DNA from: a virus
Direction: 5' to 3' (one strand)
DNA: 34,348 nucleotides
IMG/VR virus record: IMGVR_UViG_3300020470_000093
Location: 1-34,348 of that record
Part shown: positions 1 to 34,348 of the stretch, piece after piece
Numbering within the stretch: position 1 is the first letter of the stretch
How the letters are laid out: every line of letters starts with the position of its first letter
Notes under the pieces: generated by a model
The model's database searches: none
Told to the model about the DNA's origin: nothing
The model's input: only the letters and a program-made list of their open reading frames with translations
Program-made: the position numbers and the translations under genes

Positions 1-3000
1 AGGGCATTGAGGCTCGTAGTTAGAGCGCCATCGCCATCGATGCGGGCTTGCTGCTCGCTAAGGATACCGGCTTCGGTATCACCTACCCTCACAGCTAGTG
101 CAGAAATGTCCCTCGCAACTATCGCGCTTTCCGAGGACCTAACACTCCGTTCTTCAAGAACCAGAGTGCGGGCATCGACTGTTTCACCCTCTAGTTCATA
201 GGACTCTTCTGAAAAATCTAGGGAAAATGAGTCGAAAAGAGTGTCTACCCTAGCTATTTCTGATGAAACCAAGGAGTCTACACGGTCTACCTCTGCAGTA
301 ACATCGCTTACGATACCGTCAATACGAACATCCGTGGCATCCACGTCAGCTATAACGCCATCTATCCGAGTATTGAGGGAGTCAGCACTGGCCTGAATCT
401 GTGTAACACGAGCATTAGCTTCTGCCAAAATTGCTGAGGCATTCTCCGAAGTGGCCTCTTGAAGGTCCTCAAGGTCTTGAGCCACATCCGAATTTAGAGT
501 TACCTGAGAAGACCAGTTAGCTTCAATGTCCTGCAGTCGAGCCGCCTCCGCTGGTGTCATACCAACTGTAGCACCATTCTCGACGCCGATGTGGCTCCCC
601 TCTGTTACGAGGTTGCCCTCAGGCTTCCATTCGTTTCCGTCCCACACATGGGTTACTGGAACAACCCCATCGGTTACGGTATAGCGAAAACCGGCGTAGG
701 GTGCGTCTTCTGGGCGATCCAGCAGACTACCGCGAATATGAGCAGGCGGGTGAACTTCTTGAGAGCCAACTACTTCGTACTGACCGACCAGCGGGTTCGA
801 CTGGACACCACGGCGGTCCAGTGCGGTGATCTTGAACGAGTAGAATCCATCCTGTGGGTCCTCAAGCTCAGCTACGCTGTCGCTGAGATTCTCATGGAGA
901 ATCTTCCACGGCCCGTCGTTATAGCGGTACTCGACGCGGAACCCTTCAAGGAAGAGACTGCCGGGGCGATCCCAGTTGACCTGCAAGGCACGGCGAACCT
1001 GATAGTCGGTGCTGTAGACGAGCAGATCGAACATACCATCTGTGGGAACACCCGGAGCATCAATCTCAACATTAGACTCCTGAGCAAGGATCGCCTGCTC
1101 AGACACATTGTCCATTGCGTTCCACTTGCCGCTGTCGATGATGGCAGCAGAGATCGTGTATTCATCTTCGCTGTCTTCACTACGCTCTACCGAAAGAACT
1201 CGGTAAGAGATGGGGTTGGCTGGAAGGCCATTTGCTTCAAGTGAAACAGCACTGTCTTTCAGCACGTTAGCAGGCAGTGGACTGTCGATAGAAATCTCGG
1301 TTACGTCGCCACGTTCGCCTCCGAGGTTAACAACTTCACGAGTTACAACACCATCTTCGGTGTTGAAGTGCATGACGTAAGAGACACCGACTTCCAGACG
1401 AACCGGACGCATGAGGACAACATCGGTCCCACTGTAGCTGGCAATGCGGCTGGCACTCTTGACCAAGTGGTCTGCGTTGAGAGCCTCATCCGCAACCAGA
1501 ATGGTGTCCAGAGGAGACAGGTAACGACCAATACGGTTGGTCACAAAGCTGACGATCTTGTATTCGTTCAGGCTCACGCGAAGGCGGAACATCAGACGAC
1601 GCAGAGCTTCCTGACGATTCGTGCAGCCTACCAGAGCGACTTCGGTGAATCGCGTTCCGTTCTCATCGATATCCGGCTGGTCAAATACCCGAACAGTGTC
1701 CTGCTCGTAGTCGAGGTCCTCGTTCAGGAACGTACCACGCCAGTCGTTGAAACGGCTGTCTACGTCAGTGTGGCTGTAGTTGAAGCCACCGAAGGTGTTG
1801 CCCTCGAAGAAGAGAACCTTCGGAGTCTCAGGCTTATCAACCACAAGACGCCACTTGCCATCGCCCGTATCTTCGATGTAGCTGTTAACCGAACCTGCAA
1901 GATACTGCAGCATTTCAGTCACTTCCTGAGCCTCAGTGATGTTGAGGTTCATGTTGAAGCGAGCGTGAGTTCCTCCACGTCCGTCCGAAACCTGTTCAGA
2001 GAAATACTTCGAGGCTTCGAGGCAGTCCCACTTATCGAGAGTGGACCCCGGCTGTAGCCCAGCGAGGCCGTGAATCGGGTCTTCGATGAACTCCTTTATC
2101 TGCCATGCAGGGTCAGTTGTGAAGTGTTCTTCGTAGTTACCCGCCCAAGTTTCGCCTGAGTAGACGCGAGTCTCTGGGTCCCACACCGAAGTCGGAGGAG
2201 TGCTACAAATCTTGGTGTCGAAGACACCTGTTACTTCGGGGAAGCCATTGAACTGGTCGCTCGCCTTACCGACAAGCTGCAGCCAAACCTGACCTCGCCA
2301 TTCTTCGTCTTCACCCAAGACTTCCTGAGAGACGGAAGCGACCGACTCGAACGCAATGGTACGACGCTCTTGGTTTTCGTCGTTGTCGAGAGTGTCCCGT
2401 TCACGAAGACGGGCACGAACTTCCCAAGTGACATTCTCGTAGTTGCCTGTGTTAGGCACAGCGATACGGACTTCCTTGACGTAGGCCGAGGTAGTCTTAC
2501 CGGTGATTGTCAGATAGGGAGTGTTGCTGGCTTTGAACCCGATGCCGTTCGGGTTGAACATGCTGCGAGACAGGTAGACGTTCGCCCCATAGAAATCCTC
2601 TACGATATCATATCCCCGAGGATCATAAGTCACGCTGTTCGACTGGTTACCCGAGAACGGGTTGACCCAAGTCGAGCTGTTCGACGGACGCATCTGGATT
2701 TCTATGTTGGCAGTCAGTTCTCGAATGCTCTTGGAATCTTGCTTGAAAAGCTGCTGAACCACAAAGCGCATATCGATGTGATTAGCACCTGGAGTAGACG
2801 TAGCGCCCACTACCCAATTGCCCGGAGTGGCAGCATTGGGGTTTGCAAGCTGGACGCCAATGTTCTGGACGTCGCCACCGCCGCCTAGGCGGAACTTAAC
2901 TGTCTGAGTTTCAAGAGGATTACCGTCGGCGAAGATCGCGGCAACGTCCTCGAAGTTGGACGAACCGTCCGTGTTCTCAAGCGGAACACCGTTGACTTTG

Positions 3001-3152
3001 AGGCCTTTCAGACCGTCGGTGAGACCCTTCCATCGACCTGAGCCGAGACCAAATAGAAGTTCAAAGCTGTCGTTGGAGCGAAGGGTATCTGGCTTAGTGA
3101 TGAAATTCGAGCCACCACCGCCACCCTTCGCTCCCAAAATCTGTCTTACCAT
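1..3152 (-). CDS. J: Tail tip attachment protein (lambda gpJ-like), partial
   Basis: The frame is open from an ATG at 3152 to the left edge, about 1050 codons, so the C-terminus is missing. The N-terminus starts with a glycine-rich stretch (MVRQILGAKGGGGS) followed by the typical gpJ core that forms the central tail tip and contacts the host receptor. Around residues 700-795 there is a fibronectin type III-like domain (NWDRPGSLFLEGFRVEYRY). From about residue 850 the protein becomes low-complexity and coiled-coil, with heptad-like repeats of the type IDGIVSDV and VDSLVSSEIARVDTL, as in fibre stalks. It is the last gene of the minus-strand tail operon, 48 bases after a GIY-YIG endonuclease gene. 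The assignment rests on order (M, L, K, I, J) plus recognisable N-terminal sequence. Receptor specificity cannot be inferred because the tip is outside the window. Confidence 0.88.
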   Translation of the reverse strand, partial: MVRQILGAKGGGGGSNFITKPDTLRSNDSFELLFGLGSGRWKGLTDGLKGLKVNGVPLENTDGSSNFEDVAAIFADGNPLETQTVKFRLGGGGDVQNIGVQLANPNAATPGNWVVGATSTPGANHIDMRFVVQQLFKQDSKSIRELTANIEIQMRPSNSSTWVNPFSGNQSNSVTYDPRGYDIVEDFYGANVYLSRSMFNPNGIGFKASNTPYLTITGKTTSAYVKEVRIAVPNTGNYENVTWEVRARLRERDTLDNDENQERRTIAFESVASVSQEVLGEDEEWRGQVWLQLVGKASDQFNGFPEVTGVFDTKICSTPPTSVWDPETRVYSGETWAGNYEEHFTTDPAWQIKEFIEDPIHGLAGLQPGSTLDKWDCLEASKYFSEQVSDGRGGTHARFNMNLNITEAQEVTEMLQYLAGSVNSYIEDTGDGKWRLVVDKPETPKVLFFEGNTFGGFNYSHTDVDSRFNDWRGTFLNEDLDYEQDTVRVFDQPDIDENGTRFTEVALVGCTNRQEALRRLMFRLRVSLNEYKIVSFVTNRIGRYLSPLDTILVADEALNADHLVKSASRIASYSGTDVVLMRPVRLEVGVSYVMHFNTEDGVVTREVVNLGGERGDVTEISIDSPLPANVLKDSAVSLEANGLPANPISYRVLSVERSEDSEDEYTISAAIIDSGKWNAMDNVSEQAILAQESNVEIDAPGVPTDGMFDLLVYSTDYQVRRALQVNWDRPGSLFLEGFRVEYRYNDGPWKILHENLSDSVAELEDPQDGFYSFKITALDRRGVQSNPLVGQYEVVGSQEVHPPAHIRGSLLDRPEDAPYAGFRYTVTDGVVPVTHVWDGNEWKPEGNLVTEGSHIGVENGATVGMTPAEAARLQDIEANWSSQVTLNSDVAQDLEDLQEATSENASAILAEANARVTQIQASADSLNTRIDGVIADVDATDVRIDGIVSDVTAEVDRVDSLVSSEIARVDTLFDSFSLDFSEESYELEGETVDARTLVLEERSVRSSESAIVARDISALAVRVGDTEAGILSEQQARIDGDGALTTSLNA

Positions 3153-3200
3153 GAAGACTACTTAACGGATTTTGGTATTATTGTAAACCTTTACATCTCC

Positions 3201-3854
3201 TCACCGCTGAGGCGGAAGTAGTAGAGCTTTTGTGGGGCACCAGCCTTTATTGACGCGATTACAAACTGTGTCGTAATTTCTTTCAAACTTAGCAGCTAAC
3301 TGCTTTATAGTCCCACTCTCACCAGCTACCAAGAAAACTTTTCCGAAACCTCTTGGCCTGGAAAAGGCCACTTCAGGTGAATGCCCCAAAACAGTCAGCC
3401 GCTTTCTCAACGCCCCAACACTCACTCCAGTTTCTTTCGACCACTCCTTTAGGGTCATAGTCTTACCGAAGGCGGTAAATTTGTGCGAGGCAGAATAGGC
3501 TGCACGTTTCCTGACCTCGGGGTCTTGAGGAATGACTCGGTTGCTTCCATCAACCGAGTCACAGATATTCATTCCTCCCTCACTAACTAATGAACCCCTC
3601 TCATGAATCCAGAAGAGTTCCGCAGTGTCTAGATTTTGAATCTCAGTCTCCTCTAATATGGAAAATTTGAATTTAGTCTCCCCATATTTCTTCCATGACC
3701 GTTGAAGAATCAAATTATGATGCTTACCGTGCTTCAGTTGCGATCTATGATTTCTCCATCTACGATGTACATTAACCGACTGGCCGACATACTCTCGACC
3801 AGTCGGTAGACATTTGATACTATAGACTCCTACAATATCAGAACTCATCTTCAT
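3201..3854 (-). CDS. GIY-YIG homing endonuclease
   Basis: The 217-residue protein opens with a GIY-YIG nuclease domain: GVYSI at residues 9-13 and EYVGQS about 10 residues later, followed by HRRWRNHR, which supplies the catalytic arginine region, and the glutamate of AELFWIHE. The C-terminal half (about 110-217) looks like the DNA-binding part of Seg/I-TevI-like enzymes, with a helix-turn-helix-like stretch (TLKEWSKETGVSVGALRKRL) and a second similar one (GTIKQLAAKFERNYDTVCNR). Such genes are selfish elements that cut an intronless or unoccupied allele and spread by repair. The gene overlaps the preceding phosphoesterase gene by 17 bases and sits directly before J. Its sequence looks richer in A+T than its neighbours, consistent with recent insertion. 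No intron boundaries are visible, so it appears free-standing. Confidence 0.85.
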   Translation of the reverse strand: MKMSSDIVGVYSIKCLPTGREYVGQSVNVHRRWRNHRSQLKHGKHHNLILQRSWKKYGETKFKFSILEETEIQNLDTAELFWIHERGSLVSEGGMNICDSVDGSNRVIPQDPEVRKRAAYSASHKFTAFGKTMTLKEWSKETGVSVGALRKRLTVLGHSPEVAFSRPRGFGKVFLVAGESGTIKQLAAKFERNYDTVCNRVNKGWCPTKALLLPPQR

Positions 3855-4899
3855 TTCTCATGTAATGCTTACCATGGATCAGGGTAAAGTCGCCAATGAA
3901 GTGATAATCCATGTGGGGGATTTGTTCTTGGGTATCAACAGTGACCGTCATAAACCCCATGTCCCATTTTTCGCCTGCGCAGTACTCAGCACTACGACGG
4001 TGACCACAACCAAGCTGGTGCCATTCGTAGCTGCCGAAGATATGGCTATACTGCGAGTGAACGAGGTGCTGGTGGTGGTGCCCATTGACGCCGGGGACTC
4101 CTTTGTTGCGACCATCGGGGAAGTGATCCACGAGGAAACAGTTGTGGAAGACCTCGTAGTTCTTGCCGATTTCCTTGACAACGTTCGACTTGTTGAACGT
4201 ACCAAGATCAGCCCGAGCAACGTAACGAACTTCGTACTTGTCGAGGCCCAGCAGCTTGGGAACAGTCCAGCCGTGAAGGTCGCTCAGCACAACCTTGAGA
4301 GCAGGAGCGTTGTCGGTCAGATACCGCAGCAGTCGGTGTTCGTGATTACCTTCGATGAAGACAATCTCGGTATCGGGAGCCGCTTCTCGGATATCTCCGA
4401 GGAAGGTATGCACCCACTGAATCTTGCTCACAATATCCCATTCGCGGGGATCGACGCTGTAACGACCAAATTCAGCAAGATCAAACACGTCGCCACCAAG
4501 AATGACAGTGTCAGGCTGAATGCGAACAACGGTATCAATAAAGATACGACGCCAGAACGGGTCGCACTCTTCGTCGTGGATGTCGGACGCGACCAGCATT
4601 GTTTGGAATCTAGTTCCCTTAGGCTTACGAAACTTGTCAATGTAATCTGCCTTCTCGATGTTCATCTGACGATAGACGTCTGCATCAGTGTGTCGCCCAA
4701 GGGCCAAGCGGTCCTTACGGCCACCTGCTAGTTCCTCAAGCCCTGCGGCTCGACGGAAGGCACGGAAAGTACCAAAACCACTTTTGATTGCGTGATCGCT
4801 AAAGCTCCCGAGATTCCGATACTGGGTACGAGTCGGCATATCTCTATCAACCTCAGAAGCTACTCGCTTGAGGTCTTCAATCATATCTATTTTATTCAT
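3838..4899 (-). CDS. Calcineurin-like metallophosphoesterase with N-terminal homing-endonuclease-type repeat
   Basis: The 353-residue protein has all the metal-binding motifs of the calcineurin-like phosphoesterase family: SDIHD (D106, H108), GGDVFD (D137), GNHEH (N185, H186) and GHHHQH (273-278). These coordinate two metal ions for phosphoester hydrolysis; the substrate is unknown. Residues 7-55 resemble the short DNA-binding repeat that accompanies HNH homing endonucleases (DLKRVASE, PTRTQYRNLG, then FGTFRAFRRAAGL). The gene lies in the tail operon between I and J, starting in an ATGA overlap with the I gene, so it is translationally coupled to tail assembly genes. It could be a DNA repair-type nuclease, a virion-associated enzyme or a cargo gene. 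Family confidence is high; the role is not known. Confidence 0.85.
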   Translation of the reverse strand: MNKIDMIEDLKRVASEVDRDMPTRTQYRNLGSFSDHAIKSGFGTFRAFRRAAGLEELAGGRKDRLALGRHTDADVYRQMNIEKADYIDKFRKPKGTRFQTMLVASDIHDEECDPFWRRIFIDTVVRIQPDTVILGGDVFDLAEFGRYSVDPREWDIVSKIQWVHTFLGDIREAAPDTEIVFIEGNHEHRLLRYLTDNAPALKVVLSDLHGWTVPKLLGLDKYEVRYVARADLGTFNKSNVVKEIGKNYEVFHNCFLVDHFPDGRNKGVPGVNGHHHQHLVHSQYSHIFGSYEWHQLGCGHRRSAEYCAGEKWDMGFMTVTVDTQEQIPHMDYHFIGDFTLIHGKHYMRNEDEF

Positions 4900-5459
4900 C
4901 CAGGAAATTCGCCTTTCACTAGGTCTGTAGAATCGACATTTAGCGCCAGAAGGTGCGGGGCTGTCAGCTTAATTCGGCCCATAGAGTACGAGCGAAGTGT
5001 GCCGATCTGGGTGGTATTGTTGGACAGACCAAGATACTTGGACGCCTCCGGATCGTTGGATTGAGATAGCGAGGGAGCTTTAGTGAAGATTTGGGCGAGA
5101 CCCGACAGCATGAGGCTAACGCCCATACCAATCAAGGCATTCGCCAGCATACCGCTGGCGACAGTCCCGACACCGGGGATAAACGCGATACCGATCAGTG
5201 CGGCCCCTAGAAGGACCTTACCCACACCCTTGCCCCCCGCAACTGCAGGGACCATGTGGATTTCATCGGGGCTTTCGTCCAGAGATTCCTCTGTTTCGTG
5301 CCCGACGATTCGGAGCATAGGGCGTTCTTCAACCAGACGGTCGGAGTACAGCCCTAGCTGACGAGTAAGAGCCGTTACAGCCTCACGCACGGAGCCTGCT
5401 TCGATCTTATGGACTGCGCCATAGTCTTCGGCCAGCTTACCGTGGAATGTGATTTGCAT
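4896..5459 (-). CDS. I: Tail assembly protein I (lambda gpI-like)
   Basis: The 187-residue protein has the gpI layout: an N-terminal ubiquitin-like beta-grasp domain (residues 1-70, beginning MQITFHGKLAEDYG), a central glycine-rich hydrophobic section (about 75-125, with GKVLLGAALIGIAFIPGVGTV) that may insert in a membrane or pack in the tip, and a short C-terminal beta segment. In lambda, gpI acts with gpK during assembly of the tail tip and is absent or cleaved in the mature virion. Here it overlaps the JAMM protease gene by 23 bases upstream and the phosphoesterase gene by 4 bases downstream. A ubiquitin-like domain next to a JAMM peptidase suggests that the peptidase processes it; this is inference from the family pairing. 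Confidence 0.82.
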   Translation of the reverse strand: MQITFHGKLAEDYGAVHKIEAGSVREAVTALTRQLGLYSDRLVEERPMLRIVGHETEESLDESPDEIHMVPAVAGGKGVGKVLLGAALIGIAFIPGVGTVASGMLANALIGMGVSLMLSGLAQIFTKAPSLSQSNDPEASKYLGLSNNTTQIGTLRSYSMGRIKLTAPHLLALNVDSTDLVKGEFPG

Positions 5460-5760
5460 CTAGTACGACTCCGTTTTCTACTTTGTATTCAGTGATGCCT
5501 TCAAGCCCCACGATGAAGTGGGAGACATCAGGCCACATTTCCATGTACGCCTTATCGGCCCCACTCAGAACGCTGGAAGCTCCAGGATGAGTGTGCCAGA
5601 TGCCTTCGATTTGGTCGATATAGCGGACAACATCTGCGGCGTCAATTTCAAATCCTTCCTTTGGGTCAGGATGTACGTTTGGGGTTTCGAAAATTGCGCC
5701 GTCGATAATCAGGCCGCAACGTTCTTGCTCACCCTCGTAATAATCAAACAAGTCCTTCAT
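5437..5760 (-). CDS. JAMM/MPN-domain peptidase (lambda gpK N-terminal domain equivalent)
   Basis: This 107-residue protein is a complete JAB/MPN metalloprotease domain. The zinc site is visible as HTHP (H56, H58) followed by S66 and D69 in the pattern HxHP-x7-SxxD, with E13 near CGLI as the likely catalytic glutamate. In lambda this domain is the N-terminal half of gpK, whereas here it is a separate gene transcribed after the NlpC/P60 gene. It overlaps that gene by 17 bases and the following I gene by 23 bases. The likely job is proteolytic maturation during tail tip assembly, perhaps of the ubiquitin-like I protein. Confidence 0.88.
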   Translation of the reverse strand: MKDLFDYYEGEQERCGLIIDGAIFETPNVHPDPKEGFEIDAADVVRYIDQIEGIWHTHPGASSVLSGADKAYMEMWPDVSHFIVGLEGITEYKVENGVVLDANHIPR

Positions 5761-6205
5761 CGTAAACCTCTTTCAGTTCAAGCGTTGGTTTCTTTTCTCG
5801 AAGGTCGGGAACGTCTGGGTGCCGCAAAAGGTACGAAGTGTACCGACGCCACGCTGGGCGCATCGTCTCTCGACTAGACATCATATTGACCTTGTGGTGG
5901 AGGATTTCGTTCCCTCCGAGGAAGATCACCAAATGGTTGGGGACTGAACCTCCTACAGTGCAGACCATTATGTCTGCAGGGCGGGGAGGCCAGTGCTCGT
6001 CAACGTCAAGCATTTCAAAGCCACTCAATGGCCAGTACTTCTCGATCAGATTATCTGTCTCAGGGTCCCAGTCACTCGGACGAGAGAAGGGAGGAATCTC
6101 GATCCCGAAGTTCTCCAGATAGAACCCCTCGACCACGCTAAAACAATCCTGCTTACCGAGGTTGAAAAACTTCCCTTCGAATTTAGCTACCTCAAAGTTT
6201 GACAT
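5744..6205 (-). CDS. NlpC/P60-family peptidase (lambda gpK C-terminal domain equivalent)
   Basis: The 153-residue protein matches the NlpC/P60 cysteine peptidases of phage tail tips. The catalytic cysteine is C21 in GKQDCFSVV, and the histidine is probably H91 in PNHLVIFLG, with HH at 103-104 as a third polar position. Phage members cleave peptide bonds in peptidoglycan stems during genome entry. In lambda the domain is fused behind a JAMM domain in gpK; here it stands alone and upstream of it. It begins 14 bases inside the end of the L-like gene and overlaps the JAMM gene by 17 bases, so these genes are tightly coupled. Confidence 0.87.
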   Translation of the reverse strand: MSNFEVAKFEGKFFNLGKQDCFSVVEGFYLENFGIEIPPFSRPSDWDPETDNLIEKYWPLSGFEMLDVDEHWPPRPADIMVCTVGGSVPNHLVIFLGGNEILHHKVNMMSSRETMRPAWRRYTSYLLRHPDVPDLREKKPTLELKEVYDEGLV

Positions 6206-6677
6206 GGGGATAAGCGGGCCTTGTGTATTTCTTGTAAGGAATCGTGGTCTGAGCAGAAGGAGTGAACCGTCCGAGAATCAGGTTGATGTTGAAACGATTA
6301 TAGTCCTTGATCTGCTTGATACGATACTTGGCAGTGATCTTCTGGTTTACGTTGCCCAGAAGGTCTTCGAGTTCGACCGTGTACTTGATTAGCGTTCCGC
6401 CGTCAACATATCCCGAGAACAGAGCAGGCTTGAGAGCGGCTAAATCAATGTCGTCGCCCCCGATGCTGAGCGTTGGACGTTCTGGATTTCCCTCAGCGGT
6501 TTTTGCCTCGCTAGTCAGAGAACAGGGAACGCTCTCATACTCGTCTCCCAGATACTCGACAGGTGGGCCGCTCTTGAAAAAGATAGTGGCACCGGTGCGG
6601 GTCACAAGCTCATAAAGAACAATCTCCGCATCGGGAGACAGTTCTTGTGAATTTTCGAAGTTAGTTTCGTCAGTCAT
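6192..6677 (-). CDS. L: Minor tail protein L (lambda gpL-like), short form
   Basis: The 161-residue protein corresponds to the N-terminal domain of lambda gpL, recognised from position between M and K and from the pattern PTLSIGGDDIDLAAL followed by GTLIKYTVELEDLL, then KYRIKQIKDYNRFNINLIL. Lambda gpL is longer and ends in a cysteine-rich domain that binds an iron-sulphur cluster at the tail tip. That tail is absent: only one cysteine (C53) is present and the protein ends after AYPHVKL. It starts in a TAATG overlap with the M-like gene. The identification is good by context; loss of the cluster domain is directly visible. Confidence 0.78.
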   Translation of the reverse strand: MTDETNFENSQELSPDAEIVLYELVTRTGATIFFKSGPPVEYLGDEYESVPCSLTSEAKTAEGNPERPTLSIGGDDIDLAALKPALFSGYVDGGTLIKYTVELEDLLGNVNQKITAKYRIKQIKDYNRFNINLILGRFTPSAQTTIPYKKYTRPAYPHVKL

Positions 6678-7084
6678 TAACTGTAGCTCGGGTCATGATG
6701 AATTGCCATAATCTCAAGGGGTTCTAGCAGACCACCAGAATTTGGCAAGGCTTTGGGAACGCTTACAGGATTCTCGAAGCGGAGCTTGAGAACGCCCAAC
6801 CACTCATGGTTGTAGAACCAAGGTTTGTGCTTGCGATGCCCAGTGTAGAATGACTCCAACACCCCTGCATTGTATTCCGGATTGGTTGTGTAGTCGATAG
6901 TTCCATTGTTGAAGTACCAACGGAGTCCTTCGAGTGTGATTTTGAACCTGCGTCTGTAGGGCAGAACAGGAGTAGGAGTGTAGTCCCATCCGTTCATGTC
7001 ACGAATAGACGGCTCCTCCGGAGCAATAGTTTCTGCAGTCCGAGTATTAGGACAGAACTCAAAGTTGAACTCGGCCTCAGCCAT
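6677..7084 (-). CDS. M: Minor tail protein M (lambda gpM-like)
   Basis: This 135-residue protein follows the tape measure gene and precedes the L-like gene, the exact position of gpM in lambda. The sequence is beta-rich with the middle segment YRRRFKITLEGLRWYF and the later KPWFYNHEWLGVLKLRFENP, typical of the small tail-tip proteins of this group. GpM forms part of the ring that joins the tube to the tip. Its start overlaps the end of the tape measure gene by 8 bases. There are no catalytic motifs. Confidence 0.75.
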   Translation of the reverse strand: MAEAEFNFEFCPNTRTAETIAPEEPSIRDMNGWDYTPTPVLPYRRRFKITLEGLRWYFNNGTIDYTTNPEYNAGVLESFYTGHRKHKPWFYNHEWLGVLKLRFENPVSVPKALPNSGGLLEPLEIMAIHHDPSYS

Positions 7085-10000
7085 CCCTTGCCACCTTCTT
7101 GATTAGTTTCTTGGTCACACCACCCTTTAGCACATCGTTGCTGAATGTTGCAATGACATCGTTCGGTCCCATTGAAGGCTTCTCTTCGGGGGCAACAACA
7201 TAGACGTTCACAGGCGGGGCGCTGTTAGGAGCCATGATGTTCATGCTAGGTCCTGCATCCTTCAAGGCATTTGCCCCGCGAGCGTTGATTGCATCAAGGA
7301 AGCCCTTACCCAAGCTCTGGGCAGCAGGACGACGAATGACGTATTCTCCCTGAGCTGCATTGATCAGAGTGCTGTCACGAGTAGGCAGACCGCCCGTGAT
7401 GCTTCCGCCGCCATAGTAGTTCTTCGGGACTTCACCTCCTCGCCATAGGCCGAGCCAGTTGCCATAAACGGCACCGCCACCTTGGCCCTGACCGACAATG
7501 CCTTGATCCAAACCACCACCGGCAACGCCTCCGACAACTCCCGCAAGCAGGGAGAAGAACTGATTGGCCAGCGCGACTGCTACCATTTCCAAGATAGCGT
7601 CGATGATGCGAGAAGCCATGTTCTCAAAGGCTTGACCAAGACTTACGGTTCCGCTCATGACGTCAGAGAAGAATCCCTTGAAGCCCTCATGCACAGCACG
7701 AAGCGGCTGGTCTAGGTTCTTGATCAGTTCCTGACCGAGGCTATCTGCAGCCCCGATATCGTACTGAACAGCCTCGATGGCCATCTTCATTCCTGTGCCG
7801 AACGTCGTCGGTACTTCTGTCAGCACATCGTAGCTCGCCTTGAGAGCGGCGTTGGTGTCGATCAGGTCCTGAGTCTTCTGGTCAATGTCACCAAGTTCAG
7901 TCTGAACATCCCGCAGGGCAACCCGCTGCTGTTCAATCTGACCGGTCACGATGATCATCGAAGAATCGTCGGTAGTCTGACTCTGACGGATCAGCATAGA
8001 CTCAAGCTGATTCTCGATCTCTTCCTTGTCCTCACGAACCTTACGAGCCAGTTCCATGTATTCTTGAATACGACGCTCGTTAGCCTGTATCTCGGCCTTG
8101 TTCTTGTTGTCTTGAGCAATGTCAGAACGACGCTGCATGACAGTACGCATATAATCCGGAGTGTTCTGATTGCCGATAGGGTTGCTGAGACCCGATACTC
8201 GGGCTTGGGCAAGTGCCAGTGTTCGCTCAGGAGAACGCATCGACGCCTCGAAAGCATCCTCAATGCCCTCGACTGTGGCATCCATGTAGTTGGTAACAAC
8301 GGCACCAAGCTGGTCGGCGATCTTGTTGACCTGTTCGCGGCGAAGTTCCTCGGCTTTACGCGAGGCGGTCTCCAGCATCTTGGTACGCTGTTCTTTTGTC
8401 GGGTTCATGGCCTCAATCTGGTCCACTGCCAGTTCGGTTTCTCCATCGATCCACGCATTAAGCTGACGATCCAGAGTGGTCATGAGGTCAGGTATCTCTT
8501 CAAGCGTCGGAGCATTCTCGAAAGAATCGAGGGTGTTCTCATAAAGCTCCTGCATGTATTCAACCTGCTCCTTTTGAATACGAGCATTAATGCGGTCAAG
8601 TTCTCGCTCCCGACGAGCAGCCGAACGGCGACCACCGCCTGTTTTCTTCTTCTGCTGTTCTTCGTCGGGGAGTAGCTGAGACAAGGTAGCTCGCTTGCTG
8701 GCAATGGCGGAATCGATCACTCCCTGAGCAGCATTGTTATCCTTGTACTTCTTGCCCAAATCTTCTAGAGTAGAGATATCGGAGCGAAGCTGAGCAGCAG
8801 CATTAGCACGATCTTGGTCGCTGCCCTGCGAGGCGGTGCGGACACCTCGTTGGTTGCTATAGGTGCTGTCCATGATGCGACGACCGTCATCGGAAAGAAG
8901 GAAATTAGCTCTGTCGATTTCCTGTTGTGCAGAATCTCTGCGAGCTACGCCGCTTTCAAAGTTGGCACGGAAGCCAGTTACTTCTCTAAAGAACTGCTTG
9001 AGACGATAGTCCCCCGTGATCTGGGAGTTGTCCGACGAGTTGAACAGGTCGGTAGCTCGGTCCCAACGACGATTCTGAACATGGTTGAGAAGAGTCTGTA
9101 GCTCCTTCTTCGATCCACCATTCAGTGCCCGACCTTGGTTCATCATCCAGCGGAGGCGTCCGGTCAGACCGGCGTAGGTGCCGCTCGCGGTCTCGTTCGC
9201 TTCGTCAATTCGAAGCTGCTCAGTCTGCATGGTCACCCGAGCTTGGGTAGCGATGGTGCGGATAGCCTGAATCTCAAGGTTACGCATGGCATTGATCAGA
9301 CCGGCGACACCCCCCTCGGTCTTGGCGAACTCTTCTCGCAGACCAGGGAAACGCGCAGCCAAATTATTGACTTCATTACGAACAGCCTCGGTCGTAACGG
9401 TAAGATCACCGTTTGCGCCTGCCATTTCGTCCTGACGAAGGATCAGCTTCTCGGTCTCGGTGCGAAGAGTAGACTCCTGTTCCTGCAAGCTCGCAAGCTC
9501 AGCGTTGGCATCCTTCGAGGCTGTCTCGACATCATCAAGCGAATCTCCCAGCGACTCTAGGGCTGCGTCTGCTTCTTCGGCAGTCAGTCCAGAATCCCGC
9601 AGACGTTCCTTGAATTCTTCGGCTTCAATGCCTGAGTCACGATAAGACTTTCCGAGAGTGGTCACAAATTCGATGATCGCACCAATCGGACGCAGAAGAT
9701 TGTTAACGATGGTCAGCAGCCCGGTCAGGGTTGTGACGAAAATCTTAGTCAGAGGAAGCAAAGCATCCCCGAGAATCTTCCCGGTTTCACCAAAGGTGTT
9801 CATCAGGATTTGCCACTTGGCGCTGAGAGAATCCAGACGGTCGGCAGCAGCTTCGCTCGCAGCATTCTGGCGAAGGGTGGCAGCTTCCAGCTTTTCGATA
9901 TTGTCGATGTTGCTGCTCAGAACAGCGTAGGCAGCAGCGGCTCGGGTTTCGAGAGAGCCGTAGGCTTGGAAACCGCTTTCCTGCAGACGACGAAGAACTT

Positions 10001-11792
10001 CGTTGAGGCCCAGAACCTTAACGTCGATGTCCTTCGTGGTCAGTCCAACCTTCTGTAGCTGAGCCACCAGCTTCTCCGAAGGATCGAGGAAGTCAACAAG
10101 CATCTGACGAAGGCCAGTAGACATGGTTGAACCACTGCGGATACCGGCGTCGGCCATAGCACCCAGAGTTGAGACCAGTTCGTTGAACGTGATGTTGTTC
10201 AGTCGAGCGGTAGCACCCACGTACTGCAGACCAAGCTGGACCTGATTAACCGACAACTTCGAGTCGTTCAGGGCAGCAACCAACGCGTCGGTAACCTGAG
10301 TAGATTCGCTAGCGGCAAGCTGGAACGATCCCAGTGCCGAGGTTAGAATGTCAACCGATTCGTCGGTAGTCGAGCCAGCCGCAGCCGAGAGGTTGACTAC
10401 GTTCTCAAGCAGGAGACCGATTTCCTGACCGGCGTAACCGGCCTGGGCGATCACCGTAGCGGACTTGGTCAGTTCTAGAACACTGTTGGCGCTGTTCTTC
10501 GAGACGTCAATAATCTCGTCGCTCAGACGCTCCATTTCGGTAGCAGTCGAGCCGGAAACAGCCTGCAGTTGGGCAAGGGCGTCTTCGAACTCAATGGCGA
10601 AAGAGACGCCAGAGCGGATCGAAGAGATCAGGCCGTAGATGGCTCCGGCGGCTACAGCATAGCTGGCAACGCGACCAACAAGCTGCCCTGCGCCGTACAT
10701 GCCTCCACCCTCTTCGCTGAGAAGGTTACCCGGTGCGGTCTTGAGACCAGCGAAGAACCCGCCCTTCTGGGCGTTGCTCTGCTTGGCTTCTCGGTTACGC
10801 AGAGCAATCGTCTCGCCAATCTCGCGCTGTAGGATATTGTGGCGGTCGATCAACTGCTGGAGACGGGCAGCGTTCTGCTGCTCAACAGGCTTGGCAAGCT
10901 CAGCGTTAAGCTGCTTCTTGGCCAAGTTTGCGTAATTAGTCTGGTTGGCCAGTCGGGTAGTTAGATCGGTGAGGCGACGATACGCACCTTCGGCTCCGAT
11001 AAGCTCACGATTCTTGAGCGAAGTTTCTCCCTGACGAACCATACGTGCGGCCAGAGCTTCTCGCTCCAACCGAGTGTTGTTCATGATCTGCAGACCCTCT
11101 TCTCGAAGGGCCTGAACATTTAGACGACTCTTGGCTTCAAGGCGTTCTCGTACACCTACCTGCTCTCGCAGGATACGTACCTGACGCTGCATCTGAGAAG
11201 TGGCACCCTCGAAGTTGGTGGCTGACGGGTTCGCAAAGAGCTTAGCGTTCTTACGATCCAGTTCTTCGAGGGATGCCAGCATCGGGGCAAAGGCTTGACG
11301 GCCATCGTTGCCCAGCAGCGAGATACGGCTGCGAAGCTGACCGACCTCGTTGGTCACCTTGCTGTAAGCCTTGGCAGATCGTTCCAGATTGTCAGCGTTC
11401 AGATACTGAACACTCTCGGGCTTACCGCCCTTCTGGATCATCTGACCGATTTCTTTGTTCGCTTCTCGGACACGATTACGCAGGACGCCCATCGAGTTGG
11501 CCGAGGCGTCGATACTGCGCTGGAATCCGTTGAAGGCTCTGGCTCGTTCGCCCAAGGTCTCAAGACCACGTGAAGTACCGCCAAAGAAGTTAGTGCCTGC
11601 AGCACCCTGCAGTGTTTGAAGTCTCTTGGCCTGGATGGCCAAAGCTTTAAGTTGCTGATCGCTGGCCTTACCTGCGGCGCGAATCTTGGACAGGAACTCG
11701 TCTAGCTTGGCATTTACACCGTTGATAGCGCCTTCCATCCCCTTCGGGGTGATGTTTACGCCTACATTTGCATCAACTTGTTTGTCTGCCAT
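7077..11792 (-). CDS. Tail tape measure protein
   Basis: At 1571 residues this is the largest gene in the window. The first 370 residues are alpha-helical and coiled-coil. Residues about 397-620 match the TP901-type tape measure core (FEDALAQLQAVSGSTATEM, later DILTSALGSFQLAASES and GAMADAGIRSGSTMSTGL). Hydrophobic segments lie near 365-392 and 680-720, with another near the C-terminus (MVAVALANQFFSLLAGVVGG) before a low-complexity tail. Tape measure proteins set tail length, are ejected first and may help DNA cross the inner membrane. Scaling from lambda (853 residues, about 135 nm) predicts a tail near 240 nm. It follows a strong terminator after the major tail gene, so expression depends on read-through or antitermination. 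Confidence 0.95.
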   Translation of the reverse strand: MADKQVDANVGVNITPKGMEGAINGVNAKLDEFLSKIRAAGKASDQQLKALAIQAKRLQTLQGAAGTNFFGGTSRGLETLGERARAFNGFQRSIDASANSMGVLRNRVREANKEIGQMIQKGGKPESVQYLNADNLERSAKAYSKVTNEVGQLRSRISLLGNDGRQAFAPMLASLEELDRKNAKLFANPSATNFEGATSQMQRQVRILREQVGVRERLEAKSRLNVQALREEGLQIMNNTRLEREALAARMVRQGETSLKNRELIGAEGAYRRLTDLTTRLANQTNYANLAKKQLNAELAKPVEQQNAARLQQLIDRHNILQREIGETIALRNREAKQSNAQKGGFFAGLKTAPGNLLSEEGGGMYGAGQLVGRVASYAVAAGAIYGLISSIRSGVSFAIEFEDALAQLQAVSGSTATEMERLSDEIIDVSKNSANSVLELTKSATVIAQAGYAGQEIGLLLENVVNLSAAAGSTTDESVDILTSALGSFQLAASESTQVTDALVAALNDSKLSVNQVQLGLQYVGATARLNNITFNELVSTLGAMADAGIRSGSTMSTGLRQMLVDFLDPSEKLVAQLQKVGLTTKDIDVKVLGLNEVLRRLQESGFQAYGSLETRAAAAYAVLSSNIDNIEKLEAATLRQNAASEAAADRLDSLSAKWQILMNTFGETGKILGDALLPLTKIFVTTLTGLLTIVNNLLRPIGAIIEFVTTLGKSYRDSGIEAEEFKERLRDSGLTAEEADAALESLGDSLDDVETASKDANAELASLQEQESTLRTETEKLILRQDEMAGANGDLTVTTEAVRNEVNNLAARFPGLREEFAKTEGGVAGLINAMRNLEIQAIRTIATQARVTMQTEQLRIDEANETASGTYAGLTGRLRWMMNQGRALNGGSKKELQTLLNHVQNRRWDRATDLFNSSDNSQITGDYRLKQFFREVTGFRANFESGVARRDSAQQEIDRANFLLSDDGRRIMDSTYSNQRGVRTASQGSDQDRANAAAQLRSDISTLEDLGKKYKDNNAAQGVIDSAIASKRATLSQLLPDEEQQKKKTGGGRRSAARRERELDRINARIQKEQVEYMQELYENTLDSFENAPTLEEIPDLMTTLDRQLNAWIDGETELAVDQIEAMNPTKEQRTKMLETASRKAEELRREQVNKIADQLGAVVTNYMDATVEGIEDAFEASMRSPERTLALAQARVSGLSNPIGNQNTPDYMRTVMQRRSDIAQDNKNKAEIQANERRIQEYMELARKVREDKEEIENQLESMLIRQSQTTDDSSMIIVTGQIEQQRVALRDVQTELGDIDQKTQDLIDTNAALKASYDVLTEVPTTFGTGMKMAIEAVQYDIGAADSLGQELIKNLDQPLRAVHEGFKGFFSDVMSGTVSLGQAFENMASRIIDAILEMVAVALANQFFSLLAGVVGGVAGGGLDQGIVGQGQGGGAVYGNWLGLWRGGEVPKNYYGGGSITGGLPTRDSTLINAAQGEYVIRRPAAQSLGKGFLDAINARGANALKDAGPSMNIMAPNSAPPVNVYVVAPEEKPSMGPNDVIATFSNDVLKGGVTKKLIKKVARDG

Positions 11793-11810
11793 TGTTACTC
11801 ACAGTTCCAT

Positions 11811-11844
11811 AGAAAAAGGCCCCTGTAGCTATACAGGGGCCTTT
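11811..11844 (-). terminator. Intrinsic terminator after the major tail protein gene
   Basis: A perfect 13-bp stem (arms 11815-11827 and 11832-11844, rich in CCCC/GGGG) with the 4-base loop 11828-11831 is followed on the minus strand by TTTTTCT. It lies between the major tail gene and the tape measure gene, so it should cut down tape measure transcription relative to the tube subunit. Confidence 0.9.
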
Positions 11845-11868
11845 CACTTTTTTCAAGGGTTGAAGTGG

Positions 11869-12705
11869 TCAACCGCCAGCGTAAGCCTTGGCGAGCGCAC
11901 GGCTCAGACCAGCATAACGAGGATTGTCCAGAACCTTCGCCGTTTCTTCTGAACGAGTCATCACAATCGGAGACAGTTCGAACGGCAGGTTGCTGTAGTC
12001 CGTTTCGCTGAACGCAAGGTTGAAACCACGCGTGATCTTCAACTTCGGAATCACGACCACAATCGGTTCGTCATTCGCCGACAGGGTTCCGACAATCTTC
12101 GCGCAGAAGTAATCGTCCTGCTCGAACGAGCCGGTTGCGATTTCGTTCACGATCCACACCGTCCAGCCTGCCTTAACAGCGGCGGGAAGAGCTTCGACAG
12201 TCGCATCAAACGGGCCGGTGCCGGTTGTTGCTGCAGTCGTTGCTACAACGTAGACTTCATCCTTCTGGTCCGGATTCTGAATGATCAGGGTGGCACCGCT
12301 AGGGATGTCACCAAGGTCATCGATACCAGTCGTTGCGTCACCTGCGATAGGGGCCGAGGCGATGCTCAGCGTAGTCGCATCAGCAGCGGCGTCGGCATCA
12401 ACCGTACCACGGAGGCGCTTAACGGTCGAGCCAGCAATACCCAGCGCGTACGTCAGGTTGCGGGCGTCGAATTCATATCCTTCGAAAGTCGTCGTCATGT
12501 TGACGTTCGACTTCTGGGTATCAACAGTAAGCTGCTGGATACCGTTTTTTAGCATGATCTGGTCCGACTGCTGCTCCATCGTAACAGCCTTCACCATACC
12601 AACAGAGTGATCCGTTGGGTTCAGGGCGAAAGCATCTTCCGAATACGGAGCGATCATAACAGTGGCGTTACCGATCACAAACTTCGGGTTCTTAACGTCA
12701 GCCAT
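11869..12705 (-). CDS. Major tail (tube) protein, probable
   Basis: The 278-residue protein begins MADVKNPKFVIGNATVMIAP and is beta-rich throughout. The centre (about 100-185) is an alanine/threonine/glycine-rich segment (DADAAADATTLSIASAPIAG) that looks like an inserted surface domain. The C-terminal part contains GFNLAFSETDYSNLPFELSP. Its place upstream of the tape measure gene, its own candidate promoter and a strong terminator directly after it all fit a highly expressed tube subunit. No catalytic motif is present. Ribosome binding is supported by AGGAAG seven bases before the ATG at 12705. The assignment is by context and fold-like character rather than a signature motif. Confidence 0.72.
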   Translation of the reverse strand: MADVKNPKFVIGNATVMIAPYSEDAFALNPTDHSVGMVKAVTMEQQSDQIMLKNGIQQLTVDTQKSNVNMTTTFEGYEFDARNLTYALGIAGSTVKRLRGTVDADAAADATTLSIASAPIAGDATTGIDDLGDIPSGATLIIQNPDQKDEVYVVATTAATTGTGPFDATVEALPAAVKAGWTVWIVNEIATGSFEQDDYFCAKIVGTLSANDEPIVVVIPKLKITRGFNLAFSETDYSNLPFELSPIVMTRSEETAKVLDNPRYAGLSRALAKAYAGG

Positions 12706-12750
12706 TGAAACTTCCTATATTGTTAAACTCTCTGCAAATTCTGCTTGACT

Positions 12751-12779
12751 TGTATAGGATAAAATGCGAAGGGAAGCAA
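12751..12779 (-). promoter_or_regulatory. Candidate promoter for the major tail protein gene
   Basis: On the minus strand TTGCTT (12779-12774) and TATACA (12756-12751) are separated by exactly 17 bases. Transcription would start near 12744, leaving a leader of about 39 bases before the ATG at 12705. The site overlaps the region just before the divergent plus-strand gene at 12781. A similar pair, TTGC..-N17-TATACA, precedes the large terminase gene. Confidence 0.4.
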
Positions 12780-12780
12780 C

Positions 12781-13032
12781 ATGAACCAAGAAAAACCGAA
12801 ACAGCAGGTTAAGACCCTGAGCATTCGGATTCCTGAGGACCTCTACCTAGCCGTGTCGCAATATGCGTTGGACCGGGAACTGCCGTCGATTAACGCCGCA
12901 GTTACTTCCCTGCTCAACAATGGACTACGAGTTACTGGAGACAAGGAGTCCGCTATTAGCGAGTTTATTCTCGAACTCATCCCCGAACAACGGCTAAAGG
13001 AGTTGGCCAGTGGCACAATCAAAACGTCCTGA
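12781..13032 (+). CDS. Ribbon-helix-helix-like DNA-binding protein
   Basis: The 83-residue protein has the Arc/CopG-type pattern: a beta strand (KTLSIRIPEDLYLAVSQYA) followed by two helices (LPSINAAVTSLLNNGL). RHH proteins bind DNA as dimers and usually act as repressors. It opens the plus-strand cassette inside the minus-strand structural block, divergent from the major tail gene across 75 bases. Its 3' end overlaps the tail chaperone gene by 23 bases. It may regulate the divergent promoters next to it; the C-terminal 30 residues (about 50-83) are not recognised. The ATG at 12781 is preceded by GAAGGGAAGC, a plausible binding site for the ribosome. Confidence 0.65.
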   Translation: MNQEKPKQQVKTLSIRIPEDLYLAVSQYALDRELPSINAAVTSLLNNGLRVTGDKESAISEFILELIPEQRLKELASGTIKTS

Positions 13033-13444
13033 GAAGACGCTTAAACTCGAAGACGGTACTGAACTCAAGATGTCATACCTTATGCTTAACGATATTCTAC
13101 GTTACGTGGGTACTCCGGAGGAGGCTCTGCCTCGAATCCTCGCGGACCAAGACACCCGAGACCTGATCGTTCGCCGTCTTCTGACGGATAACGACAAGCC
13201 AATTGAGGACCTGAAAGACCTCATCCCTGTGGGTGACTTGGAAATCGACTTCTTCGATGTTGAGGATATCTTGGCGTGGACTATGGAACACGTCACGTAT
13301 TTTTTTATGAAAACCGCCGAGAAGATGAAGGCGGCGGTCGCAAAGTATCCGGACATGGAGAAGATGATGAAGTCCTTCGACCCTTCCGAGAGTGGTTCGA
13401 ATCCCTCTCCGACGACGACCAAATCTGCTGGGCCTACGGAATAA
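13010..13444 (+). CDS. G: Tail assembly chaperone, short form (gpG-like)
   Basis: The 144-residue acidic and helical protein starts at GTG 13010, with AAGGAG seven bases upstream. It occupies the role of lambda gpG: a protein that coats the tape measure before tube polymerisation. The identification rests on a second frame that overlaps its end and carries its own long conserved-looking sequence, reached by a -1 slip at T TTT TTT (13300-13306). The last 45 residues after the slip point (MKAAVAKYPDMEKMMKSF, then SER/PRO/THR-rich) are present only in the short form. It lies on the opposite strand from the tape measure gene it should serve, and outside the usual position between tube and tape measure genes. 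Confidence 0.68.
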   Translation: MAQSKRPEKTLKLEDGTELKMSYLMLNDILRYVGTPEEALPRILADQDTRDLIVRRLLTDNDKPIEDLKDLIPVGDLEIDFFDVEDILAWTMEHVTYFFMKTAEKMKAAVAKYPDMEKMMKSFDPSESGSNPSPTTTKSAGPTE

Positions 13445-13680
13445 ATCCCAGTCAGTATCAAGAACTAGCCCGCAATGAGGTATGGTACGATGTGACATAC
13501 AAATTGCGGGTTCGTCTTGGTGAGGCTACTGTAGGACATTTACAGCAGCATTACTCTATGGTAAAGATTCTCTCAGCAGCATTTGGTGGAGACTCTAAGT
13601 CTAATGCCGTCAAGGTCAATGACATGAGGTCCACCGAGGATGCGGTCACAAGTTTGAACCAATTTTTCGGTGCGCAATGA
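13010..13680 (+). CDS. GT: Tail assembly chaperone, frameshifted form (gpGT-like)
   Basis: Translation from 13010 to 13306, a -1 slip, then frame 13306-13680 gives a protein of about 223 residues. The part after the slip has no start codon with a convincing ribosome site. Its distal half (PFREWFESLSDDDQICWAYG, then YDVTYKLRVRLGEATVGHLQ) is clearly protein-like while the zero frame ends at 13444. In lambda the ratio of G to GT is critical and GT's T domain recruits the tube protein. The stop TGA at 13678-13680 overlaps the next ATG. Confidence 0.65.
13300..13338 (+). promoter_or_regulatory. Programmed -1 frameshift signal
   Basis: The heptamer T TTT TTT (13300-13306) is in the correct zero frame for simultaneous slippage. 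Six bases later a stem begins: ACCGCC (13313-13318) pairs with GGCGGT (13333-13338) across a 14-base loop. The spacing and the overlap of the two frames match known -1 sites in phage tail chaperones. Confidence 0.65.
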
Positions 13681-14219
13681 GAGCAACAAGACAGAAATTT
13701 GATATCCAGTTCGACGTTATTGATAAGGGCAGCGGCAAGTTTTGCGGCGCTCTTGAAGACATCGATCTTTCCGAGGGGTCAACCATTGATTGGGTGGCCC
13801 CTCGGCGCATTTTGAAGGTTGACGTCAACCTTCCTCTCAAGGGTGGCATGGTTATCCAAAGCCCCCAAGGTATGAAGTACATGGTCGCGTGGTTCTCACC
13901 AAGTGAGACTTCTATGGGCGATCCGTTCCGTGCTTTCAAGCTCTACCAAGCCACTACGGTGGCCAGTCTTCGTCGTCGTAGTTCGTCAGGAACTGACGCT
14001 CGCACCGGTCTTCCTAAGGAAGGTGCGTTGGGTGATCCTGTCGAGATTTACGCCAGCTACGAACCACTACAGGAAGCGTTCGACCGAGAGCTTCGCATCC
14101 CTAACGAGAAGGGTAGGCTGATTACCAACGAGCCTCTGTTTCGCAATGACGTAATCAATGGCGAGACCGTCATTGAAGTTCATGAATTCCAGGGTCTCTG
14201 GGGTGCAGTCCTAGCTTAA
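13677..14219 (+). CDS. Probable virion neck/head-closure protein
   Basis: The 180-residue protein starts in an ATGA overlap with the GT stop. It is beta-rich, with GGMVIQSPQGMKYMVAWFSP around residues 56-75, which resembles the beta-barrel of head-closure (stopper) proteins. No motif settles the matter. It ends at 14219, overlapping the convergent minus-strand gene by 9 bases. Codons 48-51 (VDVN) coincide with a perfect copy of the hairpin repeat found near the right end of the window. It might instead be a second tail chaperone-associated protein, given the cassette. Confidence 0.4.
   Translation: MRATRQKFDIQFDVIDKGSGKFCGALEDIDLSEGSTIDWVAPRRILKVDVNLPLKGGMVIQSPQGMKYMVAWFSPSETSMGDPFRAFKLYQATTVASLRRRSSSGTDARTGLPKEGALGDPVEIYASYEPLQEAFDRELRIPNEKGRLITNEPLFRNDVINGETVIEVHEFQGLWGAVLA
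13814..13833 (+). repeat. GGTTG-CAACC inverted repeat, copy inside a coding sequence
   Basis: This is the longest perfect copy of the family: 10-base arms GAAGGTTGAC / GTCAACCTTC. As RNA it gives an 8-bp stem with an ACGU loop. It is read in frame as VDVN in the 13677-14219 gene. Confidence 0.85.
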
Positions 14220-15008
14220 ACTCTTTTCAAGGCGGTGATACACCGCGTTTGGAATCTTTCTTCCCATGTAATAGCTGAGGAACGGCTCGATCACGGGCCG
14301 ATAGGTCTTGCCCACAAGCTTGTTCCGCACCGAGGCGGCTAGTGGGTTCATCAGCGAGGGATTATATGAAGCCTTCTGGCCAATGCCGGGTAGGTCTCCC
14401 AACGATAGGCGTCTCAGAGGCTTAACTTCAAGCCTGCCGATCATGATATTGGTGGACTGACCACCCGAGGCTCGTCCGAGACTGGACACAGCCCCTGAGG
14501 TGTTTCTCAGACTGGTGGGTTTGAATGTGATGCTGATCGGGCCGTAGGCACTGCGATAGGTCCCGACCTTACCAAGCTGTTCCTGCAGTCGTCCAGTATT
14601 CTTGAACCACTTGCGGGTTCCATACTTCTTGAACTTCCACTTCATGTAGGGTTTGGTTCTGACAGCCCACTGCCCCGTCATGCTTGAGATAGACATGGAC
14701 CCGCTCTGGCCTCGCATAGCTTCGGCCACAGGGCCGTCAATGCTAAGGACACCATCCGGTGGGTTCCGGTAGTTGGCAATCCCGACACCCATGCGGGCTA
14801 CGTCTCTGGCCATCTTCATTAGCTCTCGCTCGACGACGGGAGCGAAGTCTCGCTGGAGGTTTGCCTGTAGTTTTCTCTGTCGGTTTCTGGCGGCTCTAAA
14901 GCCTACCTGCTCAACAGCCATACCAATGGCGTCACCGAGAGACTGCTTAGCACTCCCTCGGTTGCCAAAGGTCAGGTTGATGTTGAGCTTGACGTCGTTA
15001 TTTTGCAA
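14211..15008 (-). CDS. Basic connector/tail-completion-type protein, hypothetical
   Basis: The 265-residue protein is rich in lysine and arginine (RAARNRQRKLQANLQRDF) and has glycine/serine-rich middle segments. It follows the 158-residue neck gene with an 11-base overlap and precedes the inverted cassette. Position between head and tail genes suggests an HK97 gp10-like or tail-completion protein. I recognise no diagnostic motif. The basic character would fit contact with packaged DNA at the neck, but that is inference. Confidence 0.45.
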   Translation of the reverse strand: MQNNDVKLNINLTFGNRGSAKQSLGDAIGMAVEQVGFRAARNRQRKLQANLQRDFAPVVERELMKMARDVARMGVGIANYRNPPDGVLSIDGPVAEAMRGQSGSMSISSMTGQWAVRTKPYMKWKFKKYGTRKWFKNTGRLQEQLGKVGTYRSAYGPISITFKPTSLRNTSGAVSSLGRASGGQSTNIMIGRLEVKPLRRLSLGDLPGIGQKASYNPSLMNPLAASVRNKLVGKTYRPVIEPFLSYYMGRKIPNAVYHRLEKSLS

Positions 15009-15474
15009 GGTCCACTCGCTTGAGGCTGATGCCGATGCTGCGCACAGTACGAGCCTCGGATTCGCCAGAGGGGAGGACCTCGAAGCTGGTTACTTGAAGC
15101 TGAGCAAAGGGATTGTTGTCGTCGTCGTAAACGTTCCACACACGAAACTCTGGAGTGCGTCCGCTATCGATGATGCACTTCTTGCGAACGAGTTCGAGAA
15201 TCTCTGCTTCTCTGAACAAGTGCTGGTCACGAACAACCGAAAGCACGATGGCCATTTCGATGTCGGGGCGGTGATCGTCGTTCTCTGCGTAAGTCCAATC
15301 GGCGAGACCAATTAGATCAACGTTGGGGAGTTCATTGACTTCCTGACGAGCGTCCCAAGAAATGTACTCTATGTCGGGGCTGATTTCTTGGGCCTTTGCC
15401 TGCGCGACAACATCGGTTACGGCCCCAACCAGATTAGCGTAAACGGTTGGAAGGTCAAAACGGCTATTAGCCAT
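14998..15474 (-). CDS. Probable tail terminator or neck protein
   Basis: The 158-residue protein has mixed alpha/beta character. Its C-terminal pattern (LQVTSFEVLPSGESEARTVR, then ISLKRVDL) and its length suit a tail terminator like lambda gpU or a related neck protein. It lies between the adaptor-like gene (3 bases between stop and start) and the basic 265-residue gene. The start ATG at 15474 has GGAGAA eight bases upstream. No catalytic motif is seen; assignment is from gene order. Confidence 0.42.
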   Translation of the reverse strand: MANSRFDLPTVYANLVGAVTDVVAQAKAQEISPDIEYISWDARQEVNELPNVDLIGLADWTYAENDDHRPDIEMAIVLSVVRDQHLFREAEILELVRKKCIIDSGRTPEFRVWNVYDDDNNPFAQLQVTSFEVLPSGESEARTVRSIGISLKRVDLAK

Positions 15475-15477
15475 GTG

Positions 15478-16182
15478 TTATTCTCCTGTGATAGCGTCAG
15501 GACCTCTATCAGACAGGACGAAAATGTCAACCAATGGGTAGGCGTCTGCTGTCGGATCGAGCAGGGTGTAAGCTGCAGCAACGTGCCCTTCGAGGGCGGC
15601 TCGGATGGCATCCCAGTCCACGGTATTCCACCGCTCATAGGCGCTTGTGCCGCTGTCATACTTCTTAGGCAGACGAATCTGAATCGTGTTGAAGACTTCC
15701 AAGGCTGCTACAGCCTCGATAGCTCTCTTGATCTTATACTCCTCGAACCCACCAGTATTCTGGTAGACGCTCAGATCGATGTCTTCCCCCACGTATGATC
15801 GGAAAGCCATAAGGGCTTGGAAGAGATTGATTTCTTCGTCGGGCAATTCATCTTTGTCCACCCCTAGTAGTAGGCGAACGCCTTCACGGGTTGCGGGGAA
15901 CCCGATGGAGGCATGAACTGTGTAGGAAAGGGAATCAAGGATCGCTTCGGTAGCGGTCGTGTAATCCCATTCGAGGGTAAGTTCCTCGAACAGCCCAGTG
16001 GAAACCGTGTTGCTTCCGCCGGGGATTTCGATAAGATAGCTGAGTTGTCCCGATGCGACAGGCACAGTCTCCGTCAAGACTGTGCTGCCGTCGGAGCGAA
16101 GAAGGGTATAGGTAAGATCGCTGGTAGGCGCACCAGAGTTGAACTGGACTAGATGACGGAAACGCTTACCAGCTTCGATCAC
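15478..16182 (-). CDS. Head-tail adaptor protein with N-terminal beta domain
   Basis: The 234-residue protein has two parts. Residues 1-100 are beta-rich and Ig-like (FRHLVQFNSGAPTSDLTYTL). Residues 105-215 are helical, with LLLGVDKDELPDEEINLFQA, then YKIKRAIEAVAALEVFNTIQ, which resembles the helical adaptors (HK97 gp6/SPP1 gp15 type) that bind the portal. It starts at GTG 16182 in a GTGA overlap with the preceding small gene. The added N-terminal beta domain is not part of the usual adaptor and may decorate the neck. Confidence 0.55.
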   Translation of the reverse strand: MIEAGKRFRHLVQFNSGAPTSDLTYTLLRSDGSTVLTETVPVASGQLSYLIEIPGGSNTVSTGLFEELTLEWDYTTATEAILDSLSYTVHASIGFPATREGVRLLLGVDKDELPDEEINLFQALMAFRSYVGEDIDLSVYQNTGGFEEYKIKRAIEAVAALEVFNTIQIRLPKKYDSGTSAYERWNTVDWDAIRAALEGHVAAAYTLLDPTADAYPLVDIFVLSDRGPDAITGE

Positions 16183-16427
16183 TTGACTTCCTTGAGCTTT
16201 CCACGCTTGAGGTTGGTTACGACGAACTGGTCAAAGGCACGAGCCTTCGTACCTTCCTTGTCGTCCTTGTACAGAGTACGAGTTACGGGATCATAAAGCT
16301 GAGTACCGTCGGCTGCGCGAACGGTGATTGTCTCTGCTTCTTTCTGTGGGTATGCTGCCTTCGTAGGAGCTTCCTTCTTCGGAGCTTCCTGCTTCTTGGC
16401 GGGTGCTTTCTTTTCTTCTGCCAACAT
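16179..16427 (-). CDS. Small lysine/alanine-rich virion-operon protein
   Basis: The 82-residue protein begins with about 30 residues of low-complexity lysine, alanine and proline (EEKKAPAKKQEAPKKEAP). A short ordered segment (TVRAADGTQLYDPVTRTLY and DQFVVTNLKRGKLKEV) follows. It lies just after the terminator that follows the major capsid gene and starts with AGGAGG upstream of ATG. Function is unknown; the C-terminal segment may bind a capsid or neck partner while the basic tail could contact DNA. Confidence 0.6.
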   Translation of the reverse strand: MLAEEKKAPAKKQEAPKKEAPTKAAYPQKEAETITVRAADGTQLYDPVTRTLYKDDKEGTKARAFDQFVVTNLKRGKLKEVK

Positions 16428-16440
16428 GGCCTCCTGATAG

Positions 16441-16468
16441 AAAAAGGGCGGGGACTAGCCCCGCCCTT
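16441..16468 (-). terminator. Intrinsic terminator after the major capsid gene
   Basis: A perfect 10-bp GC-rich stem (16444-16453 with 16459-16468, 5-base loop) is followed on the minus strand by TTTTTCTAT. It lies between the major capsid gene and the neck genes. It should limit transcription of the downstream low-copy genes. Confidence 0.9.
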
Positions 16469-16476
16469 GTTGGGGA

Positions 16477-17682
16477 TTAGCTGATCGCGTCGAGATTCAG
16501 AATCTGACGAGTATCACCGAAGATCAGGCGGTAACCTGCGTTCTTCGTGCTGTACAGGTTCACGCGCTGGTTCTTGATCACCCGCTCGCTTTCCTCGATG
16601 TCCGAGCCGTTTTCAATCAACTCTTCCAGAGTATCGTTCTTCGAGAAGCCAAGAAGCTGGTTCGAGGCCGCGTCCGAAACGAGGGCGAAGTTGATGTTCA
16701 GGTCGAGACCAGGGTTAGCCTGAGCCGCCGAAACGCCTGCGCGCTGGAGCATTTCCATCTGGGTCAGACCTTCCGAAACCGAGGGCTTCGCGAACATCAG
16801 ACGCCACTGGAGATACGTATCCCAGTTACCTGCGACAGTGTCAATCGGGGCACCCGACTTAGCGCGCTCAACGAGCCACGCAGTCAGAATTTCCCAGTTG
16901 ATCTTGCCTGCGGCAACCGTACCAACGTCAAGGCCATTGTCGCTTTCGACGTCCGAAGCGTTACGGGTCTGGGCAGCGCCATGAACACCGTCACCGTTGA
17001 TCATCAGCGAGTAAGCCGTAGCGGTCTGGGCCATCTTCGTAGCCTTCTCGGCGCGCATGACATACGGAGTCACGAGGTCGAGGCTGGCGCGACGAGCGAA
17101 CTCGTAGGTCCATTCCAGACCAACGCCGAACTTGAAGATTTTGACCGACTGGTCGCTGGCCTTGATGCTCCACACCGGGATGCGGGCACCTTCACCGATC
17201 ATGCCGTAACGTTCGTAGTCCTCTTCCGAGTCCTGAACAACGGTCGTGATCAATTCCGTACCGTTGATGGTGCGGCTCTGGGCAACGAGTGCTTCGGGAG
17301 TTTCAAACTCCGTCTGACGGTACTTCCACTGAACGACATCGTCGATCACTTCGGGGAAGAGGGCACGGACACCACGGTACGAAGCGAACGCGTCGGCAGC
17401 AGCCTGCAGCGTCACCGCGTTGCGGTAGTCATCACGGGTAGGCAGACCAAGGAATACCTTGGTAGCTTCATAGCCATCCATGCCAAGTTCAGCCGCGATG
17501 CCTTCGGGTTCAACTGCGAGACGCAGGTAGTCCGAGACGTTGAGACCATACTCCTTGGCCGAGGCCATCAGCTTGAGTCCAGCTTCCTGCGACTCAGCGC
17601 CGTTGTCGCTCATCAGCGCACCGACAACCTGATCTACAGGGCGACGGTTTGCAGTAAGCTCTGTAGTAGGCTTAAAGTTCAT
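16477..17682 (-). CDS. Major capsid protein (HK97 fold)
   Basis: The 401-residue protein sits after the decoration gene and ends next to a strong terminator. Features of HK97-fold subunits include the helical start, the spine-like region (ALFPEVIDDVVQWKYRQTEF), the interior segment GVGLEWTYEFARRASLDLVT and the terminal RLIFGDTRQILNLD. Length is usual for the family. It is presumably assembled on the protease-scaffold protein two genes upstream. There is no obvious cleavage site for a delta domain, but the first 110 residues are helical and might be removed. Confidence 0.85.
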   Translation of the reverse strand: MNFKPTTELTANRRPVDQVVGALMSDNGAESQEAGLKLMASAKEYGLNVSDYLRLAVEPEGIAAELGMDGYEATKVFLGLPTRDDYRNAVTLQAAADAFASYRGVRALFPEVIDDVVQWKYRQTEFETPEALVAQSRTINGTELITTVVQDSEEDYERYGMIGEGARIPVWSIKASDQSVKIFKFGVGLEWTYEFARRASLDLVTPYVMRAEKATKMAQTATAYSLMINGDGVHGAAQTRNASDVESDNGLDVGTVAAGKINWEILTAWLVERAKSGAPIDTVAGNWDTYLQWRLMFAKPSVSEGLTQMEMLQRAGVSAAQANPGLDLNINFALVSDAASNQLLGFSKNDTLEELIENGSDIEESERVIKNQRVNLYSTKNAGYRLIFGDTRQILNLDAIS

Positions 17683-17706
17683 TTTGGTATTCTCCTGTTA
17701 TCTTTC

Positions 17707-18111
17707 TTACTGTTCTACGATGACGTATTCACTGGCCACCGACAGAACAACGTTCTTGGCTGCGTCAGCAGCAGCAGCGGACTTCACGAGACCGTCGCCT
17801 GCACCAACCGCCGTGTCGCCACGGGCCATAGTCGTTCCCGACGCCTTCTTGAGACGCTTGCGGAAGCGAGTCTCGACGGTAACCGTCACGACACCTTCCT
17901 GCGAACGATCTTCTACCTGGAAGATTCGACCGTAGACAGCATCACCGTCTCCAGCCACTTCAACAGTAGCGTCTGCAGTGGTGTCCAGCGTAACTGCGCG
18001 ACCAATCAGTTCATCGTCGGTCAGGCCGTGGCCCGCCTTAAGGAACATGGTGAACGCGAAGTCGTGCTGTGTGAAACCATCAAGCACTACCTGATTCGTA
18101 TTGAAAGCCAT
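17707..18111 (-). CDS. Capsid decoration/stabilising protein
   Basis: The 134-residue protein precedes the major capsid gene, the place of gpD or of DUF2190-type capsid cement. The sequence is beta-rich and alanine/valine/threonine-rich, with GRIFQVEDRSQEGVVTVTVE in the centre and SAAAADAAKNVVLSVASEYV at the end. The small size and lack of catalytic motifs agree with a surface trimer. Assignment depends mostly on order. Confidence 0.62.
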   Translation of the reverse strand: MAFNTNQVVLDGFTQHDFAFTMFLKAGHGLTDDELIGRAVTLDTTADATVEVAGDGDAVYGRIFQVEDRSQEGVVTVTVETRFRKRLKKASGTTMARGDTAVGAGDGLVKSAAAADAAKNVVLSVASEYVIVEQ

Positions 18112-18125
18112 ATTCTATATACTCC

Positions 18126-19310
18126 TTAGTTCTTCGAGCGGAAGCTGTCGGCAGTTGCCTTCAACCGTGCTTCTGCTGTGCGCTTAGCGCGTTCTTCTTC
18201 GGTTTCCTCGTCGTCCGAGGCACCCTGCGAAACTCCACCAGCGGGGATCAGCGCACTCAGGCGAGTCTCGTTGCCAGTGATGTAGTCCACCATTGCGGGG
18301 ACATCTTCAAGAACGGCTGCATCGGTATCACCATCAAGAGCCTTGAGGGCAACGTACTGCTTACCAATCAAGGTATTCAGCGCCGTAGTCTGTTCCTCCG
18401 ACATTCCGCCGACAGCCTGTTCGTCAAGCTTTGCCTGCAGATCATCGCGTTCGGTCGTAAGCGCCGTAACGGTTTCCTGAGCGCCGCTCAGTTCCGCTTC
18501 CAGCCGCTCCTTGTCGCTGTTGGCAGCGTTAAGCTGAGTAGTCAGATTGATCTTGTCGTCGGTCAGATCACTCAGCTTCGTTGTAAGTTCCTTAAAGTCC
18601 ACTTCTTCTTCTCCTTGGTCACCTGCGCTGGCGGTGCAATAAATGTTGTTCAACTCAACTCCCGCCGCAGCAAGTCTTTGAGCTTCTTGACCCAACTTAG
18701 CATCAGATGGAGCAATAATCTTGGAATTTTTTGCTGCACCACGACTAACCAAGCTAAGTTCTACTACATCCTGCACACCAACGAGGTTGGTATGCACTCC
18801 GTTCTTGCCGATTTCGTGCCCTTCATCACATTCGAGACGAATAAACGGCATGTAATCGCCCTCGGCAGCAGCTTCCATGTAATCGAAGCCACACTCCGAG
18901 CAAAGCATCTTTTCAGAAAGGAACTGAATCGATACTTCATCAATCGATCCGCTGTTGAGCTTCACGATGATCTTTTCTTCGGACGAGTCTACATAGAGAT
19001 ACCCGCGAAGTTCGGTCTCACCGTTCTCCATCGGGATGGACTCGGCGTAGAAAAATTTCCCGTAAGGTGTGCCACGCATATCGTGGTCCATCATCAGCGG
19101 GATGGGGTCATTGTTGACGCGCTGAGCAAGCTGAGCGATTGTGTTCGGGCTGATCTTGGCACGATCAAAGACCGTTCCGCCCTTACCTCGCAGGGCCACG
19201 GTGCTGGTTGCCCGCACTTCGTACACACGAAGGTCAGACGTATCTACGCCTTCACCTACCGCTGCCTGTAGCAGGGCTGAAATAAATGGGGTCTTATTCA
19301 GTTCTTTCAT
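18126..19310 (-). CDS. Prohead protease fused to scaffold domain
   Basis: The ATG at 19310 is preferred over an upstream TTG because GGAGG lies 8 bases before it; this gives 394 residues. The first 200 residues form a herpesvirus-assemblin-like prohead protease, with H76 in MMDHD and S127 in GSIDEVSIQF as likely catalytic residues. VVELSLVSRGAAKNSKI follows, the usual end of the domain. C137, C140, C161 and H165 form a zinc-knuckle-like pair inserted in the protease. Residues about 235-305 are coiled-coil, a scaffold that fills the procapsid and is degraded later. The fused arrangement replaces separate protease and scaffold genes. Confidence 0.82.
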   Translation of the reverse strand: MKELNKTPFISALLQAAVGEGVDTSDLRVYEVRATSTVALRGKGGTVFDRAKISPNTIAQLAQRVNNDPIPLMMDHDMRGTPYGKFFYAESIPMENGETELRGYLYVDSSEEKIIVKLNSGSIDEVSIQFLSEKMLCSECGFDYMEAAAEGDYMPFIRLECDEGHEIGKNGVHTNLVGVQDVVELSLVSRGAAKNSKIIAPSDAKLGQEAQRLAAAGVELNNIYCTASAGDQGEEEVDFKELTTKLSDLTDDKINLTTQLNAANSDKERLEAELSGAQETVTALTTERDDLQAKLDEQAVGGMSEEQTTALNTLIGKQYVALKALDGDTDAAVLEDVPAMVDYITGNETRLSALIPAGGVSQGASDDEETEEERAKRTAEARLKATADSFRSKN

Positions 19311-19357
19311 TTCAGCCTCCAATACCCTCTTTGAAATAAAGTTTCAAGCTAACCATG

Positions 19358-20821
19358 TTAAACCTCTCCGGACTTGGTTCTATTCGACTTGGCGTTCTGC
19401 CCGCCTTCGCTCACTTGGCCTCGGCCATTAGGGTCGTCGTTCGGGCTGACTCTATCTGCCTCAACGTCCACCGACTGCTGTTCAAGGAAGCCCGTGCCTG
19501 AAAGCTCCGGTGCCCCGGCGTGGCCAAGACGGCCATACATGTCGAGGTGGTACGCATCGTCAGTAATCGCTCCAAGCGAGAGGTCCTGCATCAGACGCGA
19601 ACGCTTCATGGTCAGGTGCGGCTCAAGCTCAAGCACCGGGCGAAGCTCGATAGGAGTGAAGTAGGCGTGAACGTGACCTTGGAATCCTGCGATACGCACC
19701 GCAAGGGTCAGGGCTTCGCTCAGGAGCGAGGCAACTGTCTCATTCAGGCTGTCACAGTTCATGGCGAACAGACGGCTCTCGGTCGAGGCAGTATCACCAT
19801 CCCCACCCTTACCCACAACCGAGGGCATAGTCTTGAGAGCGGCCTGATTCTGAGCGTCCAAGGTCTCGATAACCTCGGCGATCTGCAGGCTGGCACCGGG
19901 GTTCTTCTCGTTGATCATTCCGGCGGTGACCGCATCGGTGTGAACGAAGGCTTGGTCTGGGCGGATGTCAGAGAAAGTGCTGCGAACGGCTGCGATCTGC
20001 TGATTGACGAACTGCTGGCGCTGCTTCGGATCATTACGAAGGCCGACAGGTGCGTTCGCCATGAGGACGCTTTCGAGAACGGTCACATCGATGCGGGGAT
20101 AGCCCGTCATACGCATGATGTTGTAGAGTTCTTCAATGACCTGAGTACGAGCAGCAATCGTATTGATGCTTGAAACAAACATCGAGTAGCTGTAGACACT
20201 CGACGGGTTCTGGTGGAAGCTGGTCGAGAAGAATGTAGGGATGTTCAGGTTGATCAGGTCCTGCGAACCCGTCACCTTCTGCATCGGTACATACTGACCC
20301 GGCTTTTTCTCTTCCCACTCGATACTGGCCATATCGACGTTGCGAAGCTCATACGGCTCCATCGACTTGTCGTAGACTAGCTCAAAGCCAATGGCTCCTC
20401 GGAGCATGGTGCTGTACCGAAGATCGTCAAAGAACTTCTTGCGAGCAGACTTGGCATTGTACCCAAGCGTGTAGTCATTCGCCGTGAACAGGCGAGTCAT
20501 GATGTTGTTTGCCAGTTCGATACCGTCTCGGGAAAGCTCTCCGTTCTGATCGTAGGCGGTGACCACTAGGTTTGCGGAGCTAGCGATGGTTCCGTAGGCA
20601 AAGATAGCTGAGGAGACGTCGGGGTCATGACGGACCAGTCGGTCGAGGAGAGTTCGGCTATCATCTGCGAGACGAGAATCAAATAGACTCGTGCGATGTT
20701 CATCGTAACCCGGAACCGAGAGTGCTGTTTCGTTAGGGTTGTACCCCGGTGTTGCTGCTGTGCCTCCGGCCTTGTTCTTCTTCTTCGGAAGAATGAACTG
20801 GAAGCTATCTACCAAAGCCAT
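19358..20821 (-). CDS. Portal protein
   Basis: The 487-residue protein lies between terminase and protease genes and has portal features: the early DSRTLLDRLVRHDPDVSSAI, the wing region with MLRGAIGFELVYDKSMEPYE and the crown-side DLSLGAITDDAYHLDMYGR. Portal dodecamers form the DNA entry vertex and dock the terminase. The start overlaps the end of the terminase gene by 17 bases. The last 40 residues are low-complexity and hydrophilic. Confidence 0.88.
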   Translation of the reverse strand: MALVDSFQFILPKKKNKAGGTAATPGYNPNETALSVPGYDEHRTSLFDSRLADDSRTLLDRLVRHDPDVSSAIFAYGTIASSANLVVTAYDQNGELSRDGIELANNIMTRLFTANDYTLGYNAKSARKKFFDDLRYSTMLRGAIGFELVYDKSMEPYELRNVDMASIEWEEKKPGQYVPMQKVTGSQDLINLNIPTFFSTSFHQNPSSVYSYSMFVSSINTIAARTQVIEELYNIMRMTGYPRIDVTVLESVLMANAPVGLRNDPKQRQQFVNQQIAAVRSTFSDIRPDQAFVHTDAVTAGMINEKNPGASLQIAEVIETLDAQNQAALKTMPSVVGKGGDGDTASTESRLFAMNCDSLNETVASLLSEALTLAVRIAGFQGHVHAYFTPIELRPVLELEPHLTMKRSRLMQDLSLGAITDDAYHLDMYGRLGHAGAPELSGTGFLEQQSVDVEADRVSPNDDPNGRGQVSEGGQNAKSNRTKSGEV

Positions 20822-23567
20822 ACTTGTTTACGTCCTTATTTCTAAACCTGTCAGTCGGGTCATTGTTCTTGCCCATATCCAGCCCAAGAATAGACAGCGT
20901 CATAGCAGTATCGTTCAAATTATGCAAAAAGATATGCTCTGCTACTCGTCGGGCTAGCAAGGCAAAAGCCATGCTGTGAAAGAAGTGGTCATTGCCGTTC
21001 AACTTGACCCACTTCGGCTCTTTCTCGGGAGTTTCTTCCCGAACCATATCCCGCAAGTGTGCCATCAAAGTGTCTTTATGTGAAGTGTAACCACCAATAA
21101 CCGCCGCATCATTCACAATACTTGTGCGCACCATGTCGAGTGCGAAAGTACGATTAGCGGCGTAGTAGATCATGTTGCCTGCTTCGTCTCGCTTGGGTGC
21201 GAGGATGGCCTTGCCTTCATAGGCAATCGGCATCATGGTCCCCATCGTGTTCTCACGGATGGCGTCCACCTCCGGAGTGTAGGGGTATCGGTCAGCGCAC
21301 ATCTGAACGATGTTGTACCTCTTGCGCAGTTCCGCGATAGTGGCATGAAGTTGCGAAGCGTGACAGGTCTTGAACAGGAACCAAGGGTCCTTACCGTCGG
21401 TGTGTTCCCCGACAATCGTCAGGTGACAGATAGCGCCCATATCGATGCCCAAGAATGCGGCAGCACTGGTTTCGATTTCTCTACCGTGTGAGGCCAAGCA
21501 TCCTTTGATGGACTCTTCTGGAATCTGGGCCGAAGCCGGGCTGTAGGGTTCGCCCAGCACGGTATTGTGGAAGCCCTTCTCGTTCTCGTTCAGCTTGTAC
21601 TTGGCAAGCTGCTTGAAAATATATTCCAGCGAGATACGGTCGGTCGAGAACGGGTTGACCTTATAGCCACGGAAGTTGTCCTTGCTTGGGTGCTTAGCGA
21701 CCCACTCGCGCAACTCGGGGTTGTGCAGGTCGAGTCGCGAGCCACACTTGCAGCACTTGACGTATGCTTCCTTTAGATTCAGGCCAGTGATTTGTTCCGG
21801 CGTCATATCCACGAGCTTGTCTACCTCGAAGTTGAGGTCGGGCAGGTGGACCCACTCGTGTTCAAACAAGGGGAACTGGTGGTGGTTGCACGATTCACAG
21901 CGGACAAGGTAGTGGAACTGGTCAGTCAGGGCGAAGTTCTTATCGACGCCGAAGCCCATATAGGTCGGGGTAGAGAACGCTTGAGTGATCTTGTAGTCCG
22001 AGTTCTGCAGACGCGACTGGAACAGACCGATCATGGCCTCGTCGGACAGGTCGAGTTCGTCGTGGAAAAGAATATCGGCAGGAATCGAGGTAGCGGGACC
22101 TTCGTTACAGCCCGTGATGTACCCCCAGCTATCTCCGATCTGAATGAGGTCCTGACGACGGACAGGCTTATCGACCATCGGTGGGTTGAACACGTCGTCG
22201 TTCTTGAGAATCGGCGAGATACGGGTGGTATAGACACGCTTATACATGTCCTCGGTCGGCAGGGTGAAAATCCCCGAGACACCGTTCATGCGTCGAAGAA
22301 ACGCGAGGAACTTACGGACCTGAACCTCGGTATTGTGGGTAGGAATCATACCCTCGCCACAAAGGAACAGGTGATTAGGTGAATCGACGGTAATGCATTG
22401 GGTTGGAACAGAATCAACCTCGGCAACTCGAACAATCGTCCTGTTACGAGTGAATCTCTTTCGTTCCTCAGCCACTCCTTGTCTCTCAGCCTTTCTCTCA
22501 AGATTGAACAGCTGAATGTCGTGAGCCATTACCGAGACCTCAGCAATCGGAAGCTTTCCCCCGAATCCAGAGCCATTCGGCTTTCTCCAGCGGATTCTAG
22601 GCTTCATACCGAGACTACGCATTAGCTCAACAACTGCACGAACAAGTTCAGGCTCTGTATTATGAAAGGAGGCCCTGCCTTTTTTAGTGATGCTCCCGTC
22701 CGAGTCCATCAGGCCTCGAAGAAGTTCCAAGCGTTGGTAGGGGGAAGCTCTGAGATATGAGTTCGGGACAACCTTTTTCCCAATATGACCTTGTTCTCGC
22801 AGAGAGCGATAAAGTTCAGGAACTCTATACTGGATTTCGCTAGAGAAAACTAGGTCGTATCCTCTGTCCGAAAAAAGTTGACGCATTTCGGACAGATCTT
22901 GGTCACCAACTGTGATGGTGGCCGAGTGGCGACATCCATCTCCCAGCCAGACTCCGAGAACATACGGATCAATAGGCAACGGGGTATCCGCCCCGGCGAG
23001 GGCCTTGGTGTTTGGAACGTAAAACTTCGCTTTCTCAAAGTTTTCAAACAAGAACTTTGTGTCAACAACCCCTTCATGTGAGTAGCCGTCAGTCTTCGGA
23101 GGTCTCCCCTTGCCTCGGAACACCCCAGCAGAATTGAATGGGCCTCTGTGAGTTTTTACATTCCAGCGATGGCTTGAGTCTGCCACCACGACCTCTCCAT
23201 CATCGAATTCAATCTCAAAGCAGTCTCGGCCATACCAGATTTCAGACTTGAAAGTGACCTTCGTAAGCTTTCCCTGTTCATCGAAAAGAGTATCGCCCAC
23301 TTGAACCTCGCCCATAGTAGTCCAGCCATCTATCGTCGGAATGGGAGTGTCCAGTGACAGCGCAAGCCCAATCTGAGAACACTTGATCACCGACATGTTT
23401 GGGTGCATGTCGTTGGCAATCCGCTCTTGGAATGGGTAGCGGCTAAAGTCGAACGGCTTACGGCTAAGAGTCGTGTGTTCCTTCAACCAGTCGCCAATAG
23501 GGACTTCGTCGCCTGCTGCGAGAAACTTCGTGCTGGCCTGTTTATGTAGCTCGGAAAACAGTTTCAT
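20805..23567 (-). CDS. Terminase large subunit (GpA type) interrupted by an intein
   Basis: The ATG at 23567 (MKLFSELHKQ) is chosen because residues encoded further upstream look random and overlap the divergent promoter. The 920-residue precursor contains an ATPase with a deviant P-loop (KCSQIG-L then T-EVQ), as in lambda gpA where the lysine comes early. A Walker B-like ADILFHDE and coupling motif FSTPT follow. A Cys4 zinc site is present (CESC and CCKC). The nuclease domain has GIDMG, MCADRY and DHFFHSMAFALLA. A 344-residue intein splits the P-loop. Removal yields about 576 residues, normal for GpA-type enzymes. It translocates DNA into the prohead and cuts the concatemer. Confidence 0.93.
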   Translation of the reverse strand: MKLFSELHKQASTKFLAAGDEVPIGDWLKEHTTLSRKPFDFSRYPFQERIANDMHPNMSVIKCSQIGLALSLDTPIPTIDGWTTMGEVQVGDTLFDEQGKLTKVTFKSEIWYGRDCFEIEFDDGEVVVADSSHRWNVKTHRGPFNSAGVFRGKGRPPKTDGYSHEGVVDTKFLFENFEKAKFYVPNTKALAGADTPLPIDPYVLGVWLGDGCRHSATITVGDQDLSEMRQLFSDRGYDLVFSSEIQYRVPELYRSLREQGHIGKKVVPNSYLRASPYQRLELLRGLMDSDGSITKKGRASFHNTEPELVRAVVELMRSLGMKPRIRWRKPNGSGFGGKLPIAEVSVMAHDIQLFNLERKAERQGVAEERKRFTRNRTIVRVAEVDSVPTQCITVDSPNHLFLCGEGMIPTHNTEVQVRKFLAFLRRMNGVSGIFTLPTEDMYKRVYTTRISPILKNDDVFNPPMVDKPVRRQDLIQIGDSWGYITGCNEGPATSIPADILFHDELDLSDEAMIGLFQSRLQNSDYKITQAFSTPTYMGFGVDKNFALTDQFHYLVRCESCNHHQFPLFEHEWVHLPDLNFEVDKLVDMTPEQITGLNLKEAYVKCCKCGSRLDLHNPELREWVAKHPSKDNFRGYKVNPFSTDRISLEYIFKQLAKYKLNENEKGFHNTVLGEPYSPASAQIPEESIKGCLASHGREIETSAAAFLGIDMGAICHLTIVGEHTDGKDPWFLFKTCHASQLHATIAELRKRYNIVQMCADRYPYTPEVDAIRENTMGTMMPIAYEGKAILAPKRDEAGNMIYYAANRTFALDMVRTSIVNDAAVIGGYTSHKDTLMAHLRDMVREETPEKEPKWVKLNGNDHFFHSMAFALLARRVAEHIFLHNLNDTAMTLSILGLDMGKNNDPTDRFRNKDVNKYGFGR
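22332..23363 (-). other. Class 3 intein with LAGLIDADG endonuclease in the terminase P-loop
   Basis: The intein runs from Ala1 (ALSLDTPIPT) to Asn344 (PTHN), with Thr as the first residue of the C-extein. Ala1 cannot act as the first nucleophile. Instead the three marks of class 3 inteins are present: Trp67 in SSHRW of block B, Cys323 in TQCITV of block F and Thr342 before the final His-Asn. In this class the block F cysteine attacks first. A homing endonuclease lies between blocks B and F, with LAGLIDADG helices LGVWLGDG (about 137-144) and LLRGLMDSDG (about 214-223). The insertion point lies exactly inside the ATP-binding loop, so the terminase is inactive until splicing. Confidence 0.9.
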
Positions 23568-23608
23568 ATTAGTAAGTTTGCAACTTGTCCTATTTTTTCG
23601 CGCGCGGG

Positions 23609-23637
23609 TTGACGGGTGATATTGGTCTGTGTATATC
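23609..23637 (+). promoter_or_regulatory. Sigma70-type promoter for the small terminase/replication genes
   Basis: TTGACG (23609-23614), 17 bases, then TATATC (23632-23637) give a near-consensus promoter. Transcription would begin near 23644, before the ATG at 23674 but after an alternative GTG at 23629, so it decides the start codon. The same hexamers recur before the tRNA cluster. Confidence 0.7.
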
Positions 23638-23658
23638 GATCCTCGTTCAACCGCGCAA
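23630..23658 (-). promoter_or_regulatory. Candidate divergent promoter for the terminase/head operon
   Basis: On the minus strand TTGCGC (23658-23653), 17 bases, then TATACA (23635-23630). Its -10 hexamer overlaps that of the plus-strand promoter, so the two should exclude each other. It would give a 60-base leader for the terminase ATG. Confidence 0.38.
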
Positions 23659-23673
23659 GGAATTACAACTGGT

Positions 23674-24177
23674 ATGGAAAAATATCCCGCCATTAGTTTG
23701 ACGGAGCTTGAGAAGATCAAGAATGTCGTTGAGCAGGCAGAAAACGATCCAAAGTATCTCGACGGGCGCATTGCCCCCTACGACAGGAAGACTCGGGAAC
23801 TGCTAAAGAGCTTCATCCCCGATCCTGTAGCAGCGGCTACTATAGAGCCTGGAGCGCAAAAAGGCAAGGTTGGCCGTCCCAAGAAGAACGGCATGATTTC
23901 AATGACCGAGCTTGAGAAAGAGTTCGACGAGCTTCGTGGATACATCAATGATCTCAAGAAGAACGTTAAAGGTCTTGAGCCTCACGAACAGATTCAGGTG
24001 GTTAAGACCCACGCTGCTCTGATCGAAAAGATTCTCTCAATGAAAGAGCGGATCAGCAACATCAACAAGGTGGACAAGTTCATGGCCACCGTCATTGAGA
24101 TGATGGAAGCAGAACTTCCCCAAGAATCCCGACTTCGAGTTATCGAGAAACTCGACGAATACAAAACAGAGGAATAA
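23674..24177 (+). CDS. Putative terminase small subunit or DNA-binding protein
   Basis: Starting at ATG 23674 (AAGGAA about 11 bases upstream; promoter just before), the protein has 167 residues. The N-terminus is MEKYPAISLTELEKIKNVVE. A basic segment, KGKVGRPKKN, resembles an AT-hook around GRP. The C-terminal 90 residues are helical and charged, ending in FMATVIEMMEAELPQESRLR, a pattern seen in several small terminase subunits. It is the only neighbour of the large subunit that could serve as TerS, but it is divergent from it and co-directional with the primase, 2 bases before the primase start. It might instead be a replication accessory protein. Confidence 0.5.
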   Translation: MEKYPAISLTELEKIKNVVEQAENDPKYLDGRIAPYDRKTRELLKSFIPDPVAAATIEPGAQKGKVGRPKKNGMISMTELEKEFDELRGYINDLKKNVKGLEPHEQIQVVKTHAALIEKILSMKERISNINKVDKFMATVIEMMEAELPQESRLRVIEKLDEYKTEE

Positions 24178-24179
24178 TT

Positions 24180-26642
24180 GTGACTATCTTTGCAACACAC
24201 GCACCCCAGTACTGGGCAGCAGGTCTGCCTGTCATTCCGCTCAAGCCATTCGACTCTCCCGAGAAGGGTGCCGGTAAGGCTCCGATCCTTCCCGACTGGA
24301 CCCGCTACGGCACTCAGCAGCCCAGCGACCTTGAGAAGGCGATGTGGGTCAAGGCCTACCCGAACCATAACATCGGTCTCCCCTTTGGTGCTGCCTCGGG
24401 TCTCTGCGCTATCGACATCGATACCGAAGACGAAGACCTGATCGCGGCCATCCTCGACATTCTTCCGCCGACGCCGTGGACCCGCGTGGGTGCCAAGGGT
24501 ATGGGTCTGATCTACAAGTGGTCGGGCCAGCGCAACTTCAAACTGCGTGGCGAAGAAGGTGGCATGATCCTCGAATTTCTCGGCATGGGCAACCAGATGG
24601 TTGTTCCGCCGTCAATTCACCCTGACACCAAGCGGCCCTACACTGCTGACAACCACCTGTATGAGGTGATGGACAAGATCGTCGCTCTGCCGAACGACAT
24701 CGACCAGCAGCTTCGTGAGCTTCTTGGCGACAAGGGCTTCAAGGTCAACAAGGGTACTCGCTCGGGTCCCGTTGATGTTGTGCCTGAGGGTGAACGCGAC
24801 GTTCAGATGATTCGTCATGCTGGCTACCTTGCTCGTGTCGTTCTCGGCATGGACAAGTCGGCTCAGTTCAGTCTTGCTGACGCTATCGAGCAGATGACCC
24901 ACTGGGTTCGTACTTACACTGCCTCGGTTTCGGGCGACAACATGGACCCCGGCAAAGGTGTGGCCAAGCTGCTTGAGTTCTTGGTCAAGGACCTTGAGAA
25001 GGGTAAGTCGCTTCCGGAAGGTTGGGATGCCGACCTCGACGAGAAGTGGGAAGAGAACGAGACCATCAAGCTCATTCGTGAGAAGAACCAAGTTTCTCGC
25101 TGGACCGTAACGAAGGCTCGTGATTGGCTCTCGGGCAAGATTCAGGAACGTCCGCACGATGATGACTGGGCTATGGCTCGGGTTCAGGAACTGCTTTCGC
25201 TTGTGGCGAAGGATGATAAGTTCTCGGAAATGGACTTCCGTGCCCTGATCGGCTTCGTTCAGAAGACTGCTGGTAGCGACGACCTCAAGTTCGGCAAGGC
25301 CGACCTTCTGCAGGGCTACAAGACTGCCAAGCGGGAAGCTGAGGGTGGTGAGGATTGGGAAGACCATGAAACCATCGCTCGCACGGTGCTGGAACAGATC
25401 GAACGGATCGGAGAACTCCGGTTCGATAAGGATCGCTTCTGGCAATGGAACGGCTCGTGCTTCAAGCACATGCCTCATGAAGACATCTACATGGAGATTG
25501 CCAACAATGTTAAAGGATCGAAGCTTGTTCAGCGACATAACGATTACGCCAGCGTCACAAAAGTCCTCGAACGTATGTGTCGCAAGCCCCTTACCGAAGC
25601 CTACGAAACGGGGATTAACTTCGCGAATGGTTGGGTTGGTGAAGACCTTGTGGTCCTCGATCACTCGGCCAAGTACGGAGCGACCTTCACCCTTCCGTTT
25701 GAATACAAGCCCGAACTCGCATCGAGGGCTAATCGATTCTTCGAGTTCCTCGTGGACTGTTGGGGCAACGAAGACGATTTCCAAGATCGTGTTCGCTGCT
25801 TGCAGGAGGCCTTTGCTGCTACTCTGTTCGGCATCTCCACGGAGTATCAGCGGGCTTTCCTGCTGGTAGGTAAGGCCGGTACGGGCAAGACCGTGATGCT
25901 GGATATCCTTGAGGCTCTGGTCCCACCCGAAGGTGTGGCTTCGCTGTCTCCGGAAGTCTGGGGAAAGCAGTTCTCTCAGGTCAGTCTCATTGGCAAGGTG
26001 GTCAACATCTGCCCCGAGCTTCCCGAGAATGGGGTGATTGCCGGTAACTCGTTCAAGGCTGTTGTCGAAGGTTCTCCGCAGGAGACCGAGTACAAGGGTC
26101 GCGACAAGTTCCGCTACCGTCCGAAAGCTGCTCACTGGTTTGGCTCGAACTTCATGCCGATCAGCCGGGACACCAGTCGGGGCTTTACTCGTCGGTGGAT
26201 CATGCTCGATTTCAACAACGTGGTTCCCGAAGAAAAGCGGATCAAGAACCTCGCTGAGAGCATCATCGCGGACGAGCGTGAAGCAATTGTGGCGTGGGCG
26301 CTTGAGGGTCTGTCTCGTCTGCGTAAGCAGGGTGACTACACCAAGCCTGCTTCGCATAAGCGTCGTATGGAACAGCTTCGCCGCATCAACAACTCGGTCA
26401 AGGCATTCCTTGATGCGAACACGAACATTGTCGAAGATGGTGTAAGCATGACGATGATGAGGGACTTGTACGACCAGTACAACTTCCACCAGAAGGACAT
26501 TGGCCGTGGTTCTCCTGTGAGTTACGAACGCTTCGGTCAGATGCTTGAAGACTTGGACTACGTGGTAGAAATGAACCCTGATGGCATGGGCCATCGTGAC
26601 TGGGTTGTGAAAGGAGTGAAGATCAAAAATGCTGGTAAGTGA
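24180..26642 (+). CDS. Bifunctional primase-polymerase / superfamily 3 helicase
   Basis: The 820-residue protein starts at GTG 24180 with AGAGGAA upstream. Residues 1-190 are a prim-pol domain of the archaeo-eukaryotic primase type, with the metal-binding pair D79 and D81 (AIDIDTED) and FLGMGNQMVVPPSIHPDT. The middle (about 290-500) is a D5/P4-type linker domain. The helicase carries GKAGTGKT at 564-571, a Walker B-like segment (VVNICPELPEN) and arginine-rich SRGFTRRWIMLDF. It would prime and unwind phage DNA by itself. It is followed by dCMP deaminase with 14 bases overlap, so the two are coupled. Confidence 0.9.
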   Translation: MTIFATHAPQYWAAGLPVIPLKPFDSPEKGAGKAPILPDWTRYGTQQPSDLEKAMWVKAYPNHNIGLPFGAASGLCAIDIDTEDEDLIAAILDILPPTPWTRVGAKGMGLIYKWSGQRNFKLRGEEGGMILEFLGMGNQMVVPPSIHPDTKRPYTADNHLYEVMDKIVALPNDIDQQLRELLGDKGFKVNKGTRSGPVDVVPEGERDVQMIRHAGYLARVVLGMDKSAQFSLADAIEQMTHWVRTYTASVSGDNMDPGKGVAKLLEFLVKDLEKGKSLPEGWDADLDEKWEENETIKLIREKNQVSRWTVTKARDWLSGKIQERPHDDDWAMARVQELLSLVAKDDKFSEMDFRALIGFVQKTAGSDDLKFGKADLLQGYKTAKREAEGGEDWEDHETIARTVLEQIERIGELRFDKDRFWQWNGSCFKHMPHEDIYMEIANNVKGSKLVQRHNDYASVTKVLERMCRKPLTEAYETGINFANGWVGEDLVVLDHSAKYGATFTLPFEYKPELASRANRFFEFLVDCWGNEDDFQDRVRCLQEAFAATLFGISTEYQRAFLLVGKAGTGKTVMLDILEALVPPEGVASLSPEVWGKQFSQVSLIGKVVNICPELPENGVIAGNSFKAVVEGSPQETEYKGRDKFRYRPKAAHWFGSNFMPISRDTSRGFTRRWIMLDFNNVVPEEKRIKNLAESIIADEREAIVAWALEGLSRLRKQGDYTKPASHKRRMEQLRRINNSVKAFLDANTNIVEDGVSMTMMRDLYDQYNFHQKDIGRGSPVSYERFGQMLEDLDYVVEMNPDGMGHRDWVVKGVKIKNAGK

Positions 26643-27069
26643 AAAGTGGGATAGCCGTATGATGGAATTGGCTCGGCATGTGTCGGGGTGGTCGAAAGAC
26701 CCCTCGACCAAGGTGGGCGCTGTCATAGCACGGCAGGATCGAACGATTGAGTCGATGGGGTATAACGGCTTCCCTCGGGGAGTCATGGACACTATTGATC
26801 GCTATGCCAATCGTGAGGAGAAGTACAAGCTCGTCGTACACGCTGAGGCTAATGCGATTCTAGGTGCCCGAGGCTCGGTTGAGGGTATGACTCTCTACTG
26901 CACCCTCTTCCCCTGCTGTGAGTGTGCCAAGTTGATCATCCAATCGGGGATCAAGGAGGTCGTGGTTCCGTCGATGGAAAAGACCGAGAGGTTCTACGAC
27001 AGCATGAAGGCTACCGAAATCATGTTTCGGGAGGCGGGAGTGAAGATGAGGGTTGTCGGTCAGCCTTGA
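26629..27069 (+). CDS. Deoxycytidylate (dCMP) deaminase
   Basis: The 146-residue protein has both zinc motifs of the family: HAEAN (H71, E73) and PCCEC (C96, C99). The start pattern (MMELARHVSGWSKDPSTKVG) is typical of phage dCMP deaminases. It converts dCMP to dUMP and so supplies dTMP for replication. It overlaps the end of the primase-helicase gene by 14 bases. The stop abuts a convergent minus-strand gene without any space. Confidence 0.93.
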   Translation: MLVSEKWDSRMMELARHVSGWSKDPSTKVGAVIARQDRTIESMGYNGFPRGVMDTIDRYANREEKYKLVVHAEANAILGARGSVEGMTLYCTLFPCCECAKLIIQSGIKEVVVPSMEKTERFYDSMKATEIMFREAGVKMRVVGQP

Positions 27070-27264
27070 TCAGAAATCAAAGGACAGTTGCTGGGGGTCG
27101 GTGGAAACATCGGCCCCCAATTTCATTGGCTCGATGTAGATCACGCTGGAGATACTGGGTACTTCGAACAGGCATTCCGCCTCGATGATGGTGTGACTGA
27201 GTTCTACTCCGTCGATGACACTTACTTTGACTTCGCCTTTCGACGGCTCAATCTTGATGTTCAT
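27070..27264 (-). CDS. Small hypothetical protein
   Basis: This 64-residue protein (MNIKIEPSKGEVKVSVIDGV...) is beta-rich and acidic. It is the last gene of the minus-strand accessory operon. Its start overlaps the end of the membrane protein gene by 17 bases and it ends directly at the dCMP deaminase stop. Nothing in it points to a known family. Confidence 0.55.
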   Translation of the reverse strand: MNIKIEPSKGEVKVSVIDGVELSHTIIEAECLFEVPSISSVIYIEPMKLGADVSTDPQQLSFDF

Positions 27265-27781
27265 ATAGCCTCTTGCTTACTTGAAAGAAAAAGCCCCACG
27301 TCTTGCGACCAAGCCATCTGGCCCCATGAGCGAAGCAACGGAAGATAGTGAACGACGGCCAGAAGAGGAACCAGCATGTGAGGCGGGTTCTGAACTCATA
27401 CGGGTCGGGGGGAAGCTTCATCACATCGTTGGCGTCCATAGGTTTGAACGCTTCATGGACTAGGTGACGTAGCTCATACGAAGAGGTCTGGTAGGGGCTG
27501 ACTGTCTTGACGAAGTGCCCGATGTTGTGGACTAGGTTGCTCCACTTGAAGATGGTGAAGACTGCTCCTAGCAGCAGATAGGCCACTACGCCCAGAGTTA
27601 CCTCGAAGGTGCTGGGAGCGTAACTGGTGAACCCGAAAGCATAGACCAGCGTGGCAATTCCCCAGAGGGAGGGAATCAGGACACTCTGCCGACGTTCGGC
27701 GAAGAGTGTAGTTATGATACAGAAAAAGAGAAGGAGGGACCAATAGATGGTCCCTCCATATTCGATTACGTCAGCAATCAC
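27248..27781 (-). CDS. Multi-pass membrane protein
   Basis: The 177-residue protein has about four hydrophobic segments: 9-28 (GTIYWSLLLFFCIITTLFA), 33-54, 58-78 and 134-153 (TCWFLFWPSFTIFRCF). The charged middle section (80-130) would lie on one face of the membrane. It starts at GTG 27781 in a GTGA overlap with the preceding 51-residue gene. It belongs to the operon that begins with the amidase endolysin, so a holin or other lysis role is possible but not shown. A terminator-like hairpin lies in the first 17 codons. Confidence 0.7.
   Translation of the reverse strand: MIADVIEYGGTIYWSLLLFFCIITTLFAERRQSVLIPSLWGIATLVYAFGFTSYAPSTFEVTLGVVAYLLLGAVFTIFKWSNLVHNIGHFVKTVSPYQTSSYELRHLVHEAFKPMDANDVMKLPPDPYEFRTRLTCWFLFWPSFTIFRCFAHGARWLGRKTWGFFFQVSKRLYEHQD
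27733..27757 (-). other. Terminator-like hairpin inside the membrane protein gene
   Basis: A perfect 10-bp stem (27733-27742 with 27748-27757, 5-base loop) lies in the 5' part of the coding sequence. On the minus strand it is followed by TTCTCTTTTTC. The shape is that of an intrinsic terminator or attenuator, but it is also coding (GGTIYWSLLL). Confidence 0.5.
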
Positions 27782-27933
27782 TTGTGGTCCTGGTCTGGAC
27801 GGTCGATGTATCGACCACCGCCGGGGCCTTTGTACCCCGTGTCTTCCAGATCAGTTTTGTGCATCTGGCGGTACACAAAATACAGGCCTAGTGCGGCCAA
27901 AGCGATTGTGATAACAATTCCTACGTCGTTCAT
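27778..27933 (-). CDS. Small single-span membrane protein
   Basis: A 51-residue reading frame starts at ATG 27933 with GGAG seven bases upstream. The N-terminal segment (VGIVITIALAALGLYFVYR, residues 4-22) is a clear transmembrane helix. The remainder is polar, with GYKGPGGGRYIDRP. Both ends are linked to neighbours by 4-base overlaps (ATGA before, GTGA after), which is strong support for translation. It could be a holin-like or spanin-like partner in lysis, but no lipobox or other mark is present. Confidence 0.72.
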   Translation of the reverse strand: MNDVGIVITIALAALGLYFVYRQMHKTDLEDTGYKGPGGGRYIDRPDQDHK

Positions 27934-28211
27934 GTTTGCTCCTCATAAAAAGCTGCTTCATTGGTCTCACGCTGTCGGTCAAGGGATTCAACCGCAGCGA
28001 TGGCGAGAGTGGCGACCTTGATCATACACGTTCTAAAGTCGTTTGTCACGTCCCGCTTGAGGGGTGCAAAGGAACCCACCATCCAGCGAGTCGCATACTG
28101 TCCAATATACGCGGCCCACATCCACGGTGTGTTCTTGCTATCGTCGAGGTCGTGACCCCAGCGATCTTCCTGATACTCCCGTTCCTTCTTGATCTCTTCG
28201 TAAATGTTCAT
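27930..28211 (-). CDS. MazG-related small helical protein
   Basis: The ATG at 28211 is preferred over a GTG six bases upstream, because it overlaps the preceding TAA (TAATG) and has GGAAG upstream; the product has 93 residues. The pattern IYEEIKKEREYQEDRWGHDL near the start, then AIAAVESLDR near the end, is common to phage proteins related to all-alpha nucleotide pyrophosphohydrolases. The typical ExxE and ExxD metal motifs are not complete. It could be an accessory of the following MazG-like protein. Confidence 0.6.
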   Translation of the reverse strand: MNIYEEIKKEREYQEDRWGHDLDDSKNTPWMWAAYIGQYATRWMVGSFAPLKRDVTNDFRTCMIKVATLAIAAVESLDRQRETNEAAFYEEQT

Positions 28212-28750
28212 TAGCACTTCTTCCCGTCGTCCTTGAGTCGGTTCTCTACCTTGTGGTCGGCCCGCTTCGCGTTGTAGTCTCGCTTCGCGTTGATGACTTC
28301 CATCAGGTCGAAGTCATAAACTTCTTGAGCGTGGAAGATCGTAGCGTAGGCGTCCTGAATTGCAATGTGATACTTCTCAAGGTTCGACTTGCGATAGCCC
28401 TCAAGGGCGTGTCCCGAAATCAGAACGACAATCGTCATGAGGTCGTTGAGCGGGTTCCCAAGCACGGGCTGGCTCTCGCCTTCTTCCAGATTGATCTGGT
28501 CGGCACCGGCCAGATCGAGAATCCGAATGGCGGCGTCGGCAAGCTCGACATGGAATGCGGGATATTCAGAGAGGTGTCCGTCGGGTTCAAATCCGTCGGT
28601 GTACGCCTCGACAAGCTCGCTGGTAATCAGACACAGCATCTCGGGGCGGTTGCGAGTTTCGATGATCGACTCGCCAGTTTTGATGTTCGTCCACCAGCCT
28701 GCGTTTACATTCTGGGCGTGGACTTCATCACGTAGTTCATTATGGTTCAT
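28211..28750 (-). CDS. MazG-like nucleotide pyrophosphohydrolase
   Basis: The 179-residue protein has the MazG-type metal pattern: SELVEAYTDG (E45 and E48 region) and FHVELADAAIRILDLAG (E69 and D72 region). The family hydrolyses NTPs to NMPs, and in phages may alter nucleotide pools or ppGpp. It has a long C-terminal charged helix. The ATG at 28750 is held in a 12-bp hairpin. It lies 46 bases after the amidase gene. Confidence 0.75.
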   Translation of the reverse strand: MNHNELRDEVHAQNVNAGWWTNIKTGESIIETRNRPEMLCLITSELVEAYTDGFEPDGHLSEYPAFHVELADAAIRILDLAGADQINLEEGESQPVLGNPLNDLMTIVVLISGHALEGYRKSNLEKYHIAIQDAYATIFHAQEVYDFDLMEVINAKRDYNAKRADHKVENRLKDDGKKC

Positions 28751-28782
28751 AGGGGTTCCTTTGTTTGCGTGGAACCCCTATG
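28748..28782 (-). promoter_or_regulatory. Hairpin hiding the start codon of the MazG-like gene
   Basis: A perfect 12-bp stem (28771-28782 with 28748-28759, 11-base loop) includes the whole ATG and part of the ribosome binding site AAAGGAA in its 3' arm. The arm sequence is CATAGGGGTTCC / GGAACCCCTATG. There is no following T-run, so it is unlike a terminator. It could act as a translational switch. Confidence 0.7.
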
Positions 28783-28796
28783 CCTTGGCGGGGAGA

Positions 28797-29678
28797 TTAA
28801 GTCAAGTACTGATTGGCCACGTACCCGACTTTATTTTTGTACTGGACCTTGTCCCAACCGGGGAAGACGTTCTCCTGCAGGACCTTTACCTCGTACCCCT
28901 TGTAAAGATGCGTGAGAATCGTCGCGTGTCGGTTCGGACGAACCCGGAGTCGTAGCCCGTCTCCGGTGACTTTCTTGGTTCCTTCCTTGGAAGGCGCTTC
29001 GGTTTTCGGGGCAGGTTTTGCTTTGCCGAGGTACTTCTCCTTCATCTTGGCGGTGAACTCGTCAAGGGCAGGGCCGGGGTCCTGCTTGCGACCCGGAGCG
29101 ATATCCTCGTGACCCACGATGTCCACGATGTCGTACTTGGCAACGATGGCTCCGATCACTTCGTCAACAGCTTCAAGCTGCTCGGGCTTGTACTTTTCCC
29201 AAGTCTTCTTCCCGTTACGGGTCTCGTGGTGAATCTGGTCCTCGGGGACGTTCAGGCCTCGGCCATCCAGCCAGCCCCAGTTGTCGATTTCGATCCCGAT
29301 GGAGAAATCATTGACGTCATTCACACCCTTGTATTCGGATTTGCCTGCATGCCATGCTCGCTTGTTGAAAGGCACGATCTGATCGAGACTTCCGTTGCGA
29401 CCTGCAACTACGTGAGCGGATGCTCGGCTCGATGCTCGGCTGAGATAGGTGGCGTCACCCTTGCCATCCTCGCCTCCCGAAGCGGTATAGTGGAGTACGA
29501 TAATTTCGGGCTTGATAGTGCCCTTGCTCACGTTCGGAGACTGGAGCGACGTGTCAACCTTGGGGTCGTCGAGGAGGTGGTTTTTGATCTTCATGGATTC
29601 GATATACTCGTTTTGGGGAGGAGTGTCAATTTGGTGAGGCTTGGTGAAACGGTTCATCAGGGCTGAGAGGCAGTTCAT
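28797..29678 (-). CDS. Endolysin: N-acetylmuramoyl-L-alanine amidase with SH3b domain
   Basis: The 293-residue protein is an Amidase_2/PGRP-type zinc amidase. The ligands are H63 (VLHYTA), H190 (GHEDIAPG) and D200 (RKQDPGP), with H110 (AWHAG) also in the active site. A proline/lysine linker (about 218-235) leads to an SH3b cell-wall binding domain (GDGLRLRVRPNR to VGYVANQYL). It cleaves the bond between MurNAc and L-Ala at lysis. No signal peptide is visible, so it should need a holin. ATG 29678 has AAGGAG seven bases upstream. It heads the minus-strand accessory operon. Confidence 0.92.
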   Translation of the reverse strand: MNCLSALMNRFTKPHQIDTPPQNEYIESMKIKNHLLDDPKVDTSLQSPNVSKGTIKPEIIVLHYTASGGEDGKGDATYLSRASSRASAHVVAGRNGSLDQIVPFNKRAWHAGKSEYKGVNDVNDFSIGIEIDNWGWLDGRGLNVPEDQIHHETRNGKKTWEKYKPEQLEAVDEVIGAIVAKYDIVDIVGHEDIAPGRKQDPGPALDEFTAKMKEKYLGKAKPAPKTEAPSKEGTKKVTGDGLRLRVRPNRHATILTHLYKGYEVKVLQENVFPGWDKVQYKNKVGYVANQYLT

Positions 29679-29726
29679 CTCATTCTCCTTGGGTTGCGGG
29701 GTGACGGTCGGTATGTGGCCCGCCTT

Positions 29727-30050
29727 ATGACTGAAACAGACGTAAAAGAACTAGCGAACATCATATACCACGAAGCCCGAGGAGAGTCGAGGCGAGGGCA
29801 GATTGCTGTGGGACATGTTGTGTTGAACCGCGTGGCCGACCCACGCTACCCGAACACGGTGAAGGGAGTCGCTTGGCAGCGGTTTCAGTTCTCGAATCTT
29901 CGGTATCACAACGGCTGGAGGCGCTTCGAGCAGATGGCTCGGGACCTTTTGAGCGGCAATTTGGAGAATCCAGTAGGGCGAGCGTTGAGTTTTCGAGCGT
30001 TTTCGCACCGAAAAGCACGAATTCGGATCGGAAATCACTGGTTTTGGTAA
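29727..30050 (+). CDS. SleB-type cell wall hydrolase
   Basis: The likely start is ATG 29727 (MTETDVKELANIIYHEARGE), giving 107 residues; an upstream TTG frame has no ribosome site. The sequence matches the Hydrolase_2/SleB domain: IIYHEARGESRRGQIAVGHV and VLNRVADPRYPNTVKGV. The E of HEARGE is the expected catalytic residue. This family cleaves glycan strands. The C-terminal half is shorter and more basic than in cellular SleB. It diverges from the amidase gene across 48 bases and ends before a strong terminator. Two different wall hydrolases side by side imply separate tasks. Confidence 0.82.
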   Translation: MTETDVKELANIIYHEARGESRRGQIAVGHVVLNRVADPRYPNTVKGVAWQRFQFSNLRYHNGWRRFEQMARDLLSGNLENPVGRALSFRAFSHRKARIRIGNHWFW

Positions 30051-30086
30051 AAATGTGCCGTTTTTGGTGCATAATGGAGCATTTTG

Positions 30087-30125
30087 GGCCGTAAGGTGTC
30101 AATTTTGACGCTTTGCGGCCTTTTT
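30087..30125 (+). terminator. Intrinsic terminator after the SleB gene
   Basis: A long stem of about 16 pairs including G-U pairs (30087-30102 with 30105-30120; outer part GGCCG/CGGCC) is followed by TTTTT (30121-30125). It stops plus-strand transcription before the minus-strand tRNA genes, whose 3' end begins at 30125. Confidence 0.85.
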
Positions 30126-30201
30126 GGTGCCAGAGGCAGGATTCGAACCTGCAAACCTCGATTTTTGAGAACGAGAGGCGTACCACTTACCTCACTCTGG
30201 C
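30125..30201 (-). tRNA. tRNA-Leu (CAA), short variable loop
   Basis: Acceptor GCCAGAG/CTCTGGC, discriminator A and encoded CCA are present. The D stem AGGT/GCCT and T arm GCAGG-TTCGAAT-CCTGC fold normally. The anticodon loop CTCAAAA gives CAA. The anticodon stem has one T-T mismatch. The variable region is only 5 bases, unlike normal Leu tRNAs with a long arm. Confidence 0.82.
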
Positions 30202-30203
30202 CC

Positions 30204-30289
30204 TGGTACGAGTGGGGAGACTCGAACTCCCAAAGCTACCGGGTCTAAACCGGCAAGGTGTACCTGATTCCCTATTAAGCCACACTCGC
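30204..30289 (-). tRNA. tRNA-Leu (UAG)-like with extended D domain
   Basis: Acceptor GCGAGTG/CACTCGT (first pair G-T), discriminator A and encoded CCA. The anticodon stem GCCGG/CCGGT holds loop TTTAGAC, anticodon UAG. T arm GGGAG-TTCGAGT-CTCCC. The variable loop is 6 bases. Between acceptor and anticodon stem there are 28 bases instead of about 19-20; a normal D arm would leave about 7 extra bases. Boundaries and function are less certain than for its neighbours. Confidence 0.68.
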
Positions 30290-30300
30290 ACATAAGATGT

Positions 30301-30388
30301 TGGTCCGTGGGTGAGGACTCGAACCTCGCCCCCTTGCGGGGAGCAGATTTACAGTCTGCTTGTGGAATCCGATCCACTTTACCCACGG
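30301..30388 (-). tRNA. tRNA-Tyr (GUA)
   Basis: Acceptor CCGTGGG/CCCACGG with T8-A9, discriminator A and encoded CCA. Anticodon stem GCAGA/TCTGC with loop CTGTAAA gives GUA. The long variable arm CCCC-GCAA-GGGG is as expected for bacterial tRNA-Tyr. Confidence 0.92.
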
Positions 30389-30389
30389 A

Positions 30390-30477
30390 TGGCAGAGCGT
30401 AGAGGCATCGAACCTCGCACCTCGAAAGGTGCCTATGGGTTAGCAACCCACTTGGGGAGCCGACCCCAGTACGCTCT
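30390..30477 (-). tRNA. tRNA-Ser (GCU)
   Basis: Acceptor AGAGCGT/ACGCTCT, discriminator G (usual for serine) and encoded CCA. Anticodon loop TTGCTAA gives GCU. Long variable arm GCACCT-TTCG-AGGTGC. T loop TTCGATG. Confidence 0.92.
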
Positions 30478-30488
30478 ATGTTATGTCT

Positions 30489-30578
30489 TGGAGGAGGGTA
30501 AGAAGAATCGAACTCTCAGCGTATCTCTACAACTGGCACGGTTTTCAAGACCGCTTTGCCACCTTGGCGCTACCCTCC
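30489..30578 (-). tRNA. tRNA-Ser (UGA), weak T stem
   Basis: Acceptor GGAGGGT/ACCCTCC, encoded CCA, D stem GCC/GGC. Anticodon stem GCGGT/ACCGT with loop CTTGAAA gives UGA. The variable arm is long. The T stem GAGAG/CTTCT pairs poorly (one mismatch and G-T pairs) and the discriminator is T rather than G, so charging may be weak. Confidence 0.8.
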
Positions 30579-30584
30579 GAATCA

Positions 30585-30627
30585 CCTGAGTCGAGGGCAG
30601 ACACGATCCCTCGCTCAGCTACTCAGG
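30585..30627 (-). ncRNA. Bulged stem-loop at the head of the tRNA cluster
   Basis: Arms CCTGAGT-CGAGGG (30585-30597) pair completely with CCCTCG (30608-30613) and ACTCAGG (30621-30627), with a 10-base loop and a 7-base bulge. The layout recalls an acceptor stem stacked on a T arm, without D and anticodon arms and without CCA. It may be a decayed tRNA or a processing signal of the tRNA transcript. Confidence 0.5.
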
Positions 30628-30690
30628 CTGAGTCGATAACTCGAAAGGGACAATGTGTGGTTGTTCGTCATGAGAAGCTCTCTAGCGGGT

Positions 30691-30909
30691 TCAGTTGAAT
30701 ATGTCAACTCTATAATACTGGTCTATGATCAAATCCCCCTCTCGCAGCCAGTCGAGGTTGAGGGGAGTGAAGCAGGGACTGGCCCTAACGGCTCGGCGTT
30801 GCCCAGTTACAGAGTTCTCTTCGTAGATCCAAACTGAGTCGTGCCAAACGGTCTTCCATGAGAACCAGCTTCTGATTCGTTTTAGTATCTGGAGAAGTCT
30901 TTGCGTCAT
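30691..30909 (-). CDS. Small tryptophan-rich protein, probably leaderless
   Basis: The 72-residue frame (MTQRLLQILKRIRSWFSWKT, then VWIYEENSVTGQRRAV, then NLDWLREGD) has a convincing protein-like sequence: a basic amphipathic N-terminus and a conserved-looking tryptophan/tyrosine-rich core. It is the first gene after a near-consensus promoter, whose predicted start base (about 30909) is the A of the ATG. There is thus no room for a ribosome binding site. It precedes the tRNA cluster in the same direction. The family is not recognised. Confidence 0.6.
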   Translation of the reverse strand: MTQRLLQILKRIRSWFSWKTVWHDSVWIYEENSVTGQRRAVRASPCFTPLNLDWLREGDLIIDQYYRVDIFN

Positions 30910-30915
30910 TAGGCT

Positions 30916-30944
30916 GATATACTCTCACAGGATTTCGAGGTCAA
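30916..30944 (-). promoter_or_regulatory. Sigma70-type promoter for the tRNA cluster
   Basis: TTGACC (30944-30939), 17 bases, TATATC (30921-30916) on the minus strand. The -10 hexamer is identical to that of the promoter at 23609. It drives the small gene 30909-30691 and then five tRNA genes. Confidence 0.75.
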
Positions 30945-31097
30945 GCCAGAAGTGTGGGTGGCGAGATTGAGCTATTTTTTATACAAGTTGTAAACTTATT
31001 ATATTTTTTTCATTTTTCGAGAGATCCTAAAAATATATAATAGAATATAACATTGTTCATAAAAGTCGCTAGTTTCCTGAACGAGGATGGGATTCTC

Positions 31098-31126
31098 TTG
31101 ACATGTCGAGGAGTTGTCGCTAGATG
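31098..31126 (+). promoter_or_regulatory. Possible promoter for a structured RNA
   Basis: TTGACA (31098-31103) is a perfect -35 hexamer; 17 bases later TAGATG is a poor -10. A start near 31133 would fall at the base of the first stem-loop. Weak evidence. Confidence 0.3.
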
Positions 31127-31130
31127 GGTG

Positions 31131-31172
31131 ACTCCCGAGCGGTCTCCTTTCCCGCTCGAAGACTCAGGGAGT
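31131..31172 (+). ncRNA. Bulged stem-loop, same architecture as 30585-30627
   Basis: Left arm ACTCCC-GAGCGG (31131-31142) is continuous. It pairs with CCGCTC (31152-31157) and GGGAGT (31167-31172), with a 9-base loop and a 9-base bulge. Two elements with this same plan lie on either side of the small gene at 30691-30909. Confidence 0.45.
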
Positions 31173-31197
31173 TTGCGTGTGTTCTCCTGAGTGATTA

Positions 31198-31262
31198 TGA
31201 GAGCCAGGTCCCGCACCTACCTTGATTGAGGAATCCGGTATTGAGGTTGGGCCTGGCTCTCA
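31198..31262 (+). ncRNA. Long stem-loop
   Basis: An 11-bp perfect stem (31198-31208 with 31252-31262, TGAGAGCCAGG/CCTGGCTCTCA) closes a 43-base internal region with weaker pairs (TCC/GGG, ACC/GGT) and the direct repeat ATTGAGG. It may be a small RNA or a processing site. Its start shares TATGAGAGCCAG with 32307-32318. Confidence 0.45.
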
Positions 31263-31463
31263 CACAAATTCAGATTTTCCAAAAATTATTACAAATCGCG
31301 ACCGACCCCTATCATGTGGGCGCAGACGCCTACGCGCGCGAGAGGGTCCTACCCTTTTCTCAATGTTTTCAATCACTTAGCACAAAAGAAACACACCCAA
31401 ACTCCCACTAAGCCACTGAAAAACAACGAGAATCTGCCTCTAATCGAGAGAACCGATCACACT

Positions 31464-31502
31464 AATCGAAACGATTGATTAGCCAGCTTCAATCAATCGG
31501 CT
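31464..31502. repeat. Nested inverted repeats
   Basis: AATCG-AAA-CGATT (31464-31476) is followed by CGATTGATT (31472-31480) and its inverse AATCAATCG (31491-31499). The outer AGCC/GGCT (31481-31484, 31499-31502) adds a competing pair. Possible operator or origin element upstream of the right-end genes. Confidence 0.45.
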
Positions 31503-31584
31503 AAAAGGGGTTCCAGCAGCAACGGACACACACCAGCCGGTCAACCTCGACTCCGGCAACGCCCAAGCTGTAACTGAAAACCAA

Positions 31585-31600
31585 GGGTTGTCGTCAACCC
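31585..31600 (+). repeat. GGTTG-CAACC hairpin repeat, 18 bases before a start codon
   Basis: Six-bp stem GGGTTG/CAACCC with loop TCGT; the centre is not palindromic. The 3' end is 18 bases before ATG 31619 and 7 bases before its GGAG. Confidence 0.8.
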
Positions 31601-31618
31601 GCAAGATTGGAGCTAGAC

Positions 31619-32239
31619 ATGGCTAAGTTTGACAAAGACGCATTTCTCCTCGCATCGGCCAAGGTTGGCGCACATGGCAGGGCAATCGACAAGCTGCACA
31701 ATAAAGCAAGTGCAGACAAGGCGGCATGGGCTACGCAAGCCGCTGCCGGTATCCAAGAAGGGCAGTTGACTATGGATGAAGTCAAGCGCCAGTTGATTGT
31801 CGATACGTTCATGGCCCTGCCTAAGTCGCAGCAGGAGGATATCTTTGATCCCGATAGCGTTTCCAACTTCAAGGAATTTGTTGGCCAAACCGTCAACGGA
31901 TGGTTCCACGATCTTCGCCGCTGCGTTGAAGCTGGCCCCGCCTTTATCAAGCGGGTTGCGGATGGCGAAGCTGTCACTACTGTTCGCCGCGAAACTAATG
32001 CAACACAAGGCAAGGGTGCTAAGGGCAAGGGAGCGCCTAAGGCGAAGCAAGCCAAGCCGCTGCCGACTATGGCGGAAGCTACCGCTGCCTTGCGGGGATA
32101 TGTGCAAGCTGCCACGGCGGATACGGCCAAGGCAATGGCGCTCGCCAATAACGCCGAATTGGCAGGCCTGATTGCCGATATCGGCAAGCTTCAGGCCAAG
32201 GTGGAAGCCGAAACGGCCAAGCTGGCCAAGGTGGCTTAA
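31619..32239 (+). CDS. Lysine/alanine-rich protein of unknown function
   Basis: ATG 31619 with GGAG seven bases upstream gives 206 residues. Residues 1-125 are helical and ordered (AKFDKDAFLLASAKVGAHGR, then FVGQTVNGWFHDLRRCVEAG). A basic hinge follows (GKGAKGKGAPKAKQAKP). The last 60 residues are an alanine-rich helix likely to form a coiled coil. The basic hinge suggests nucleic acid contact. It is the first gene of the right-end block and the first to carry the hairpin repeat in its leader. No family is recognised. Confidence 0.72.
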   Translation: MAKFDKDAFLLASAKVGAHGRAIDKLHNKASADKAAWATQAAAGIQEGQLTMDEVKRQLIVDTFMALPKSQQEDIFDPDSVSNFKEFVGQTVNGWFHDLRRCVEAGPAFIKRVADGEAVTTVRRETNATQGKGAKGKGAPKAKQAKPLPTMAEATAALRGYVQAATADTAKAMALANNAELAGLIADIGKLQAKVEAETAKLAKVA

Positions 32240-32251
32240 TTCCAACGGGAT

Positions 32252-32273
32252 GCGGGGTTGATGTCAACCCCGC
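32252..32273 (+). repeat. GGTTG-CAACC hairpin repeat, after a stop codon
   Basis: Nine-bp stem with arms GCGGGGTTG and CAACCCCGC and loop ATGT. It begins 12 bases after the stop at 32239. The outer GC pairs differ from other copies but still pair. Confidence 0.85.
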
Positions 32274-32275
32274 CT

Positions 32276-32312
32276 CTCATAAGAAGGCTTGCTAGGCGAG
32301 CCTTCCTATGAG
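32276..32312 (+). other. Long imperfect hairpin
   Basis: CTCATA, GAAGGCT and GC pair in order with GC, AGCCTTC and TATGAG across two single mismatches and a TAG loop. It follows the hairpin repeat at 32252 after 2 bases. No T-run follows, so RNA processing or stability is more likely than termination. Confidence 0.6.
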
Positions 32313-32355
32313 AGCCAGAGTCAAAATCTGAGCGTGTCTCTGGACCTGGTTCTGG
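32307..32355 (+). repeat. Intergenic direct-repeat segment
   Basis: TATGAGAGCCAG (32307-32318) also occurs at 31196-31207. CTGGTTCTGG followed by (A/G)GGCG (32346-32360) recurs at 32597-32610. These non-coding spacers therefore share modules. Confidence 0.55.
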
Positions 32356-32386
32356 AGGCGAGGGCGGCTGCCCGAAGCAAATTCGG

Positions 32387-32400
32387 GGTTGACGTCAACC
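32387..32400 (+). repeat. GGTTG-CAACC hairpin repeat, 18 bases before a start codon
   Basis: Exact GGTTGACGTCAACC; two G-T pairs can extend the stem. The 3' end is 18 bases before ATG 32419 and 4 bases before AGGAG. Confidence 0.85.
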
Positions 32401-32418
32401 TTTTAGGAGATCGAAGCA

Positions 32419-32574
32419 ATGATTTATGTCCATTTCGAAACGGCGGGTCGCGTCTATGTCTATGGTCCGTTTGATACGGAAACCCAAGCTAAAGCGGCGG
32501 CGGATAAGGTAGGTTTGGGGGATCATGTGAGGATCGTCGAAACCTATATGTGTCACGCGAGCGAACTGGCTTAG
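32419..32574 (+). CDS. Small hypothetical protein
   Basis: A 51-residue frame (MIYVHFETAGRVYVYGPFDT..., ending CHASELA) starts at ATG 32419 with AGGAG ten bases upstream. The pattern of short strands (IYVHF, VYVYGPF), a helix (ETQAKAAADKVG) and a strand (HVRIVETY) looks like a compact alpha/beta fold. It is flanked by the hairpin repeat upstream and an intergenic repeat plus a terminator downstream. Family unknown. Confidence 0.7.
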   Translation: MIYVHFETAGRVYVYGPFDTETQAKAAADKVGLGDHVRIVETYMCHASELA

Positions 32575-32625
32575 GGACCGGTTGCTGAGTTTGGCTCTGG
32601 TTCTGGGGCGCGGCCTAAGGTGGAT

Positions 32626-32648
32626 ATTCCCAATAGTTGGGAATTTTT
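32626..32648 (+). terminator. Intrinsic terminator
   Basis: ATTCCCAA (32626-32633) pairs with TTGGGAAT (32637-32644) over a TAG loop and is followed by TTTT. It ends transcription of the 51-residue gene. The next gene then needs its own promoter; TATACA (32673-32678) is a possible -10 with no clear -35. Confidence 0.75.
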
Positions 32649-32679
32649 CCCGATGTTTGGCCATGTCCGATTTATACAA

Positions 32680-32698
32680 AAGGTTGACGGTCAACCTT
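32680..32698 (+). repeat. GGTTG-CAACC hairpin repeat, 24 bases before a start codon
   Basis: Arms AAGGTTGAC and GTCAACCTT flank one extra G, so as RNA the loop is ACGGT and the DNA symmetry is odd. The AA/TT extension pairs. ATG 32723 follows after 24 bases. Confidence 0.85.
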
Positions 32699-32722
32699 AA
32701 ATTACAAAGCGAGGTAATTAAG

Positions 32723-32926
32723 ATGCGCGGGATTGTTAGCTTCTTGTTCTACGGTTTCACCCTTCTGACGGTTCTGGGTTTCATTCTGGCTCTGCTCAAT
32801 GCGGACGTGAATGGCAACTTCGTAGACGGTGATCTGACTACCGCATCTGTCCTGTTTTCCCTGTGTGGCATCTTTGGCGCATTCGGATGCTTCCTGATCG
32901 CCGAAGGTGAGAAAATGGAAGGTTGA
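32723..32926 (+). CDS. Small two-span membrane protein
   Basis: The 67-residue protein starts at ATG 32723 with GAGG ten bases upstream. It has two hydrophobic helices: residues 5-25 (FLFYGFTLLTVLGFILALL) and 40-62 (ASVLFSLCGIFGAFGCFLIA). The short loop between them is acidic (NADVNGNFVDGD). The stop codon TGA (32924-32926) lies inside the next hairpin repeat. Holin-like by shape but far from the endolysin gene; it may instead act on the host membrane early in infection. Confidence 0.7.
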   Translation: MRGIVSFLFYGFTLLTVLGFILALLNADVNGNFVDGDLTTASVLFSLCGIFGAFGCFLIAEGEKMEG

Positions 32927-32934
32927 CGTCAACC
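32921..32934 (+). repeat. GGTTG-CAACC hairpin repeat containing a stop codon
   Basis: Exact GGTTGACGTCAACC. Its TGA is the stop of the membrane protein gene. The 3' end is 22 bases before ATG 32957 and 12 bases before AAGGAG. Confidence 0.85.
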
Positions 32935-32956
32935 CTCAAAACCAAGGAGAACTGCA

Positions 32957-33157
32957 ATGTGTGCAATTCCACAACCCGCCGAAGATTGGCCCTGCCAAGC
33001 GATGTATCACGAGGACGACGAAAGCGGCATCATGAGCCTGATGTTCGAGCGGCCTCTGACACACGCCGAGCGCCTGGAGGTGCGTGAAGGCATCATGGGC
33101 AACTCCCATTGGGCCGACGAGCAAACCCTCATCATCGTGAGTCTGGAGACCGACTGA
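32957..33157 (+). CDS. Small hypothetical acidic protein
   Basis: The 66-residue protein (MCAIPQPAEDWPCQAMYHED...) starts at ATG 32957 with AAGGAG seven bases upstream. It has two cysteines near the N-terminus, a helical middle (RPLTHAERLEVREGIM) and a final strand (QTLIIVSLE). Its TGA overlaps the ATG of the next gene (TGATG), so the two are coupled. Function unknown. Confidence 0.7.
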   Translation: MCAIPQPAEDWPCQAMYHEDDESGIMSLMFERPLTHAERLEVREGIMGNSHWADEQTLIIVSLETD

Positions 33158-33768
33158 TGGAATACGCAACACACCAAGATAGCGACAACCGCTGGTGGCC
33201 TGTGGTCAATGGCAACGTGGTAAAACCTCCGCTCAGCGATGGGTTCGTCTATGAGAAGTTCGCGCTCAATCTGGCCAAGACGTATGCCGAGCTTGGTATC
33301 GACAAGGCCGCTACGGTCGAGAAGTTCAAGTTCCCTGAGGGGACACCGATGGTGCGGACGATGCCTGATCCGCAAAAGCCGAGGACCGGCTTCGAGATTG
33401 TCGCCGAGGGCGACAATCCGGCGATGCCTCGTGTCACCGAGTTCGCATTGGTTGACGTCAACCCCTCGGCTATCGACTACGACATGCCTGCCGAGTTCGA
33501 CATGTCCACCAGCAAGGGGACCACGCCCCTGATCTGCTGCACGATGTTGCAGCCTCAGACCGAAGCCGATGTCGTGCCTATCGAAAAGGTCCGGCTGATG
33601 AATGCCCGTGCCTCGGTCAAACCGGACAGGGTTGACGTCAACCTTTCCCCTTACGACGAGGGGATGAACGCAGCAATCAACGGCAAGGGCATCAAGTCCT
33701 GCCCCTACCCCAAGGCCGACGCCTCCAATCACAACGAATGGATGGACGGTTTCTTCTTCGACGAGTGA
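33157..33768 (+). CDS. Protein with C-terminal RMF-like domain
   Basis: The 203-residue protein starts in a TGATG overlap with the previous gene. Residues 1-155 are not recognised. The C-terminus (about 165-203) has YDEGMNAAINGKGIKSCPYP followed by a W and G-F-F, the same order of residues as ribosome modulation factor (Y..G..A...G....CPY......W..G). RMF binds 30S/70S ribosomes and forms inactive dimers. The domain could target ribosomes, but RMF-like sequences in phages also include small proteins with other roles. Two copies of the hairpin repeat lie in the gene, both read as VDVN (residues 99-102 and 159-162). Confidence 0.65.
   Translation: MEYATHQDSDNRWWPVVNGNVVKPPLSDGFVYEKFALNLAKTYAELGIDKAATVEKFKFPEGTPMVRTMPDPQKPRTGFEIVAEGDNPAMPRVTEFALVDVNPSAIDYDMPAEFDMSTSKGTTPLICCTMLQPQTEADVVPIEKVRLMNARASVKPDRVDVNLSPYDEGMNAAINGKGIKSCPYPKADASNHNEWMDGFFFDE
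33450..33463 (+). repeat. GGTTG-CAACC repeat inside the RMF-like gene, first copy
   Basis: Exact GGTTGACGTCAACC, in frame as VDVN. Flanks add no further pairs. Confidence 0.85.
33630..33643 (+). repeat. GGTTG-CAACC repeat inside the RMF-like gene, second copy
   Basis: Exact GGTTGACGTCAACC, in frame as VDVN just before the RMF-like domain. G-T and A-T flanks lengthen the stem by two pairs. Confidence 0.85.
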
Positions 33769-33780
33769 AAGGAAAAGCTC

Positions 33781-34348
33781 ATGTTCGACAATCTCGAAAG
33801 TTCGATGCTCAAGATCATCCGGCCCCAGTCCCAGAAGCCCGAAGAGTTGCTCGCCCTGATCGAGGACTACGAAACAAACCGAGTCAAGTATCTGAACCTC
33901 GACACCATCGAGGACTACTCGGGGGACCTGTGTCTGGTGAAGCTCCGCAGTCTCGAAGAGGTGATCGGTATTTCCAAGCTCAGTTCAGGCTACTTCTCGA
34001 CGGTCTACGAGGTGGACGACCTCACGGTCCTGAAACTGACCAAGGGCCGTGAGGACGCCGCCTATGACGCCTTCGCCAAGTTCTGCATGAACAACCCTTC
34101 CAAGCACCTCCCCAAGATCACTTGGGCAGGACAGGTAGGCAATCGGTCGGGCTACCTGATCGAACGACTGATCCCCTATGAGGGTGAAATGGCCACGCTG
34201 GTCTCGTCCATCATGCGCCTCAAGCTGATCGAGGCTGGTGCAGATTCGGCAAGCCGTAATGGCCACAGTTCGGCAGAGGGCCTGGACCGTCTGCTGCAGC
34301 CGACCTTCCTTGGTCCGGAGCTTGATACCGCCGCGCACCTGCTCGCTC
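33781..34348 (+). CDS. Protein kinase-like protein, partial
   Basis: The frame runs from ATG 33781 (AAGGA about nine bases upstream) past the right edge; 189 codons are visible. Residues 66-87 look like a kinase nucleotide-binding lobe: SSGYFSTVYEVDD has the G-x-F-S-x-V-Y pattern of a glycine-rich loop, and TVLKL supplies the expected lysine (K85). GYLIERLIPY (about 125) would be the hinge strand. The catalytic lobe is beyond the edge or not yet seen. Phage kinases of this sort modify host proteins early in infection. It follows the RMF-like gene after 12 bases. Confidence 0.5.
   Translation, partial: MFDNLESSMLKIIRPQSQKPEELLALIEDYETNRVKYLNLDTIEDYSGDLCLVKLRSLEEVIGISKLSSGYFSTVYEVDDLTVLKLTKGREDAAYDAFAKFCMNNPSKHLPKITWAGQVGNRSGYLIERLIPYEGEMATLVSSIMRLKLIEAGADSASRNGHSSAEGLDRLLQPTFLGPELDTAAHLLA

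Follow-up and report, generated by a model that had tools for sequence, protein, structure and literature searches.

Phage-specific dyads dispersed through early genes as candidate DNA sites for an early phage protein

The window analyzed here is the whole 34,348-nucleotide stretch of viral DNA (positions 1 to 34,348 of IMG/VR record IMGVR_UViG_3300020470_000093). Among the small early genes at its right end are seven dyads of the form GGTTG-N4/5-CAACC (31.58-33.65 kb; Table 1). All seven were noted in the original prediction, at coordinates zero to four bases from those given here, but an eighth, exact copy at 13817 was missed. The 12-mer GTTGACGTCAAC occurs five times in the window versus 0.003 occurrences expected, confirming that it is far above chance. 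The copies were also said to lie ahead of small right-end genes; this holds for four, but two others are inside a gene. The gaps between the four start-proximal copies and their ATG codons had been put at 18, 18, 24 and 22 bases, and two of them proved to be longer (Table 1). In the three long intergenic gaps (148-575 nt) gene packing does not force the dyads to lie close to starts; for uniform placement in the four gaps before starts the product is 3e-4.

Table 1. Dyads, early genes and promoter-like stretch in the window
Feature	Position	Strand	Remarks
Dyad copy, exact	13817..13830	+	Within gene 13677-14219; replaces residues seen in orthologs
AT-rich promoter-like stretch	30974..31059	+	Upstream of early genes; conserved, two occurrences in G001
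Dyad copy GGTTGTCGTCAACC	31586..31599	+	19 nt ahead of ATG 31619, first early gene
First early gene, 206-aa protein, candidate dyad binder	31619..32239	+	Dyad copies flank both sides
Dyad copy GGTTGATGTCAACC	32256..32269	+	Outer arms GCGG/CCGC paired; 16 nt 3' of first early gene
Dyad copy GGTTGACGTCAACC	32387..32400	+	18 nt ahead of ATG 32419
Small early gene, 51 aa, preceded by dyad	32419..32574	+	
15-bp dyad copy GGTTGACGGTCAACC	32682..32696	+	26 nt ahead of ATG 32723
Small early gene, 67 aa, preceded by dyad	32723..32926	+	
Dyad copy GGTTGACGTCAACC	32921..32934	+	22 nt ahead of ATG 32957; overlaps end of gene 32723..32926
Small early gene, 66 aa	32957..33157	+	G001 ortholog 71% identical
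Dyad copy GGTTGACGTCAACC	33450..33463	+	Within gene 33157-33768; read as VDVN
Dyad copy GGTTGACGTCAACC	33630..33643	+	Within gene 33157-33768; read as VDVN

At least about 540 nt separate the conserved promoter-like stretch from the early-region copies downstream of it, and a consensus scan predicted no sigma-70-like promoters after 31.3 kb of the window. No sense-strand intrinsic terminator (a GC-rich stem followed by a T-run) was called at any window copy, and tRNAs were the sole matches to Rfam models, with no known Rfam element at the dyads. The 206-aa early protein has no known domain in Pfam or PHROGs; its structure is modeled with low confidence (pLDDT 53), and a fold search gave no meaningful match. 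A single-sequence search of viral contigs found no close relatives of this protein or of the 203-aa early protein.

Related phages were scanned for dyads without a preset motif, using all 5-base arms and spacings of 0-11, with shuffled sequences as controls. A phage-specific dyad was the top result in the window, in G003, G004 and G010, and in the Achromobacter phages JWF and 2-1, the Xylophilus phage Lumi and the Caulobacter phage Seuss (these last four being isolates with complete genomes); the shuffled controls gave nothing comparable. The repeated early-gene dyad is GTTCGT-N-ACGAAC in JWF and 2-1, TTACT-N5-AGTAA in Lumi and TTACC-N3-GGTAA in Seuss. The dyad of G001, ATCGCATATTATGCGAT, has just three full copies and was not the top result of the scan, and no enriched dyad was detected in the Acinetobacter phage EAb13. 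Relatives with the window's dyad also carry its 15-bp form, with one central G/C. Orthologous sites in JWF and 2-1 match at 60 of 60 dyad positions versus 410 of 671 flank positions, but this comparison is given little weight because it is partly circular, the sites having been picked by their arms.

Are the dyads read as RNA or as DNA? The original prediction favored RNA: a hairpin (GGUUG, short loop, CAACC) in early-gene leaders, at which a bound protein controls translation or mRNA stability. Copies do lie 13-28 nt ahead of many ATG codons, and the hairpins predicted for the window group are stable (-4.4 to -16.8 kcal/mol). The outer bases were thought to vary while remaining paired, and those at 31586, 32256 and 32682 are indeed paired, as they are at 13817; however, 32387 has only G-U pairing, 33450 has none and 33630 has a single G-U. 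Across the group, extended outer arms that vary yet stay paired are seen only in copies following stop codons (32256 in the window; 17030, 20481 and 22533 in G010), and RNA structure may still matter at these. Likewise, the centres TCGT and ATGT, taken as breaking dyad symmetry, are real but a minority (two window copies), whereas relatives keep the ACGT centre. All 23 of their true 14-mers (12 in G010, three in G003 and eight in G004, leaving out a chance match at 70163 in the last) are the exact 14-base palindrome, centre included, which on the DNA-sequence side is the very pattern that the original prediction had set against an RNA hairpin. Symmetry also runs through inner positions that RNA cannot pair (12/12 in JWF, 9/9 in 2-1, 24/24 in G010). 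In Lumi the spacing is exactly 5 nt in 21 of 21 copies, with 13 different centres, so that the centre is free, and the hairpins have negligible stability (-0.4 to -1.9 kcal/mol, typically about -1); a stable hairpin is thus not common to all members. Spacing is 3 nt in nine of nine 2-1 copies and in 12 JWF copies (plus single JWF matches at 2, 6 and 7), and the centres of A-type dyads are 4 or 5 bp, once 6. At conserved spacing there are single-arm mismatches (four in Lumi, three in JWF) but no compensated arm-pair changes in either phage, and one in G004. Many copies, moreover, lie in coding sequence. An RNA hairpin is accordingly unlikely as the general explanation, and in this respect the earlier preference is reversed.

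The nearly constant distance from dyad to start codon in JWF and the window could also mean that each dyad acts as a promoter or activator site and that transcription begins a little way beyond it, giving each early gene a short leader. However, neither JWF nor Lumi showed any conserved sequence at a constant distance from the dyad, copies occur inside genes and after stop codons, and the existing annotations of relatives, which are what was consulted on this point, note no phage RNA polymerase. Copies near annotated starts number 8/10 in JWF, 7/17 in Lumi and 3/9 in 2-1. We regard such an element as very unlikely.

The copies inside genes raise another alternative. In the window, G004 and G010, all 15 of 15 VDVN stretches are encoded as GTTGACGTCAAC, and a G004 homolog of gene 33157-33768 has both VDVN and the dyad at the site corresponding to 33630-33643. 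Judged by these alignments, the dyad imposes amino acids on the genes that contain it. Rickettsia palindromic elements, which are larger mobile elements that insert, are similarly found in frame within genes. A small mobile palindrome that spreads by copying and has no regulatory role would fit these short in-frame repeats, the occurrence of one palindrome in phages with diverged cores, and the longer unit CCAACCGAAAAAGGTTGACGTCAACCT common to three G004 copies, both genic and intergenic. The unit here, however, is only 13-18 bp, the flanks of most copies differ, the dyads are associated with starts, and corresponding places hold different dyads in different phages. Furthermore, at 13817 VDVN takes the place of different residues in the orthologs without a change in length, so this dyad is not an insertion. 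There is accordingly little likelihood that the dyads are mobile elements.

That the palindrome came from bacteria or a host was considered and rejected: of the 20 exact 18-mer matches in bacterial genomes, those outside contig L048, which belongs to the phage family itself, are single-copy, and 13 of these represent one conserved Chlorobiaceae stretch. Single matches in viral contigs L009 and L012-L017 were treated as chance; L013 encodes a distant primase relative.

In G004 and the isolates, a single perfect dyad recurs many times towards the genome ends, and the distributed centromeres of phage-plasmids also comprise many dispersed sites. Placement just ahead of early starts and around the first early gene nevertheless speaks for gene control, and we regard it as very unlikely that the dyads instead serve to partition, package or replicate the genome.

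Comparison between phages points to a partner for the sites. The window and G001 are 89-94% identical in primase, major head protein, portal and terminase, but differ in the dyad and in the first early protein; the G001 ortholog of gene 32957..33157 has no window-type dyad ahead of it. G004 and G010 have cores more distant from that of the window, yet share its dyad and carry a homolog of its early protein. All homologs of the 206-aa protein that were found come from phages that share its dyad (38% in G004, about 31% in G010), and no other G004 protein was detected in the window and G010 yet absent from G001. The early proteins of JWF and 2-1, which share a dyad, are 74% identical; those of G001, Lumi and Seuss have no detectable homology to the window protein. 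The first early gene is Lumi_003 in Lumi and gp003 in Seuss, and the candidate protein of JWF is gp002. At the sequence level, then, site and first early protein both vary between phage types, and wherever the comparison was made a change in one accompanied a change in the other. The independent events are few, and another cognate protein could lie outside the 34-kb window. That the dyad changes with one early protein suggests a multi-site early-gene switch that binds DNA, not RNA.

We consider it probable that the dyads are dispersed, stoperator-like DNA sites at which an autoregulated, phage-specific early protein blocks elongation. Each copy would be a double-stranded binding site, with half-sites GGTTGAC/GTCAACC, for a phage-encoded dimeric protein, the proposed binder being the product of the first early gene. 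The sites would lie within early transcripts, mostly just ahead of the ribosome binding site but also 3' of the first gene and within genes, and not at promoters. As the protein accumulates it would occupy the sites and block elongation through the early operon, its own gene included, thereby shutting down early expression. To this extent the original proposal is supported: the dyads would form a recurring control element linked to the starts of small early genes, and a phage factor probably reads it. Several observations fit the roadblock reading less well: the early protein has no recognizable DNA-binding domain, the 4/5-bp centres of the A-type are looser than a rigid dimer site, and the association with starts is stronger than a pure roadblock requires. 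In addition, G001 has few full copies, and 2-1 and Lumi have fewer start-proximal copies than JWF.

The open-access papers searched contain no description of phage-specific early-gene dyads, and the original prediction likewise knew of no described element with this sequence. The findings point to family-wide control of early genes in phages of Caulobacter, Achromobacter, Xylophilus and environmental hosts. They identify a candidate regulator and, for each of several phages, the sequence that it is predicted to target, so that it can be tested directly how specific the binding is and how a protein and its numerous sites co-evolve. It is possible, though doubtful, that a new class of regulator is involved: an early protein, small and probably all-helical, in which no DNA-binding domain is recognizable and which silences early genes in seemingly lytic 80-kb siphophages via some 10-20 dispersed dyads, with the specificity of protein and sites shifting in step from one close relative to another. 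If so, the regulator could in addition shut out co-infecting phages that belong to its own type.

Among known systems, the SAS repeats of Cluster K phages also lie just upstream of the starts of non-structural genes and have a proposed, unproven function. They differ in being an asymmetric 13-mer, GGGATAGGAGCCC, that includes the SD, in place of a 13-15 bp dyad; this consensus is not enriched in the window (one match with two mismatches versus 0.62 expected by chance). The extended SAS is, like the dyads, an inverted repeat with a subcluster-specific consensus, but its repeats are 17 bp and imperfect with variable spacers of mostly 4-13 bp, whereas here arms of 5-9 bp have fixed spacing. The temperate Streptomyces phage phiC31 has conserved inverted repeats, mostly in the early region, that are bound by its repressor, which also controls its own gene. 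Compared by description only, this resembles the present case in that a single symmetric site recurs many times, chiefly among early genes; we know of no relationship between the phiC31 repressor and the candidate early protein. The stoperators of Cluster A mycobacteriophages (L5, Bxb1 and relatives) are 20-30 short, mostly non-promoter sites for one phage protein; site sequence and protein differ together between phage types, and a conserved site precedes the protein's own gene (PMC6550527). Each is an asymmetric site of 13-14 bp that points in the direction of transcription and binds a monomer of the immunity repressor, which blocks elongation; the phages concerned are temperate and have integration or partition genes (PMC6550527). 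No tyrosine integrase or serine recombinase was found in the five records here, which may be fragments. The present sites differ from stoperators in being perfect or near-perfect dyads concentrated in the early region, but resemble them in being many, short, dispersed and mostly non-promoter (by the consensus promoter scan only), in having type-specific sites and protein, and in the presence of a site ahead of the candidate protein's gene.

All seven GGTTG-CAACC copies of the original prediction are present in the window, together with an eighth at 13817, and the 12-mer GTTGACGTCAAC occurs five times where 0.003 occurrences are expected. The claimed association with start codons holds as well: four copies lie 18-26 nt upstream of start codons, three of them in intergenic gaps 148-575 nt long.

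The window, a 34-kb genome fragment, comes from an uncultured virus; its structural genes, mostly on the minus strand, are followed by a plus-strand primase gene, tRNA genes, a non-coding leader and small plus-strand genes. The primase shares 38% identity with its counterpart in Caulobacter phage Seuss, and there are further matches in Achromobacter phages JWF and 2-1 and in Xylophilus phage Lumi; these phages have genomes of 81-85 kb. Long direct terminal repeats are annotated in the records of Seuss and Acinetobacter phage EAb13, and are reported for Lumi (PMC9959647). Judged by gene order in comparison with Seuss, the small genes of the window probably form an early region adjoining such a repeat.

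Are such dyads peculiar to this virus? In an unbiased scan (all 5-base arms, spacings 0-11, shuffled-sequence controls) a phage-specific dyad ranks first in JWF, 2-1, Lumi, Seuss, the window and three further phage contigs, G003 (46 kb), G004 (75 kb) and G010 (57 kb). The scan found no such dyad in EAb13 and nothing similar in shuffled sequences. The top dyad is GTTCGT-N-ACGAAC in JWF and 2-1, TTACT-N5-AGTAA in Lumi and TTACC-N3-GGTAA in Seuss. In JWF, eight of ten copies lie 13-25 nt upstream of annotated starts (reached by 0 of 20,000 random placements), as against 7/17 within 30 nt of starts in Lumi (p about 1e-4) and only 3/9 start-proximal copies in 2-1 (p about 0.03), the effect being overstated where genes are tightly packed because these nulls permit intragenic positions.

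G003, G004 and G010 repeat the palindrome of the window itself, as a 14-mer with an ACGT centre or a 15-mer with one additional central G or C. The ACGT centre is found in 23 of 23 true 14-mers, leaving out G004 matches at 70163 and 35589, which were taken as chance. Searched in bacteria, an 18-mer gave single-copy matches only, the phage contig itself excepted. Three G004 copies (2328, 2924 and 3768 of L025), two within genes and one intergenic, have the longer common unit CCAACCGAAAAAGGTTGACGTCAACCT, which suggests recent duplication. The G004 contig (L048, JAGVDA010000266.1) is part of a Thermosynechococcus MAG, which probably reflects wrong binning or else hints at the host community.

A closer relative, contig G001, shares the primase (94%) and the portal, head and terminase proteins (about 89-91%) with the window and has parts of its non-coding leader. 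GGTTG-CAACC dyads with a 2-base centre plus GTCAACC are absent from G001, which carries ATCGCATATTATGCGAT at places matching the window's dyads; searched for exactly, this 19-mer matched only G001 and its close relative G002. The G001 case is weaker, since there are only three full copies and the element is not top-ranked in the unbiased scan.

Features of the window and of contig G001
Feature	Position	Strand	Remarks
GIY-YIG endonuclease-like ORF	3201-3854		judged by eye
Phosphoesterase	3838-4899		neighbour of the preceding ORF; HNH-associated repeat at N-terminus
Probable tail assembly chaperone pair	12781-14219		13010-13444 (related to Seuss gp020) and overlapping frame 13276-13680; opposite in strand to tape measure gene, as in G001 and G004; inversion absent in Seuss
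Dyad copies	13817, 33450, 33630		inside genes, each read as VDVN
Terminase large subunit with insert	22331-23365		insert has LAGLIDADG-like domain, probably an intein; no insert in G001, G002
Three tRNAs	30.1-30.5 kb
Second conserved hairpin, GAGAGCCAGG...CCTGGCTCTC	31199-31262		downstream of early promoter-like stretch; in G001 a similar hairpin follows each of the two copies of that stretch
Small plus-strand genes	from 31.6 kb	+	preceded by non-coding leader
First early gene	31619-32239		dyads on both sides
Dyad copy	32256		downstream of first early gene
Gene with C-terminus weakly resembling ribosome modulation factor	33157-33768		below Pfam cut-off
G001 ATCGCATATTATGCGAT			upstream of first early gene
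G001 ATCGCATATTATGCGAT			just downstream of first early gene, within extended inverted repeat
G001 ATCGCATATTATGCGAT			inside a gene

Do the dyads act as RNA hairpins, as originally preferred, or as duplex DNA? Proximity to start codons speaks for RNA, as do the extended, paired flanks of post-stop copies (window 32256; G010 17030, 20481 and 22533). Five results speak for duplex DNA. The first is a constant spacing in Lumi (21/21) and 2-1 (9/9); in JWF 12 matches have the conserved value, with single extra matches at 2, 6 and 7. Second, symmetry continues through central bases unpairable in a hairpin loop in the window group, JWF and 2-1 (the Lumi centre is free). Third, Lumi and JWF show uncompensated single arm changes at conserved spacing. 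Fourth, hairpin stability in Lumi is near nil (-0.4 to -1.9 kcal/mol). Fifth, many copies are intragenic, where the 12-mer sets the amino acids: all 15 instances of VDVN are encoded by GTTGACGTCAAC, and the one at 13817 lies where an 83%-identical ortholog has VPVD, with length unchanged. The G010 post-stop dyads form the middle of longer inverted repeats whose outer arms are unrelated, and no T-run follows directly. Copies following stop codons could serve both DNA and RNA functions.

A candidate binder is the first early protein. Homologs occur in two contigs that have the window's dyad, G004 (38%) and G010 (about 31%), and none is detectable in G001; among all G004 proteins, this homolog alone is found in the window and G010 and missing in G001. 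The JWF and 2-1 first early proteins are 74% identical and the dyad is common to both, while those of Lumi and Seuss, whose dyads differ from the window's, show no detectable relation to it. Since the protein has no known domain and its poor structure model (all-helical, with a long helix at the C-terminus; mean pLDDT 53) matches no solved fold, we infer binding from association, and another candidate could lie in the early region beyond the window.

At least about 540 nt separate the window's early-region copies from a conserved promoter-like stretch upstream of them. By consensus scan, no sigma-70-like promoter is predicted past 31.3 kb, nor any sense-strand terminator-like site at these copies. 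Most simply, a protein bound at the dyads would be a roadblock to elongation. Because no tyrosine integrase or serine recombinase turned up in the five records, we regard shut-off of early genes during the lytic cycle as a likelier role than immunity.

No such repeats are mentioned in the Seuss announcement (PMC4591317), nor did a term search find them in the Lumi paper (PMC9959647); the literature search covered open-access papers, so an earlier description elsewhere is possible. Cluster A mycobacteriophage stoperators act as elongation roadblocks of the kind proposed here (PMC6550527), and the cluster K start-site repeats (SAS; PMC12699233) occupy a similar place but differ from the window dyads in sequence and architecture. 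We file the window dyads under neither stoperators nor SAS.
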